A stretch of 64,000 nt of DNA from Stigmatella aurantiaca DW4/3-1 (GTDB taxonomy: Bacteria; Myxococcota; Myxococcia; Myxococcales; Myxococcaceae): contig NC_014623.1 of assembly GCF_000165485.1 (NCBI RefSeq), forward strand, positions 3,243,501 to 3,307,500, read 5' to 3'. The notes under the pieces were generated by a model. It saw nothing but the letters and a program-made list of their open reading frames with translations, did no database searches and was not told where the DNA came from. The translations under genes were made by a program, and so were the position numbers. Positions 1-64,000 of this stretch are shown piece by piece; within the stretch, counting starts at the first letter, position 1; the number at the start of each line of letters is the position of its first letter.

Positions 1-2
1 CG

Positions 3-824
3 ACGAGGGAAGGGGCGAATCGCGAGCCCGCCCGGTCATCGGCGAAAAGGCAGCAGTTCGACAACCTGGACCTCTTCGCCCAGGACGCCAAGGTAGGCGC
101 GGCGGAGGCCGCGAAGGCGAAGCTGTTCCTGGCGGAGCTGGAGTCGCAGGGGCCCCGTCTCCCGAAGGACGCGAAGCTGCTGAAGCAGATGGCCCCGAAG
201 CTGGAGGAGCCGCCGCCGGGGGTCGAGAAGGGGGCGCCGCTATGGCAGGAGTACGTCGCTTACCGCAAGAGGCGGCTGAGGGAGATTCAGGACGGTGACG
301 CAGTCAAGGGCCCCTTGAAGTGGGAGGGCTACGAAGGGATGCGCGCCTACTATGCTCGGGGCATGGCCTTCGAGAGGACCATGATCGCCATCCTGAAGGA
401 GGACGCTGCATTGCCCCGCGCACAGCGGCGCTGGCTCGGCGACTTCGAGCAGCCGCGCATCGAGACCCACGTCGGAGTCTCGAAGGCGGACCTTCGTTAT
501 GCGGACGTGCTCGTCATCGAAGCGAAGCCCACTCCGGGGCAGCCACCTCGGGTGGAGACGTTCAGCTTCAAGAGCCGAAACCTCAGCCGCCTGGATTCGG
601 AGGTGCTGGAGATCCAGGTGAATACGGATGCGAGCAACGCGATGAAGCACTACGGTGGAACGCTGAAAATTCTTCGGGATGGCATGCGACAGCAGGCGAA
701 TGTGAAGCGAGTTCGCCTTGTCTATGAGGGGCAGGAGCTTCTGCCCAAGGAGCGCGTGATGTGGGACAACGCGGTGGATGCGGCGAAGAGCGCCGTTAAG
801 GGCGTAGAGGTGCTGTCCCAATGA
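3..824 (+). CDS. C-terminal part of a probable polymorphic toxin (nuclease-like), 5' end outside window
   Basis: The frame is open from the first bases of the window with no stop, so this is the 3' end of a longer gene; the ATG at 189 is only an internal methionine. The upstream stretch is charged and alanine/lysine-rich, like a linker. The last 150 residues read as a compact domain with an acidic strand (ADLRYADVLVIEAK) followed by ETFSFKSRN, a spacing that suggests a PD-(D/E)xK restriction-endonuclease-type fold. Its stop overlaps the start of the next gene (ATGA), which encodes an immunity-like protein, the usual arrangement of contact-dependent or T6SS-type effectors. The nuclease role is inference from motif pattern and context; the overlap and the open 5' end are seen directly. 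Confidence 0.5.
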   Translation, partial: TREGANREPARSSAKRQQFDNLDLFAQDAKVGAAEAAKAKLFLAELESQGPRLPKDAKLLKQMAPKLEEPPPGVEKGAPLWQEYVAYRKRRLREIQDGDAVKGPLKWEGYEGMRAYYARGMAFERTMIAILKEDAALPRAQRRWLGDFEQPRIETHVGVSKADLRYADVLVIEAKPTPGQPPRVETFSFKSRNLSRLDSEVLEIQVNTDASNAMKHYGGTLKILRDGMRQQANVKRVRLVYEGQELLPKERVMWDNAVDAAKSAVKGVEVLSQ

Positions 825-2155
825 AAGTGCCGACGCTGCGCGACTTGAGCAAGGTGGATAGCCTGCACTTCTCCTTCATTGGAGCCTACGACCCAAGGAA
901 CGGGCTGGAGAGCGAAGTGGCACCGCTCCTTGATGCGCTTGAACAATGCGCTGGCGGGTGGATGCCGAGTTTCGTCAAGACTAGCCGCAAGCGGAAGTAC
1001 TCTAGGGAAGCTGTGTGGCGCGCACTGGAGGAGCGGCGCGCGGACTATGGAACGATCATCGGGCTTTTCCGGTCGGAGAATCCCAGCGTGTCGTTGGTGC
1101 TCAATCTCGGACCGGTGGACGAACAGGCCAGCTTGCGCATCAACATCAGCATTCAACCGCTCTCGTTCTTTGCCGAGGTGGAGACTAGCCGCAGCTTTGT
1201 AGCTGCGGCCCGTGCTTGGGCCTCCCGGTATCCTTCGGGTTACTCCTCAGCGCACAGCATTGCAGACCGAGGACTCACAGCTTCTCCCTCCTTCGGTCGC
1301 GACGATGAGACGTGGAAGCGGGATGGGTTCGACAAGGTCTATGAGCTGTGCTGGCTGAACGTATTTGGCCCCAAGCTCATAGAGACCGTCGGGCGCGAGC
1401 GGATGCTTTCGACGCCCGCGCATCTCGTAGAGGAGCTTCCCAACGGTTCTATCCTCCTGGTGCTCTGGCCCACTGCCGCCGAGTTTGCGAGTGAAGAGTC
1501 GCGCGTGGCGCAGGCCCGTGCCCATGTCCACCTCCGGCCGGACCTTGACTTCGACACGGTGCTGCGCGAGCTGCGGGAGCGCAGCGCTGCGCTCGTACCC
1601 GTTGAGCCGCGCTTCCACCCGGACGTGGCGCCACTCCTGAGTCGGCTTCCGGATGAGTTCAGTCTCAGCACGCGTCAGCAGAAGATTGCCGAGCTCAACG
1701 CTTTCCGGCCGCCGGTGCCAGAGGAGTGGCTCCCCGTAGCTCATCCTTCGGACGTGGAGAATCCGGAGCGCATCCGTAGCCGTTATGACGACCTGTCCGA
1801 GGGGCTCGTGGCTGTGCTTCACACGGATGTGCCCTCCATTATGGAGGAGACGTCGGAGTCTCTCACAGACCTCGACTTCCACTTCTGGAAGGAGAACTTC
1901 CCCACGCGGTACACGCGCGAGGTCCTCGACGGACATACGATACCGGCGTTAGGCGTCTACCTGGGGGATGTGCTGGTGCGGCGGTTGGGCGGGACGTGGG
2001 TGCTGCGGGCGAAGATGGAGGAGTCCCAGGTGCGCGTTGGGAAGCGCGTCTGGCTGCCCTTCCTCCGCGCACGCCGGTACATGCAGTCGCGCGAGTCGCT
2101 GTTGGAGTACTCGCTTACCCAGTTCTTCAAGGAGGCTGAGCGGTACCGGCCTTGA
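821..2155 (+). CDS. Imm52-like immunity protein
   Basis: 444 residues. The start ATG overlaps the stop of the preceding toxin-like gene by 4 bp, so the two are probably translationally coupled. The first ~300 residues resemble the Imm52 family known from myxobacterial polymorphic toxin loci: an aromatic-rich core with CWLNVFGPKLIE, a following STPAH segment and a hydrophobic LVLWP strand. The last ~130 residues form a second domain (GVYLGDVLVRRLGGTWV then VGKRVWLPFLRA) that I recall at the C-terminus of similar myxobacterial proteins. There is no signal peptide or membrane segment, so it is cytoplasmic. Expected role: binding and neutralising the neighbouring toxin domain. The family call is from memory of motifs, not a search. 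Confidence 0.55.
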   Translation: MKVPTLRDLSKVDSLHFSFIGAYDPRNGLESEVAPLLDALEQCAGGWMPSFVKTSRKRKYSREAVWRALEERRADYGTIIGLFRSENPSVSLVLNLGPVDEQASLRINISIQPLSFFAEVETSRSFVAAARAWASRYPSGYSSAHSIADRGLTASPSFGRDDETWKRDGFDKVYELCWLNVFGPKLIETVGRERMLSTPAHLVEELPNGSILLVLWPTAAEFASEESRVAQARAHVHLRPDLDFDTVLRELRERSAALVPVEPRFHPDVAPLLSRLPDEFSLSTRQQKIAELNAFRPPVPEEWLPVAHPSDVENPERIRSRYDDLSEGLVAVLHTDVPSIMEETSESLTDLDFHFWKENFPTRYTREVLDGHTIPALGVYLGDVLVRRLGGTWVLRAKMEESQVRVGKRVWLPFLRARRYMQSRESLLEYSLTQFFKEAERYRP

Positions 2156-2467
2156 CTTGGTGCTGGTGTTCCGCGCGCGCGCCGGGCCGCGTCGGCTGGC
2201 GCGCCAATCTCGCGGTGAATATGGTGGCCGCAGCCCGGTCGGCTTCTTCGGGCTGGTCCTCTGTGGCGGCATGTCGCGTGCACGCAATGTTCTTGATCTC
2301 GTTGGCGCCGCAAGCAGCCGAACTTCCCCAGTCAGGGGTTCACTCACAGCCGTCATTCGGAAGTTTGTGGCGGCAACTCTTGACGATTACGCTGTTGCTG
2401 TTCGCAGTCTAGTCGGGACCGCTTGCTGAGAACTTCTCATGCAGACGGAGAATTGTGGTGATTGCCT

Positions 2468-2911
2468 ATGCGCGCATCCTCTTTTAGCAGGAGCACACCT
2501 CCCAATGATGAGTTGAGACTTGTTCCAGTAAAAGCCGAGGGCATACGGCAGCCAGAACTTCGAAGGCGTGCCAAGGAAGGCGGAGCGACTGCAGTTACGA
2601 AGCTTTACTTGGCGGTTCTAGGGGTCGAAGAGGTTGGGCTTCTATCTGTTGATGTTCATGTTAAGGACTTCTATATTTATGAGATTTATGTTGTGAGGCG
2701 GTGCCGCCGGAATCGCATCGGCTCCTATCTATTGGCGCAGGCTGAGAGAATAGCTGTCGAGCACGGCCACCCAGTTGCTCAGCTTAAGCCGCATGCCCTC
2801 GACCCCGAACATGTCGGTCGGGATGTCCTTGTTGAGTGGTATCGTGGCTGTGGATATGTGCCAATCTCGCAAGGGGACTCAGAGTTTTGGCTCAAGCGGT
2901 TGGCCATTTGA
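2468..2911 (+). CDS. GNAT-family N-acetyltransferase
   Basis: About 147 residues from the ATG at 2468 (a TTG lies two codons upstream). The central region has the GNAT fold signature: a beta-4 strand ending in EIYVVRRCRRNRIGSYLL, where RRNRIG is the acetyl-CoA pyrophosphate-binding Q/RxxGxG/A loop, followed by the helix AQAERIAVEHG and a late WYRGCGYVP segment typical of motif B. The acceptor is not predictable. The gene stands alone with about 300 bp of apparently non-coding sequence before it, and its codon use is more AT-rich than the core genes further right, consistent with acquisition. Confidence 0.7.
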   Translation: MRASSFSRSTPPNDELRLVPVKAEGIRQPELRRRAKEGGATAVTKLYLAVLGVEEVGLLSVDVHVKDFYIYEIYVVRRCRRNRIGSYLLAQAERIAVEHGHPVAQLKPHALDPEHVGRDVLVEWYRGCGYVPISQGDSEFWLKRLAI

Positions 2912-3140
2912 ATGAACACATCCTCCTGCCGGCCTGCTCAGGAGGCGCTACATAAGGCAGGGACAGCGACGGAGCCGAGCCACGCTTGTGCAGAGCGACG
3001 AGCGAACGTGCCTTGCGCTCTCGGATTACCGACCTGTCGAATGCAGTCTAGATGCACCCATGACGCGGCGACCGGATTTGGGGTGGGCACGGGAGTCTAT
3101 ATGCTGCAATATTTAAGCTATCGTCAGCTTTGGAGTGAAC

Positions 3141-3830
3141 ATGGTCCGGCAAAGGCGTGTGTCTGCAGCAATTAGCCGTCCTTCCGAACGATTCTCGGAG
3201 ATGATGGTCTTTCACTTCGAGACGCCTCGGCCTGACGAGCTCGCAACTCAGTGGAAGGAGGCGGAGTTAGTCGCGGCCGCATGCAAGCTTGCGGGGCATC
3301 GATTCCACACGGCGGTCGTATTGAACGCCCGCGAACTCGAAGCGCATCTTGCGTACATTTTTACTTGGAAGCCTGCTTCACGAGGCAAGCCGCAGTTTAG
3401 CTTGCACTTTAGTGGTCATGCTGATCGTGAAGGGATTCAGGTTGGCGCTACGTTCCTGGACTGGCATGCCTTGGCGAGCGCAATTGGGCGCACGTCGGTT
3501 AAGGCTCAATTTCCGTATATGCTGTTCATCTCCGGGTGTGGGGAGGGGCGTCCCGAGTTCACCAAAGCATTTAAGGGCGTAGAAAATCGACCAATTTACA
3601 TCTTTGCTTTCGAAGATGAGGTCAATTGGCAGGATGCTGCTCACGCCTCATCGCTGGTCTATCGATTTCTGTCGGACATCGCTGTCAGCGACAGTCGCCG
3701 GGTGAGGAAGGTGGTTGATCAAATTCGTACACTGGGTCTAGGACGGATGCTTTATTATCGATGGGACAAGCAGAGTGATTGCTATCGCCTTTATCCAGGC
3801 CGGACTGGAGCATCAACAAAACCTAAATGA
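3141..3830 (+). CDS. Small caspase/CHAT-like protein
   Basis: 229 residues from the ATG at 3141, preceded by GGAG five bases upstream; a GTG at 3135 is possible. The protein carries a His-containing LHFSGHAD segment and, about 40 residues later, LFISGCGEG, after strand-like stretches. This is the His...Cys dyad layout of caspase-fold (C14/CHAT) proteins, in which SGHG is followed by a strand ending in a catalytic Cys. No additional domain is visible, so it is a minimal catalytic or pseudo-catalytic module. Base composition is clearly lower in GC than the core. It is convergent with a metallopeptidase-like gene only 36 bp away. A defence or cell-death role is inference; the motif pair is what the sequence shows. 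Confidence 0.5.
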   Translation: MVRQRRVSAAISRPSERFSEMMVFHFETPRPDELATQWKEAELVAAACKLAGHRFHTAVVLNARELEAHLAYIFTWKPASRGKPQFSLHFSGHADREGIQVGATFLDWHALASAIGRTSVKAQFPYMLFISGCGEGRPEFTKAFKGVENRPIYIFAFEDEVNWQDAAHASSLVYRFLSDIAVSDSRRVRKVVDQIRTLGLGRMLYYRWDKQSDCYRLYPGRTGASTKPK

Positions 3831-3866
3831 TGTGGAGTCTGAGCGGATTTTCCAAACTGGAAGAAA

Positions 3867-5195
3867 TCAAGGAACGATGTCGCGGAACGCGGGGATGCGA
3901 AGTAGTTCGTGATATCGCGCCTCCCGTTCTACCAAGACCTGACATTCACTCATTGATAGGACGGAGCCCTCCCAATAGCCGTTATCTGCGAAGAGTACCG
4001 GCACGGGGAAACTACCGCCCAAACGTGAGGTCGGAGCTAGGTATTTTTCTGCTCGTGTGAGCCCCTGCTCATAATTCCCAAGCCATGAAAGTAGCTCGCT
4101 CCGAGTGCCAGTGGATGCCCCCTTGTCAAGAAGGGTCTTGACCTCGGAAGCGAGGAGGTCCCGTTTGGCTTGTAGCTCTACCATTATCGGCAAGCCAAGC
4201 TGGGTGAGTAGTTGATCTGCGGTTTGCTCGGCGGAAGCCCAGTCAGTTAGCTGGTTCATTGGAAGTGCGAGTTGCTCGAAGGCGTGAACAAGTAGAGGAA
4301 AGACAAATGAAGGGTGAGGGTATGCCATGTGCTCTGCGACGTTGAGGCTGTGGTCTTTGGCGTATTGATGCAGTGTGGCCCAGATGAAGGGGTCGTCGAA
4401 CGGAATATCTGCGAGCACCGCAACGACTTGTGTGCTTACCGTAAATGTATTCACGCGCTCTGCTGGTGAGTACATTCGTCCAAGTGCAGAGGAGAGCCGG
4501 TGAGTTAGCGCGTAGTAGTGTAGGAGTTCTGGTGTATAGGCGGCAGTGATCGCATCCTCAAGGTGCTTGAATCGGCTCGCCTCGTCACCAACAGACATTT
4601 CGCTAGCAAAATCTACCCCTACTGCGAGGTGTTCGATGAGCGTATGCAGACCCATGGGAATCCTTATGAATGCGCGCTCATTGCTGCGCTGGTCCAGGTA
4701 GAAACGAAGAGCCCAGAAGCGACGGTCAGACGCAGTGCCGTCAGTCCTGAAGAGCGCGCCGGTTGTTTCTCCCCAAATCCATCCAGCTCCTCGTGGCCTT
4801 TGAGCGGCTTCGGCCGCTAGATATGGGGCGATCTCGAAGTAGTAGAAGTCGTCAATCGCGAATACCTGCTTGGCGCGATTCACATCCAGTACCTCGCGTG
4901 CTTGCCGTGTCACGAACTGTTCGGCTGATTCGGCAGGAAGCCTTGTGCCCTCTAAGGTGACGAGCGCGCGTGCCCAGAAACGAAGATCCAGAAGGCCGGC
5001 ATACGTCGTGAAGGAGTGCAAGAGATGCCCGAACTCGTGCGACAGGGTCGCTTGGTCTTGTGGCGCGAGGTCACTAAGTGTGGCGCCATACGGGGAGCTT
5101 ATTTGTATTAGCCAGGCTGCCGGTGAAAAGCTGCCTAGTTGGGTGCTTTGATTGAATAGGCGACGGTGTGTGTTCGCAATGCGATGGGAGGGCAT
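3867..5195 (-). CDS. HExxH-motif metallopeptidase-like protein, unknown family
   Basis: 442 residues, minus strand, convergent with the caspase-like gene. Residues 49-60 read ATLSHEFGHLLH, containing HEFGH at 53-57, a gluzincin/zincin-type HExxH zinc site on a predicted helix. A possible third ligand (Glu) lies in later helices but cannot be assigned. There is no signal peptide, so it is probably cytoplasmic or exported by another route. The rest is mostly helical, with many aromatic residues, and I recognise no named family. The GC content is lower than in the flanking core genes. Its function is unknown; a peptidase is the most economical reading. Confidence 0.5.
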   Translation of the reverse strand: MPSHRIANTHRRLFNQSTQLGSFSPAAWLIQISSPYGATLSDLAPQDQATLSHEFGHLLHSFTTYAGLLDLRFWARALVTLEGTRLPAESAEQFVTRQAREVLDVNRAKQVFAIDDFYYFEIAPYLAAEAAQRPRGAGWIWGETTGALFRTDGTASDRRFWALRFYLDQRSNERAFIRIPMGLHTLIEHLAVGVDFASEMSVGDEASRFKHLEDAITAAYTPELLHYYALTHRLSSALGRMYSPAERVNTFTVSTQVVAVLADIPFDDPFIWATLHQYAKDHSLNVAEHMAYPHPSFVFPLLVHAFEQLALPMNQLTDWASAEQTADQLLTQLGLPIMVELQAKRDLLASEVKTLLDKGASTGTRSELLSWLGNYEQGLTRAEKYLAPTSRLGGSFPVPVLFADNGYWEGSVLSMSECQVLVEREARYHELLRIPAFRDIVP

Positions 5196-5451
5196 GAGGA
5201 AGAATCCTATGGGCTATTGGGGTGGTATGTCTTGTGAGTTCTGCTTGTGAAGTGCATATGGCCGCGTTCCGCTCGTCGGGGCGACCGGCTTAACGCCGTC
5301 TCTTCGCCACAGGGGGCCTTCTTCCTCCGCCGGATTGCTTCGGCCGCAAATGGAGGGACCTCGTCCGGCCCACCGCGCGGAAGGCAGCGACTGCTTGGAC
5401 AGCCGATAAATAAACTATCGCTCACGAGTCGCGATTGGGGCTGGTGGGAAA

Positions 5452-5919
5452 TCAAGCCTGAAGCGGACGAGAGACGGCAGGGGCATTGCCACCCACGGCG
5501 AACCGAATAGTGCAGAGCCTCTCGCATTGTGTGAGAACCGTGATCGTTCGTTTAGGTTCGGAGTCTGGAGAGCCCGGCTGAGTCGACCAGATGGGCAGCT
5601 CGGACAGCGCGGTATATGCCTGTTTCCGTTCATCCCAGTGCTCCAGGAAGTACGCACATGCCAGCCGGCGGCATTCGTCGAGCGCAATTTCGTGATTCGT
5701 TTGGGGCTGCTCCTGGTGCTCCAACACGCCGACGGGGACCCAGCCCTCCTCGGTTCGCGCCCACGCGGCCAGGCCCTCCTGCTCTTGTGTCTGGGCCGGG
5801 GAGGCCGCCATTTCAGCCTCGGTCAGGCTCCGGTCTCGGAGGAGGGTTAGCAGGGCCCAGCGGAAGTCAGAGGCATCGAACACCCTGCCGTTCAGCTCGC
5901 TCTGGACTCTCTTGGGCAT
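5452..5919 (-). CDS. Hypothetical protein
   Basis: About 155 residues from the ATG at 5919, chosen because GGGGA lies seven bases upstream and the upstream in-frame stretch (to 6180) is low-complexity and Arg/Ser/Pro-rich. The protein begins MPKRVQSELNGRVFDASDFRWALLTLLRD and includes a segment EEGWVPVGVLEHQ and a Cys-containing helix DECRRLACAYFLEHWDE. No membrane segment, signal peptide or known family is recognised. It diverges from the membrane protein gene starting at 6234. Confidence 0.45.
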   Translation of the reverse strand: MPKRVQSELNGRVFDASDFRWALLTLLRDRSLTEAEMAASPAQTQEQEGLAAWARTEEGWVPVGVLEHQEQPQTNHEIALDECRRLACAYFLEHWDERKQAYTALSELPIWSTQPGSPDSEPKRTITVLTQCERLCTIRFAVGGNAPAVSRPLQA

Positions 5920-6233
5920 TGGGCGTTCCCCGCGCGGCATGAAGGCGCTGCCGCTCTTCGTGAGGGACAGTAGCGATCCCTCCCCGGGGCGTCGAGGAGT
6001 TGGGGGCTCACCCTTGAGAGGTATGGACGAAGAGGCTGCGCTCTGCCTCCGGACGTGTCGCGCCTGAAGGCGTGGACGAGCGGCTTCTGTAGAGTCTCTG
6101 CCCGCGGGCGGAGACAGAGACGTGCGGGCACGGAGCGATTCTTCGGGGCGCTCTTCGGCTCTCAGAGAGAGACTCGCCAAGAGCCGGAGTAGCGGCTTGA
6201 CGAGGGGAGTAGGGAAGGCGGCATCATCCCGGC

Positions 6234-7373
6234 ATGAGTCAGGCCTCTCCTTCTCAACCGCTTTCGCCTCCTCCTTCGCAGCCGACGCCGCCGAAGGGGA
6301 TGCCCGTCATTGTCATGCTCATCGCCTCCTGCTTCGTGCTGGCCTTCATGGGCTGGGTCATGAGGCTTGGATACCCTGGAGCGGTGCTGGGAGTGGGCGC
6401 CCTCGCTGGGTCCATCGCAATCTTCAGGAAGAAGGACTCCAAGCACCGCAGCGCTGCCGTCATTGGCGCAATTGCTTCTGGCATTGTCGTCTTCGGCGCC
6501 ATCGGGAACGGGAACGAGAAGTCGCGCAGCGAGGCTGCGAAGGCGGCCTCCATCGACGCGGCACGGCAGAAGGCGGAAGCAAGTCGCGCTCATGAAGAGG
6601 ACGTGTCCTCGCGCATTGCTGCGCTGGTTGCGTCGACGGCTCCCCAGGAGGCCGTCGACCTCTGCAACAGCTTTGGGGACGTCGGAGCCATCCCCGAGAA
6701 AAGCCGTGCCGGCTGCGGTGCGGCGTACCTTGCCAAGGGCCGCGAGTCGCTGGCCGCCGCGAAGCTTGCCGAGGCCGTACCCCTCCTGGAGCGGGCGAGT
6801 GCCCTAGCTCCAAGCAACGCAGACGTGGCGACCACGCTCTTGAGTGCGAGGGAGCTGCGCAGCAAGGAGGACTTCAAGGTCAAGGGGCCGGAGGTCTCCG
6901 CCGGGTTGGCGCGTGCAGTGGCTCATGCCAAGGCGAAGGAATGGGAGGCGGCGGAGGCGGAGCTGAACGCTGCTGACGCCACCCTGAAGGGGTTCGAGGG
7001 ACTCGAGGTCGCCAAGTCGAAGGAGTGGAGCACCCTGTCGGGCCAGGCCGCCCAGCAACGGAAGCGCATCCAGCCGGGGTTGGAGAAAATCCATCTCCAG
7101 CGCGCGGCCGAGAAGCTGATGGTGGAGATGCGCGGGGAGAAGCCTAAGAACTCAGGCTGGGATGGCTCCGTGCTGGAGGTGAAGCAGTACCTCCGGCAGG
7201 TGATGAATGACCCCGACAGTTACGAGCATGTCTCGACGTCGGCTCCTGTTGCCCGCGATGCCTACTGGATTGTGAAGAGCTCCTTCCGCGGGAAGAATGC
7301 CTTCGGAGGGAAGGTCCTCAACACGAGGTACTTCTTCATCCAGCGGGGGCAGGTTGTCCGCGTGGAGGAGTAG
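6234..7373 (+). CDS. Membrane protein with helical repeat region, unknown function
   Basis: 379 residues. A Pro/Ser-rich N-terminus is followed by three hydrophobic segments at roughly 23-42, 46-64 and 73-91. A long charged helical stretch (about 95-300) follows, with TPR-like alternation such as ESLAAAKLAEAVPLLERASALAP. A compact C-terminal domain of about 75 residues (VLEVKQYLRQVMNDPDSYEHVST to the end) resembles the small lipoprotein-like modules that test for partial residues near YEHV. I do not recognise the whole protein. The start ATG at 6234 is the first methionine of the frame. Confidence 0.55.
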   Translation: MSQASPSQPLSPPPSQPTPPKGMPVIVMLIASCFVLAFMGWVMRLGYPGAVLGVGALAGSIAIFRKKDSKHRSAAVIGAIASGIVVFGAIGNGNEKSRSEAAKAASIDAARQKAEASRAHEEDVSSRIAALVASTAPQEAVDLCNSFGDVGAIPEKSRAGCGAAYLAKGRESLAAAKLAEAVPLLERASALAPSNADVATTLLSARELRSKEDFKVKGPEVSAGLARAVAHAKAKEWEAAEAELNAADATLKGFEGLEVAKSKEWSTLSGQAAQQRKRIQPGLEKIHLQRAAEKLMVEMRGEKPKNSGWDGSVLEVKQYLRQVMNDPDSYEHVSTSAPVARDAYWIVKSSFRGKNAFGGKVLNTRYFFIQRGQVVRVEE

Positions 7374-7391
7374 AGGCGGGTTGGCCACCTG

Positions 7392-7419
7392 GGCACGAGG
7401 CGCTGTGCCTTCTCGTGCC
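7392..7419 (+). terminator. Stem-loop after the 6234-7373 gene
   Basis: An 8-bp perfect inverted repeat (GGCACGAG / CTCGTGCC) with a 12-nt loop lies 18 bp after the stop codon. There is no U-tract, so it may be a processing or Rho-associated structure rather than a classical intrinsic terminator. Confidence 0.3.
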
Positions 7420-7594
7420 GGGGCTATGAGGAACGATGGGTTGCCCAGGATGGCGCAAGCCTGGGACTGATTCCCCACGCATGGCGCTCTTGCTGCTCGC
7501 GGTCCGGGCGGGCGCTTTCGTAGATGAACCATTGCGGTCCCTGCGGCGACGATGATGCCGAAGGACGTGCGCGGTGCGCGGTGTTGGTGTGCCG

Positions 7595-8305
7595 ATGTCG
7601 AAGAGGTATCTGGAGATGAGCATGGCAGAATTGGATGAGGTGTTTCGGGACGTCGCATGCGCGCACCTCAAGGAATTCGTTCCTGGCAACGAGTGTCCCG
7701 ATCAGTATGTGGCTGACCTGGGCCAGACCCCTCTCACCTTCGATAGGCAGTCAACCGATGAGGCACCGAGCGCTATCGCGCCGGTCATCCTCATTCTTGA
7801 ATCCCCGCACTTCTTAGAATACGGCGACCGCGCCAACCCAGTCCCTGCATGCGGCAGGACTGGCGAGGGAATTAGGCATCATCTGCATAGGGCATTAGCA
7901 CTTCTGGAAGGTGCTGCACTCGATGGTCGTCCGTTGATTCTGGCCAACGCCATCCAATACCAGTGCTCGTTGGCTGGTTCCGAAAAGCCCGGTATCGCTC
8001 CGAAGTTTCATAGAGACGGTGTGTTTGAGCGGATGTGGAACCACACATCCAATGCTGCTCGCATACATTTTGGTAGCAGGCTCAAGAAATATGTCGGCAC
8101 GCATCCGCCCTTTTCGCCCAGTCATCTGGAAGGCTATGTCGTCATCAACGCATGCACCAAAGGCAAATTGAAGCGTGAGTTGCGCTGTATGGTCGAGGAT
8201 GAGGTTCGCGTCGCGCTCCCGTGTAAGAGCCACGTCACGGTCGAACACCCATGCAACTGGAAGCCGCGCACGGAGCTTCGTCCCTGGACGTATGACGCCG
8301 ACTGA
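7595..8305 (+). CDS. Hypothetical protein, possible remote uracil-DNA-glycosylase-like fold
   Basis: 236 residues from the ATG at 7595; a GTG at 7574 and an ATG at 7616 are alternatives. Strong features are VILILESPHFLEYG near residue 64, a glycine-rich TGEGIR region, LILANAIQYQCSL near residue 112, and EHPCNWK close to the C-terminus. The order of an ExPH..EYG loop, an Asn-containing strand and a C-terminal HPxxW loop recalls the motif order of uracil-DNA glycosylases (GQDPY ... N ... HPSPL), but the residues differ and this is only a fold guess. Codon use and AT-rich patches fit the accessory region. Confidence 0.4.
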   Translation: MSKRYLEMSMAELDEVFRDVACAHLKEFVPGNECPDQYVADLGQTPLTFDRQSTDEAPSAIAPVILILESPHFLEYGDRANPVPACGRTGEGIRHHLHRALALLEGAALDGRPLILANAIQYQCSLAGSEKPGIAPKFHRDGVFERMWNHTSNAARIHFGSRLKKYVGTHPPFSPSHLEGYVVINACTKGKLKRELRCMVEDEVRVALPCKSHVTVEHPCNWKPRTELRPWTYDAD

Positions 8306-9209
8306 CGCTCGTGATGAGGCGGGCCAGTAGCGGCAGTCGGTCCTGCGTTTCGCGGGCTATGGCTGACCTCGCGTTGCTCTCGCTAGCCTCCTTGTTGCCG
8401 CTGCCCCAGACCGTTCGGCGTAGCCGCAGGTGATGCGGTTCAGCAGCCTGCTATTCGGCCATGGATGTTGCCCTTCACGTGCTGCGAGAACAGCGATAGC
8501 GGCAGTCGCTGCTTCGCTCGAAAACGGCACGGAGGCTCGTGCCGTTCTGCCCACCTCTGAGGGCGCGAGGTTTCTCGGTGGAGGCCCTTCCTCCGGGGCG
8601 CCTGGCGCGGGGCTCCTTGGGCCTGAGCCGCGTTGGATGCGCTGCGCGCCAGTGGGCAGCCGCAGCTCCACGGCGTCGCGCGAGGGGCAGGCTCTTTGCC
8701 GAGTCGCGGCACTCTCGGAGGATTTTGGAGCGCTCTGGACTAGAGTCCCGGCCACCTGGCGCGGCGACCGAGCCCCTTCGTGAAGCGTCGGCGGAGGCGG
8801 CTGATCCGAGGCTGCCGAAGGCGTCTTCACTTCTGGTGTTGGTTTTGAGGGGCCCCGCTGGCCTTGCGGTGCGCCCTCCGGGACCAGAAAAGCAGGCCAG
8901 AGACGCAACCGAAAACCAGAGAGAGACGCCCTCCCAGAAACCTCAGAGCGGAAAGAGCGGGGCTCCAGGGGAATGTTGTTAACCGCCTCCCCAACAGTTA
9001 ACAGCACTTGTTAACCACTCTCTGCCTCTCTCTCCCCAAATCGGGTGAAAGAGCGCTCCAGAGAGCCCAGTTGGTGGCTGAGGCGAGGGGGCGTCTCGCT
9101 CTGCGGGGTGGAGCGCCGAGAGCGCCCTCTTCAACACCGCGAGCCAAAACCCCTTGGGATTCAGCGGCTTAAGCACGAAGGCCCTGCGATATCATCGCGA
9201 GGCCCTTGT
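8306..9209. other. Long region without a convincing gene
   Basis: About 0.9 kb between the 7595-8305 gene and the tRNA-Asn terminator. Open frames exist on both strands (for example 8357-9007 minus and 8539-8982 plus), but their translations are Arg/Pro/Ala/Gly-rich, without secondary-structure rhythm, start signals or recognisable motifs. A cluster of GTTAAC sites lies near the right end. It may be remnant DNA at the edge of an integrated element. Confidence 0.4.
8976..9017. repeat. Three GTTAAC palindromes in 38 bp
   Basis: GTTAAC occurs at 8978-8983, 8997-9002 and 9010-9015, in extended contexts TTGTTAACC, CAGTTAACA and TTGTTAACC. In DNA of this GC content the hexamer is rare, so three copies in under 40 bp stand out. 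They could be an operator or remnants of an integration site. Confidence 0.35.
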
Positions 9210-9210
9210 T

Positions 9211-9245
9211 AAACAAAAAGGGCCCTACCAGTTGGTAGGGCCCTT
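9211..9245 (-). terminator. Intrinsic terminator of tRNA-Asn
   Basis: A 13-bp perfect inverted repeat (9218-9230 with 9233-9245) forms a hairpin. Read on the minus strand it is followed by TTTTTGTTT. It lies just beyond the 3' end of the tRNA. Confidence 0.85.
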
Positions 9246-9252
9246 CGTTCAG

Positions 9253-9325
9253 CTCCCCGACGTGGACTCGAACCACGGACATGGTGATTAACAGTCACCC
9301 GCTCTACCAGCTGAGCTATCGGGGA
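9253..9325 (-). tRNA. tRNA-Asn (anticodon GTT)
   Basis: 73 nt. The acceptor arms TCCCCGA and TCGGGGA pair perfectly; the D-arm reads AGCTCAGCTGGTAGAGC, the anticodon loop CTGTTAA and the T-arm GGTTCGAGTCC. CCA is not encoded. The gene is oriented towards the accessory region, a common integration target orientation, and has its own strong terminator. Confidence 0.95.
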
Positions 9326-9421
9326 ATATGTCCACCGCCGCGACCCAGGCCGCTGCGGCGAGGTGCTTTCTAGAAAACGGAGCCTGCTCTGTCAACAGTC
9401 CCCTTCGATCCTTTCGCACGC

Positions 9422-10651
9422 TTGCACCTTCAGCCCTGGTCCGCCCTGGCCGGGATCGCCCCCCTGACCGGGGACGTCCTCGACCGCATCCTCTCGGGGA
9501 CCCCCGCAGAGCGCGTTCTCGACCGTGCGCTGCGAGAGCACCGGGCCCTCTCCCGGGAGCAACGCCGGGCGCTCAAGGAGGCCGCCTTCAATGTCGGTCT
9601 GTGGCGGCGGCGGCTCGCCTTCCTCTTGGGGCGCCCGGAGTCCTCCGCCCCCTGGCTTCTCTATGCCTTCCTGCACGGCCTCGTGGGCATTCCCCCCCAC
9701 GAGGCGGCTGCTTGGTCCGGTGTGGATGCTCCAGTGGAACTGGTCCCGGACGCTCCTCCCTCGCTTGCCCTGAGGGCGTCCCTTCCGGATTGGCTCGCTC
9801 ACCACTTCGCCCATGAGTGGGGTCCAGAGGCGGAGGACTTCTGTGCCCACCTCAATGTTCCAGGTCCCATTACGCTCCGAGTCAATCGCCTTCGCATCTC
9901 GCGTGAAGACCTGGCGTCACGGCTGCGCTCCGAGGGGGTTCAGACCCGGCCAGGGCTCTGGAGCCCCTGGGCTCTCCACATCGAAGGGGAGCGGCCCAAC
10001 CTCTATGGCCTCAAAGCACTCCAGGAGGGGCTCTTCGAGGTCCAGGACGAGGGCAGTCAGCTATTGGGCCTGCTCGTGGAGGCGCGTCCCGGAGAGACGG
10101 TGCTCGATCTGTGCGCGGGGGCAGGGGGCAAGACGCTCCAATTGGGCGCCGCCATGGAGAATCAAGGCCCGCTCCTGGCCTACGACCCGGATGCCGGACG
10201 GCTCGACCGGCTTCTGCAACGGTGTTCCCGGGCCGGACTGTCCCAGGTTCAGGTGCTCCGCGCGCCCCCCGGGGGGCTGAGCGTGGACCGGGTGCTCGTG
10301 GATGCGCCCTGCTCCGAGTTGGGCTCGCTGCGCCGGGGGCCTGACCTGCGTTTCCTGAAGGCTCCAGCCGTCTTGGAGGAATTCGTTCCCCTCCAGCGGG
10401 AACTGTTGGCCCTGGCGGGGGCGCAGGTGCGTCCAGGTGGGCGGCTGGTCTATGCCACCTGCACGGTCAACCGTGCCGAGAATCAGGAGCGCGTCGCCGA
10501 GTTTCTGCGCCAGCGGCCGGACTTCCGGCTCACTCGGCCTGGGGCCGGGTGGCTTCCGGACGCGTGTCTCCAGGACGGGTTTTTCCTCTGCGCCCCCCAC
10601 CGGCAGGGCACGGATGCGTTCTTCGCGGCCGTCCTGGAGCGCTCGGGGTAG
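9422..10651 (+). CDS. rsmB: 16S rRNA m5C methyltransferase (RsmB/NOP family)
   Basis: 409 residues from a TTG start at 9422, 96 bp from the divergent tRNA-Asn. The N-terminal ~140 residues are a helical NusB-like domain (ILSGTPAERVLDRALREH...). The C-terminal SAM-dependent Rossmann domain has LDLCAGAGGKT at 228-238, DAPCSELGSLRRGPD with Cys297, and YATCTVNRAENQ with the catalytic Cys347. Both cysteines of the RsmB mechanism are therefore present. It methylates a cytosine of 16S rRNA (C967 in E. coli). Length fits the family (about 430). The start is uncertain because no ATG is available and the Shine-Dalgarno signal is weak. Confidence 0.85.
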   Translation: MHLQPWSALAGIAPLTGDVLDRILSGTPAERVLDRALREHRALSREQRRALKEAAFNVGLWRRRLAFLLGRPESSAPWLLYAFLHGLVGIPPHEAAAWSGVDAPVELVPDAPPSLALRASLPDWLAHHFAHEWGPEAEDFCAHLNVPGPITLRVNRLRISREDLASRLRSEGVQTRPGLWSPWALHIEGERPNLYGLKALQEGLFEVQDEGSQLLGLLVEARPGETVLDLCAGAGGKTLQLGAAMENQGPLLAYDPDAGRLDRLLQRCSRAGLSQVQVLRAPPGGLSVDRVLVDAPCSELGSLRRGPDLRFLKAPAVLEEFVPLQRELLALAGAQVRPGGRLVYATCTVNRAENQERVAEFLRQRPDFRLTRPGAGWLPDACLQDGFFLCAPHRQGTDAFFAAVLERSG

Positions 10652-10723
10652 GAGAGGGCGGGGTTCTGGACGCTTGCTTTCCCGGTGCTCTTGAAGACCC
10701 GTGCCCCCTTCGTGCCGGGTGCT

Positions 10724-11635
10724 ATGAAGGCGCCCGTGCGTTGGCAGAAGCCGCTTCCCCTTCGTCCTCGAGACACCGTTCACGTTGTTGCCCCCGCGGG
10801 TCCCTTCGACAAGGCCGGGTTCGAAGCGGGTCTGGCCATCATCGGGCAGCGCTATTCGCCCGTGTATGGTCCTGACCTCTTCTCGTCCCACCGGTACCTC
10901 GCGGGCCAGGACTCACGGCGCCGGGAAGAGCTCTCCCGGGTCTTGAGGGATCCCCAGGGCCGCGCGATCTTCGCCGCCCGGGGAGGCTACGGGAGCATGC
11001 GCCTGTTGCCGGGGCTCCCCCTCGCGGAGGCCGGTCCCTCGGCCCTCGTTGGCTTCTCGGACATCACCGCGTTGCACCTCGCCCTTCAGGCGAAGGGCTG
11101 GGTCTCCCTGCACGGCCCCGTGCTGACCCAGCTGGGCAAGCAGCCTCCCGAGGTTCACGAGCGCCTCTTTCAACTCCTGGAGTCCCCCGCGCCCGCCCCC
11201 CCCCTCTCTGGGACGGACACCTATGTGGCGGGGACCGCCGAAGGCCCACTGCTGGGGGGCAACCTCGCCGTTCTGACCTGCTTGGTGGGGACACCGTACC
11301 TGCCCTCGTTCGAGGGGGCCGTGCTCCTGCTCGAGGATGTCGGCGAGCGCCCCTACCGGTTGGATCGCATGTGGACCCAACTGCGGCTGGCGGGGCTCTT
11401 CCAGCAGGTGCGGGGCATCGTCCTGGGCGACTTCACCGCGTGCGAGGAGAAGGGCGCGGAGTACACCAGCGCGGAGGTGCTGCGCTCGCTCGCCCAGGAG
11501 GAAGGGCTGCCCTGCGCGGCGGGTTTCCCCATTGGCCATGGGGCGCTGAACTTTCCTGTCCCCCTGGGCGTCACCGTCCGCTTGGAGGCAGACAAGGCCC
11601 AGCTCTCCTTCCTGGAAGGGGCGGTGCGCGAATGA
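10724..11635 (+). CDS. ldcA: LD-carboxypeptidase (peptidase S66)
   Basis: 303 residues from the ATG at 10724, which puts the conserved LRPRDTVHVVAPAGP 13 residues from the N-terminus; a GTG at 10685 is in frame. Family landmarks: FAARGGYGSMRLL, then LVGFSDITALH with the nucleophile Ser112, EDVGERPYRLDRM, and GFPIGHG near the end with the catalytic His. It removes the terminal D-Ala from murein tetrapeptides in the cytoplasm, giving tripeptides for recycling. Its stop overlaps the start of the next gene (ATGA), and mpl, which uses its product, follows one gene later. Confidence 0.85.
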   Translation: MKAPVRWQKPLPLRPRDTVHVVAPAGPFDKAGFEAGLAIIGQRYSPVYGPDLFSSHRYLAGQDSRRREELSRVLRDPQGRAIFAARGGYGSMRLLPGLPLAEAGPSALVGFSDITALHLALQAKGWVSLHGPVLTQLGKQPPEVHERLFQLLESPAPAPPLSGTDTYVAGTAEGPLLGGNLAVLTCLVGTPYLPSFEGAVLLLEDVGERPYRLDRMWTQLRLAGLFQQVRGIVLGDFTACEEKGAEYTSAEVLRSLAQEEGLPCAAGFPIGHGALNFPVPLGVTVRLEADKAQLSFLEGAVRE

Positions 11636-12810
11636 GTGTCATCGGTGGCCTCCAGTCCGTCCTCGAAGAGGCCGTGGAGCTCAAGGTCTTCCCGGCCGCT
11701 CAGGCCGTCGTGCTCCACCGCGGCGTCCAGGTGTTTGGAGGCGTGGCCGGCGCAGCCACGGGCGACACGCGGTTTGACCTGGCCTCGCTCACCAAGGTGC
11801 TCTGCACGGCCCCGCTCTTCCTGCGCCTCTGGACGGACGGCAAGCTGGGCCCGGAGACGCGGGTGGAGCGTTTCTTTCCCGGCTCGCCCGTCGGGGAGGC
11901 CGGAGCCACCGTGGCCGACCTGCTGTACCACCGCTCGGGGCTTCCTCCCTTTGTGCCCTTCTTCGCCCAGGCGCTCACCTCGACCCCAGAGCTGCTCGAT
12001 CCGGCCTGCCCCCCGTCGGTCCGGGCCCGGGCGCGCGAGGCGCTCGTCCAGGCCGCCGCGAGCACCCCGCTCGCCGCCCCCTGCCGTACCCGGACCGCCT
12101 ACAGCGACGTGGGGTTCATCCTCCTGGGGGAGATCCTCTCCCGCGCGGCCGGAGCTCCGCTGGAGATTCTCTTTCTCCGTCATATCGCTGAGCCGCTGGG
12201 GCTCGGGACGCGCTTCCACCGCCTCTCGGAGTTGCCCACGGACGGCAAGACCGCTCCCACCGGCGCCACCCGTCCCCGGGAGCCCGCTCCCGGTCAGGAG
12301 GGCTTGTGGGCAGACGTGCCGAGCCGGGCCAGCCCTCCCGGCGAGGTGGACGACGACAATGCCTGGGTGATGGACGGTGTGAGCGGGCACGCGGGGCTCT
12401 TTGGCACCGCGGTGGACGTGGCCCGCTTCGGGCAAGCGGTGCTGGAGGGGTGCGCGGGCAATGCCACCCTCGCGCCCGGGCCCCTGTGGCACCGCGCGCT
12501 CGCCACGGATCCGCTCGTGCCCGGCAGCACGCGGTCCATGGGCTTCGACTCCCCCTCGTTGGAGCACTCCAGCGCGGGCCACTTCATTGGCAACACCCCG
12601 CCAGGCGCCGTGGGGCACCTGGGCTTCACCGGGACCAGCCTCTGGGTGGACCTGCGCCGTGCCCTGGTGGTGGCGCTCGTCACCAACCGGGTGGCCCATG
12701 GGCGCCAGGAGACCCGTATCCGCGACTTCCGCCCCGTCTTCCACGACCTGGTGATAGAGGCGTTGGGCCTCGAGAGACTCGACGAACCGAAGCAAGGGAA
12801 TCATGGCTGA
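11632..12810 (+). CDS. Beta-lactamase-family serine hydrolase (class C-like)
   Basis: 392 residues from the ATG at 11632, overlapping the ldcA stop. The catalytic SxxK is Ser52-Leu-Thr-Lys55 (FDLASLTKVLC), the second motif is Tyr157-Ser-Asp (YSDVGFILLGE), and HLGFTGTSLWVDL near the C-terminus matches the third, KTG-like strand (here FTGT). This is the EstB/AmpC-type fold used by esterases, DD-peptidases and aminohydrolases. There is no signal peptide, so it is cytoplasmic. Sitting between ldcA and mpl with overlaps on both sides, it may act on muropeptides, but its substrate is inference. Confidence 0.75.
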   Translation: MSVIGGLQSVLEEAVELKVFPAAQAVVLHRGVQVFGGVAGAATGDTRFDLASLTKVLCTAPLFLRLWTDGKLGPETRVERFFPGSPVGEAGATVADLLYHRSGLPPFVPFFAQALTSTPELLDPACPPSVRARAREALVQAAASTPLAAPCRTRTAYSDVGFILLGEILSRAAGAPLEILFLRHIAEPLGLGTRFHRLSELPTDGKTAPTGATRPREPAPGQEGLWADVPSRASPPGEVDDDNAWVMDGVSGHAGLFGTAVDVARFGQAVLEGCAGNATLAPGPLWHRALATDPLVPGSTRSMGFDSPSLEHSSAGHFIGNTPPGAVGHLGFTGTSLWVDLRRALVVALVTNRVAHGRQETRIRDFRPVFHDLVIEALGLERLDEPKQGNHG

Positions 12811-14269
12811 CGACAACGGAAACGTTCTGGAGACCCTCGCGCCGGGGGCCGTGCGCCGCATCCACCTGCTGGGCGTGGCGGGCACGGGCATGGGCTCCTT
12901 CGCGGGCATGCTCAAGGCGGCGGGCTACGAGGTGACCGGGAGCGACGAGAACGTCTATCCCCCCATGAGCGACATGCTCAAGGCGTGGGGCATTCCCGTC
13001 GTCACCCCCTATCGCCCGGAAAACCTGGATGCGGCCAAGCCCGACCTCGCCATCATCGGCAACGTCATCCGCCGGGTGAACCCCGAGGCCACCGAGGTGC
13101 GGGCCCGCCGCCTGCCGCAGATGAGCTTCCCCGCGGCGCTCGGTGCCCTCTTCCTCAAGCAGTCCCACTCGGTGGTGGTGGCCGGGACCCACGGCAAGAC
13201 GACCACCTCCTCGCTGATGGCCCACGTGCTGGTGGACGCGGGAAAGGATCCGTCCTTCCTGGTGGGCGGTGTCACCCAGAACTACGCGGGCAACTACCGC
13301 GTGGGCAAGGGGCCGCACTTCGTCGTGGAGGGGGATGAGTACGACACGGCCTACTGGGACAAGGGTTCCAAGTTCCTGCACTACCAGCCTCGCACCGCCA
13401 TCCTGACCAGCGTGGAGTTTGACCACGCGGACATCTTCCGGGACCTGCCGCACTACGAGGCCACCTTCGAGAAGTTCGTCCGGCTCATTCCTCCAGAGGG
13501 GCAACTCGTGGTGTGCGCCGCGTACCCGAACGCGCTGCGCATCGCGGGCGGCACGCGGGCCCGGGTGGTCACCTATGTGGCCCGGGAAGGCGCGCAGGCG
13601 GATTACACCCCCCGGAAGGTCTCCTTCGGCGCCGAGGGCGCCCGCTTCGAGGTGGTGGAGCGGGGCACGGTGCTGGGCACGGCGCGGATGGAGCTCACGG
13701 GCCTCCACAACGTGGAGAACGCGCTGAGCGTCATCGCCGCGGCGCGGGGGCTGGGGCTCTCGTTCGAGGAGATTGCCCGGGGGCTCTCCAGCTTCCGCGG
13801 GGTGAAGCGCCGCCAGGAGGTGCGCGGTGAGCCCGGCGGCATCCTGGTCGTGGACGACTTCGCGCACCATCCCACCGCCGTCCGGGAGACGATCGCCGCC
13901 ATCCGCCAGCGCTACCCCGAGCGGCGGCTGTGGGCCCTCTTCGAGCCGCGCTCCAACACCAGCCGCCGCAACATCCACCAGGAGGACTATGCCCACGCCT
14001 TCACCGGCGCGGCCCGGGCCAGCCTCAAGGTGCCCGAGCGCCATGACAAGGTGCCCACCCACGAGGAGCTGGACGTGCCCCGGCTCTGCGAGGCGTTGAA
14101 GGCACAGGGCATCCAGGCGGACCATGCCTCCGACGTGCCGTCACTCCTGGAGCGCGTGACCCGTGAGGCCCTCCGGGGCGACGTGCTGCTGGTGATGAGC
14201 AATGGCGCCTTTGGAGGATTCATCGACAAGGTGCTCGCGGCGCTTCAGGCGCGGGGCGGAGAGGGTTAG
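12803..14269 (+). CDS. mpl: UDP-N-acetylmuramate:L-Ala-gamma-D-Glu-meso-DAP ligase
   Basis: 488 residues, overlapping the previous gene by 8 bp. The N-terminal Rossmann segment IHLLGVAGTGMGSFAGML and the SDENVYPPMSDMLKAWGI block are diagnostic of Mpl rather than MurC. The ATP-binding loop GTHGKTT is at 128-134, followed by the conserved VEGDEYDTAYWDKGSKFLHY and a C-terminal VVDDFAHHPTAV/EPRSNTSRR. Mpl joins recycled tripeptide to UDP-MurNAc. The link with ldcA, which makes that tripeptide, supports the assignment. Confidence 0.92.
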   Translation: MADDNGNVLETLAPGAVRRIHLLGVAGTGMGSFAGMLKAAGYEVTGSDENVYPPMSDMLKAWGIPVVTPYRPENLDAAKPDLAIIGNVIRRVNPEATEVRARRLPQMSFPAALGALFLKQSHSVVVAGTHGKTTTSSLMAHVLVDAGKDPSFLVGGVTQNYAGNYRVGKGPHFVVEGDEYDTAYWDKGSKFLHYQPRTAILTSVEFDHADIFRDLPHYEATFEKFVRLIPPEGQLVVCAAYPNALRIAGGTRARVVTYVAREGAQADYTPRKVSFGAEGARFEVVERGTVLGTARMELTGLHNVENALSVIAAARGLGLSFEEIARGLSSFRGVKRRQEVRGEPGGILVVDDFAHHPTAVRETIAAIRQRYPERRLWALFEPRSNTSRRNIHQEDYAHAFTGAARASLKVPERHDKVPTHEELDVPRLCEALKAQGIQADHASDVPSLLERVTREALRGDVLLVMSNGAFGGFIDKVLAALQARGGEG

Positions 14270-14271
14270 CC

Positions 14272-14832
14272 ATGCGCTCGGTTCTCGGAGCTTCGGTCGT
14301 CCTGGCGCTGGCGGGGTGTGCGCGAAACCCCGCCCTTCCGCCGCTCGTCGAGGATGGACAGACCCAGCGGGCAGCACTCACCGGCACGAGCACGTCCAAA
14401 GAGGGGCCGCTGCACTTCGAGGTGAAGCGCTACCCGGGCGGGGAGCCCTACAGCGTGGCCAGCGACCGGGGCAGCGTGGTGCTGCTGGATGTGTGGGCCA
14501 CGTGGTGCGAGCCATGCCGGGATTCCCTGCCGCTCTACGAGCAGATCGCCAAGGAATATGGCCCGAGAGGCCTCAAGGTGTATGCGCTGAACGTGGATGA
14601 GGACGAGCGCGCCATTCCCGCCTTCCTGGCGGAGACGAAGGTGGCGCTTCCCATTCTCGTGGACGTCAACGCGGCGGTGGCGGAGAAGACGCTGAAGGTG
14701 CGGATGATGCCCTCCACGTTCCTGGTGGACCGCCAGGGGGTGGTGCGCTTCGTTCATGAGGGCTTCGCGGAGGAGTTCCTCCAGAAGTACCAGACGGAAA
14801 TCGAACAGCTCCTCGCCGAGCGAGGGGAGTGA
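14272..14832 (+). CDS. Thioredoxin-fold lipoprotein (TlpA/ResA-like)
   Basis: 186 residues, starting 2 bp after mpl. A lipobox LALAGC places the acylated Cys at position 16. The thioredoxin-fold domain has VVLLDVWATWCEPCRDSLP, with the redox pair Cys79/Cys82, and the cis-Pro segment MMPSTFLVDRQG. It should sit on the periplasmic face of a membrane and reduce or transfer disulfides, or serve in cytochrome c maturation. The partner is not evident from context. Confidence 0.85.
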   Translation: MRSVLGASVVLALAGCARNPALPPLVEDGQTQRAALTGTSTSKEGPLHFEVKRYPGGEPYSVASDRGSVVLLDVWATWCEPCRDSLPLYEQIAKEYGPRGLKVYALNVDEDERAIPAFLAETKVALPILVDVNAAVAEKTLKVRMMPSTFLVDRQGVVRFVHEGFAEEFLQKYQTEIEQLLAERGE

Positions 14833-14848
14833 GGGAGAGGAACAGGCC

Positions 14849-15667
14849 ATGGAGCAGGAGACGCCCGCGGCGCTGCGCCGCATCGCCGAAGAGGCTGCCC
14901 GGCTCGGGGGCCGGATCCTCGCCGAGCGCTTTCTGGGAGAGCGCATCATCGAGCTCAAGGGCAGCACCTCGAACCTGGTGACCGACGCGGACAAGGCCTC
15001 CGAGGAAGCGCTGCTCGCGTTCCTGCGCGCGCGCTATCCGCGCCACGCCATCCTGGCCGAGGAGAGCGGCGTCTCCCAGGGCACGGGCCTTCGGTGGCTC
15101 ATCGATCCGCTGGATGGGACGACGAACTACGCGCACCGCGTCCCGCATTTCTGCGTCAGCCTGGCCGTGGAGGGGCCGCAGGGGGTGCTGGCTGGGGTGG
15201 TGTACGACCCGATGCTGGATGAGCTCTTCTCGGCGGCCCGGGGCGAGGGGGCCACGCTCAACGGACGGCCCTTGAGGGCCAGTGAGACGACGGAGATGGA
15301 GCGGGCCCTGCTGTGCACGGGGTTTCCCTATGACGTGCGCGAGCGGCCCGAAGGCCCCGTGGGCCTCTTCAGCCGCATCGTCCGCCGCGCTCAGGGCATC
15401 CGCCGCACGGGGAGCGCCGCGTTGGACCTCGCCTATGTGGCGGCCGGGCGCTTCGACGGCTTCTTCGAGTTTGGCCTCAAGCCCTGGGACATTGGCGCGG
15501 GGTCGCTGCTGGTGCAGGAGGCGGGCGGGCGGATGGCGCAGATCGACGGCCTCCCCTTCGATGTGATGCGCGGAGATGTGCTGGCCAGTGCGCCCGGGTT
15601 GGCGGTCGAGCTCCAGGAGGAGTGCCTTCTGTTCCTCCAGGAGTTGGGCCGGGTGCCTCGTGCCTAG
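14849..15667 (+). CDS. suhB: Inositol monophosphatase family protein
   Basis: 272 residues from the ATG at 14849, preceded by GGGAGAGGAAC. The metal-site signatures are complete: AILAEESG (Glu71/Glu72), [11 protein letters not shown] (Asp86 and Asp89 with the following GTT) and the C-terminal [15 protein letters not shown]. It is a Mg2+- and Li+-sensitive sugar-phosphate phosphatase; in bacteria SuhB also assists rRNA antitermination. The suhB symbol is by family only. Its 3' end overlaps that of the convergent Wza-like gene by 4 bp. Confidence 0.85.
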
Positions 15668-16275
15668 AAGAAGCTCTCCGGGATGAAGATGATGTCGCCG
15701 GGTTGGAGCAGGAAGTTCTTCTCCCGGCCCACGCCGATGTCCTCCACCGGCACGCGGATCTTCCGCTCCTGCCCGTCCACCCGCCGCGTCACGTTGGTGC
15801 TGTTCTTCGCCGCCAGCTTGGTGAAGCCGCCCGCCAGGGTGATGGCCTGGATGATGGTCATCTCCCCGTCGTAGGGGAACGTGCCGGGCTTCTGGACCTC
15901 TCCGAAGACGAAGATCTTCTTGGAGTTGTACTCGCGGATGAGCACGGCCACCTGGGGATTGCGCAGGTAGCGGGCCAGGCATTCGCGCAGCACATCCGCG
16001 GCGGTGCTGGAGGTGCGCCCCTCCAGCGTCACTTTGCCGCACAGGGGATAGTCGATGGTGCCCTCGGGCGACACGCGCCAGATGCCCGAGTGGTCCGGCT
16101 CCTGGAAGACGCGCACTTCCACCACGTCTCCGGCGCCCAGGGTGTTGCTCGCGCTGGCGGCCCTGCGGGCCTCCTGCTCCGAGGGCAGCGGCAGGTTGGG
16201 CACGGGGGCCGCCGAGCGGCAGGCCAGCACCGTGGCAAGCACCAGGGACAGCAGGAGGGCAGGGCAGAGGCGCAT
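15664..16275 (-). CDS. wzaB: Short Wza-type polysaccharide export lipoprotein
   Basis: 203 residues. Lipobox LATVLAC (Cys19) gives an outer-membrane-directed lipoprotein. The Poly_export domain ([37 protein letters not shown]) is followed by one SLBB-like domain ([17 protein letters not shown]...ITLAGGF). It is much shorter than E. coli Wza and lacks the C-terminal helix that crosses the outer membrane; in Myxococcus such short Wza proteins work with a separate beta-barrel partner. The next gene upstream, 10 bp away, encodes just such a barrel. Synteny with mglBA suggests the biosurfactant-polysaccharide WzaB; that name is inference. Confidence 0.75.
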
Positions 16276-16285
16276 CGGCGAACGC

Positions 16286-17551
16286 TCAGTACACCAGGGA
16301 CAGCCGAAGATATCCTTCGTTGCGCGTGTAGTTCAGGCCCGAGCCCTCCAGAGAGGAGGAGCGCGTGCTCAACAGATAGCCCACCGCCCCGAGCAGCCAG
16401 GGCTTGAACTGGTAATCGGCTCCCAGGTCCAGGCCCAGCATCGTGTCCGAGCGCGGATCCTCCACGTCGTAGAAGCCCAGCAGGTCCACCGACACGAGGC
16501 CGCGCAGCGTCAGCTTGCCCCCGAACAGCGTCCGGGCTTCGGCGAAGAGCCGGTCATCGCGGTACAGGCCGTAGGCGGCCACCGGGTCCAAGGTCCGGTA
16601 GTAGCCGGCCTTGAAGGTCATGGTGGGACTGAACAGGTAGGTGCCGTCGAGCTGGGCGATGAGGGTGTTGCCCCCGGACGTTCCAAAGTTGTGCCCCCAG
16701 CCCAGCTTCGCGGTGGCGCTGATCTTCGGGGAGACCAGGCCCGCAAGCCCCGCCGAGACGCGCAGCAGCAGGGCATTCGGTGAGGTGCCATGGAAGTAGC
16801 TGCGGTAGTCCAGGTCCGTGTCCAGCACCACCGCCGTCTTGGGGAGGAAGCGCCAACGCCCATCCAGTCCGGCGCGCAGGGTGCTGCTGTCGAAGTTGTC
16901 GACCTGGAGCGGGTCGCACACCTCTTCGATGCAGCCGATGGGAATGGAGCGCCCCACGGGCGAGAAGAACTCCACGGCCCAGGAGGCTTCGGGCGTCACC
17001 TCAAAGGCTCCCCCGCCCGGCTTGATGGGGACGCTGGTTCGCAGCTCGTTGAAGAGCGACAGCACGCCCGCCCCCAGCGCCACGTTGCGCGTCTGGTCCG
17101 TGCGCAGCAGTTGATCCGAGAGGATGAGCCCCACGGGGGCATTCGGGTTGAAGGTGGCCGTCAGGTCCGCCGCCCCTTCCAGGTGCGAGGCATACGTCGA
17201 TTGCTCGGTGAGCAGCCCCGTGTAGCGCACGTATTCCAGGTACGCCGAGGCATTGAGGGCCATCCGCGAGGAGGGGACCTCCATCCTCATTCCAGGCCGT
17301 ACCCGCAGCACCAACTCGCCCGAGAGGTTGTCCGAGACGTCATTCGGATCGGGCGTGGAGGGATCCAGGAAGTAGCCCACGCCGGAGTCGAGCCGCGTCT
17401 CCAGATCCAGGAAGGGATGCAACCGCCCGTCACCGACCTTGAAGCCGTTTCCCCCGGGGGCACCGCCAGGGATTTGGGCCGCCCCCGCGATGGGCCATAG
17501 CGTCGCCAGCAGCGCGAGCAGTGCCCCACGGATGTGTCCAGGCTGCATCAT
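16286..17551 (-). CDS. wzpB: Outer-membrane beta-barrel partner of the Wza-like protein
   Basis: 421 residues with a signal peptide ending near GAAQ. The body alternates polar and hydrophobic residues over many strands ([34 protein letters not shown]) and ends in a C-terminal aromatic strand RLSLVY, the usual barrel-assembly signal. It matches the pattern of the polysaccharide porins paired with truncated Wza in myxobacteria (Wzp proteins). It forms a two-gene unit with the downstream lipoprotein, separated from the next gene upstream by 224 bp that should hold a promoter. Role: secretion of a polysaccharide through the outer membrane (inference from pairing). Confidence 0.65.
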
Positions 17552-17775
17552 GGCTCGGACGAACGCTCCGGGAAACGATTCCCCATTCCTTTCCTGGCGA
17601 CGGACCTGCTCGCGTCATAACACGCAGCGTCGAGTGGCCCAGAAAATACTGCCCTCTGTGAAGCAGGGGACCGGCCATACCGTGGCGGCCCTGTCACACC
17701 TGGGACTGAGCTGATTGCAATTGTTAAGCGTGGCCGGATCCGCCACGCCCTGGGCACGCTTCGAGGCTCAGGGAC

Positions 17776-18354
17776 TTACAGCGTGGGGCTGGCCGGAGGC
17801 GGACGGGCGATGACGTCGTTGGGCGGGCGCGGCTGGGTGGGGTCTCCGCCCGGGAGATCCCTCGGCTCCTCCACCTCGACGGAGAGGTTTTCGTCCGTGC
17901 GGAACTGGAGCTGGCCAATGCACTCCTCGGTCTCGGCGCTCAGCTGAGACACCTTCTGCCGGGCGATCATCACCTTGGTGTACTCGTGCTCGCTGGAGGT
18001 GCTGTCGCGGCGGGCCACGGCCTCCTGGAGGGCCACGTCCGCCTGCTCGGAGATGCGCAGCAAGCCCTTGGTCTGGGTGAGCTTCTCGTTGACACAGTTG
18101 ACCTTCACCATGTCCTTGGTGCTCCGGGCCTCGGTGAGCTTGACCTGCACCTCGCTCAGCACCCCGCGCATGACGCCGAGGGCCTGGGCGCTGCGCTGGA
18201 GCTTCTCGGGGTCCGGCACCTCGCTGGCCTTCTCCGGAGAGGCCCGGGGGGGGGCAGGCGGGAGCGCTCCCGGCGGAAGGGGGCTTTGCGCCAGGGCGGC
18301 GCCCGTCACGAGCAGGACGGCCAACGATCCGAGGATGCGCGTGGGGCGGCTCAA
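17776..18354 (-). CDS. Secreted helical protein of the glt-like operon
   Basis: About 192 residues from a TTG at 18354, preceded by GGAG at suitable spacing and giving a clean signal peptide (LSRPTRILGSLAVLLVTGAALAQ). A GTG at 18423, 7 bp after the upstream stop, would add 23 residues. The mature part is Pro-rich at both ends with a central helical region (about 60-160) containing two Cys (VNCVNEKLTQTK, AETEECIGQLQF). It is probably a periplasmic, coiled-coil-forming partner of the GltG-like protein encoded directly upstream. No enzymatic motif is seen. Confidence 0.55.
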   Translation of the reverse strand: MSRPTRILGSLAVLLVTGAALAQSPLPPGALPPAPPRASPEKASEVPDPEKLQRSAQALGVMRGVLSEVQVKLTEARSTKDMVKVNCVNEKLTQTKGLLRISEQADVALQEAVARRDSTSSEHEYTKVMIARQKVSQLSAETEECIGQLQFRTDENLSVEVEEPRDLPGGDPTQPRPPNDVIARPPPASPTL

Positions 18355-18430
18355 CCGTGTCTCCGGCCTGGAAAAGAGGAAAGCCTTTCGAGCGTAGAAG
18401 TGCGCGGCGGGGGTGTCAAACACTCACACC

Positions 18431-19783
18431 CTAGCCTGTTGGGGACAGGAGGAAAGGGTAAGCGACGGAGACTTCGTCTTCGGGCTTGAAGGGAAAGACC
18501 CAGCTGCGAATGACGGTGCGGATGCAACTGCCCACCGCCTCGTTGCCCAGGGTGTTTTCCTCGATGTCGATGTCGCTCGTGCGGCCCGAGGGCTTGATGG
18601 TGAAGCGCACCACCACCTTGCCCTTGAGGCTGGGGTTGCGCTTGAGCTCTTTCTCGTAGCACCCCTGGATGGCTTTGAGGCGGGCCCGGATGTAGCGCGA
18701 CAGGGCCTCCCGGTCCACGTCCCCGCTGTCCACTTCGGGGGCTGCTTCCTTGACCCGGCCCACCACCGCCACTTCTTTCTTGGCGCCCAGGTCCACGTTT
18801 CCACCACCGCGCGTGCCCACCTCGCCAATGCTCGCCACGCTGCCGGTTCCACCGCCCCGGGGGCCTCCCGCCGCCACGGATTCGGTGGTGGCCACGCCCA
18901 CGCCGCCCGCGCCCGCCAGCGCCTCGGCGATCTCATTGCCTCCGGTGCCGCTGCCGAGGATGTCCGCGAACGCGCCGCCACCGCTGCCATCGCCCGAGGC
19001 GCCGAGGATCTTCAGGAGCCCCTTGCTGGAGACCTTCTTGACCAGCTCCGCGCGCTGCTCGGCCTGGTTCGTGGGGCGCGGGGTGGTGGGCTTGGCCTCT
19101 TCGGGGTCTTTCTTGTCGGTGGGCTTCTCGGGCTTGTCCTCGGAGCTCGGCTGGGGCTTCTCGGCCACCGGCTCTTCCCGGAGGAGCTTCTGGGGGATGA
19201 TCTCCGCCCGGACGAAGCGGTCTTCCAGCTCATCCAGCGACAGCTCGGGCTCGGGCGGGGGGGCCGCGGAGACGATGAACAGGCCCCACGCCAGGTGCAG
19301 CAGGAGCGAGGTGGCGAGGATGCCGAAGAAGACGCGGTCCATCGTCTTCCAGGCACCGCCCTTCACGCCGGGGGGAAGCTGGGGCTTCTCGGTCTCCGGC
19401 GGGGGGATGAACTGGAAGAAGAGGGTGATGTCCCCCACCTCCACCTTGCCGCGCGCCGTGTCTTCCAGCGGCAGCACGTAGACCGGGCCGCGCTCCTGGG
19501 CCAGACCCTGCTTGCGCAGCCGGGTGAGGTCCACGTCGGAGGTGCCCTGGTGAATCCGGCCCTGCATCGTGTCGTCGAACACGAGCTGGTACTGGTTGTT
19601 GCGGTTCTCGAAGAGGGCGAACTTCGCGGGCCGGTCGTCGTGGGGCGGCAGGATGAGGGTGTTCTTCCCATCGTGCCCGATGGTGATGTCCTCGCGCAGG
19701 ACGTGCCGCTCTTCGAGGATGCGGTCGCCTTGGATGATGCCGACGCGCAACAGCTTGCTGTGCTGAGGCTGAGGAGACGCCAT
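18431..19783 (-). CDS. GltG/NfsG-like protein: FHA-like domain, TM, AgmX/PglI C-terminus
   Basis: 450 residues. Residues 10-125 form an FHA-like beta domain (VLREDITIGHDGKNTLIL ... RPAKFALFENRNNQYQLVF). One transmembrane helix at about 151-172 is followed by a Pro/Glu/Lys-rich periplasmic spacer. Residues ~355-448 form the TonB-like AgmX/PglI module (IQGCYEKELKRNPSLKGKVVVRF, with a second Cys in VGSCIRTVIRSW). This is the GltG architecture: cytoplasmic phospho-threonine-type sensor, membrane helix, periplasm-spanning arm. It lies between F-like and small secreted genes in the same order as glt/nfs clusters. Whether it serves motility, sporulation or export cannot be told here. Confidence 0.75.
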   Translation of the reverse strand: MASPQPQHSKLLRVGIIQGDRILEERHVLREDITIGHDGKNTLILPPHDDRPAKFALFENRNNQYQLVFDDTMQGRIHQGTSDVDLTRLRKQGLAQERGPVYVLPLEDTARGKVEVGDITLFFQFIPPPETEKPQLPPGVKGGAWKTMDRVFFGILATSLLLHLAWGLFIVSAAPPPEPELSLDELEDRFVRAEIIPQKLLREEPVAEKPQPSSEDKPEKPTDKKDPEEAKPTTPRPTNQAEQRAELVKKVSSKGLLKILGASGDGSGGGAFADILGSGTGGNEIAEALAGAGGVGVATTESVAAGGPRGGGTGSVASIGEVGTRGGGNVDLGAKKEVAVVGRVKEAAPEVDSGDVDREALSRYIRARLKAIQGCYEKELKRNPSLKGKVVVRFTIKPSGRTSDIDIEENTLGNEAVGSCIRTVIRSWVFPFKPEDEVSVAYPFLLSPTG

Positions 19784-19804
19784 GGATTCCGTGGGAGGGC
19801 AGTC

Positions 19805-20053
19805 CTAGAAAGGTTGCTTGTCCACGCTCTGGACAACCTGGGGGACGAAGCTCTCGGGGCGGTTGAGCTCTTCGAAGTTCAGGTTCGAGCGCTGGAGAAT
19901 GTAGAAGGCCTGGGGTTTCTGGATCTTCCCCTCGACGGTGATGGCATCGAGGCGGATGACCTTCTTCTTCTTGGCGCCCTCGTTCGTGGACATGTCCTGG
20001 GCGGACGCGGCGGCGGCGGCGAGCATCAGGAACAGGGCGAGGAAGGTTTTCAT
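19805..20053 (-). CDS. Small periplasmic protein (GltF/NfsF-like position)
   Basis: 82 residues with a signal peptide (MKTFLALFLMLAAAAASAQ). The mature part has a basic KKKKVIRLDAITVEG strand, resembling the start of TonB-dependent-receptor-type or GltF proteins, then FYILQRSNLNFEELNRPESFV. It sits 12 bp after the E-like gene and 21 bp before the G-like gene, so it is part of the same transcript. It corresponds by position and size to GltF; sequence-level homology is inferred. Confidence 0.6.
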   Translation of the reverse strand: MKTFLALFLMLAAAAASAQDMSTNEGAKKKKVIRLDAITVEGKIQKPQAFYILQRSNLNFEELNRPESFVPQVVQSVDKQPF

Positions 20054-20064
20054 GGGGACGGCCT

Positions 20065-21393
20065 CTACTTCTTGTCGTCGGTGCCCAGCTTAGCCGAGCT
20101 GGGGGGCGGTGTCGCAGGGGGGGACGTCTCCTCGGACTTCTGGGCCTTGCGCTCCTGGGCGCGCTTCTCCCTCTCGCGGCGGCGCTCTTCCTTGTCAATG
20201 CCTTTCCGGGCATCCTTGAGATACTGGTCTACCCGGTCATCCTTGCCGCCCAGGCCGCGGTATTGCTCGAAGAACGCGATGGACGTCTTGAAGCGCTCCA
20301 GGGTGTCCAGGCCCTCGGGTTCCAGGTCCAGGTAAAGGATGGCGAGGTTGAACAGGGCATCGGCCAGGGAGGGCTGGAGCTTGAGGACCTGCTCGTATTC
20401 GGCCTTGGCGCGGGCGAATTGCCCCAGGCCCCGGTAGGCGTTGCCCAGGTTGAGCCTCGCGGGGACGAAGTCGGAGGCGGACTTCACGGCGGCCTCCAGC
20501 TCCGTCACCGCCGCCGGGTAGTCCTGGGCCTCGTTGAGCAGGGCGCCATAGTTGTTGCGGGCCTCGGCGAAGTCCGGACGCAGCTGCACGGCCCGCTTGA
20601 AGCTGCTGAGGGCCAGGTAGCGCTCCTGGAGCGTGAGCTGCACCACGCCCATGGCATTGTGGGTGGCCGCGTCCCGGGGGGCGATGGCGAGGGCGTTTTC
20701 CAGCACCATGCGGGCCAGCTCGTATTTCTTCTCGAGGAAATACACCTGGGCCAGCACCTGCATGGCCTTCACATAGCGCTCATCCACCTTCAGGGCGCGC
20801 TTGGCCTCGGTGGCCGCCGCGTCCAGCTTCTGCTGGTGGAGCAGCACGAAGGCCAGCGCCGCGCGCAGGGAGATGGCCTCCTGCCGGGTCTCCAGCTTCT
20901 GGCGCAGCTCCGCTTCGATGTTCGTGGCCCGTCCGGTGCGGCAGTAAAGCCGGGCGAGGTAGTCCCAGGCGGCTTCCTGGTCTGGTTTCAGCTCCAGGGC
21001 CTTGCGGTAGGCCTGTTCGGCCTGGTCCAGACGGCCCCTGCGCTCCCGGATGACGCCCAGGTTGGTCCACGCAGGGTCGAGCGAGGGGTTGGTTTTCAGC
21101 AGGGCTTCCAGGCCGCGCTCCGCGGCGTCCCACTCGCCGCGCTGGGCCACATCCACCGCGTGCTCGAAGTCCGAGCGGGAGGCGGCCTCCGCGGCAGCGC
21201 TGGCGGATGGGGGCTGAGAAGGGGCCTGGGCAGGGGCCTCGGGCGCGCTCTTCTCCGGGGCTTTCTCGGGGGCCTTGTCCGGAGCCTGCGCTTTCTGGAC
21301 CGTCGGGCTGGGCGTTGGACGCGTCGAGGAAGGGGTCGCGCAGGCGGCGCCCAGCAGCAGGCCCAGGCAGACGGAGCGCCAGGCGCGGCTCAT
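20065..21393 (-). CDS. TPR lipoprotein (GltE/AglT/NfsE-like)
   Basis: 442 residues. The lipobox LLLGAAC gives an acylated Cys18. A Pro/Ala/Lys spacer precedes six to eight tetratricopeptide repeats between about 75 and 390 (examples DPAWTNLGVIRERRGRLDQAEQAYRKAL and FVPARLNLGNAYRGLGQFARAKAEYEQVL), and the C-terminus is highly charged. AglT (GltE) of the Myxococcus gliding machinery has this architecture. Its start overlaps the stop of the large upstream TPR gene by 4 bp (ATGA). It probably sits at the outer membrane and scaffolds the complex. Confidence 0.7.
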   Translation of the reverse strand: MSRAWRSVCLGLLLGAACATPSSTRPTPSPTVQKAQAPDKAPEKAPEKSAPEAPAQAPSQPPSASAAAEAASRSDFEHAVDVAQRGEWDAAERGLEALLKTNPSLDPAWTNLGVIRERRGRLDQAEQAYRKALELKPDQEAAWDYLARLYCRTGRATNIEAELRQKLETRQEAISLRAALAFVLLHQQKLDAAATEAKRALKVDERYVKAMQVLAQVYFLEKKYELARMVLENALAIAPRDAATHNAMGVVQLTLQERYLALSSFKRAVQLRPDFAEARNNYGALLNEAQDYPAAVTELEAAVKSASDFVPARLNLGNAYRGLGQFARAKAEYEQVLKLQPSLADALFNLAILYLDLEPEGLDTLERFKTSIAFFEQYRGLGGKDDRVDQYLKDARKGIDKEERRREREKRAQERKAQKSEETSPPATPPPSSAKLGTDDKK

Positions 21394-24300
21394 TTCTCAC
21401 CTCCAGCGCTCAGCTTCTGCGCGGGCTCTTCGGAGGGGGGCGGCGACCCGGAGAGGCTTCCCACCAACCCTTCCGGGTAAGCCGTCGCGGAGGCAATGGA
21501 CTGTTTGGGCTCCTTGAGGACCGGGTACTCCTTGGGGCGGAAGCGGTTGAGCGACTCCAGGATGCGGCGCGACCACTCGTTGGCCACGCGGCTCTTGCGC
21601 ACCTCTTGCAGGGTGGCCATGTATTTCTCCACGGCGCTGTCCTCGAAGGCCGTGGTCTGCTTGGCGAGCTCCTCCTGGTAGGCCACCACGGCCTCTTCGC
21701 CCAGGCTCTTCACGTCCGCGGGGACCGGCGTTTCGATGATGGTGTTGGCGAAGCGCTCCAGGGCGTAGCCCTTCCGGTACGAGGCCGCCAGCGACCACTC
21801 CAGGCGCTTGTACGGGAAGACCTTGTCATAGGCGCTGTTGATGGCCTTCACCCCATCGCGCTTGGCCTCGAAGCTCCGCTTCAGCGCCGAGCCCCTGCCG
21901 CCAATCTTCAACTTGTCGAACTTCTGGAACTCCAGCTCGGCGAGCTGGAAGCGGCTGGAGGCGGCCGCCTCGGCGGCCCGGGGATGGGTGTCTGGCTTCA
22001 TGCCCCGCTTGGTGAATTCGCTCGCCGCCACGGTCCACGCGCGTTCGGCATTGCGCTCGTCGTTCAGCTTCAGGAAGGCATCTCCGATGCGCTTCTTGGC
22101 TTCCACCACCAGCTCTCCCTGCGCCGGTTTCTTGGCGAACGCGCTCACGAAGGTGTTCAGCTCGCGAATGGTGCGCCACCAGTCCTGGTTCTTCTCGTAG
22201 ATGAGGGCGGCCCGGTACTGGTGCTTCGGCGCATCCTCCGCCTTGGGGTACTGCTCCGCCAGGTGCACGAAGGCCTTGGCCGCCTCGGGGTAGCGCTGCT
22301 GGGCCTCCATGAGCCGGGCGGCGTTGTAGAGCGCCGCCTCGCGCTCCTGGGAGGTGGGGTAGTCCTTCACCAGCTTCTGGTAGTTCACCACCGCCTTGTC
22401 GAAGTCGTAGGACTTCTCCGCGTTGACCGCCACGCGGAACAGGGCCGCGTCCGCCAGCTTGGAGTTGGGGTATTCGCGGTAGATGCGCTCGTAGAGCTTG
22501 AGGGCCGAGTCGAACCGGCGGGTGTTCTCGTAGGCGATCGCGGCGTTGTTGAGGGCCTTGTCCGCGAACTCGTGGCGGGGGGCCTCCTCCACCAAGAGGA
22601 GGTATTTCTTGGCGGCCTCGTCGTACTGGCCCGCGGCCAGGAGCTGGTCGGCCAGCTTGAAGCGGCCCGAGAGCTTGTACTTCACCAGCTCCTTGTAGAG
22701 CTCGCTCGACGGATCGATGACGTCCTTGTTGGCGATGAGACGGCCGCTGACTTCTTCGACGCTGCGCCAGTCCTTGTCGATGAGGAAGCTCTCCACGATG
22801 AGGTTGGTGGAGAAGCCGGCGACCTCGTTCTTGGGCCACTTCTGGACGATGGCCTCCAGGCGCCGGCGCGCCTCGGGAAAGTCATTGTGGGCGTAGAACA
22901 GCTCCGCGGCCTTGTAAGCGATGCCCGGACTCTTGTCGTCCTGGGGCAGCTTGTCCACGTACCCATCCGCGCTTGCCACCAGCCGCGTCTCCGACTCCGA
23001 GAGGGGGATGGCCTGGATCGTCTGGCCCTCGGTCAGCTCGCTGGAGCGGAGGGCCTTGTGCTCCTTCGCCTTGCCCGCCTTGATGTCCAAGGCCAGTTGC
23101 TGCTGCCAGGCGAGCACCGCGCTGAAGGCCGCGTCCTTGAGGAACCGCGTGTCCTTGGGCCAGTCGCGGACCTCCTCGTAGTTCTTCGCCGCCTGGGGGA
23201 ACTGGAAGGAGTTGTAGAGACACTCGGCGTAATAGAACCGCATCTCGTACGCGTTCGGGCTGCGCGAAAACCGTTCCAGATAGGCGCCATAGGAGCGCGA
23301 GGCTTCCTCGAAGCCCGTCCGGGCCTGCTCGAACTTGCCCTCCTTCTTGAACGTGAGCGCCTGCTGGTGGTGGTAGGTGGCGGCGCTGTAGAGGCTCTTC
23401 TCCGCCATGGCATTGGCGGTGGCCAGGGCCTGCGGGGAACTCTCGTTCGCCTTGTACCAGGCGCTCCCCGGGCTGTAGAGGCGCGCCAGCAGGGACGCCT
23501 CCGCGAAGGACTCGGGCAGCTTCCGGTCCCGCTCGTAGGCTTCGACGATCTTCTGCTGGATCCGTGGCGCATCCGGGGCCAGTGGATCCTTCTGGAGCAC
23601 GTGCCGGTAGGCCGTGATGGCATCGGTGTGGTTGGTCTGGTCGAACCAGACATTGCCCAGGCGCCGGTAGAGGTCGGCTTCGTACGGGGGCGAGCCGCCG
23701 CGCTGGGCGATGACCGCCCGAGTCTTGGCGAGGCCTCCCCAGGTCTCGTCCGCCAGGGAGATGGCGACGTACTGGAGCGCCTCCTCGCGCAGGTCTCCCC
23801 CTCCGAAGCCCTCGCCCAGGGTCTGCTTCTGGGTCTCGTAGAAGTCCGCCAGGTCGAGGAATCGGTCCACCGACTCGTCGAAGCGGTCCATGCGGTAGTA
23901 CGCCCAGCCCAGCTTGTAGAGGGCCTTGTCGTAGAGCGGGTGGGAGGGATCTCGCGTGGCGGCCTCGTAGGCCTGGGCCGCCTTGGCCAGCGCCTCCGCG
24001 TCGCTGTACGAGTCGAAGTAGTGCTCGCCGATGCGCACCCAGGCTTCGATGGCGAAGCGGCTCTTGGGGTAGCGCGCGATGAGCTGCTGGTAGGTGGCGT
24101 GGCTCTCGTCGAACTGGTTCTGCTTCTCCAGGCAGTAGCCCAGCAGGTACCAGGCCCCATCGTTGAGGCGGTAGTCCGGAAACTCCTGGATGAGCCGCTG
24201 GTAGAGGGCGATGGAGAGCCCGAAGTTCACCGAGGGCTCGGGGGGCGGTGTCTCGCTCTCCGGCAACGCCTGGAGCTTCGCCTCGTGGGCATTCAAGGCC

Positions 24301-24719
24301 GCCAGGTGCTCGTCGCTGGAGCGCTCGTAGTACAGCTCCGCCAGGCGGAACATGACGTCCGGGGTGTGCCGGGGCTCTCGCGGATAGCGCTGGAGAAACC
24401 CCTCGAACTGGCCGATGGCCGTGAGGCGTTCCTGACGCTCGATGGCTTCCAGGGCGCTGAGCGTCTTTTCGTAGGAGGAGGCCAGCTCACCGCGTCTCTC
24501 CTCGTAGCGGTGCTCGATCAGCCGCTTGGCTTCGCGCCGGTATTCACGTGCCTCCTCTTCGTAGGCCTTCAGGGCATTGCTGAGCTGCTGGAGCAGCGCC
24601 TCGTCCTCCGGCGTGCGGCCCATGCCCTCCAGGTAGCCTCCCTGTGGGGAGGTGGGACTGGACTGAGCGGAAGCCCCCCAGGGCGCCAGCGCCAGCAGCA
24701 TGAGGAACAGGCGTCGCAT
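21390..24719 (-). CDS. Large periplasmic TPR protein (GltD/AgmU/NfsD-like)
   Basis: 1109 residues with a signal peptide (MRRLFLMLLALAPWGASAQ). After a coiled coil (about 45-110) nearly the whole chain is degenerate TPR and TPR-like repeats (YQQLIARYPKSRFAIEAWVRIGEHYF, LYERIYREYPNSKLADAALFRVA, ARLMEAQQRYPEAAKAFVHLAEQYP). Size, export and repeat content match AgmU (GltD), which links the inner-membrane motor to the outer membrane, and its sporulation paralogue NfsD. It is the second gene of a tightly packed series: 2 bp after the upstream gene and overlapping the next by 4 bp. A long reading frame also exists on the other strand but is a codon-bias artefact. Confidence 0.7.
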   Translation of the reverse strand: MRRLFLMLLALAPWGASAQSSPTSPQGGYLEGMGRTPEDEALLQQLSNALKAYEEEAREYRREAKRLIEHRYEERRGELASSYEKTLSALEAIERQERLTAIGQFEGFLQRYPREPRHTPDVMFRLAELYYERSSDEHLAALNAHEAKLQALPESETPPPEPSVNFGLSIALYQRLIQEFPDYRLNDGAWYLLGYCLEKQNQFDESHATYQQLIARYPKSRFAIEAWVRIGEHYFDSYSDAEALAKAAQAYEAATRDPSHPLYDKALYKLGWAYYRMDRFDESVDRFLDLADFYETQKQTLGEGFGGGDLREEALQYVAISLADETWGGLAKTRAVIAQRGGSPPYEADLYRRLGNVWFDQTNHTDAITAYRHVLQKDPLAPDAPRIQQKIVEAYERDRKLPESFAEASLLARLYSPGSAWYKANESSPQALATANAMAEKSLYSAATYHHQQALTFKKEGKFEQARTGFEEASRSYGAYLERFSRSPNAYEMRFYYAECLYNSFQFPQAAKNYEEVRDWPKDTRFLKDAAFSAVLAWQQQLALDIKAGKAKEHKALRSSELTEGQTIQAIPLSESETRLVASADGYVDKLPQDDKSPGIAYKAAELFYAHNDFPEARRRLEAIVQKWPKNEVAGFSTNLIVESFLIDKDWRSVEEVSGRLIANKDVIDPSSELYKELVKYKLSGRFKLADQLLAAGQYDEAAKKYLLLVEEAPRHEFADKALNNAAIAYENTRRFDSALKLYERIYREYPNSKLADAALFRVAVNAEKSYDFDKAVVNYQKLVKDYPTSQEREAALYNAARLMEAQQRYPEAAKAFVHLAEQYPKAEDAPKHQYRAALIYEKNQDWWRTIRELNTFVSAFAKKPAQGELVVEAKKRIGDAFLKLNDERNAERAWTVAASEFTKRGMKPDTHPRAAEAAASSRFQLAELEFQKFDKLKIGGRGSALKRSFEAKRDGVKAINSAYDKVFPYKRLEWSLAASYRKGYALERFANTIIETPVPADVKSLGEEAVVAYQEELAKQTTAFEDSAVEKYMATLQEVRKSRVANEWSRRILESLNRFRPKEYPVLKEPKQSIASATAYPEGLVGSLSGSPPPSEEPAQKLSAGGEK

Positions 24720-24721
24720 CG

Positions 24722-27079
24722 CTAGTCGACGTCCTTGAGGGTTTCCTTGAGGTTCTTGTCCAGGGCGCGCATGGCCTGGTCCTTCTGGGCGGACAGTGCC
24801 TGGATCTTCTCCGTGTTGTCCTGCTTGCGCGTGAAGGCCACATCCACCAGGCCCAGGTCCCCTTTGAGCACCAGCTCGTAGAAATGCTGGCGGACGCGGC
24901 GGAAGCTGTCGAAGGCGATGCGGCCCACGAGGTTGCGCGCGTTCGAGGAGGCACTGACGGTTTCCTCGCCGTAGCCCGCGAGCAGCGCTTCCTCGGCCCG
25001 TACCTTGTCGTGGATGGTGCGGACACGGCGCTCCATCTGGGCGTGGAGCACGCTCTTGGCGGTGTCCACCCGGAGGCGGAGCCCCTCCGCGCGTTCACGA
25101 ACCTCCTGCACATGCGCCATCTGCCGGGCCACGTCCTCGGGAAGCCGGCTCGAGATGGAGGCCAGCAGCAGGTGTTCCTGCTTGAGCACCTCGTAGAACT
25201 GCTGGCGGATGCGCTCCTCGCCCGCCACGAAGGTGGCCACCGTGCTGCGCTCTTCCGCGAGCTGGGCGCGGGTCCGGGCCAGCGCCGCCTTCAGCTCCTC
25301 GAACGCATCCATCTCGATCTGGATCTTGGCCAGCAGGTCCACCGCGGCCTCGGTCGGCGCGCCCTTCGCGCTGGGAGAGGTGTTCATCCCCTTGAGCATC
25401 GCGGTCGTCACGGTGTTCTGGCTCTGCAACTCGTAGATGAGCCGGAAGGCTTCCCGGTCCAGCGCGTCGATGCGGGCCTGCATCCGCTGGCGCCGCGTCT
25501 CCTTCTCCTCGAGCGTGGTGGGCAGCAGGGCAAAGCGCGCGGCGACGGGCTCGCGCTCCCGGCGCAAGGCCTCCAACTGCTGGCGCTCCTCGGGCGTGAG
25601 GTGCTCCAGCACCAGGGCGGCCTCCAGTTGCACCAACACCTGTTCCATCCGGGTCAGCCCGCTCTCCACCGCGTCCACACGGTCGTAGCCCTCGTGCAGC
25701 TCGGGAAAGGCCTTCCAGCCCTGCCGCGTCAGGGTGTCGAGGACGCGCGTGGCCAGCTCCCGGGCTTCGAGGACGCCTTGCTGGCCCTTGGCGAGATCCT
25801 CCACCAGCCGTGAGGCCTCGGCGATCTCCTGCTGTGTGGTGGCGTAGCGCAGCGCCGCCGGTGGCAGCAGGGCGCCCAGATCCAGCGTCCGGCTGTGCTG
25901 GGACAGCAGGTTGTCGAAGTAGATGACGGGATCGCTGGTGCGGGTCAGCAGCTCATCCAGCTTGTCTTGCACGGGCCGGTAGGTGGAGATGACGTGCTGG
26001 TAGCTCTCGGTGGCCTCCGCGTAGCGCCGCATCTTGAGCAGCAGGTGCGCCTGGAGCAGCTGGGCATCGGGCACCCGGGTGGACTCGGGATCCACCTCCA
26101 GCATCAGGTCGATGGCATTCTTGGCTTGGTCGAAGCGGCCCCGCTTCACCTGCGTCCAGGCGATCTCATAGAGCGTGTCCACGAAGAACTCGCTGTCCCG
26201 GGGGATTTCCTGGTAGCGGTCCAGCGCTTCGTCCAGGTGGCCGCTCTCGTAGAGCAGCCGGCCCATGGAGAGGTTGGCGAGCTCGCGAATGCGGAACTCC
26301 TCCGTGCCTCGGGGGGGCAGGGCGGTCAACGCACGGAACCGCTCGATGGCATCCATCAGCTCCCCAGCCTGCACGGACAGCACGCCCAGGTAATAGGCAC
26401 TCTGCCGGGGAATGACATCGCGGGAGGCATGCACCAGCGGCTCGAACGCGGCCCGGGCGCGGTTGATGCGCTCCGGGGCGGGCAGGTCCGTGCGCTTGAA
26501 GAGCCACTTGGCGTACACGTACGCCAGCTCGGGCGGGAGCTGGCCCCCGGACAGTTTCCGCGCTTGCTCGATGTACGAGTCGATGTCCTCGAACTGGTTG
26601 AGGCGGCTGGCGACGGTCAGGTAGCGCGTGAGGCCATCCTTGTAGCGTTCCGTCGGGGGCAGGGAGAGTTGCTGGCGCAGGTACAACCGCGCGCCGATGT
26701 CGTTCTGTTGCTGGAAGAGCGCATCGGACAGGTAGAAGAGCGCGTCGGCGTAGCGCGGGTGGCTCTTGAACCGTGGCTCGCTCACCAAGTCGTAGAAGAG
26801 GACGGACGCCGCGGCCCAGTCGCCCAGCAGGTACTGAATCTCTCCATCGGAGAAGCGCCGCAGCAGGCTGCCGTCCTCGGTGGGCTCGGGGCGCTGGGTG
26901 AACTGCGTCTCGACGAAGCGGACGTGCTCGTCCGCGTTGCGCAACTGTTCCTCCACCAGCTCCAACTGGTGGGCTTCTTCCGAGGGCGGTGGGGGCTGGG
27001 GCGCCGCGGCCGCGTGCGCCATTCGGGTGGCGAGCACCAGGGACGCCACAGCGAAGGCCAGGAAGCGGGACGTGCTCAC
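24722..27079 (-). CDS. Periplasmic TPR/coiled-coil protein
   Basis: 785 residues with a signal peptide ending at AHAAAAPQ. The first half (about 70-400) contains TPR-like helical pairs (YADALFYLSDALFQQQNDIGARLYLRQQL, RGRFDQAKNAIDLMLEVDPES). The second half (about 430-785) is predicted coiled coil rich in Glu/Arg/Gln (REREPVAARFALLPTTLEEKETRRQRMQARID). It lies between the 284-residue secreted protein and the GltD-like gene and ends 2 bp before the latter, so co-translation in one envelope complex is likely. It has no obvious counterpart among GltA-K that I can name. Confidence 0.65.
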   Translation of the reverse strand: MSTSRFLAFAVASLVLATRMAHAAAAPQPPPPSEEAHQLELVEEQLRNADEHVRFVETQFTQRPEPTEDGSLLRRFSDGEIQYLLGDWAAASVLFYDLVSEPRFKSHPRYADALFYLSDALFQQQNDIGARLYLRQQLSLPPTERYKDGLTRYLTVASRLNQFEDIDSYIEQARKLSGGQLPPELAYVYAKWLFKRTDLPAPERINRARAAFEPLVHASRDVIPRQSAYYLGVLSVQAGELMDAIERFRALTALPPRGTEEFRIRELANLSMGRLLYESGHLDEALDRYQEIPRDSEFFVDTLYEIAWTQVKRGRFDQAKNAIDLMLEVDPESTRVPDAQLLQAHLLLKMRRYAEATESYQHVISTYRPVQDKLDELLTRTSDPVIYFDNLLSQHSRTLDLGALLPPAALRYATTQQEIAEASRLVEDLAKGQQGVLEARELATRVLDTLTRQGWKAFPELHEGYDRVDAVESGLTRMEQVLVQLEAALVLEHLTPEERQQLEALRREREPVAARFALLPTTLEEKETRRQRMQARIDALDREAFRLIYELQSQNTVTTAMLKGMNTSPSAKGAPTEAAVDLLAKIQIEMDAFEELKAALARTRAQLAEERSTVATFVAGEERIRQQFYEVLKQEHLLLASISSRLPEDVARQMAHVQEVRERAEGLRLRVDTAKSVLHAQMERRVRTIHDKVRAEEALLAGYGEETVSASSNARNLVGRIAFDSFRRVRQHFYELVLKGDLGLVDVAFTRKQDNTEKIQALSAQKDQAMRALDKNLKETLKDVD

Positions 27080-27090
27080 CGTTTCCGCCC

Positions 27091-27945
27091 TTACGGAGTG
27101 CTGGTGGAGGAAGTGGGCGCCGCGGACTCCTCGGCGGTGGGGGCGGGCTTGCCGGCATCCCGTTCCACCTCGATGTCGTAGCGCACCGCAGGGCGGTCCT
27201 TCAGATCCGTGGTGAATCCCCCCTTCTCGAAACCGACCACCGTCAACGTCGTCACCTTGCCAGCGTCGGCGCTGAACGTGTAGCTGGACTGCACCTTGAA
27301 CTTGTAACCGTCGAGGTAGCTGAAGACGCCATAGCCGTTGCCCCGGTACGTCAGCCTCACGGAGAGCTGGTGCTGCCCTGGGATGATGCGGCCATTGAAG
27401 ATCTCGACGCCGTCGGGGTTGTCGAGCATCCCTTCCTCGTTCACGCGCGTGAAGATGGGTGCGCCGTCCAGGGCATAGCTCACCGAGTCCAGGGCGAACG
27501 AACTGCCCATGTCGCTCTTGTGGCGGACCACCGTGCGGGCACCCGAGGAGATGTCGCCCGCAAGCACACTCTCCTGCAACAGCAGGAGCCGCGCCTTGGA
27601 GCGGTAGATCTTCTCCTTCAGATCGACGACCTGTTCCTCCAGCGTCTTGATGCGGGTGTTGAAGGCCTCTTCGGCCGTCTGAGCCGAGACGGCCGTCGCG
27701 GCGGCGGCATCACCCGGAGCAGGGCTGTCGGCGGCGGGCGCAGGAACGACAGGTGCCTCAGGGCCGGGAGCCGCCGGGGCGCTGGGCGCCGCGGGGTTCG
27801 GCTCCGCGGGGACGGCCGTGCTGGAGGCCGGGGGCGGCGGGGAAGCGGAAGCGTCCTGGGCAGACGCGGGGAGAGCGAGGCCCGTGCCTAGCAGCGCAAG
27901 AAGGCAGAGGGTGGAGGAAGCGCAACGCACGAGCGACCTCGACAA
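27091..27945 (-). CDS. Secreted coiled-coil protein downstream of mglA
   Basis: 284 residues with a signal peptide (LCLLALLGTGLALPASAQ), then about 70 residues of Ala/Pro spacer, a short coiled coil (NTRIKTLEEQVVDLKEKIYRSKARLLLLQ) and a beta-rich C-terminal domain (SSFALDSVSYALDGAPIFTR ... YSFADAGKV-like strands). Ala/Pro-rich proteins of this type are often auto-annotated as dihydrolipoamide acetyltransferase because of the linker, but there is no lipoyl or catalytic domain. A TTG at 27945 or a GTG at 27930 (GAGG upstream) may start it. The gap to mglA is 89 bp, so it may share the mgl transcript. Confidence 0.6.
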   Translation of the reverse strand: MSRSLVRCASSTLCLLALLGTGLALPASAQDASASPPPPASSTAVPAEPNPAAPSAPAAPGPEAPVVPAPAADSPAPGDAAAATAVSAQTAEEAFNTRIKTLEEQVVDLKEKIYRSKARLLLLQESVLAGDISSGARTVVRHKSDMGSSFALDSVSYALDGAPIFTRVNEEGMLDNPDGVEIFNGRIIPGQHQLSVRLTYRGNGYGVFSYLDGYKFKVQSSYTFSADAGKVTTLTVVGFEKGGFTTDLKDRPAVRYDIEVERDAGKPAPTAEESAAPTSSTSTP

Positions 27946-28034
27946 AGAAGCTGGCCCGACCGGGACCCGGTCATAACACCCTTTCCCCTCAAGGCATCAG
28001 AGGGGGGCGGATGATCGGCTGCTTGCTCTTCGAG

Positions 28035-28622
28035 CTAGCCGCCTTTGCGCAGCTCCGTAAGCACCAGCTTCGCCACCGCCTTGAGCGTGTCGAAGACACC
28101 CACGCCGGTGGGCGCGACCGCCTGGTACTCGGGGATGTTGCGCGGATTGAGCGCCTTGCGGATCTCTTCCACCGTCACCGCATTGGGCAGGTCGCGCTTG
28201 TTGTACTGCATGACGTACGGGATCTTGTTCAGATCGTAGCCTTGCTCAGCCAGGTTGATCCGCAAGTTCTCGAGCGACTCCATGTTCGCTTCCATGCGCT
28301 CGATCTGGCTGTCGGCCACGAACACCACGCCGTCCACGCCCTTGAGGATGAGCTTGCGGCTGGCGTCGTAGAACACCTGGCCTGGCACCGTGTAGAGGTG
28401 GAAGCGCGTCTTGAAGCCGCGGATCTCTCCGAGCGACAGCGGCAGGAAGTCGAAGAAGAGCGTCCGGTCCGTCTCGGTGGAGAGCGAGATGAGCTTGCCC
28501 TTCGTGTCCGCGGCGGTCTTGTTGTAGATGTACTGAAGGTTGGTCGTCTTCCCGCAGAGCCCCGGCCCGTAATAGACGATCTTGCAGTTGATCTCGCGGG
28601 AGGAGTAGTTGATGAAGGACAT
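28035..28622 (-). CDS. mglA: Ras-like polarity GTPase MglA
   Basis: 195 residues, essentially the Myxococcus MglA sequence as I know it. P-loop GPGLCGKTT is at 19-27, switch-II-type TVPGQ with Gln82, and NKRD at 141-144 for guanine recognition. MglA-GTP marks the leading pole, activates type IV pili there and assembles the gliding (Agl-Glt) complexes. mglB lies 11 bp upstream in the same operon, as in Myxococcus. No membrane anchor is present. The call is secure at the family level because the motif residues fall at the known positions. Confidence 0.97.
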
Positions 28623-28633
28623 GGCTTCCCGGC

Positions 28634-29113
28634 TTACTCGCTGAAGAGGTTGTCGATATCGTCGTCGGAGATCTCGGCGAACGGCGAACCGATCCCCGGA
28701 GTGTCGGTCTTCTTCACCAGGCTCTCGAAGATCTTCGCCAGCTCGTCGCTGGCCTTCTTGATGCGCAGGCGGACGAGGCCGAGGCTGGTGCGGTTGTCAA
28801 AGATGACGACCAGCACCACCCGGCTGCCGACGATGGTCATGTAGAGAGAGTCCTTCGCTCCCTCATGGAATTGGTTCGGGAACTCGTTCTCGCCAATCAA
28901 CTTGGCCAGGCCGCCCATCGCCGCCACGTTGCCGGCCGTCAGTGAGGCCAGCGAGGTGGTGTCGATGTTCTGCGTCTGGCCCGCCGAGGAGATGAGCTGC
29001 CCGTTCTTGTCGACGAGGAACACCACCTTCGCGTTTGCGTCCTTGGTCAGCCGGTCGCAAACCGCGTTGATCTTGGTGAACTCCTCTTCGTACATCACCA
29101 ATTGCGTGCCCAT
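28634..29113 (-). CDS. mglB: MglA GTPase-activating protein MglB (Roadblock/LC7)
   Basis: 159 residues with a Roadblock/LC7 fold: [19 protein letters not shown], a central [21 protein letters not shown] helix and the C-terminal [15 protein letters not shown] tail. MglB dimers bind MglA-GTP at the lagging pole and stimulate hydrolysis. It is the first gene of the mglBA pair. The 140 bp upstream should hold the promoter; on the minus strand TTGCTG and TAAGCA are spaced by 17 bp there, a weak sigma-70-type candidate. Confidence 0.96.
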
Positions 29114-29295
29114 GGGCGTATCCGCTCCTCTACGCTCCTCAGCGTTCGCTTCTCCCCGCGTGTTAGCGGCCTCCGGGGTTTCCGGAGTGAATCCCGGAGG
29201 TTAGATGCGTCGCTCCCGACCGGCGGATGCTTAGCAGACACCTCCCTATCCAGCAAGCTACGTGACCGCTCTTTCTCGGAGATCAGCGGTTGGGT

Positions 29296-30258
29296 TCAAG
29301 GTACACGGACTGCTACATCGCTGATCGTACAATGAGGCGCGCCCGGGCGTGGGCCCGTGCGGTCCTCCAGGAAGATCTGGGGGTTGTCCTCCGCCGCGTG
29401 GAAGGACAGGGTGTTGCGTTCTGGCTCCAGCCCGACCTTGAGGTGCAGGGGCTCCTGGGCGCCGATGCGCACCCGGAAGTCTTGACCGAACAGGTCGGCC
29501 GGGGGCGCGAGCCGGTTCTTGCGGCCTTTCTGGGGGGGCGCCTTGCAACTGCCGGTGGCGTGGAAGATGTAGGTGAAGCCCGCCAGGATGTTCCGGGTGC
29601 GGAAGGTTCGTTGGCCACCACTCTGGAGGGTGCCGCGCGTGCTCCAGGCCTCGCTGTGGGCGCGGGGGGCACGGGGGCTGGGCGCGCTGGCGGCCTGGGC
29701 GGCCCGTTCCGCCAGGGCGTGCTCCTCTCGGGCCAGCGCCTCGCGCGCCTCGGCGTCCGACTGGAGGGCGGTCTGATGCCGGGCGAGCAGGGTCCGGGCC
29801 GGGCCGCCATAGTCGGGGTGGTCCACGAGGGGGCTCGCCAGCCGCACCACCAGGGCACTCTCGGACTCCTCGCCGGCCAGCTGGGCCCGCAGGAACTGGG
29901 CCCGGACGGCGTCCTTGGGGTGGGCCCGGAGGGTGTTGTCCAACAACTGGGCCGCGGCGGTGCGCTCCGCCACACTCAGCAGGCTCTCCGCGTGGGCCGT
30001 GCGCACGTCGGCATCGTCCGGGGCGAGCGCCAGGGCCCGCTCGGTGAGGGCGAAGGCCAGCAGGGTGTCCTGCTCTCGACAGGTGGAGGCGCCTCGCACG
30101 AGCAACCGCGCCGCGGCGGCGGGGTGGGAGGCGGGGGGGCTTTCCGCGGCGAAGAGCGCCTGGAGTCCTTCGCAATCCCGAGCGGCGAGGAGCTTCTCGC
30201 CGCGCTCCAGTCGCGGGTCGCTGGCGGACAGCAGTGTCAGCAGCAGCAGGGGGTGCAT
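29296..30258 (-). CDS. Secreted TPR-containing protein, unknown function
   Basis: 320 residues from the ATG at 30258; the frame stays open far upstream, but that part is Arg/Gly/His-rich and lies opposite the next genes, so it was left out. The N-terminus (MHPLLLLTLLSASD) looks like a short signal peptide. Residues ~20-180 are helical TPR-like units (LLVRGASTCREQDTLLAFALTERALALAPDDADVRTAHAES). The C-terminal ~110 residues are beta-rich (RNILAGFTYIFHATGSC ... FGQDFRVRIG). It ends about 180 bp from the mglB start, in the same orientation but probably a separate unit. Confidence 0.6.
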   Translation of the reverse strand: MHPLLLLTLLSASDPRLERGEKLLAARDCEGLQALFAAESPPASHPAAAARLLVRGASTCREQDTLLAFALTERALALAPDDADVRTAHAESLLSVAERTAAAQLLDNTLRAHPKDAVRAQFLRAQLAGEESESALVVRLASPLVDHPDYGGPARTLLARHQTALQSDAEAREALAREEHALAERAAQAASAPSPRAPRAHSEAWSTRGTLQSGGQRTFRTRNILAGFTYIFHATGSCKAPPQKGRKNRLAPPADLFGQDFRVRIGAQEPLHLKVGLEPERNTLSFHAAEDNPQIFLEDRTGPRPGAPHCTISDVAVRVP

Positions 30259-30360
30259 GGCCCGCCCTTTACGGGATGAGACAGGGGGCTGACAATCCAG
30301 GGGATTCTTCATCCTGGGTTTAGGGGAAGCTCCGCTCTTCCTTATATACTCCTCGGAGCC

Positions 30361-31932
30361 TTGGCCCCATCGTGCCGCTGCCCCTCCCTGCTCGCCCTCG
30401 TCGTGCTCGCCCTCGTGGGGCTGCCGCGCGACGGGTGGACCCAGGGCGTGAAGCCGGAGGACTGGGAGCGCGCCTCGTTGCGCTTGCGCTACGGCGTGGC
30501 GCTTCGGGACGGGGAACAAGCCGCCCCCAGTCCAGGATTCAGCTATTCCGGTATGACGCCCAACGACATGGCGGCCGGGGCCACCGTGTATGGGTGGGAG
30601 TGGCTGGGCGTTTGGGCGGGGTTTCAGCGCGAGGGCTTCGCGCTTCTGCGTAAGTCGGCGGCCGTCTCCGAGGGCAGCCTGTGGCGCGTGTCGGGAGGGG
30701 GGGTGGCGCGGCTGCGGCTCGGGCCCATGCGGGCGGAGCTGAGCGCGGGGTATGGCTTTGCCCAGCTGCCGCTCTTCTCGGGTGCGATTCCGGGGGCGCC
30801 CGCGTTCCAGTCCGGGAACCGTCACGCCGCGCTCGTGGGCGGCCGGTTGCGCTTTCCACTCGTGTTCCGCGTCCAGGGCGAGGTCCGGGCAGAGTACCCG
30901 TGGGTCCTCTCCGCGAAGGACGCGGGGGGCGCGGAGGCGGGCTCCCGCGGCTTCGAGGTGGGGGCCGCGCTCCGGGTTCCCCTGGTGCGGGCGAGCCGCT
31001 GGTCGGGGGCGCTGGCCCTCGATTACCAGTACATCCAGGACCGGCTGACGGCTTCCCGTGCCCGCTCGGAGCAGACGCTTCAGCGGATCGGGGCGGCGCT
31101 GGAGTTCTCCTGGTTCGATGCCGAGGCGTCTTCGGCGGGCGCTCCGGTTCCGTCTTTGCCCTCCTGGGGAGAGCTGGCGCTGAGGGTGGTGGATGCGCAG
31201 ACGGGCGAGCCGCTGGCGGTGCCCCAGGTGACGCTCGTGGTGGCGGGGGAAGCGCGGGAGCCCCAGTTGGCGGACCCGGAGGGCCAGCTTCTGGAGCGGG
31301 AACTCGAGCCGGGAGAGGTGGTGGCCCGGGTCCAGGCCGAGGGGTACCAACTGGCGGAGGGGAGCGTCACGGTGGGCGCCGGGGAGCGCGCCACCCTGGA
31401 GATCCGCGCGCACAGGCTCGCGCCCCAGGTGGGCCGCTTGCAGATCTCCGTGACCGACAAGCGCGATGGCACGCCCGTGCCGAACGCCGTGCTCTCGGTG
31501 GGCGAGCGGGAGCTCCGGCCGGGGGCCACGGGGCAGGTGCGGTTGGTGGATGTGACGCCCGGGCCCGTCTCGGTGAGGGTCGCCGCTCCAGGCTTCCAGT
31601 CCGTGGAGGAGGCGGCGCTCATCGTCGCGGGTGAGGAGGCCGTGCTGCCCGTTCAGCTCGTGCCCACCCGGCGCGTGGGCTATGCCACCATCGCGGGGCG
31701 GGTGCGCAGCACCGGGGGGCGCTCCCTCATCGCGCGGCTCGTCATCCCCACGACGAAAGTGCGCTCCCGGACCAATGCCCAGGGTTCCTTCTCCCTGAAG
31801 GTGCGGCCTGGGACCTACCGCGTCATTATTTCCGCCAAAGGCCACCTCACACAGACCAAGTCCGTCACCGTGCGCGATGGGGAGCAGGCCATCTTCAACG
31901 TTGATCTCTTTCCGAGGTCGAGGGCCCGGTGA
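30361..31932 (+). CDS. Beta-barrel-like protein with carboxypeptidase-regulatory-like repeats
   Basis: 523 residues from a TTG at 30361, the only good start near GGAG, with a signal peptide (LLALVVLALVGLPRDGWTQ). Residues 30-255 have alternating strands typical of an outer-membrane barrel (FSYSGMTPNDMAAGATVYGWE, AALVGGRLRFPLVFRVQG). Residues ~265-515 contain three beta-sandwich repeats of the CarboxypepD_reg/PEGA type (ELALRVVDAQTGEPLAVPQVTL; LQISVTDKRDGTPVPNAVL; TIAGRVRSTGGRSLIARL). It is first in a three-gene operon; its stop overlaps the GTG of the FecR-like gene. Likely an envelope-surface sensor or adhesin. Confidence 0.6.
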   Translation: MAPSCRCPSLLALVVLALVGLPRDGWTQGVKPEDWERASLRLRYGVALRDGEQAAPSPGFSYSGMTPNDMAAGATVYGWEWLGVWAGFQREGFALLRKSAAVSEGSLWRVSGGGVARLRLGPMRAELSAGYGFAQLPLFSGAIPGAPAFQSGNRHAALVGGRLRFPLVFRVQGEVRAEYPWVLSAKDAGGAEAGSRGFEVGAALRVPLVRASRWSGALALDYQYIQDRLTASRARSEQTLQRIGAALEFSWFDAEASSAGAPVPSLPSWGELALRVVDAQTGEPLAVPQVTLVVAGEAREPQLADPEGQLLERELEPGEVVARVQAEGYQLAEGSVTVGAGERATLEIRAHRLAPQVGRLQISVTDKRDGTPVPNAVLSVGERELRPGATGQVRLVDVTPGPVSVRVAAPGFQSVEEAALIVAGEEAVLPVQLVPTRRVGYATIAGRVRSTGGRSLIARLVIPTTKVRSRTNAQGSFSLKVRPGTYRVIISAKGHLTQTKSVTVRDGEQAIFNVDLFPRSRAR

Positions 31933-33896
31933 GTCCGCTCCGCTCCAGCTTTGCGCTGCTGCTCGTGTTTCTGATGGTGGGGTGTGACCCCGAGGCTCCT
32001 CCGCCTGCTCCGCCCGCGGGGACACCGGCCCCCCCGGCCCCCCCGGCTCCCGCCGGGGCCCCGGACACGCTCGCGCGGCTGGAGGCGCTCCAGGGCGAGG
32101 TGCGGTGGGAGCAAGGTGGCAAGACCGTCCCCGCGAGCGAGGGGCCGCTCGTGAAGGGGGCGGCGCTGGAGACGGGGCCGGATGGCTCCGTCACGGTTCG
32201 TTTCGAGGATGGCCGCACGGTGGAGGTGGGGCCCAACGCGCGGTTCGTGCTGGACGAGGATGCCAGCGGCGTGGTGCTCCAGGTGGCTCGCGGCATCGTG
32301 CTGAGCCGGGTGCCCGTGGCGGCGCCTGGGCGGCCGGGGCCGAGGGTCGAGCTGCGCATCCTGACCCCTTATGGCTTCACGCGCGTGAGCGGCCAGGAGG
32401 CCAGCGAGGTCCGCGTGAGCGTGGGCCCCAGCGAGGGCCACGTCGAGGTGCGGCTGGGGACCATTGCCTTCGTGGACAAGGACGGCGGGGAGCTCCAGGC
32501 CCAGGCGGGCGAGACGGTCTCCGTGACCGCGGGCCGCGCGGAGCTGGTGGCCCGTCCGGCCAAGGTCTTCGAGCTGGCCCCCATCCAGGTCACGGTGCGC
32601 GCCGACTCCGGACGCGTGGAGGTTCGCGCCCAGGGCAGCGAGCGGTGGACGGTGAGCAAGGGGGCGCAGCCGCTCTCACCGGGGGATGGGGTGCGCGTGC
32701 GCGGGGGCGTGGCGCTGCTGGGGTTGGAGGGCTCGGCGTCGACCCTCGCGCTCTCCTCGGGGGGCGAGATGGTGCTGGAGAAGGCGGGGCAGCAGGGCAC
32801 CACCGACGAGGCCCGGGTGGATTTGCGCCGGGGCGCGCTCTCGCTGCGGCTCGCGGAGGGGCGTGACAGCCGGGTGGTGATGCCAGGCCTCACGGTGGAG
32901 GCCCATGCCGCGGCCCACGTGGATGTGCGCCGCACGTCCCAGGGGCTCGATGTGGCCTCGCTCGCCGGGGATGTGGTGCTGTTGCAGGGGTCCAACCGCC
33001 AGCCCCTGCGGGCAGGGGAGCAGGCCTCCGTGGCGGGGACAGGGCCGGTGAAGATCGTCGCGCTGGAGCGGGGGCCGCTCGTGCTGCCCGTCGAGACGCG
33101 CATCCAGGTGTTCCACCGGGGGCTGGAGGAGGTGACGTTCGACTGGAAGGAGGAGGGCGACGCGGTGGTGGAGGTGGCCACCGACGCGGAGTACCAGCGG
33201 CTTGTGCTTCGAGGCCTTGTCCACCAGCCCTTCCTCCGGATGCCGGCCCCCGCGCGGGGCGCGCTGTACCTCCGGGTGCGCAGGCCCGAGGGCACGGAGG
33301 TGGTCCGGGGCAGCGCGAGCTTCGCGCCGGAGCGGGCCCCCAAGGAGCTGGCCCGCGTCACCAACGAGGTCCCCGAGGGGCTCGAGAAGACGACCATCTA
33401 CTACCAGGACAAGCCGCCCGCGGTGACCTTCACCTATGGCTCCGAGGCCCAGGCGGCGAGGTACCGCGTGCAGGTGTACCGCAGTGGCGCCTTGGGCAAG
33501 CCCGTGGCGGAGCGGACCGTGTCCGACACGCGCGCCTCCGTGGAGGCGGGGGTGCTCGGGGAGGGCAGCTTTCTTTGGTCGGTGACCCCCCTGTCCCAGG
33601 CGGGCAAGGCGCTCCGGGGGGGACGGATGAACAAGCTGGAGCTGGTGTACGACAACTCGGTGCCCGTCCTGGTTGTTAACTCACCGCGTCATGGGCAGCA
33701 GGCAGGCAACCGTGTGCGGGCCACGGGCGTGGCGCCCATGGGGGCACGGTTGTCCATCAACGGACGTCCGGTAACGCTCGATAGCAAGCACCGCTTCAAT
33801 ACGTGGGCGGAGCCGGTGGGCGCTCCCCCCCTTCTGCTGTTTAAGATGCAGCGGGCGGGCGGTCCGGACGTCTATCTGGTGCGTACCTTGAAGTGA
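31929..33896 (+). CDS. FecR-domain lipoprotein
   Basis: 655 residues from a GTG that overlaps the previous stop (GTGA). Lipobox LVFLMVGC (Cys19), then a Pro-rich spacer. FecR-like beta domains follow: LEALQGEVRWEQGGKTVPASEGPLVKGAALET...VRFEDGRTVEVGPNARF, and a second pair further on (GALSLRLAEG...RTSQGLDVASLAGDVVLLQG). The C-terminal part has fibronectin-like strands. In this position FecR proteins usually transmit a periplasmic signal; here there is no sigma factor nearby, and a kinase follows instead, overlapping by 4 bp if its GTG start is used. Confidence 0.7.
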   Translation: MSPLRSSFALLLVFLMVGCDPEAPPPAPPAGTPAPPAPPAPAGAPDTLARLEALQGEVRWEQGGKTVPASEGPLVKGAALETGPDGSVTVRFEDGRTVEVGPNARFVLDEDASGVVLQVARGIVLSRVPVAAPGRPGPRVELRILTPYGFTRVSGQEASEVRVSVGPSEGHVEVRLGTIAFVDKDGGELQAQAGETVSVTAGRAELVARPAKVFELAPIQVTVRADSGRVEVRAQGSERWTVSKGAQPLSPGDGVRVRGGVALLGLEGSASTLALSSGGEMVLEKAGQQGTTDEARVDLRRGALSLRLAEGRDSRVVMPGLTVEAHAAAHVDVRRTSQGLDVASLAGDVVLLQGSNRQPLRAGEQASVAGTGPVKIVALERGPLVLPVETRIQVFHRGLEEVTFDWKEEGDAVVEVATDAEYQRLVLRGLVHQPFLRMPAPARGALYLRVRRPEGTEVVRGSASFAPERAPKELARVTNEVPEGLEKTTIYYQDKPPAVTFTYGSEAQAARYRVQVYRSGALGKPVAERTVSDTRASVEAGVLGEGSFLWSVTPLSQAGKALRGGRMNKLELVYDNSVPVLVVNSPRHGQQAGNRVRATGVAPMGARLSINGRPVTLDSKHRFNTWAEPVGAPPLLLFKMQRAGGPDVYLVRTLK

Positions 33897-33907
33897 GGTT
33901 CTTCGGA

Positions 33908-35650
33908 ATGAACGAGTCCCAGACGGTCCTCGAGCCCGCGATCGTGGCCCAGCCCCTGCGGCCGTACGGGAACTACGTGCTGGTGCGCAAGCTCGCCGAG
34001 GGCGGCATGGCGGAGATTTTTCTCGCCAAGCTGCTGGGGGCCGATGGATTCGAGCGCAACGTCGTCATCAAGCGCATGCTGTCGCACCTGTCGAGCATGC
34101 CCGACTTCGTGGACATGTTCCGGGACGAGGCGCGGCTGGCGGCGCGGCTGTCGCACCCGAACATCATCCAGATTCACGAGTTGGGGTTCATCGAGGGCTG
34201 CTACTACATCTGCATGGAGTACCTGGCGGGGGAGGACTTCTCCACCACGCTCCGTCAGGCGGGCCGCAAGCGCCAGTACACGCCCATCCCCATCGTTTTG
34301 AGGGTGCTCGTGGATGCGGCCCGGGGGCTTCACTACGCCCACGAATTCACCAACGAGATGGGCCAGTGCCTGAACATCGTGCACCGGGACATTTCTCCCT
34401 CGAACCTCTATCTGACCTATCAGGGGCAGGTGAAGGTGCTGGACTTCGGCATCGCCAAGGCCGAGTCGCGCCTCGCCCAGACGCGCACCGGCGTGGTGAA
34501 GGGCAAGTACATCTACATGGCCCCCGAGCAGGCCCGGGGGGATGAGGTGGACCGGCGCTCGGACGTCTTCTCGTTGGGGGTGAGCCTCTATGAGTCGCTC
34601 ACCAACGTGCGGCCCTTCGCCCGCGAGAACGACCTGGCCATCCTCAACGCGCTCCTGAAGGGGGACTTCGCGCCCCCCACCACGCTGCGCCGCGAGGTGC
34701 CCAAGGCCCTGGAGGCGGTGGTGCTCAAGGCGATGGCGCCGCGGCCCGAGGCCCGCTACGCCACGGCGGGCGAGTTCGCGGATGCCCTCGAGCGGGGGCT
34801 GGCCGACCAGGTGCCGCTGGCCACGCACGCCCAGCTCGTCGAGTACCTGCGGGGCCAGTTTGGCGACGAGCGTTTCGCGGAGAAGACACGCATCCCCGCG
34901 CTGGCCACCCTGAAGGCCCAGGCCGCCGCCACCCCGCCGCCCCCGCCCCGAAGCAGCGTCACCATCTCGGTGGTGTCCGCGCAGACCTTTGTCGAAGGGG
35001 CTGGCGGCGCGCAGGCGACGCGAGAAGGTGCGTCCCGTGGGCGGGGACGCGGGACCCGGTTGGTCGCGCTTGGGGCCGCGGTGGGCCTCTTGTTGTTGGG
35101 GGCGGCGTTCACGACGTGGCGCCTTTCGGCGGCGCCGGTGGTGACCGCCCGGATCGAGCCTGCCCCCGCCCCTTCCCCGGTGAGTGTGCCCTCGCCGGGG
35201 ACCGCGCCCGAGTTGCCCCCCGCGCCCGAGCCTCCCCCCGCGGTCGCCGCGGCGCCGGTGGCGGAACCTCCGGCGGTGGCCGTGGAGGCTCCTCCGCCTG
35301 AGCCTGAAAAGGTGCCTGCTTCCCCGGCGAAGGCGTCGTCCAAGGCGGCGAAAGCGCGCGCGGTGACCTTGGGCCTCGAGGACGTGCAGCGCGTGGTCTC
35401 GCGGGCCAGCGCCCGGATCGCCAATTGCTTCGAGCGGCACAAGGCGGACTTGCCCGCGGACGCGGGCAAGGTGAGCGTGCGGCTCACCATTGCATCCTCG
35501 GGCCGGGTGAAGGCGCAAACCCAGGGGCCGTTGGCCTCCCGGTCGGTGGGACAGTGCCTGGAGGCGCAAGCCGAGCGCCTGCGGTTTCCCGCCCACCGGG
35601 ACCAGGAAGTCAACGTGGTGCTGCCGTTCGACTACCGGGTGGCGCGGTAG
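33908..35650 (+). CDS. Eukaryote-like Ser/Thr kinase with periplasmic AgmX/PglI-type domain
   Basis: 580 residues from the ATG at 33908 (GAGG ten bases upstream); a GTG at 33893 overlapping the FecR stop is possible. The kinase domain (about 20-300) has an invariant-lysine segment VVIKR (Lys55), HRDISPSN with Asp161 and Asn166, DFG at 179-181 and APEQ at 205-208. The loop has Ser where HRDxK kinases have Lys, common in myxobacterial kinases. A membrane helix lies at ~384-403. After a Pro/Ala spacer, residues ~485-580 (ARIANCFERHKADLPADAGKVSVRL ... VGQCLEAQAERLRFP) match the TonB-like AgmX/PglI module also present in the GltG-like protein of this window. Confidence 0.8.
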   Translation: MNESQTVLEPAIVAQPLRPYGNYVLVRKLAEGGMAEIFLAKLLGADGFERNVVIKRMLSHLSSMPDFVDMFRDEARLAARLSHPNIIQIHELGFIEGCYYICMEYLAGEDFSTTLRQAGRKRQYTPIPIVLRVLVDAARGLHYAHEFTNEMGQCLNIVHRDISPSNLYLTYQGQVKVLDFGIAKAESRLAQTRTGVVKGKYIYMAPEQARGDEVDRRSDVFSLGVSLYESLTNVRPFARENDLAILNALLKGDFAPPTTLRREVPKALEAVVLKAMAPRPEARYATAGEFADALERGLADQVPLATHAQLVEYLRGQFGDERFAEKTRIPALATLKAQAAATPPPPPRSSVTISVVSAQTFVEGAGGAQATREGASRGRGRGTRLVALGAAVGLLLLGAAFTTWRLSAAPVVTARIEPAPAPSPVSVPSPGTAPELPPAPEPPPAVAAAPVAEPPAVAVEAPPPEPEKVPASPAKASSKAAKARAVTLGLEDVQRVVSRASARIANCFERHKADLPADAGKVSVRLTIASSGRVKAQTQGPLASRSVGQCLEAQAERLRFPAHRDQEVNVVLPFDYRVAR

Positions 35651-35656
35651 GCGCCG

Positions 35657-36250
35657 CTACAGCTCGCGCCGGGCGCTGAGCGCCTTGGCCAAGGTCGCCT
35701 GGTCGGCGTACTCGAGATCGCCGCCCATGGGCAGGCCCTGGGCGATGCGGCTGACGCGCAAGCCCAGGGGCTTGAGCAGGCGCATCAGGTAGAGCGAGGT
35801 GGCCTCGCCCTCCACGTCCGGGTTGGTGGCGAGGATGATCTCCTCCACCTTGCTGTCGGCCAGCCGCTCCAGCAGCTCCCGGATGCGCAGCTGGTCTGGG
35901 CCGATGCCCTCCAGCGGCGACAGCACGCCGTGCAGCACATGGTAGCGGCCCTTGAACTCGCGCGTGCGCTCCAGGGCCATCAGGTCCGCGAAGGTCTCCA
36001 CGACGCACAGCACGCGCTCGTCCCGGCGGCTGTCACGGCAGAAGCCGCACAGCTCCGTGTCCGTGAGCGAGAAGCAGCGGGTGCACAGGTGCACCTTCTC
36101 CTTCACCTCGCGGATGGCCTGGGACAGGTCCACGGCGTACTCGCTGGGAGCCCGCAGGATGTGAAACGCGAGGCGCTGCGCGGTCTTCTCGCCGATGCCC
36201 GGAAGCTTCGCGAGCTGGGCCACCAGGCGATTGAGGGGATCGGGCGTCAT
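35657..36250 (-). CDS. recR: Recombination mediator RecR
   Basis: 197 residues, the usual length. An N-terminal helix-hairpin-helix (LVAQLAKLPGIGEKTAQRLAFHIL), a C4 zinc finger with Cys56, Cys59, Cys68 and Cys71, and a Toprim domain (LCVVETFADLMALERT...ATNPDVEGEATSLYL) are all present. It acts with RecF/RecO in gap repair. It lies 6 bp after ybaB in the classical dnaX-ybaB-recR order. Confidence 0.96.
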   Translation of the reverse strand: MTPDPLNRLVAQLAKLPGIGEKTAQRLAFHILRAPSEYAVDLSQAIREVKEKVHLCTRCFSLTDTELCGFCRDSRRDERVLCVVETFADLMALERTREFKGRYHVLHGVLSPLEGIGPDQLRIRELLERLADSKVEEIILATNPDVEGEATSLYLMRLLKPLGLRVSRIAQGLPMGGDLEYADQATLAKALSARREL

Positions 36251-36256
36251 CCGGTG

Positions 36257-36574
36257 TTAGGTAATCCCGGGGATCTTCACGCCGCCGGAGATTTTGGCCA
36301 GCTCCTTCTGCATGTGCTGACGGCTGCTCGCCAGGGCAGCGTTGACGGCGGCGGTGATGAGGTCCTCGAGCATGCCGGTGTCATTCGGATCGATGGCGGC
36401 CTTGTCGATGTGAATGCTCTGGACCTCTTGGATGCCGTTGACGACGACCTTGACGCGGCCTTCACCCGAGGAGGCTTCCACCTTCTCGTTGGCGAGCTCT
36501 TGCTTGCGCTGTTCGATCTTCTCCGTGAGCTTGTTGGCCTGCCGGATGAAGTAGTTCAGGTCGATGCCGGGCAT
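36257..36574 (-). CDS. ybaB: YbaB/EbfC nucleoid-associated protein
   Basis: 105 residues. It has the family layout: an N-terminal helix with KLTEKIEQRKQELANEKVEASSGEGRVKVVVNGIQEVQSIHID and then the short helical C-terminus. It forms small dimers that bind DNA without strict sequence. It lies between the dnaX tail and recR, as in most bacteria, and shares their transcript. Confidence 0.93.
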   Translation of the reverse strand: MPGIDLNYFIRQANKLTEKIEQRKQELANEKVEASSGEGRVKVVVNGIQEVQSIHIDKAAIDPNDTGMLEDLITAAVNAALASSRQHMQKELAKISGGVKIPGIT

Positions 36575-36668
36575 GAGACTTCCTCTTCGAGCGTAGGAGC
36601 GGCCGCCTGCCAGGGGCCGCGGTGACGGAAGGACGCGGGGCGCACCCTACCGTCGCGCGGGGGCATTG

Positions 36669-37631
36669 TCAGGCACTGTCCTCGGGAACCTCGGGGGCCG
36701 GACTGGCAGAGGGGCGCTCGGGCTCGATGACCTGGATGTGCTCGATTTCGCCTCCCAGCAGCTTCAGCACCGAGCGCACCGCGGGGTGGGAGCGGACCTT
36801 CCCCTCGGTGCTCTGGGTGTGCGCGGCGCGGGCCTGGGAGTCCTGCTCGGCGATGCTGACCGTGGAGGCCGCCACCTCGGCGGAGGCCTCCTCCACGGCG
36901 AGCTTCATGGGCCGGCCGAAGTGCTCCGCGAGCGCTTTCTCCACGACGGCCTTGCCGCTGGGCGCTCCGATGATGGAGCGGTGGAACGCCGCCGAGGGCA
37001 CATAGGCCACGCCCACCTCACCCGGGCGCAGCCACAGGAGCCGCCCGTGGGCGAGCGAGGTGCCGTGGCGGGCGCTCGCGCCGCGGACGGTTTCCACCGC
37101 CGCCCGCCAGCGTTCGGCCAGGGGGAGCGCCGGGTTGTCCCTTCCCTGGGCCACGGGTGGAGGCGGTGCTTCGGGCTCAGGCTCTTCGCCGGGCAGACAG
37201 TCCCCGGACGCACAGCCCTCGGCCGAGCCCTCTTCTGGAAAGAGGCGCTCATCGACGCTGTCGGCCACGCTCTCCGGCTTGCGCACGTTGGTGACACGCA
37301 CCACGGGCGCGGGGGTGGTGACGCGCGAGAGCGGGGTGGCCCCCGCGGGAGCAGGGGCAGGAGGCGCCACGGGCTCCGGTGGCGCTCGGGAGGGGGTGGG
37401 CTCTGGGGAAGGTGAAGCCCAGGGCCGGGAGGGCGGCACGGCGGCACCCTGGCCGTTCCGCAAGGCAGAAGCGGTCGGGGCGGGAGGAGGCTGGACGGGG
37501 GCCTGGACGGGGGCCGCCTGGATGGGGGCAGGGCGGAGGGGTTCGGGGGGACGTTCAGACGCGAAAGTTCGTGGGACCGGAGCGACCTCCGGACGCTCCG
37601 GACTGGGACTTCGTTGAGCCGTCTCCGGCGG
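36669..37631 (-). pseudogene. dnaX: dnaX tau-type C-terminal region in a shifted frame
   Basis: Open frame from 37631 (just after an in-frame TGA at 37634-37632) to 36669. It reads as a Pro/Gln/Ala-rich linker followed by about 130 residues of ordered domain (LAERWRAAVETVRGASARHGTSLAHGRLLWLRPGEVGVAYV, then HFGRPMKLAVEEASAE), the kind of domain expected at the C-terminus of the DnaX tau subunit. It has no good start of its own; the first start-like codon is TTG 37463, in the linker. It is +1 relative to the dnaX frame that ends at 37555. It is therefore either the frameshifted continuation of dnaX (programmed or by indel) or a separate short gene. The linker overlaps the gamma-type end by about 75 bp. 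Confidence 0.55.
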
Positions 37632-38781
37632 TCAGACCCTGGGCGAGCCGGTCCACCTTGGCCAGGAGGTCCGGGATGCTGCTGGACGGGGAGAGCTGGA
37701 TGGCCTTGAGCAGTGCCATCTCCAGCGCGAGCCGGGGCTGGGCGGCGCGGGAGACGTCCCACACGCAGCCGTGCACGATGTCGAACAAGCGGGCGAGCTG
37801 GGCCGAGTCCGCCTCCTGGGCCAGGGCGATGAGGGCCTTCTGCTCGGACTCCGCGAGTTCCGCGGGGGCCTCGCCCACGGCCTTGGTGACGAAGAGGTGG
37901 CGCAGTTGGAGCGCCAGTTCCTCCGCGAGCCGCTTCAGGTCCAGGCCCCGGTTGAAGGTCTCCTCCACGCGCTCGAGCACCTTGCGCGCGTCCTTGCGCA
38001 CGAGCGCCTCGGCGAAGTCCTGCACCACCGTGCGGTCGATGGCGCCCAGCGCCTCGGCCACGGACTCATCGGTGGGCTGGGCGCCGCACGAGGCGAGCAC
38101 CTGGTCCAGGAGGCTGAGGGCATCGCGCATGCCGCCCTCGGACTGACGGACCACCAGGGACAGGGAGCGGTCCGAGATGCCCGCGCCTTCCGCCTCGCAG
38201 ATCTGCTTGAGCCGCTGGAGCATGCGCGCGGCGGGGATGCGCCGGAAGTTGTGGCGCTGGCAGCGCGAGAGGATGGTGTCCGGGAGCTTGTGCGCCTCGG
38301 TGGTCGCGAAGATGAACTTCACGTGCCCGGGGGGCTCCTCCAGCGTCTTCAGGAGCGCGTTGAACGCGGCCCCCGAGAGCATGTGGACCTCGTCGATGAT
38401 GTAGATCTTGTGCCGGTCGCGCTGCGGCAGGTACTTGGCGTTCTCGCGGATCTCCCGGACGTTCTCGACGCCGTTGTTGGACGCACCGTCGATCTCGGCC
38501 ACGTCCACGGAGGTGCCCGAGGTGATCTCCGTGCAGGCCCGGCACGTGCCGCAGGGGCTCGCGGTGGGGCCTTGCTCGCAGTTGAGGGCCTTGGCGAGCA
38601 GGCGGGCGGCGGTCGTCTTGCCCACCCCGCGAGGACCGCAGAACAGGTAGGCGTGAGCCACGCGGTCCATCTTGATGGCGTTCGCGATGGTCCGGACGAT
38701 GTGCTCCTGTCCGGTCATGTCGTCGAAGGTCTGCGGGCGCCATTTGCGCGCGAGGACGAGGTAGCTCATGGGGACGATCAT
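37555..38781 (-). CDS. dnaX: DNA polymerase III subunit gamma (tau N-terminal part)
   Basis: 408 residues. The conserved start is MSYLVLARKWRPQTFDDM, whose ATG is 38769; another ATG sits four codons upstream. Walker A GPRGVGKTT is at about 49-57, a zinc finger has Cys68, Cys77, Cys80 and Cys83, and IIDEVHMLSGAAFNALLKTLEEPP and the sensor SRCQ follow. Domains I-III of the clamp loader are complete. The frame ends soon after a Gly/Ser linker (STKSQSGASGGRSGP), giving a gamma-like product, while the tau-type C-terminal domain continues in the next frame. Just before the stop an 8-bp perfect hairpin (37577-37601) is present. See the findings for the frame break. Confidence 0.9.
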   Translation of the reverse strand: MIVPMSYLVLARKWRPQTFDDMTGQEHIVRTIANAIKMDRVAHAYLFCGPRGVGKTTAARLLAKALNCEQGPTASPCGTCRACTEITSGTSVDVAEIDGASNNGVENVREIRENAKYLPQRDRHKIYIIDEVHMLSGAAFNALLKTLEEPPGHVKFIFATTEAHKLPDTILSRCQRHNFRRIPAARMLQRLKQICEAEGAGISDRSLSLVVRQSEGGMRDALSLLDQVLASCGAQPTDESVAEALGAIDRTVVQDFAEALVRKDARKVLERVEETFNRGLDLKRLAEELALQLRHLFVTKAVGEAPAELAESEQKALIALAQEADSAQLARLFDIVHGCVWDVSRAAQPRLALEMALLKAIQLSPSSSIPDLLAKVDRLAQGLTAGDGSTKSQSGASGGRSGPTNFRV

Positions 38782-38900
38782 CTAAACACGGTGGCGCAAA
38801 GGATCCATGCGCCATCCGTGGAAGCCCGCCTCTTCGGCCGGCCGAGGCGGGAAGGAGTCCACATTCCGGACTCCGGGTGCAGGAAAATTCCTGGATTCGC

Positions 38901-40439
38901 TCAGCGTTCCAGGGCTTTCAGCACCACGCCCGCGGCGTTGTGGCCCGCGGCACCAATGACACTGCCGGCCGGATGGCACCCCGCGCCGCAGAAGTAGAGC
39001 CCTTGCACCGGCGTCTCGTAGGGGAGGCGGTCGGTGAAGCCGCGCTTGTTGTCCACGTGGTGGATGTGGCCGTGGGTGATGCCGAAGTGGGACTCGATGC
39101 GCGGTGGGGTGAGGGCGAAGGTCTCCACCACCAGGTCGCTGGTGCCCGGGGCGAAGCGGTCGCAGATGGACAGGAGGTGCTGGACGTACCGCGACTCCTC
39201 TTTTTCCCAGGAGGAGCCGGCCGGCTGCGAGGGCACCCACTGCACGAAGAGGGCGGAGTTGTGGTGGCCCTGATCATCGCGGAGCGTGGGGTCGATGGGG
39301 GTGTGGAAGTACCACTCGATGGAGGGGAACTCCGAGAGCCGTCCGGCCTTCGTGTCGGCGTAGGCGCGCGCGAGGGCGCCGAGCACGTCCTTCTCTTGCG
39401 GCAGCAGGTGGATGGTGGGGCCGAACTGGCCGCGATCCTCGGGCAGGCAGGTGAAGGTGGGCAGGCCCTTGAGGCACAGGTTGACCTTGAGGGTGGTGCC
39501 CGGGGCGGCCATCGCCTCGATGCGCTGGCGGAAGTCCTTGGGCACGGCGGAGGACTCCAGCAGCCCGAGCGTGCGGAACGGATCCGCGTTGGAGACCACC
39601 ACGGAGGCGGAGATCTCCTCGCCGCTTTGGAGGACCACGCCCTTCACCACGCCGCCGTCCGTGCGGATGGAGGCCACGGGAGCGCGGGTGCGGATCTCCG
39701 CGCCGTGCCTGCGGGCCACCCGCTCCAGGGACTGGGTGACGGTGCCCATGCCGCCGCTGACGATCATCCACGTGCCGCCCGAGCCCGGCAGCCGGCACAT
39801 GTTGTGGACGAGCAGGTTCATCCCCGCGCCCGGCGTGTCGTAGCCGGCGTCCAACCCGGAGAAGGCATCCGTCACCGCGTACATGGCCTTCACGAGGTCC
39901 GACTCGAAGCCGAAGCGGTCCAGATACTCGTGGGCCGAGCCCCGGCACAGCCGGATGAAGGCGTGGCGCAGGGCGGGGCGGATGTAGCGTTCGGCGGTCT
40001 CCTCCAAGGACAGTGGTGGCAGCAGCCACGCGGGGGCCAGGTCATCGCGCATGGCCGCCAACTCGGCGTTCATGGCCTGGTTGGCCTTCCAGTCCGCCTC
40101 GGAGAAGAACTCGAGGAACTGGCGCTGCATCTCGCGCTCGTTGGAGCCGAACAGGAGGTAGCGCTTGTCGGTGGTGGGCAGGAAGTAGTGCGGATCCCTG
40201 CGCCGCAGGGGCAACTCCAGCTCCAACTCGCGCAGAATCTCCGGGGGCATGAGCCCCAGCAGGTACGCTCCCGTGGAGACGCCCAGCTTGGGCGCCGAGC
40301 GGAACGGGTACTCCGTCTTGCACGCGCCCCCCACGGTGTCCTTGTCTTCGAGGACGGTGACCTTCAGGCCGCGCCGTGCGAGCAGCGCCGCGGTGACCAG
40401 TCCATTGTGGCCTGCGCCTACGATGATGACGTCCGGCAT
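38901..40439 (-). CDS. FAD-dependent oxidoreductase (PYROXD2/phytoene-desaturase-like)
   Basis: 512 residues. The N-terminal dinucleotide-binding motif VIIVGAGHNGLVTAALLARRGLKVTVLEDKDTVGGACKTE binds FAD, and the C-terminal FAD-contact motif is GLYFCGAGCHPAGSVIGAAGHNAA. The middle part (GTWMIVSGGMGTVTQSLERVARRHGAEIRT) is the typical carotenoid-desaturase/PYROXD2 substrate region. No carotenoid genes adjoin it, so PYROXD2-type function of unknown substrate is more likely than CrtI. It diverges from the mannosyltransferase gene with about 110 bp between. Confidence 0.75.
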   Translation of the reverse strand: MPDVIIVGAGHNGLVTAALLARRGLKVTVLEDKDTVGGACKTEYPFRSAPKLGVSTGAYLLGLMPPEILRELELELPLRRRDPHYFLPTTDKRYLLFGSNEREMQRQFLEFFSEADWKANQAMNAELAAMRDDLAPAWLLPPLSLEETAERYIRPALRHAFIRLCRGSAHEYLDRFGFESDLVKAMYAVTDAFSGLDAGYDTPGAGMNLLVHNMCRLPGSGGTWMIVSGGMGTVTQSLERVARRHGAEIRTRAPVASIRTDGGVVKGVVLQSGEEISASVVVSNADPFRTLGLLESSAVPKDFRQRIEAMAAPGTTLKVNLCLKGLPTFTCLPEDRGQFGPTIHLLPQEKDVLGALARAYADTKAGRLSEFPSIEWYFHTPIDPTLRDDQGHHNSALFVQWVPSQPAGSSWEKEESRYVQHLLSICDRFAPGTSDLVVETFALTPPRIESHFGITHGHIHHVDNKRGFTDRLPYETPVQGLYFCGAGCHPAGSVIGAAGHNAAGVVLKALER

Positions 40440-40549
40440 GGTTCCCTCCAGGAGACTTCGCTCTTACCCGAGCCCGGGGTGAGGGGACAAACATCCCATG
40501 GCTTGCGTGTGGATGCCGGGGCGGTGAGAGTCGTGCCGCCACCCCCGCG

Positions 40550-41995
40550 ATGACGACCTCCACGCCCCCTCCGATGACCGAGTCCCCCGTGCCGCTTCCT
40601 TCCGAGGCGGTGACGCCCCTGGCCGCTCCGGTGGGGCGGGGGTGGCTTTGGGTCCTGGGCGCGGTGGCGCTGGCGCCGGCGGTGCTGGCGGTGGCCCAGT
40701 TGGGCCGCATCCACCCGGACGAGGTGTACCAGACGCTCGAGCCGGCCTGGTTCCGAGCCCATGGGTATGGGGTGTTGGCCTGGGAGTGGCGTGACGGGCT
40801 GCGCAACTGGGCGGTGCCGCTGCTGGCCTCGTGGTTACTGCGGCTGGCGGACCTCCTGGGCATCACCCACCCTCAAGCCTACCGGGCCGTGCTGGCGCTT
40901 CCGCAGGTGGCGCTGCACGGCTGGATGTTGATGGCCACGTACCGCTTTGCCCAGCGCAGGGGAGGACAGCGCACGGCATTGCTCGCCACGCTGCTCGTGG
41001 GCCTTTACGGTCCGGTGCTCGTCTTCGCGGGCCGGACGATGAGCGAGTCCTTGTCGGCGGCCTTCCTCGTGGTGGGCCTGGAAGCACTCGACCGGAAGGA
41101 GCGCCTGGACTCGGCCGGGTGGCTTGGCGGCCTGGCCCTGGGGTTGGCGGTGGTCACGCGCTACGGCTCGGCCGTGTTTGTCGCCGCGGCGCTCGTGGGC
41201 CTGGTGCTGGCCTCCCGGTGGCGGACGCTGGCCTTCACCTGTGCAGGGGGGGCCCTCGTGGCGCTCGCGCTGGGAGCGCTCGATGCGCTGACGTGGGGGA
41301 CGCCCTTCCACTCGTTCCTGGCCTACGTGCGCTTCAACGTCCTGTCGGGCGGCGCGGCCCGGCAGTTCGGTGCGAACCCCCCCGGCTTCTACATTCCGGT
41401 GCTCCTCGGGGCGCTTCCCCTCTGGGCCTGGGGCTCGCTGGGGCTGGCCCTGCGACAGCGCCGCAGGCTTCCCTCCCTCCCGGTGTTCTGCGCGGCGGTG
41501 TACGGGGTGGCGGTGAGCGCGACGGCGCACAAGGAGGAGCGCTTCCTGTACCCCGCGCTGGTGCTGTTGGGGGTGGCCGCGGCCCCCTCCCTGGCGGCCT
41601 GGCTCCTGGAGGAGCGTTGGCCCACCTGGCTTCGCCGGGGCGGCGTGGCCTTGGCGCTGGCGGCCACGCTGCTGCCTGCCGCCTTCTATCCGCCAGCGGA
41701 TCTCCGGGGAGATCAATTCCGGGCCATTGTCGCCGCGACCCGGGATGAGGGCGCCACGGGCCTGCTCATCGTCAACGAGGGGCTCTGGGGCTCGGGAGGC
41801 TACTTCTACATCGGCAAGAACATCCCCTGGCTCAACTGTGACTGGCCTTACGAGAGGAACTTCCGGGCCGCCATGAAGCACCGCGCCATCAACCGGGCGG
41901 TGACCTTCCAGGGCCGAGCCCTCCAGGAACTGCAAGCGGCCGGCTTCCGGGTGGTGGGGCAGGTGGGGCGGGAGACGATCCTCGCCCGCGACTGA
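40550..41995 (+). CDS. GT22-family (Alg9/PIG-B-like) mannosyltransferase
   Basis: 481 residues with about ten predicted membrane helices. The first loop has HPDEVYQTLEPAWFRAHGYGVLAWEW (His55, Asp57, Glu58; WEW 78-80) and a late loop has HKEERFLYP (from His327). These are the signature motifs of the eukaryotic dolichol-P-mannose-dependent GT22 enzymes (Alg9, Alg12, PIG-B), unlike the Pmt/ArnT GT39 family. The bacterial enzyme should transfer a sugar from a polyprenyl-phosphate donor on the outer face of the inner membrane. The acceptor is unknown. The start ATG at 40550 follows a short intergenic region shared with the oxidoreductase gene. Confidence 0.7.
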   Translation: MTTSTPPPMTESPVPLPSEAVTPLAAPVGRGWLWVLGAVALAPAVLAVAQLGRIHPDEVYQTLEPAWFRAHGYGVLAWEWRDGLRNWAVPLLASWLLRLADLLGITHPQAYRAVLALPQVALHGWMLMATYRFAQRRGGQRTALLATLLVGLYGPVLVFAGRTMSESLSAAFLVVGLEALDRKERLDSAGWLGGLALGLAVVTRYGSAVFVAAALVGLVLASRWRTLAFTCAGGALVALALGALDALTWGTPFHSFLAYVRFNVLSGGAARQFGANPPGFYIPVLLGALPLWAWGSLGLALRQRRRLPSLPVFCAAVYGVAVSATAHKEERFLYPALVLLGVAAAPSLAAWLLEERWPTWLRRGGVALALAATLLPAAFYPPADLRGDQFRAIVAATRDEGATGLLIVNEGLWGSGGYFYIGKNIPWLNCDWPYERNFRAAMKHRAINRAVTFQGRALQELQAAGFRVVGQVGRETILARD

Positions 41996-42021
41996 GCCCG
42001 GGCAGGAGGGCAGGGGCCCGC

Positions 42022-42060
42022 AAAGAGAAAGAGCCGACGCCTCGAGAGGCATCGGCTCTT
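42022..42060 (-). terminator. Intrinsic terminator of the ffs/tRNA cluster
   Basis: A 14-bp hairpin with one wobble (42029-42042 with 42047-42060) is followed on the minus strand by TCTCTTT, just beyond the SRP RNA gene. It could also stop readthrough from the plus-strand mannosyltransferase gene. Confidence 0.8.
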
Positions 42061-42070
42061 CCATAAGAAC

Positions 42071-42150
42071 GGCCGGGACACACGCGAAGGTGCGCTACCG
42101 TTGCTTCCTTCCGGACCTGGCGGGGTTCACGTCCCCACGTTGTCCCGACC
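42071..42150 (-). ncRNA. ffs: Signal recognition particle RNA (small bacterial type)
   Basis: About 80 nt on the minus strand. The ends GGTCGGGACA and TGTCCCGGCC pair over ten positions, and the apical part contains CAGGTCCGGAAGGAAGCA, the conserved Ffh-binding symmetric loop and GGAA tetraloop of 4.5S RNA. No Alu domain is present. It is the last gene of the translation cluster, 18 bp after tRNA-Ser(GGA), and followed by a terminator. Confidence 0.93.
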
Positions 42151-42167
42151 ACAACAACAACATACAA

Positions 42168-42254
42168 CGGAGGGGGTGGGATTCGAACCCACGATACCCG
42201 TTAAGATATACACGCGTTCCAGGCGTGCGCCTTCAACCGCTCGGCCACCCCTCC
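42168..42254 (-). tRNA. tRNA-Ser (anticodon GGA)
   Basis: 87 nt with the long variable arm of serine tRNAs. The acceptor arms GGAGGGG and CCCCTCC pair; the anticodon loop reads CTGGAAC. CCA is not encoded. It reads UCC and UCU codons. Confidence 0.95.
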
Positions 42255-42267
42255 AAGACACAGAGAG

Positions 42268-42354
42268 CGGAGAGCGTAGGATTCGAACCTACGGTACCGT
42301 TGCCGGTACGCCTGATTTCGAGTCAGGTGCCTTCGACCACTCGGCCAGCTCTCC
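42268..42354 (-). tRNA. tRNA-Ser (anticodon CGA)
   Basis: 87 nt with a long variable arm. Acceptor arms GGAGAGC and GCTCTCC pair; the anticodon loop reads CTCGAAA. It begins only six bases after the tadA stop codon, so it must be cut from a transcript shared with tadA or have an internal promoter. Confidence 0.95.
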
Positions 42355-42360
42355 AAATAT

Positions 42361-42825
42361 TCACTTGTCGCGCTTCTTCTCTCGCAGACGCTCGAAGAAG
42401 CCCTTGAGAAGCTGGCGGCTTTCGTCCGCCAGAATGCCACTTGTCACCTGGAGCCGGTGGTTGTGCCGGGGCTCTTCAACCAGATTGTAGAGCGAACCGG
42501 CCGCGCCCGCCTTCGGATCCAGGGTTCCGAATACCAGCCGGGTGACCCGGCCTTGGACCATGGCACCCGCGCACATCGCGCAAGGCTCCAAGGTCACGTA
42601 CAGGGTGACACCGGTGAGCCGCCAGACCCCCAGGGACCGGGCTGCCGCATCGAGCGCGAGCAGCTCCGCGTGTGCGAAGGGGTGGCGGTCGATTTCCCGG
42701 CGGTTGAAGCCCGTGCCGATGACCTGGCCCTGGTGAACCGCAACGGCGCCCACGGGCACTTCTCCGAGGGCTTCGGCTTCCCGCGCGAGCGCAAGCGCCT
42801 GCTGCATGAAAGCCTCGTCACTCAT
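42361..42825 (-). CDS. tadA: tRNA adenosine(34) deaminase TadA
   Basis: 154 residues, the usual length. The zinc site is complete: His52 and the catalytic Glu54 in the HAE motif, and Cys82/Cys85 in PCAMC. It converts A34 to inosine in tRNA-Arg(ACG), its only essential bacterial substrate. That tRNA gene ends 24 bp upstream of the tadA start, and a tRNA-Ser follows 6 bp downstream. The start ATG at 42825 lacks a clear Shine-Dalgarno sequence. Confidence 0.95.
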   Translation of the reverse strand: MSDEAFMQQALALAREAEALGEVPVGAVAVHQGQVIGTGFNRREIDRHPFAHAELLALDAAARSLGVWRLTGVTLYVTLEPCAMCAGAMVQGRVTRLVFGTLDPKAGAAGSLYNLVEEPRHNHRLQVTSGILADESRQLLKGFFERLREKKRDK

Positions 42826-42849
42826 AGAGACGCGCCGCGAGAAAGAGAG

Positions 42850-42923
42850 CGCTCCCTGGAGGATTCGAACCTCCGGCCTTCGGATTCGTAGTCCGACGCT
42901 CTATCCAGCTGAGCTAAGGGAGC
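42850..42923 (-). tRNA. tRNA-Arg (anticodon ACG)
   Basis: 74 nt. Acceptor arms GCTCCCT and AGGGAGC pair; the anticodon loop reads CTACGAA. A34 is the deamination target of TadA, encoded immediately downstream. It reads CGU, CGC and CGA after conversion to ICG. Confidence 0.95.
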
Positions 42924-42955
42924 AAGTCTTTCGACGCCGCTACAACGATAAGTGG

Positions 42956-43042
42956 CGGAGAGAGAGGGATTCGAACCCTCGATACCCTTTCGAGTATGCA
43001 GGTTTAGCAAACCTGTGCCTTCAGCCTCTCGGCCATCTCTCC
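42956..43042 (-). tRNA. tRNA-Ser (anticodon GCT)
   Basis: 87 nt with a long variable arm. Acceptor arms GGAGAGA and TCTCTCC pair; the anticodon loop reads TTGCTAA. It reads AGC and AGU codons. Confidence 0.95.
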
Positions 43043-43086
43043 AACTTTTCTCTGTCAAAGAACCGCACAAGGCAAGCACTAAATAT

Positions 43087-43173
43087 CGGAGGAGGTAGGA
43101 TTCGAACCTACGGAGAGCTTTCACCCTCTGCGGTTTTCAAGACCGCTGCCTTCAGCCGCTCGGCCACTCCTCC
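43087..43173 (-). tRNA. tRNA-Ser (anticodon TGA)
   Basis: 87 nt with a long variable arm. Acceptor arms GGAGGAG and CTCCTCC pair; the anticodon loop reads CTTGAAA. It lies 81 bp after the serS stop codon and is first in the tRNA series. Confidence 0.95.
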
Positions 43174-43254
43174 ACTTCAAGGACCGCACGGCCCGCCAAA
43201 TGCGCGGGGCCGCCCTTCTACCTCATTCTTCGCCCATTGCAATGGGGATGTGGC

Positions 43255-48736
<5,482 letters not shown>

Positions 48737-48965
48737 GGATTTCCTTCAAGAACCTGTTGGCGCGGGCGCCCGCGAGCGGGCCCGGATCAGCCCCGCGACG
48801 CGCGCAGGCTATCAGAGGGCTTTCCACGGCGGAAAGAAGGCGAACATGTTGGCGGACGGACGCCCTTGTTCTCCAGGAGGGCGGGCGGGGAGCCGGGTGC
48901 CTGGTGCTCATGAGGGCAAACAGGTTTTGCCCACCTTGCCGCGAGAGGTGGTAGACCCTTTCGCC

Positions 48966-50282
48966 ATGGATCCCACCGTCATTCTCGGCGCGGGCCTCGC
49001 GGGCCTCTCCGCCGCCCATTTCCTCAAGCGTCCCTGGCGGTTGATCGAGAAGACCGATCGCGTCGGCGGCCTCATCAAGACCGAGGTCATCGAGGGCTGC
49101 TATTTCGACCCCACGGGGCACTGGCTGCACCTGAGGGACCCCGAGATCCGGGAGTTGGTGAACACGCGCTGGCTGCCTGGACAGATGGTGAGCATCCAGC
49201 GCAAGGCGGCCATCTTCTCGCGGGGGGTCTTCACGCGCTTTCCCTACCAGGTGAACACCCACGGGCTGCCGCCGGAGGTCGTCGCGGAGAACCTGGTGGG
49301 CTACGTGGAGGCCATCTACGGCGAGAAGGGGCGCGCGCTGCGGGAGCGGGAGCCGCGCAACTTCGAGGAGTTCATCCTGCGCTACATGGGGGAGGGCTTC
49401 GCGAAGAACTTCATGGTCCCCTACAACCAGAAGCTCTGGACGGTGCACCCCCGCGAGCTGTCCGCGGCGTGGGTGGGCCGCTTCGTGCCCCGGCCCAGCC
49501 TCAAGGAAGTGGTGGATGGGGCGCTGGGGGTGGGCAGCGATGCGCTGGGCTACAACGCCTCGTTCCTGTACCCCCGCGAGGGCGGCATCGAGAGCCTCGC
49601 CCAGGCCATGCTGCGGGGTCTGGAGGGGGGCGAGGTGAGCGTTCGCACCGAGCCCACCGCGATTGACTGGAAGGCCCGCCGGGTCACGCTCTCCGACGGG
49701 CGGACCCTCGGCTACTCGGAGCTGCTGTCCACGCTGCCCTTGCCCTACCTGGTACGTCTGCTCGCGCAGGGGGCCTCGGGCGTGCCGGACGAGGTGCTGG
49801 CCGCCGCGGGCCGCCTTCGGGCAACCACGGTCACCTATGTCTGCGTGGGCGCCCGGGGAAAGAACCGGCAGCCCTGGCATTGGATCTACCTGCCCGAGAC
49901 GGAGTTCACGACCTACCGCATCGGGTCTCCGTCCGCGGTCTACGAGCCCCTGGCACCGCCCGAGACGGCCACCTTCTACGTGGAGTACAGCCACCACGGG
50001 GAGCTGTCGCCCGCCCAGTGCGAGCAGTTCGCGGTCAAGGAACTCGTCCTCTCCCAGATGGTCCACGCGCCAGAGGACATCCTCTTCGCCCGGGCCGTGG
50101 AGATTCCCCATGCCTACGTCCTCTACGACGACGCGTATGGCCCGGCGAAGGCGGAGATCCTCCGCTTCCTGGAGCACGCGCGCATCCTGACGGCCGGGCG
50201 CTATGGGCAGTGGGAGTATTCCTCCATGGAGGATGCCATCCTGGGCGGCCGGGCCTGTGCCCAGGTTCTCAACGCGCGGTGA
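48966..50282 (+). CDS. FAD-dependent oxidoreductase (UDP-galactopyranose-mutase-like)
   Basis: 438 residues from the ATG at 48966; the frame is open further upstream but without coding character. The FAD motif is TVILGAGLAGLSAAHFL, followed by VGGLIKTEVIEG and the aromatic GHWLHLRDPEI segment. PYNQKLWTVHPRELSAAWVGRFVP corresponds to the substrate loop of UDP-galactopyranose-mutase-like and protoporphyrinogen-oxidase-like enzymes. It begins a five-gene plus-strand set that looks like glycan or glycolipid synthesis. The upstream 229 bp separates it from the divergent TPR gene and should hold both promoters. Confidence 0.7.
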   Translation: MDPTVILGAGLAGLSAAHFLKRPWRLIEKTDRVGGLIKTEVIEGCYFDPTGHWLHLRDPEIRELVNTRWLPGQMVSIQRKAAIFSRGVFTRFPYQVNTHGLPPEVVAENLVGYVEAIYGEKGRALREREPRNFEEFILRYMGEGFAKNFMVPYNQKLWTVHPRELSAAWVGRFVPRPSLKEVVDGALGVGSDALGYNASFLYPREGGIESLAQAMLRGLEGGEVSVRTEPTAIDWKARRVTLSDGRTLGYSELLSTLPLPYLVRLLAQGASGVPDEVLAAAGRLRATTVTYVCVGARGKNRQPWHWIYLPETEFTTYRIGSPSAVYEPLAPPETATFYVEYSHHGELSPAQCEQFAVKELVLSQMVHAPEDILFARAVEIPHAYVLYDDAYGPAKAEILRFLEHARILTAGRYGQWEYSSMEDAILGGRACAQVLNAR

Positions 50283-50374
50283 CCGCGGGAAGGCATGTTC
50301 CTCATCTCGGCTGTCGACGGGTCGCCGGGAGCGTGCTAGGCCGCGCCCTCTGACCTGCACGGCATCCCTCGACC

Positions 50375-51085
50375 ATGGCCCCGTACCTGTCTGTCATCAT
50401 TCCCGTCTACAACGAGGCTTCGATCCTCGCCTCGGCCGCGGCGGAGCTGTGCCAGGGGCTGGATGCGCGAGGCTGGGACTACGAGGTCATCTTCGCGGAG
50501 AATGGTTCCCGGGACGCGACGCCGGAGTTGCTGGAGAAGCTGTGCGCCCAGAACCCGCGCCTGCACTGGTTCCATTCGGAGCGGCCCAACTACGGCGCGG
50601 CGCTCAAGGCCGGCATCACCCGCGCCCAGGGCACCTACGTGGTGTGCGATGAGATCGACCTGTGCGATCTCACCTTCTATGACGCGGCGTTGCCCCGGCT
50701 GGAGCGGGGCGAGGCGGACATGGTCGTCGGCTCCAAGGCCGCCAAGGGCGCCAGTGACCGGCGGCCCATGGTGCGGCGCGTGGCCACGCGCGTGCACAAC
50801 AAGCTGCTGAAGGTGATGCTGGACTTCCGGGGAACGGACACCCATGGGCTGAAGGCCTTCCGGCGCGAGGCCCTGTTGCCCGTCATCGCCCGGTGCGTGG
50901 TGGACATGGACGTGTTCGCCAGTGAGTTCGTCATCCGCGCCTGGCGGGAGGGCCTGAAGGTGATGGAGATCCCCATCCAGCTTCACGAGAAGCGCCAGCC
51001 CTCCATCCACCTCTTCCGGCGCGTGCCCAACGTGCTGAAGAACGTGGGGAAGCTCGTCTACGTCATCCGCATTCGCGGCACTTGA
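50375..51085 (+). CDS. Family 2 glycosyltransferase (dolichol-P-mannose-synthase-like)
   Basis: 236 residues. The GT-A fold begins LSVIIPVYNEASIL, with NGSRDATPELL and the acidic RAQGTYVVCDEIDLCDLTF segment where a DXD-like site is expected; it ends without a membrane domain (the polyprenyl-phosphate glycosyltransferase type). It probably transfers a sugar to undecaprenyl phosphate. It is 92 bp after the flavoprotein gene and 13 bp before the deacetylase gene. Confidence 0.8.
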   Translation: MAPYLSVIIPVYNEASILASAAAELCQGLDARGWDYEVIFAENGSRDATPELLEKLCAQNPRLHWFHSERPNYGAALKAGITRAQGTYVVCDEIDLCDLTFYDAALPRLERGEADMVVGSKAAKGASDRRPMVRRVATRVHNKLLKVMLDFRGTDTHGLKAFRREALLPVIARCVVDMDVFASEFVIRAWREGLKVMEIPIQLHEKRQPSIHLFRRVPNVLKNVGKLVYVIRIRGT

Positions 51086-51098
51086 GAGGGGGCACGCG

Positions 51099-52040
51099 AT
51101 GGCCTCCCGGCTCGCGTCCATCTCCGTCGATCTCGATTCGCTGCACCATTACTGCCGCATTCATGGGCTGCCCGAGACGGTGCTCGACGCGCGGGCCCGG
51201 GGCCTGGTGTACGCGAAGGCCGTGCCGCGCTTCCGGGAGCTGTGGGGCGCGCTGGGCGTGCCCGGGACGTTCTTCGCCATTGGGGAGGATCTCGCGGACG
51301 CGGGCGCCGCGGAGGCCCTGCGCCAGGCGCAGGCCGCGGGCGTCGAGATCGCCAACCACAGCTTCTCGCACGACTATGCCTTGAGCCGGCGGGCCCCCGA
51401 GTCCATTCACGAGGACCTGGCCCGTGGTGAGCAGGCCATCCTCGCGGCCACGGGCACGCGTCCGGTGGGTTTCCGCGCCCCGGGCTACACGCTGAACGCG
51501 GCCCTCTATGCGGCCACGGCGGCGCGGGGCTACCGCTACGGCTCCTCCGCCTTTCCCGCCGCGCCGTACTACGCGGCCAAGGCCACGGTGATGGGCGCGC
51601 TCGCGCTGGCCGGGCGTCCCTCGCGCTCGGTGCTCGACAGCCCCAGGGTCCTGCTGGCGCCGCGTGAGCCCTACCGGCCCGACCCCCGGCAGCCCTACCG
51701 GAGGGGCACGGGGACAGTGGTGGAACTGCCGATGACGGTGACGCCCGGCGCGCGGTTTCCCTTCATCGGAACGTTCGCGGCCACGCTGCCCATGTCCTTC
51801 ATCCGCGCGGCGTACCTCGCCTGCCGGGGCTCGGCCCTCTTCAACTTCGAGTTGCACGCGGTGGATGTGCTGGACGCCACGGACGGGATTCCCGCGGAGC
51901 TGGTGCGCCAGCAGCGGGACCTGCAAGTGCCCGCGGCGCGGAAGATGGAGCGGCTCGCCACCCTGTTCCGGTGGCTGAAGGCCGATGCCGACACCGTCAC
52001 GTTGCGGGAGGCGGCCGAACGGTTGGCGCCCGGTCTGTAG
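51099..52040 (+). CDS. Polysaccharide deacetylase (NodB-type)
   Basis: 313 residues. The NodB domain shows SISVDLDS (metal-binding Asp), VPGTFFAIGEDL and NHSFSHDY (the HxxxH metal pair), then PVGFRAPGY, the conserved substrate-binding loop. There is no clear signal peptide, suggesting cytoplasmic or lipid-linked intermediate action. The start ATG follows the GT2 stop by 13 bp. Expected role: removing an N-acetyl or O-acetyl group from a sugar intermediate made by the neighbouring glycosyltransferase. Confidence 0.85.
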   Translation: MASRLASISVDLDSLHHYCRIHGLPETVLDARARGLVYAKAVPRFRELWGALGVPGTFFAIGEDLADAGAAEALRQAQAAGVEIANHSFSHDYALSRRAPESIHEDLARGEQAILAATGTRPVGFRAPGYTLNAALYAATAARGYRYGSSAFPAAPYYAAKATVMGALALAGRPSRSVLDSPRVLLAPREPYRPDPRQPYRRGTGTVVELPMTVTPGARFPFIGTFAATLPMSFIRAAYLACRGSALFNFELHAVDVLDATDGIPAELVRQQRDLQVPAARKMERLATLFRWLKADADTVTLREAAERLAPGL

Positions 52041-52135
52041 ACGGCTTCCTCGCGGAGGTTCTGTGGAAGACGCCGTGAGCGCTTCGGCCGGACGAGCCCT
52101 CCCGGTGGGAGGAGGGGGATGTTAAAGAGTGGGCC

Positions 52136-52990
52136 ATGTTCGAGCAGCTCGGTGACAAGGTCCGGAAGCAGCTGAAGGGGTGGACGGAACAGATGGCGGG
52201 CCAGGAGCGCAAGGACAGGCTCCAGGCGCTCGCCCGCACGGAGAACGAGTACGGGGTGGACCCGTTCGGCTTCAACCTGGACTTCAGCCTCGCCGCGGTC
52301 GCGCCCCTGCTCTGGCTGTACCGCCACTACCACCGCGTGGAGACCTTCGGCCTCGAGAACCTGCCCCCCGGCCGCGTGCTCCTCGTCTCCAATCACTCCG
52401 GCCAGCTGCCCATGGACGGCGCCATGATTGGCGTGGCCCTGATGATGGAGGCCGACCCGCCGCGCGCCATCCGCAGCATGGTGGAGAAGTGGGTGCCTAC
52501 CCTTCCGTACATCTCCGCGTTCTTCGCCCGGGTGGGGCAGATTGTCGGCACGCCGGAGAACTGCCGCCGCCTGCTGGCCGCGGGGGAGGCCATCCTCGTG
52601 TTCCCCGAGGGCACGCGCGGCATCTCCAAGCTGTGGCCGCAGCGCTACCAGCTCCAGGACTTTGGCCTGGGCTTCATGCGGCTGGCGCTGGAGACGGACA
52701 CCCCGATTGTGCCCGTGGCCGTCATCGGCGCCGAGGAGCAGGCCCCGGCCCTGATGGACCTCAAGCCCCTGGCCCGGCTCTTGGGGTTCCCCTCGTTTCC
52801 CATCACCCCCACGGGGGTGCCCATCCCGCTGCCCACCAAGTACCGGCTCTATTTCGGCGAGCCCATGCGCTTCACCGGGCGCGCCGATGACGAGGACAGC
52901 GAGCTGGACAAGAAGGTGCGCACCGTGAGGGCCGCCATCCAGGCGATGATTCACCAGGGCCTCAAGGAGCGCCGGAGCATCTTCTGGTGA
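52136..52990 (+). CDS. Lysophospholipid/1-acylglycerol-3-phosphate acyltransferase family
   Basis: 284 residues. The PlsC-type blocks are VSNHSGQLPMDGA (His and Asp of the catalytic site, spaced HX6D as in hemolysin-like members), a short hydrophobic stretch, then FPEGTRGISKLWP. No signal peptide is seen, but a membrane-associated helix near residue 55 is likely. It may acylate a lipid or a glycolipid precursor. It is preceded by about 95 bp, enough for its own promoter. Confidence 0.8.
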   Translation: MFEQLGDKVRKQLKGWTEQMAGQERKDRLQALARTENEYGVDPFGFNLDFSLAAVAPLLWLYRHYHRVETFGLENLPPGRVLLVSNHSGQLPMDGAMIGVALMMEADPPRAIRSMVEKWVPTLPYISAFFARVGQIVGTPENCRRLLAAGEAILVFPEGTRGISKLWPQRYQLQDFGLGFMRLALETDTPIVPVAVIGAEEQAPALMDLKPLARLLGFPSFPITPTGVPIPLPTKYRLYFGEPMRFTGRADDEDSELDKKVRTVRAAIQAMIHQGLKERRSIFW

Positions 52991-53021
52991 GCCCCGGAGC
53001 GCATGCTATGAGGCAGGCTCC

Positions 53022-53945
53022 ATGAGACCGGCGATCGTCGTCACGGGCATCAGTGGCAACCTGGGCCGTACCCTCGCCAAGCTCTTGCACAAGAGCGAGC
53101 GCATCATCGGCATTGACCGGCGCCCCTTCGTGGGCCGGCCGAAGGATGTCGAGATGTACCAGTTGGACTTGCGCAAGAAGAAGGCCGAGGACGTCTTCCG
53201 CAAGAACGAGATCCGCGCCGTCATCCACATGGGCATCATGCACGACCCGCGCATGAGCGAGGAGGAGCACCACTCCTTCAACGTGGTGGGCACCACGCGC
53301 CTCCTGGAGTACTGCGCCAAGTACGGCGTGAAGAAGGTGGTCTTCCTCTCCTCCGCCAACGTCTATGGGCCCAGTCCGGACAACTCCAACTTCCTCACCG
53401 AGGACGCGCCCCTCATGGCGTCCAGCCGGTTCTCGGGGGTGCGGGACTTGATCGAAGTGGACATGCTCGCGCATGGCTTCTTCTGGCGGCACCCCGACAT
53501 CAACACCGTCATCCTCCGGCCCGTGCACATCGTGGGGCCCACCATCCGCAACGCCCCCTCCAACTACCTGCGGCTGCGCCACCCGTGGACGCTGGCCGGG
53601 TTTGATCCCATGGTGCAGCTCATCCACATGGAGGATGTGGCGCGCGCCATGGTGGAGGCCCTGCGGCCGGAGCCCAAGGGGGTCTACAACGTCGTCGGTC
53701 CGGGCGAGGTGCCGCTCTCGTCCGTGCTGCGCGAGCTGGGCCACGTCTCCATTCCCGTGCCCCATCCCATCGCTCGCCCCGTGCTGAGCATGCTCTTCAA
53801 GTACCGCCTCGCCAACTTCCCCCCGCCCGAGCTGGACCACATTCAGTTCCTCTGCAACGTGGATGGCAGCCGCTGGCGGAAGGAGCTGGGCTGGAAGCCC
53901 CACCACTCCATGCGCGATACGATTCGCTCCGTCATCGGCGAGTAG
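53022..53945 (+). CDS. Atypical NAD-dependent epimerase/SDR
   Basis: 307 residues. The Rossmann start VVTGISGNLGRTLAKLL and the SSANVYGP strand are typical of extended SDRs acting on nucleotide sugars. The catalytic YxxxK position reads FSGVR (SRFSGVRDLIEVD) after the expected ENAPL/EDAPL segment, so both Tyr and Lys appear replaced. It is therefore either catalytically atypical or an NAD-binding regulatory protein. It ends the plus-strand set 31 bp after the acyltransferase gene. Confidence 0.75.
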   Translation: MRPAIVVTGISGNLGRTLAKLLHKSERIIGIDRRPFVGRPKDVEMYQLDLRKKKAEDVFRKNEIRAVIHMGIMHDPRMSEEEHHSFNVVGTTRLLEYCAKYGVKKVVFLSSANVYGPSPDNSNFLTEDAPLMASSRFSGVRDLIEVDMLAHGFFWRHPDINTVILRPVHIVGPTIRNAPSNYLRLRHPWTLAGFDPMVQLIHMEDVARAMVEALRPEPKGVYNVVGPGEVPLSSVLRELGHVSIPVPHPIARPVLSMLFKYRLANFPPPELDHIQFLCNVDGSRWRKELGWKPHHSMRDTIRSVIGE

Positions 53946-53958
53946 TCTGAGGGGGCCT

Positions 53959-53978
53959 GACAGCGATGTCAGGGCCGT
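53959..53978. repeat. 7-bp stem-loop after the SDR gene
   Basis: CCTGACA and TGTCAGG form an inverted repeat with a 4-nt loop about 12 bp after the SDR stop, without a U-tract. It may mark the end of the operon. Confidence 0.3.
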
Positions 53979-54103
53979 TGAGGCCTTCAGCCCGAGCGTG
54001 CCTGACACCCCTGTCGTGCCTTGCCCCTCGCCCAGAAGTGCCTGGGCCCTGTCTCCCAGCGTAAGGTGTTGATTTCTGGGTGCTGGGTCGGCAAGCCCCA
54101 GGG

Positions 54104-54118
54104 TGGCACCCGCCTTGC
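54104..54118 (+). promoter_or_regulatory. Sigma-54 (-24/-12) promoter
   Basis: TGGCACCCGCCTTGC is an exact match to the sigma-54 consensus (TGGCAC, five bases, TTGC). The GG at 54105-54106 and GC at 54117-54118 give a predicted start near 54130. No coding sequence starts within the next 85 bp on this strand. Confidence 0.7.
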
Positions 54119-54129
54119 TTTAGAGATGC

Positions 54130-54216
54130 GGCAAGTAGACCTGGTTAGGGGGTTCCATAGGGGAACCCTCGACGCCCGTCGCCTCGGCCGGCCCCGAGTC
54201 GACGGGCGATTTTTTT
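54130..54216 (+). ncRNA. Candidate sigma-54-dependent small RNA
   Basis: The predicted transcript of about 85 nt begins near 54130 and ends in a strong intrinsic terminator. Inside it, GGGTTCC-ATAG-GGAACCC forms a perfect 7-bp stem; the terminator stem follows. No open frame with a start is present. The length and promoter type recall the myxobacterial developmental sRNA Pxr, but the run of seven C residues known in Pxr is missing, so it is treated as a separate, unnamed candidate. Its 3' end overlaps the 3' end of the convergent lipoprotein gene by a few bases. Confidence 0.55.
54172..54216 (+). terminator. Intrinsic terminator of the candidate small RNA
   Basis: CGCCCGTCG pairs with CGACGGGCG, extended inside by CTCGG/CCGAG, and is followed by a run of seven T at 54210-54216. 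It ends the only promoter-driven plus-strand unit here. Confidence 0.75.
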
Positions 54217-54634
54217 ACGGCAGCTCCCCCGCGAAGGGGCCTTCGAGCTGGCGCTCCAGGAGCCACACGCCCCCCTGGTAGATGAACTCCGAGGTGGTGG
54301 TGGCCGTTTGCTCGGAGACCGAGGGCAGCCGCATCCACTGAATGCGGCTGGTCACCGTGGCCCGCAGGCCATCCGGCGCCATCCCCACCTCGAGAATCTC
54401 GTAGTCGGTGATGGAGAGATCCCTCTCGTCCTGGAGCTCGCGCCGCGCCTTCAGGAAGGCCTCCTGGCGCTCGGGGATCAGGTGCCGCGCGGCCCCCCGG
54501 AAGTCCTTCCAGCGCAAGCGCTTGTAGAAGTCCTCCACCACCGGGCGCAGCCCTTCCAGGCCGGTGCTTGCCGCGGTGTGGGCGCACGCCCCACAAAGGA
54601 GGGCCAGCAGAAGAAGGGGGACAAGCAGGCGCAT
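54215..54634 (-). CDS. Small lipoprotein, unknown function
   Basis: 139 residues from the ATG at 54634 (a second one lies seven codons upstream). The signal peptide ends in LALLCGAC, a lipobox. The mature domain is helical at first (LRPVVEDFYKRLRWKDFRGAARHL) then beta-rich (YEILEVGMAPDGLRATVTSRIQWMRLP ... SEFIYQGGVWLLE), a pattern like NTF2-type or similar small folds. It is convergent with the small-RNA terminator. Confidence 0.65.
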   Translation of the reverse strand: MRLLVPLLLLALLCGACAHTAASTGLEGLRPVVEDFYKRLRWKDFRGAARHLIPERQEAFLKARRELQDERDLSITDYEILEVGMAPDGLRATVTSRIQWMRLPSVSEQTATTTSEFIYQGGVWLLERQLEGPFAGELP

Positions 54635-54729
54635 GATGGTGGGTGACGGTAACACCTGGAAGTGGACCTACAAGAAGATCCCAGTGCTATCGTCTCGGCT
54701 CCGCCTGCGCACCGGAGTTCCGAACGTCC

Positions 54730-57700
54730 ATGGCCAAGTCGATGGTGGAGCGGTACGAGCAGCTGTTGCTGCAAGACCCCAGTTCCGCGGTGTTCGTCGA
54801 GCTCGCCAAGGTCCTGCTTGAGAAGGGTGACATCACACGCGCCATCTCGACGTGTGAGCAAGGGGTGGTCCACCACCCGCACTCCATCATCGGACGCGTG
54901 TTGTGGGGCAAGGCCCTGCTGCAACAGGGCCGGCCCGCTCAGGCGATGGAGCAGTTCGATCAGGCCGTCGCCATCGATAAGGAGAACCCCCACGCCTACA
55001 ACCTCATCGGTGAGGTGCTGGTGCAACGGGGGTTGTTCCGCTCGGCACTGCCCATCCTGCGCAAGGCCGCCGCGCTTCAGCCCAACGATGCGCGGGTCCG
55101 CTTGTGGCTGGAGCAGACCCAGCAGTCGCTGGCCGGAGGCCCGCCGCCGGTGGTGGCGGATCTGCCGGGCATCACCGCCAACGCGCTCGCGGCGCAGGAG
55201 CTGAGTGACGAGCCCGACGCTCCCGCCGAGCCTGCGGCGGCGCCCGCGGCGGCGGCGCCCCCGGAAGAAGAAGAGCAGCCCGAGGTGACGGGCGTGATGA
55301 AGCTGCCGGTCATCTCGCTCGTGGACGAGAGGGACCTGGACGCCATCCCGCCCCCGCCGGCCGAGACCGATGCCTTCAGCGCCCCGGCGGGCGCGCGTCA
55401 GCAGGCCCTCTCCCGTCCCTCGCGGAAGGTGGAGGTCGTGATGTTCCCTCCCAAGCGCCCCTCGGGAACGCTTGCCTCCGTGACGGCGCCCCCTCCTCCG
55501 CCCCCCGGTTTTGGCGTGGAGGCGCAGGAGGAGCAGGCCGAGGACGACTTGGAGGACACCCCGCCGTATTCAGAGCGGGTCCCTTCCGAGTTTGATCCGT
55601 CGCAGGCGCAGGACGAGTTTCCCCCCGAAGAGGAGGCGCCGCCGGAGGAGGAGGCGCCGCTCTCCGCGTCTCAGGCACGGCGGCCCGCAGAGGACGCCGG
55701 GCAGGCTTCGCCCCCGTCTTCGGGAGGGGGACTGCTTGGAGATCTGCCTCCCCCCGACGAGTTGCCCGCGGTGCCCGCCGCGGCGCGTGTCTCTGACTCG
55801 GCCCGGAGCGCGTCGCCGTCCCGGAAGCGGGCCTCGGCCGCCCCCAAGCGCGCGCTGCTGGAGGACATTCCGGATGCCGCGGAGCCTCGGGCCGCCGCGG
55901 CCCCCCGCGCGGTCCGCGCCTCCGATGTGGATGCCGCGGCCAGCGCCGCCGCCTACGAGAAGGAACTGCGCGAGAAGCTCGCCAAGACGGCCACGGACTC
56001 CTCTTTCCTCTCCCGCCACGGGGTGAAGCTCATCGCGGGGGGCGTCTGCGCGGTGGTGCTGGCCGTGTTCGCGTGGGTCTACATCTCCCATCGCGCGGAG
56101 CAGGGAGGCAGGACGCTCGCGGAGGTGCTGGGGCGCACCGAGCGGGTCATCGCCCTCGACACGAGCGCCTCCCTGGAAGAGGCGCTCACGCTGCTCGACC
56201 GTGCGCGCGAGATGGACGACAGCAACAGCAAGGTCTGGGCGCTGACGGCCTATACGCATGCCCTTCTCTTCGCGGACCACGGCGCCGTGGCCGAGGACCG
56301 GCAGCAGGCGCTCGCGGCGCTGGAGCATCCAGGGGTGCGCGCCGAGCATCAGGGGCTCAGCCTGGCCACGGATGTGCTGGTGGCCGATGAGAAGGGGCGG
56401 GAGGCCGCCCGCCGCGCGTTGCTCAACTCCAGCGTGCAGGGTTCTGTCGAGGTGGATGCGCTCGCGGGCAGCCTGCTCCTGGAAATGAAGCAGCCCGAGA
56501 AGGCCTTGGAGCGCTTCAAGCAGGCCGTCGAGAGCGTCCGCGCGTTGGTGGCGTTGGGCCGCTACTACCAGGACTTCGACAACGCGGAGAAGGCCCTCAA
56601 CATGTACACGAATGCCCGGAAGCTCTCTCCGGAGCATCCCCTGGCGCGCATCGGCATGGCGGAGAGCCAGCTGGCGCTCGACCAGGATCTGAGCCTGGCG
56701 CTGGCGGACATGGAGGCGCTCGGCAAGAGCAAGGATCTGGTGGATCCCTTGCGCTCGCGGCAGCAGCTCATCCAGGGCCGGTTGCTGACGGAGCTGGGGC
56801 GATACGACGAGGCGCTGGCCTTGCTGGCCCAGGGGGTGAAGGGGCCGCTCGCGTTCGACTTCCACCTCGCCCTCGGCGATGCGGGCCGCGCGGCGGGGAA
56901 GCTCGAGGAGGCCCAGCAGGCGTATGAGGCCGCCCTCAAGCTCCAGCCCCGGAGCGAGGACGCCCGGGAAGGGCTGGGGCGCACGTTGCTGGACCGGGAC
57001 CGGGTGAAAGAGGTGCTCGCGCGGCTGGACGGGGAAGGCCGCAAGGTGGCCCTGGTGCGCGCGGCGGCCCACGTCCGGCAGGAGGACTGGAAGCGCGCCC
57101 GCGCCGAGCTGGAGAAGACGCGGGTGAACAACCGCTACCCGCTCGAGGCCGTCGGCTATCTGGCCCTGGCGGACACCATGGAGGGCAACGGCGATCAGGC
57201 GCGCGAGATCCTGGAGAAGGCCGTCAACGGCGTGAAGAAGCCCCGGACGGACCTCCGGGTGGCGCTCGGCCGGGTGTACTGGCGTCAGCGCTCGCTGGAC
57301 AAGGCGCAGGCCCAGTTCGAGGAGGCCATGAAGGATCCGCGCGACTATGAGGCCTCCTGCTCCGAGGGCCGGCTCCTGCTGGCGCGCGGGTTGCCGGACA
57401 TGGCCCTCAAGCCCCTCACGCAGGCGGTGGAGCGCAATGGCTTCCATGGCGAAGCCCGGGATGCGCTCGGCCGGGCCCTGCTCGCGCTGGGCCGCACGGA
57501 CGAGGGCTTCAAGCAGTTCGAGCGGTGGCGCGGGGACAACCCCGACAGCGCCAAGGCGCACAAGGGGTTCTCCCTGGCGCTCCTCCAGACGGGGAAGTTC
57601 CCCGAAGCGGTGGAGTCTTCCAGCCGCGCGGTGAAGCTCGATGCCAATGACGCCGAGGCGCACCGCCTCCGGGCAATCAGCCTCTTTGCCACCGGCGATG

Positions 57701-58329
57701 GCAAGGCCGCCTTCACGGCCCTGTCTCGCGCCAACAGCCTGGATCCCCGGGACCCAGAAACGTTCTGCGAGATTGGCCATGCCTTCCTCCGCCAGGGAGA
57801 CGCGGAGAACGCGGTGGCGGCCTTCGCGGCGGCGCGGCGCGAGGGACCCGATGTGACGTGTGGCCAGGTGGGCGAGCACTACGTCCATCCGTCCGAGGGG
57901 GGGCGCGCGGCGGCCAAGGCGCTGCAGGGCATCTCCGACCGGGCGAACGCCGTCTGGGACAAGGCCTTCGCGCAGACGGCCCTCGCCCGGGTGTTGCTGA
58001 GCGTGGGGGATGTGAAGGGCGCTCAGGCGGCCGCGGCGGAGGCCGTGAAGCTGGCGCCGTCCAGCGGGCGGGCGCAGCTGGCCCTGGGGCTCGTGGCCTT
58101 GCGCCAGCGGCAGGAGGAGCCCGCCCGGGCGGCGCTCACCAAGGCCGTGGAGCTGGATCCGGCCAATGGCATGGCCCGCCTGGCGCTGGCGGATCTGCTC
58201 GTGCGCAAGTCAGAGGATCTGCCGCAGGCCATCAAGGAGTATGAAGCGTTCCTCAAGCTGGCGGGTGGAACGGAAGAGGCGAAGCGGGTGAAGAAGGCCC
58301 TGCCTCCCCTCAAGAAACGAGCCAAGTAG
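54730..58329 (+). CDS. Large TPR membrane protein
   Basis: 1199 residues from the ATG at 54730; an in-frame ATG lies 29 codons upstream, in sequence of non-coding character. The N-terminal ~140 residues are three TPR units (MVERYEQLLLQDPSSAVFVELAKVLLEKGDITRAIS). A long Ala/Pro/Glu-rich linker (about 170-420) leads to a membrane helix at about 435-453 (LIAGGVCAVVLAVFAWVYI). The rest is a large TPR superhelix (VAYFQEA- and FEEAMKDPRDYEASCSEGRLLLARGL-type repeats). Topology resembles the 1369-residue zinc-ribbon protein, but with TPR units instead of a zinc ribbon at the N-terminus. It may be a scaffold across the inner membrane. Confidence 0.7.
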   Translation: MAKSMVERYEQLLLQDPSSAVFVELAKVLLEKGDITRAISTCEQGVVHHPHSIIGRVLWGKALLQQGRPAQAMEQFDQAVAIDKENPHAYNLIGEVLVQRGLFRSALPILRKAAALQPNDARVRLWLEQTQQSLAGGPPPVVADLPGITANALAAQELSDEPDAPAEPAAAPAAAAPPEEEEQPEVTGVMKLPVISLVDERDLDAIPPPPAETDAFSAPAGARQQALSRPSRKVEVVMFPPKRPSGTLASVTAPPPPPPGFGVEAQEEQAEDDLEDTPPYSERVPSEFDPSQAQDEFPPEEEAPPEEEAPLSASQARRPAEDAGQASPPSSGGGLLGDLPPPDELPAVPAAARVSDSARSASPSRKRASAAPKRALLEDIPDAAEPRAAAAPRAVRASDVDAAASAAAYEKELREKLAKTATDSSFLSRHGVKLIAGGVCAVVLAVFAWVYISHRAEQGGRTLAEVLGRTERVIALDTSASLEEALTLLDRAREMDDSNSKVWALTAYTHALLFADHGAVAEDRQQALAALEHPGVRAEHQGLSLATDVLVADEKGREAARRALLNSSVQGSVEVDALAGSLLLEMKQPEKALERFKQAVESVRALVALGRYYQDFDNAEKALNMYTNARKLSPEHPLARIGMAESQLALDQDLSLALADMEALGKSKDLVDPLRSRQQLIQGRLLTELGRYDEALALLAQGVKGPLAFDFHLALGDAGRAAGKLEEAQQAYEAALKLQPRSEDAREGLGRTLLDRDRVKEVLARLDGEGRKVALVRAAAHVRQEDWKRARAELEKTRVNNRYPLEAVGYLALADTMEGNGDQAREILEKAVNGVKKPRTDLRVALGRVYWRQRSLDKAQAQFEEAMKDPRDYEASCSEGRLLLARGLPDMALKPLTQAVERNGFHGEARDALGRALLALGRTDEGFKQFERWRGDNPDSAKAHKGFSLALLQTGKFPEAVESSSRAVKLDANDAEAHRLRAISLFATGDGKAAFTALSRANSLDPRDPETFCEIGHAFLRQGDAENAVAAFAAARREGPDVTCGQVGEHYVHPSEGGRAAAKALQGISDRANAVWDKAFAQTALARVLLSVGDVKGAQAAAAEAVKLAPSSGRAQLALGLVALRQRQEEPARAALTKAVELDPANGMARLALADLLVRKSEDLPQAIKEYEAFLKLAGGTEEAKRVKKALPPLKKRAK

Positions 58330-58330
58330 C

Positions 58331-58720
58331 GTGGACAGTCCCCCTCAAAGACAGGCGCCTTATCCACTGCTGCGCATCATGGGGGGCAATGCGTTTCTGC
58401 TCTCCATCATCTACCTGGTGACCGGCATCGGCGTGGAGGTGGCGCGCCGGTACTACCCCACGCGCTTCGTTCAGCAGCTCTCCCTGTCCCTGGACTCGTT
58501 GCCCGCCCGGGCGCTGGAGTTCGTGGGCGCCCTCGAGCCGCTGCGCGCCGCCTACCTCGAAGGCCGTGTCTCGGATGCCCAGGTGCGCCTGCTCTTCGGG
58601 AGCACCACCATCGTGGTCATCTTCATCCTGGCCTTCGTGGTGGGCATCCTCGTGGGAGGCCTGCGCAGCTACGTCGAGCGGCGCGCCATCCGCAAGGCCA
58701 GCGAGCGCCGGCCCGGGTAG
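58331..58720 (+). CDS. Small membrane protein, unknown
   Basis: 129 residues from a GTG at 58331, one base after the stop of the TPR gene, which suggests coupled translation. Two membrane helices are predicted at about 18-36 (MGGNAFLLSIIYLVTGIGVEVARRYY) and 92-112 (TIVVIFILAFVVGILVGGL), with a periplasmic or cytoplasmic loop between and a basic C-terminus. It probably acts with the TPR protein. Confidence 0.6.
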   Translation: MDSPPQRQAPYPLLRIMGGNAFLLSIIYLVTGIGVEVARRYYPTRFVQQLSLSLDSLPARALEFVGALEPLRAAYLEGRVSDAQVRLLFGSTTIVVIFILAFVVGILVGGLRSYVERRAIRKASERRPG

Positions 58721-58732
58721 CGCGGCCTCGGC

Positions 58733-60772
58733 TCACTCCCTGCGCCTGCGCCCTCGGGCCGCCTCGGTCACGGCCACGGGCTCATGTCCGGCCGCGCGGG
58801 CCATCAGGCAGATCTCCACCACCTTGGTGCCGAAGCGCTCCCAGCGGCTCTCGCCCGTGCCCTTCACCGCGAGAAAGGTGCTCCGGTCCGTGGGCAGGGC
58901 CGCCGCCAGCCCCAGGAGCGTCGCATCATTGAAGATGATGAAGGGCGGTATCTCCAGATCCTTGGCCAGCGCCTTGCGCCAGCGCCTCAGCTCCGTGGCG
59001 GCCAGCTCGCTGTAGTTCTCGGGCCGCCCGGTGGTGGCGGCTTGCCGGGACAGGGGGGCCAACCGGGCCATCCGGGCCCCCGTGCACACGTCGCAGTGGC
59101 CACAGTTCGCCTCCACGTCGCTCTGCCCGAAGTAGCCCAGGATGAAGGCCCGTCGGCACCGCTTCGTGTACGCGTAGTCCGTCATCCGCTTGAGGAGCAG
59201 CAGGGATCGCCGCTCTTGCTCTCTCAGCCGGCTCAAGTCCACGCCCAACTCCTGGAAGGACACGGCCTCCAGGGCCCGGATGGTGCGCCCGGAGAAGGGC
59301 CGGCGCACCGTCACCACGCCCGCCTTCTCCAGCAACCCCAGGGCGTGCCGCACCTCGTCCAGCGGCAGCCCGGTGCGCCGGGAGAGCACCGACAGCTCCG
59401 TCGTCACGGAGCGGCCGGACGGGAAGGTGGCCAGCAGCGACTGGAGCAGCCGCTGGGCATCCGCCGCATGCGGGTGGGCGGTGGCGGCCTTGTCCGTGAG
59501 CGTCAGGCCATACTCGCCTTCTCCCCGGCTGCCGCGCTCCACCTTGCCCTCGCGCTCGAAGATGCGCAGGGCCGCGGAGACCTCGAACTCGCTGGCGCCC
59601 ACCATGCCCGCGAGCACCCCCACGCCCTTGTCGAACTCGGGCACGTGGCGCAGGACGTTCCAGATGTCCCCCAGCACCACGTCCGATGGGTGATTGCCCT
59701 CGATGAGCCGCTCCTGGGTGTACACGTCCGCGTGGTTGAAGAGCAGCACCGCCGTGGCGGGCTGGCCATCCCGGCCCGCGCGCCCGATCTCCTGGTAGTA
59801 CGCCTCCACCGCCCGGGGGATGTTGGCGTGCGCCACGAAGCGGATGTCCGGCTTGTCGATGCCCATGCCGAAGGCATTGGTGGCCACCGCCACCGCCTCC
59901 TTGGACGACATGAAGTCCTCCTGCGCGCGGCGCCGCGCCTCATCCTCCATGCCCGCGTGGTACAAAAAGGCGTTCACGCCCCGGCCCATCAGCGCCGCGT
60001 GCATGCCCTCGGCGGCCTTGCGCGTGGCGCAATAAATGATGCCACTGCCGCCCTGGGCGGCGAGCTGGGCGCACCCCTGCCGCTTCTCCTCGTCCCCGCT
60101 GACGCTCATCACCTCCAGGAAGAGGTTGGGCCGGTCGAAGCCTTGGGCGAACACCTGCGTGTCCTTCATCAGCAGCACGCGGATGATGTCGTCCCGCACC
60201 TCGGGGGTGGCCGTGGCGGTGAGGGCCATCGTCCTCGGGGGACGCAGGCGCTTGCGGATCTGCCCGAGCTGCGCGTAGTCCGGCCGGAAGTCGTGGCCCC
60301 ACTGGGAGATGCAGTGCGCCTCGTCCACGGCCAGCAGGTCGACGCCCACCTCGCCCAGGGTGTCCAGGAAGCCCGTGCTGCGCAGGCGCTCGGGCGCCAC
60401 ATAGAGGAGGCGGTACTCCCGGGCGCGCAGCCGCCTCATCCGCTCCGCCCGCTCCAGGTCCGAAAGGGAGGAGTTGATGAAGGTGGCGGGGATGCTCCGC
60501 GCGGTGAGCTGCTCCACTTGGTCCTTCATCAGCGCGATGAGCGGGGAGACCACGAGCGTCAACCCCGGCAGCAGCAGGGCGGGCAGCTGGTAGCACAGGC
60601 TCTTGCCTGCCCCCGTGGGCATCACCACCAGGGTGTTGCGCTTGCTGAGCACCGAGCTGATGACCTCGGCCTGCCCCGGCCGGAACTCGGACAGGCCGAA
60701 GTGACGGACCAGTCCTTCCTGGGCTTCCACGAAATGGGGCAGATCCTCCGGCAGCATCCGCCGCATATTCAC
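58733..60772 (-). CDS. recQ: ATP-dependent DNA helicase RecQ
   Basis: 679 residues. Walker A GAGKS is at 54-58 with the preceding FRPGQAEVI, DEAH at 150-153 in VDEAHCISQWGHDFRP, and motif VI QEIGRAGRDGQPA. The RecQ-Ct zinc-binding region (RRAFILGYFGQSDVEANCGHCDVC) and an HRDC-like C-terminal region are present. It unwinds branched DNA in recombination. The start ATG at 60772 overlaps the stop of the upstream small gene by 4 bp. Confidence 0.93.
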   Translation of the reverse strand: MNMRRMLPEDLPHFVEAQEGLVRHFGLSEFRPGQAEVISSVLSKRNTLVVMPTGAGKSLCYQLPALLLPGLTLVVSPLIALMKDQVEQLTARSIPATFINSSLSDLERAERMRRLRAREYRLLYVAPERLRSTGFLDTLGEVGVDLLAVDEAHCISQWGHDFRPDYAQLGQIRKRLRPPRTMALTATATPEVRDDIIRVLLMKDTQVFAQGFDRPNLFLEVMSVSGDEEKRQGCAQLAAQGGSGIIYCATRKAAEGMHAALMGRGVNAFLYHAGMEDEARRRAQEDFMSSKEAVAVATNAFGMGIDKPDIRFVAHANIPRAVEAYYQEIGRAGRDGQPATAVLLFNHADVYTQERLIEGNHPSDVVLGDIWNVLRHVPEFDKGVGVLAGMVGASEFEVSAALRIFEREGKVERGSRGEGEYGLTLTDKAATAHPHAADAQRLLQSLLATFPSGRSVTTELSVLSRRTGLPLDEVRHALGLLEKAGVVTVRRPFSGRTIRALEAVSFQELGVDLSRLREQERRSLLLLKRMTDYAYTKRCRRAFILGYFGQSDVEANCGHCDVCTGARMARLAPLSRQAATTGRPENYSELAATELRRWRKALAKDLEIPPFIIFNDATLLGLAAALPTDRSTFLAVKGTGESRWERFGTKVVEICLMARAAGHEPVAVTEAARGRRRRE

Positions 60773-61083
60773 TGTTCCTTTCGCGCCGTCAACGGAGGAG
60801 CGGGACTACCTTCCAGGTCGAGTCCCCGAGGAACAGGAACAGCCCGGCGAGCCCGGACTTCGGCTACCTCCTGGGCCATGCGGGCCCTCAGCTCGGGGTC
60901 CAACCGGCCATCCACCACCACGTCGCCCTCCCGGGCCTCCCGGGGCAGGGTGGAGCGGTCCACCGTCCGGGCCCGCCCCGTGTCCAGCTCCACCACCTGG
61001 ACGCGCGTGTCCTCCACCACCTCCACCTGCCAGGCCTGCCCGGAACAACGCCCAGCGTCCCCACTTCCCACCATCGCCGCCAT
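60769..61083 (-). CDS. DUF3006-like small protein
   Basis: 104 residues from the ATG at 61083, which shares one base with the radC stop (TGATG), a translational-coupling arrangement; an ATG at 61110 is also in frame. The core WQVEVVEDTRVQVVELDTGRARTVDRSTLPREAREGDVVV matches the small beta-barrel-like DUF3006 pattern (...LP..a.eGDvv). It has no known function. Its stop overlaps recQ by 4 bp. Confidence 0.65.
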   Translation of the reverse strand: MAAMVGSGDAGRCSGQAWQVEVVEDTRVQVVELDTGRARTVDRSTLPREAREGDVVVDGRLDPELRARMAQEVAEVRARRAVPVPRGLDLEGSPAPPLTARKEQ

Positions 61084-61850
61084 CAGCCAGGCCCTCCCAC
61101 TGCGCTCCATGCGTTCCGGCCTTCCGTGCCCGGGAGCAGCCCTCGCTCCAGCAGCGACACGTACGTGCCGTCGCCCAGCACCAGGTGATCCAGGACCTTG
61201 ATGCCCAGCAACTGGCCCGCCTCGGCCAACTGCGCCGTGAGGCGCACGTCCTGCGCCGAGGGCTCGGGGTCTCCCGAAGGGTGGTTGTGCGCGAACACGA
61301 GGGCCGTGGCCCTCAAGCTCAGCGCGGCGGCGTACACCTCGCGCGGGTCCACCGGGCACGTGTTCATCGTCCCCTCGGCCACCCGCACGTTCCCCAGCAG
61401 CACGTTGCGCGGGTTGAAGCACAGGACGTGAAAGACCTCTCGCCGCAAGGCGTTCAGGGTGGGGGACAGGTACAAGTGGATCTCTTTCGGGGTCCGCAGC
61501 CGCGGGCGCCGCTCCGTCGCCCGTTGGGCCCGGCGGCCCAGCTCCAGCGCCGCCAGCACCTGCGCGGTCCTCACGGGCCCCAGCCAAGGCCGCGTGCACA
61601 GTTGCAGCGGATCCATGTGAATCAACGCCTTGAGCCCACCGAGCCCCGAGACAAGCTGCTCGGCGAGGTGATGCGTGCGGGTGCCCGGACCCAGCAACAC
61701 CGAGAGAAGCTCCGGATCGGTGAGGGCCGAGGCGCCCAGCTGGAAGAGGCGCTCCCGCACCTCGTCCAGTCCTGGCGGCCGTGCCCTCACCGACCCTTCG
61801 CCCGCGGATGCCGCCTCCCCCACCGTCCTCATCGCCGCCGCCCGTCCCAT
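61083..61850 (-). CDS. radC: RadC-family JAB/MPN protein
   Basis: 255 residues from the ATG at 61850 (GGAGG nine bases upstream). The JAB metal-binding site is HNHPSGDPEPSAQD, the usual RadC HxHxxxD-type pattern, preceded by the helix-hairpin-helix-like region LGASALTDPELLSVLLGPG. The name radC is historical; the biochemical role of RadC proteins is unsettled, although they are often linked to DNA repair or mobile elements. It is first in the radC-DUF3006-recQ unit. Confidence 0.9.
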   Translation of the reverse strand: MGRAAAMRTVGEAASAGEGSVRARPPGLDEVRERLFQLGASALTDPELLSVLLGPGTRTHHLAEQLVSGLGGLKALIHMDPLQLCTRPWLGPVRTAQVLAALELGRRAQRATERRPRLRTPKEIHLYLSPTLNALRREVFHVLCFNPRNVLLGNVRVAEGTMNTCPVDPREVYAAALSLRATALVFAHNHPSGDPEPSAQDVRLTAQLAEAGQLLGIKVLDHLVLGDGTYVSLLERGLLPGTEGRNAWSAVGGPG

Positions 61851-61968
61851 CCCGCCCGCCCTCCGCACCCGGAGGACAAAGCAACCCGTGTGCCGGGCCT
61901 CCTCCCCTCGGAAGATGGGTTCAACCCCGTCCCGAGGGGCGCAACCCCCGTCCCATTTCCGGGACGGT

Positions 61969-62832
61969 TCATCCCTGGGCGAGGCGTTCGGCGAGCAGGG
62001 GGAGCACTTCGCCCGCCCGGGCCTCCAGCACCACGTTCGCCAGGGCCGCCCCCCGGCACTCCCCGATGTTGACGAGCGCGATGGGCATGCCGCGCTCGGC
62101 GGCCCGGGTCACGAAGCGGTAGCCGGAGAAGATGGCCAGGGACGAGCCCACCACGAGCAGCACATCCCCCTCCTCCAGGAGGGCAAACGCGGCGTCCACC
62201 GTGGGGCGGGGGACGTTGTCCCCGAAGAACACGACATCGGGCTTGAGCGGGCCGTCACAGTGGAGACAGTCGGCGGTCCGGAACGCGTGGAGGGTTTCGG
62301 TGGACAGCTCGGCGTCGCCATCGGGCCGGAACTCCACCACGTGCTCCAGGAAGCCGGGATTGAGCGCCAGCAGGCGCTCCTGCAAGGAGGCGCGGGCCTC
62401 CCGCGTGTGGCAGGTCAGACACCGCACCTCGGCCAGCGCCCCATGCAGCTCGATGACGCGCGTGCTCCCAGCGGCATGGTGCAGGCGGTCCACGTTCTGG
62501 GTGATGAGGCCTTGCACGTGCCCGGCCCGCTCCAGGGTGGCCAAGGCATGGTGGGCGGCGTTGGGCTGGGCGGACGAGAACCGGGGCCAGCCGAGCAGGC
62601 TCCGGGCCCAGTACCGCGTCCGGACTTCGGCCCGGTGGAGGAACTCCATGTGCTGGATGGGATTTCGCGCCCGGGCGCGGGTTCCAGGGCCGCGGTAGTC
62701 GGGGATTCCCGACTCGGTGCTGCATCCGGCCCCCGTGAGCACGACGGCGCGCCGGCCGCGCATCAGGCGGACCAGCGCCTCCACATTGGAGGGCACGGAG
62801 GTGGGGGAAGGGGGCACAGGAAGGGCAGACAT
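61969..62832 (-). CDS. Sir2-family NAD-dependent protein deacetylase
   Basis: 287 residues. The NAD-binding motifs are GAGCSTESGIPDYRG (34-48) and TQNVDRLH (111-118), with the catalytic His130 in ELHG. A zinc finger follows: CLTC at Cys138/Cys141 and CLHC further on. This is the complete sirtuin core, with a class II/SIRT4-like order. It lies about 120 bp downstream of the radC start on the same strand and has its own promoter region of about 100 bp. Confidence 0.92.
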   Translation of the reverse strand: MSALPVPPSPTSVPSNVEALVRLMRGRRAVVLTGAGCSTESGIPDYRGPGTRARARNPIQHMEFLHRAEVRTRYWARSLLGWPRFSSAQPNAAHHALATLERAGHVQGLITQNVDRLHHAAGSTRVIELHGALAEVRCLTCHTREARASLQERLLALNPGFLEHVVEFRPDGDAELSTETLHAFRTADCLHCDGPLKPDVVFFGDNVPRPTVDAAFALLEEGDVLLVVGSSLAIFSGYRFVTRAAERGMPIALVNIGECRGAALANVVLEARAGEVLPLLAERLAQG

Positions 62833-62939
62833 GGCCGGAACTTAATAGCGCCGGGACCCCTCTCCTGCAGGCGCTGCGGGAGCCCGCCACCGCCGCCTCG
62901 GCGGGTTCCTGGGCAGCCGAGGCAGGGCCGCCCCGTGGC

Positions 62940-63725
62940 TCAGCGCGTCACCGAGACCGAGACACTTCCCAGTCCTTCGACGGTGAGGCGGACCTCGTCC
63001 CCCGGTTGGAGCATGTGGGCGGCGGTGGCCGCGCCGGCGAGCACGATGCTTCCGGCGGGCAGGGCCTCGTCCCGCTCCGCGAGCAACTCGCAGAGCTGCA
63101 CGACGGACAGAATCGGGTCTCCGGAGATGGCGCTGGAGAGCGCCGACTGCACGGCCGCGCCGTTCACTTCCATGGACATGTCGAGCTTCGCCAGCGCCAG
63201 CTCCCGGGGAGGCCGCTCCAGGGAGCCCAGCACGAACATCGAGGACGAGGAGTTGTCGGCCACCACATCCGGCAAGGAGAAGTACTTGAAGTCGAGGTAG
63301 CGCGAATCGAGGATCTCCATGGCCGCGAACACGCTCGCGCACGCATCGAGGGCTTCCTCCCGGGAGATGCGCCCGCGCAGCTCGCGCGAGGTGCGGAAGG
63401 CGACCTCCGGCTCGATTTTCGGGTGGATAAAACCCTGCAACCGGAAAACGCCTCCAGCGGAGACTTGCATCTGCTGGGTGAGCACCCCGTAGACGGGGGA
63501 ATCCAGGTTCATCTGCTTGCGCTTGGCCTCCGAGGTCAGCCCCATCTTCAGGCCGATGACCCGCTCGCCGCGCGCGGTGCGCAGGCGGACGCCCTCGGCC
63601 TGAATGGCATAGGCGTCCTTCAGCGTCAGGTCCGGGTGCGTGCGTGTGAGGGGCGGAATGGGCTGGGCATCGAGCCGTGCCCGGTCCAGCACGTGGGCCA
63701 GTTCCTGGTGATTCGTCATGGGCAT
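62940..63725 (-). CDS. 2-oxo-3-hexenedioate decarboxylase/2-keto-4-pentenoate hydratase family
   Basis: 261 residues. The fumarylacetoacetase-related fold has TLKDAYAIQAEGVRLRTARGERVIGLKMGLTSEAKRKQM, then PKIEPEVAF (metal-binding Glu pair) and ILDSRYLDFKYFSLPDVVADN, as in 4-oxalocrotonate decarboxylase (DmpH/NahK). It removes CO2 from 4-oxalocrotonate, or hydrates 2-hydroxypentadienoate; the neighbour suggests the aminomuconate or catechol meta-cleavage branch. It diverges from an aldehyde dehydrogenase gene. Confidence 0.8.
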   Translation of the reverse strand: MPMTNHQELAHVLDRARLDAQPIPPLTRTHPDLTLKDAYAIQAEGVRLRTARGERVIGLKMGLTSEAKRKQMNLDSPVYGVLTQQMQVSAGGVFRLQGFIHPKIEPEVAFRTSRELRGRISREEALDACASVFAAMEILDSRYLDFKYFSLPDVVADNSSSSMFVLGSLERPPRELALAKLDMSMEVNGAAVQSALSSAISGDPILSVVQLCELLAERDEALPAGSIVLAGAATAAHMLQPGDEVRLTVEGLGSVSVSVTR

Positions 63726-63882
63726 CGGTGCGCTCCCACAGGCGAGGGGCTGGGAGCTTCGAGGCCGCCTGCCGGGGAGCGCAAGGGGCTTCTGCTCCCT
63801 ATGTGAAACCCTGGGCGGGCGGCAGTGGGCCAGGGCTTGTCAGCGTGCTATTCGGGCGTCAGGTTCACAGGAGGATGCCGGC

Positions 63883-64000
63883 GTGCAGAAGGTCCTCAAC
63901 TATATCGGTGGGGAGCTGGTCCCTCCCGCTTCGGGGCAGTGGCTCGACAAACCCGAGCCCGCGACGGCCGAGCTGTATGCCCACGTGCCCGACTCGGATG
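63883..64000 (+). CDS. Aldehyde dehydrogenase, N-terminal fragment (3' end outside window)
   Basis: Starts with a GTG at 63883, eight bases after a perfect AGGAGG. The 39 visible residues (QKVLNYIGGELVPPASGQW, then LDKPEPATAELYAHVPDSD) match the N-terminus of 2-aminomuconate/2-hydroxymuconate semialdehyde dehydrogenases. It is divergent from the oxalocrotonate-decarboxylase-like gene; the two enzymes act in consecutive steps of aromatic-ring or kynurenine catabolism. The rest lies beyond the window. Confidence 0.75.
   Translation, partial: MQKVLNYIGGELVPPASGQWLDKPEPATAELYAHVPDSD

Follow-up and report, generated by a model that had tools for sequence, protein, structure and literature searches.

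A predicted sigma-54-dependent small RNA gene of Stigmatella aurantiaca, with conserved counterparts in other Myxococcales

Small RNAs transcribed from sigma-54 promoters include NrsZ of Pseudomonas, composed of repeated units, and Qrr of Vibrio, present in multiple copies. Enhancer-dependent sigma-54 promoters are typically built from paired enhancer sites, an IHF site, and a -24/-12 box. For the myxobacteria, the available text of two papers (PMC5568312, PMC5684412) describes the sigma-54-driven RNA Pxr as known from one suborder and reports no Hfq. Few myxobacterial small RNAs have been studied; an RNA-seq study that counted small RNAs excluded them from its analysis, according to its available text (PMC9548883).

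The present analysis concerns a stretch of 64,000 nucleotides from Stigmatella aurantiaca DW4/3-1 (the window), in which an original prediction, made from the letters alone, had proposed an orphan small RNA gene with its own sigma-54 promoter. Comparison with related genomes makes it very probable that this is a real small RNA gene with an enhancer-type promoter. Its family is new, with no entry in Rfam 15, and its type, the sigma-54 small RNA, is already known. Among the papers listed in literature searches, none could be recognized by title or start of abstract as describing this RNA; a 2020 survey of Myxococcus xanthus non-coding RNAs (Whitworth and Swain, Mol. Omics), cited in the available part of PMC8538405, may list the transcript.

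The candidate element and its distribution

The exact -24/-12 promoter of the original prediction is present at 54104-54118 on the plus strand (TGGCAC-CCGCC-TTGC), and is the sole exact match to TGGCAC-N5-TTGC in the window, where shuffled sequence leads one to expect 0.16 (16 of 100 shuffles contain one). From the position of this box, transcription is predicted to start at about 54130, for a plus-strand RNA of some 87 nt (54130-54216). Its 72-nt core, 54145-54216, comprises two hairpins and a T7 terminator. Hairpin SL-A (54148-54170, nine pairs in the fold) bears the pentaloop AUAGG at 54157-54161, and the perfect 7-bp stem noted earlier proves to be its inner part. Terminator hairpin SL-B (54173-54208), with the apex CGGCCGGCCCCG at 54185-54196 and the loop CCGGCC, corresponds to the long hairpin described originally, and the seven-T tract is read directly from the letters at 54210-54216. 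A simple terminator scan of 50000-58000 did not include SL-B/T7 among its sites and returned three sites elsewhere (3.5 expected), so the terminator rests on the fold, the T tract, and conservation. The RNA fold of 54129-54217 has an energy of -44.3 kcal/mol (z = -3.0), a stability equaled in one of 200 shuffles. Because a single exact box is unremarkable and the fold only moderately unusual, the case for a small RNA rests on comparison.

That no open frame begins inside the element holds for ATG, GTG, and TTG alike, all absent from the plus strand of 54130-54216, and a coding reading was rejected on this ground. Frames at 54021-54281 (plus), 54080-54148 (plus), and 54120-54596 (minus) overlap the element from outside, and just 5' of the predicted start there is an ATG (54126). 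The element is flanked by an NAD-dependent epimerase gene (53022-53945, plus strand, PF01370) and a convergent lipoprotein-like gene (54215-54655, minus strand) with no Pfam match.

BLAST with 54090-54225 gave matches in 95 of the 96 genomes of family f1, mostly over query positions 51-127, which correspond to 54140 through the last T of the tract; those in G013 and G081 were weak and short, and fell at no place later found by model. The core scores 95.1 bits with our model R1, a value that is not independent of the model, since the window's own sequence (locus L001) was among the 54 units used to build it. Across the order, R1 identified the RNA in 102 of 145 genomes at E<=0.01, including 95 of the 96 in family f1, where the single miss, G013, is a genome 79% complete. 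Beyond this family, it matches one genome of f7 (G138) and five of f8 (G139-G143). A partial, weak match in f3 (G113, 26.8 bits) was discounted, and R1 had no match in the 12 f2 genomes shown, nor in the f3 genomes shown apart from that one. Searches of the class (101 of 147 genomes matched) and, with a second model, R2, of the phylum (101 of 195) added no genome outside the order; part of the genomes without a match were counted collectively rather than by name (23 in the order search, 26 in the class, 74 in the phylum). The RNA is retained in small genomes of 2.1-3.0 Mb (G084-G086, G141-G143), an observation that may weigh against a function limited to fruiting bodies.

For finer comparison, 54 loci were retrieved through the epimerase gene, and BLAST detected the RNA in 42 of them. 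Four of the remainder are contigs that end at the gene or too soon after it (L046, L064, L071, L082), and eight lack the RNA (L073-L076, L078, L079, L081, L083), L083 extending just 367 bases past the gene. The whole-genome loci L001-L030 contributed L001 (or the window), L002-L004, and L008; among the rest are several that duplicate epimerase-retrieved contigs. All of these loci are related by descent, so that counts over them are not counts of independent events. One locus with a three-unit, Myxococcus-like version, L039 (BNCN01000011.1), is labelled Comamonas sp. KCTC 72670, and is probably a mislabelled record.

Two alignments were examined for covariation. Alignment A1 (54 of 55 units, L004 omitted) was made without reference to structure, and yielded a 22-pair consensus in which 12 pairs already have double changes. 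Alignment A2, fitted to the model and therefore favoring structure, has 64 units (59 distinct) of f1, f7, and f8 from 53 chosen sources. In A2, 99.2% of cells pair, against 90.1% when shuffled; 16 of the 22 pairs show double changes, against 8.4; and double-change cells number 154, against 40.5 in shuffles and 6-21 in controls with pairing partners slid by 1-3 columns, where pairing falls to 35-58%. Both hairpins contribute, with double changes in seven of eight pairs of SL-A and nine of 14 pairs of SL-B. The SL-A loop reads A-U-N-G-G in 63 of 64 units, with a closing pair that varies among C-G, A-U, and G-C, and this constancy above a changing pair argues for recognition of the loop. Likewise, the 12-nt SL-B apex is the same in every one of the 64 units even though the pairs below it covary. 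Sequence that is conserved yet unpaired consists of AUNGG, CCGGCC, and a linker of 2 nt that is altered in f8; because the 5' leader is short and variable in many loci, the loops and linker are what remains of conserved unpaired sequence. In a number of loci, promoter and core are separated by an additional 5' insert resembling a hairpin. The AUNGG pentaloop and the CGGCCGGCCCCG apex are the likely contact elements of the RNA.

Most genomes carry one unit. All 27 genomes of genus g19 (G053-G079; Myxococcus or Pyxidicoccus by name) have two to four R1 matches each, and at ten tandem loci the last unit has 7 T of 8 where internal units have 4-6 of 8, a weakening that suggests read-through into one multi-unit RNA. 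At odds with simple modularity, the minimum-energy structure predicted for four units in a row, a single-sequence prediction with an ensemble frequency of 0.0004, has units pairing with each other instead of forming eight separate hairpins.

Promoter, putative enhancer sites, and the search for an activator

The pattern TGGC(A/C)-N6-(T/C)TGC occurs within 140 nt upstream of the RNA at 55 of 58 loci, compared with a mean of 0.365 and a maximum of three loci in 200 dinucleotide shuffles. It is absent from L055, L067, and L096, and the box of L100 is doubtful; L105 and L108, from small genomes, have degenerate TGGCC boxes, counted in the 55, and no enhancer site. (L055 and L106 denote the same place, which is represented by both in the 59-locus set used below and by L055 alone in the 58-locus set.) Upstream of the box in the window are two palindromes of the type CTGACA-N4-TGTCAG, 45 bp apart: a distal one, CTGACAGCGATGTCAG, at 53957-53972, which is one of three exact copies in the genome, and a proximal site, TGACACCCCTGTC, at 54003-54015. 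The core pattern TGACA-N4-TGTC is found in the 320 nt upstream at 39 of 58 loci (shuffles: mean 0.045, maximum two). The other 19 lack the strict form, and a relaxed form is present in 50 of 59. Two sites occur at 22 of 58 loci, with none in shuffles, and their spacing is 45 bp in 21 cases and 46 bp in one. Between enhancer and promoter, at 54062-54075, lies an IHF-like site, TAAGGTGTTGATTT, so labelled after the IHF consensus; its relaxed pattern, YAA-N4-YTGA, is found between enhancer and box at 29 of 59 loci, a count with no shuffle baseline. The upstream palindromes are putative activator sites, a feature that marks the class of sigma-54-dependent small RNAs.

Comparison among relatives, then, shows a conserved RNA with two hairpins and a predicted terminator, preceded by a conserved arrangement of putative enhancer sites and sigma-54 box. 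The original prediction had proposed a covariance-model search and had named lack of conservation of promoter and hairpins as evidence against itself; that search was run, and both are conserved. The frequency of the box and the covariation in both hairpins support its central claim, a small RNA gene with its own sigma-54 promoter.

In the S. aurantiaca genome, CTGACA-N4-TGTCAG occurs at 14 sites with no more than one mismatch, three of them exact; the reversed pattern occurs at three. Seven other genomes contain 19 exact sites, against zero for the reversed pattern, and 16 of the 19 were inspected (all but three of G018). An exact site stands at the small RNA promoter in six of the seven, the sole exact site of G059 being elsewhere. 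Inspection of these sites, covering all 14 own-genome loci for TGGC-type boxes and five of them for near-boxes, found a TGGC-type box after the enhancer site, away from the small RNA, at L109 and L126, and CGGC-type near-boxes at L110, L112, and L123. At L109 (1501-2218; G000:2616360), an exact palindrome lies 79 bp before an exact TGGCAC-N5-TTGC, ahead of a 193-aa frame whose N-terminus is signal-like and for which Pfam gives no match; the boxed site of L126 precedes a lipoprotein gene. Because other exact palindromes are few, and few of those inspected are boxed, it seems that in these eight genomes, with three sites uninspected, the activator has the small RNA as its principal conserved target. 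In two f8 loci, L095 (3850-5673) and L099 (1-1514), the RNA precedes a gene for a Cys-rich repeat lipoprotein with an enhancer site and box of its own, probably co-regulated with the small RNA. Boxed sites before genes for a signal-like protein (L109) or lipoproteins (L126, L095, L099) give a slight hint of a link to the envelope. The enhancer-binding-protein motif GAFTGA was found in none of the examined loci except the pxr locus L085, and its one match in the window was judged spurious; the description of the gene as an orphan fits so far.

Proposed function and its alternatives

The explanation we favor, with somewhat better than even confidence, is a stand-alone gene for a trans-acting small RNA of about 87 nt, driven by sigma-54 and an enhancer and acting through invariant loops. 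An NtrC-type activator would bind the CTGACA-N4-TGTCAG sites, the DNA would bend at the IHF-like site, and sigma-54 polymerase would be fired at 54104-54118, with transcription beginning near 54130 and ending at the T7 tract. With less assurance, we propose that the RNA acts by way of its loops: the C-rich 12-nt apex would most likely pair with G-rich mRNA segments to alter translation or decay, and the AUNGG hairpin may be a protein-docking element. In Myxococcus and Pyxidicoccus, two to four units behind one promoter, with interrupted internal T tracts, would be expected to yield either one RNA spanning several units or a series of RNAs of stepped length. We rank base-pairing by the apex first and protein titration second. 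The apex consists of G and C only, so chance complements must be frequent, and it is also self-complementary; both points count against apex-mRNA pairing. A search for CsrA family proteins found none in 20 related genomes (the control for this search gave hits in 3 of 14 known genomes). With no CsrA in these 20 and no reported Hfq, either route needs another helper, if any.

Among described RNAs, CsrB and RsmY titrate CsrA, and CrcZ titrates Hfq/Crc. A sponge for CsrA itself is rejected here, there being no CsrA family protein in any of the 20 genomes. Sequestration of some other RNA-binding protein by the AUNGG hairpin, with or without SL-B, is a genuine possibility that we nevertheless regard as doubtful. 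It would account for a pentaloop that stays constant while its closing pair covaries, for the scarcity of conserved unpaired seed sequence, and for the tandem units of g19 with weakened internal T tracts, which would raise valency; yet most genomes have a single unit, the absence of CsrA and of any Hfq in the cited text would demand a new partner, and the constancy of the 12-nt apex would be left unexplained. That apex is self-complementary (GGCCGGCC, in 64 of 64 units), and kissing loops might therefore join RNAs into homodimers or multimers, for example as a scaffold. The pairing between units in the four-unit fold agrees with such a role, but it is a single-sequence prediction of very low ensemble frequency, and AUNGG would go unexplained; we consider multimerization improbable.

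The favored reading, a free-standing small RNA gene, must also be weighed against the idea that the conserved element serves mainly to terminate the epimerase mRNA or to direct its 3' processing, with an incidental promoter. The RNA does lie directly downstream of the epimerase gene in the window, in the 42 of 54 epimerase-retrieved loci, and in L094 (f7), L101, and L106, but no epimerase gene was detected in the f8 stretches (L095-L100) or in those of L105 and L108 from small f1 genomes, of which L108 retains the lipoprotein-like gene. The gene preceding the RNA at L098 encodes an FHA-GAF-cyclase, and genes of similar appearance occur at L096 and L097. Even with other genes as neighbors, the RNA is still accompanied by box and enhancer site in f8 (L095, L097, L098, L099) and in a second, dispersed copy in G001 (L102); a module that stays intact while its neighbors change is a gene rather than a 3' UTR feature. 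A terminator, moreover, has no need of invariant loops, nor of a box and enhancer sites conserved far above shuffles. Given the changed neighbors and the conserved promoter architecture, we reject this as the main reading and think it very unlikely. The original prediction had left open whether the RNA was a new regulator or a diverged Pxr; the former stands, and the latter, or a Pxr paralogue, has a negligible probability. The two RNAs do share a clade, a drive by sigma-54, and a structure of several hairpins, and each has tandem paralogues in some genera. The M. xanthus pxr gene, located with a published primer (given in the available text of PMC5684412) at about 1501-1650 on the minus strand of L085, shows TGGCACGGCGACTGC and a CCCCCCC loop, against AUAGG in SL-A here, which bears out the remark that the C7 run of Pxr is missing. 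The best R1 score on that locus, 8.5 bits (E 4.8) at 38-121 on the plus strand, lies away from pxr. S. aurantiaca has its own pxr (G000:2016761-2016910, 89% identity), about 1.28 Mb from the new RNA, so the two genes coexist at different places, and Pxr identity is contradicted.

More speculatively, the RNA might be a core sigma-54 output of the Myxococcales, older than Pxr and served by a dedicated activator, its AUNGG hairpin docking a protein that replaces Hfq or CsrA and its tandem units in Myxococcus tuning dose; we hold this composite picture to be unlikely as a whole. According to the available text of PMC12316311, M. xanthus is the only organism for which loss of sigma-54 by deletion is reported to be lethal; speculatively, a core small RNA of this kind could be one reason. 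The regulatory input is readable (paired enhancer sites, IHF-like site, sigma-54 box) and two contact elements are invariant, so activator, partner, and target are each testable with small mutations. The RNA would also give Rfam a ready-made family.

Comparison with Pxr and other known RNAs

At the gathering threshold, Rfam 15 gives seven matches in the window, all to tRNA or SRP RNA elsewhere and none at the element, and at E<=10 nothing credible covers it; GlmY, NrsZ, and Qrr families are absent from the results for this region. The best sub-threshold match, RF02870 (ncS035, Burkholderia sRNA 35), spans 54080-54216 with 19.7 bits against a cut-off of 79, and its E-value of 0.018 for 381 bases was treated as chance. 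Separately, five tRNA genes and a small SRP RNA are clustered at 42063-43173 (minus strand); four of these tRNAs, each 87 nt with near-equal scores, form two pairs.

Within the order, BLAST with M. xanthus pxr found matches in 85 of 145 genomes, every one of them in f1. No pxr match was obtained in 11 f1 genomes that carry the new RNA (G008, G045, G050, G052, G081-G086, G093), nor in the six f7 and f8 genomes, and G013 is the reverse case, with a pxr match and none to R1; single-query BLAST is less sensitive than a model, and some of these pxr absences may be misses. Since more genomes have the new RNA than a pxr match, the new RNA seems either to predate Pxr or to have been retained better. 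In each of G003, G006, G034, and G035, pxr matches lie five together at close spacing; three pxr copies are reported for Cystobacter in the available text of PMC5568312.

The new RNA thus resembles Pxr, as described in the available text of PMC5568312 and PMC5684412, in its sigma-54 promoter, its stem-loops, and its tandem paralogues in some genera. It differs in sequence and loops, in the lack of an R1 match to pxr, in pxr's occurrence in fewer genomes by BLAST, and in setting: pxr follows pxrK and the NtrC-like pxrR (available text of PMC5684412), whereas the new RNA follows an NAD-dependent epimerase gene. Activator sites described in myxobacteria, GCGCA-N5-TGCGC for NmpR and CT(C/G)CG(C/G)AG for Nla28, differ from CTGACA-N4-TGTCAG. 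In promoter layout, the enterobacterial GlmY, controlled by QseF, IHF, and sigma-54, is similar: the available text of PMC8745638 describes a sigma-54 site together with multiple sites for the activator and sites for IHF; there the QseF site is TGTC-N10-GACA, in contrast to the CTGACA-N4-TGTCAG palindromes found here.
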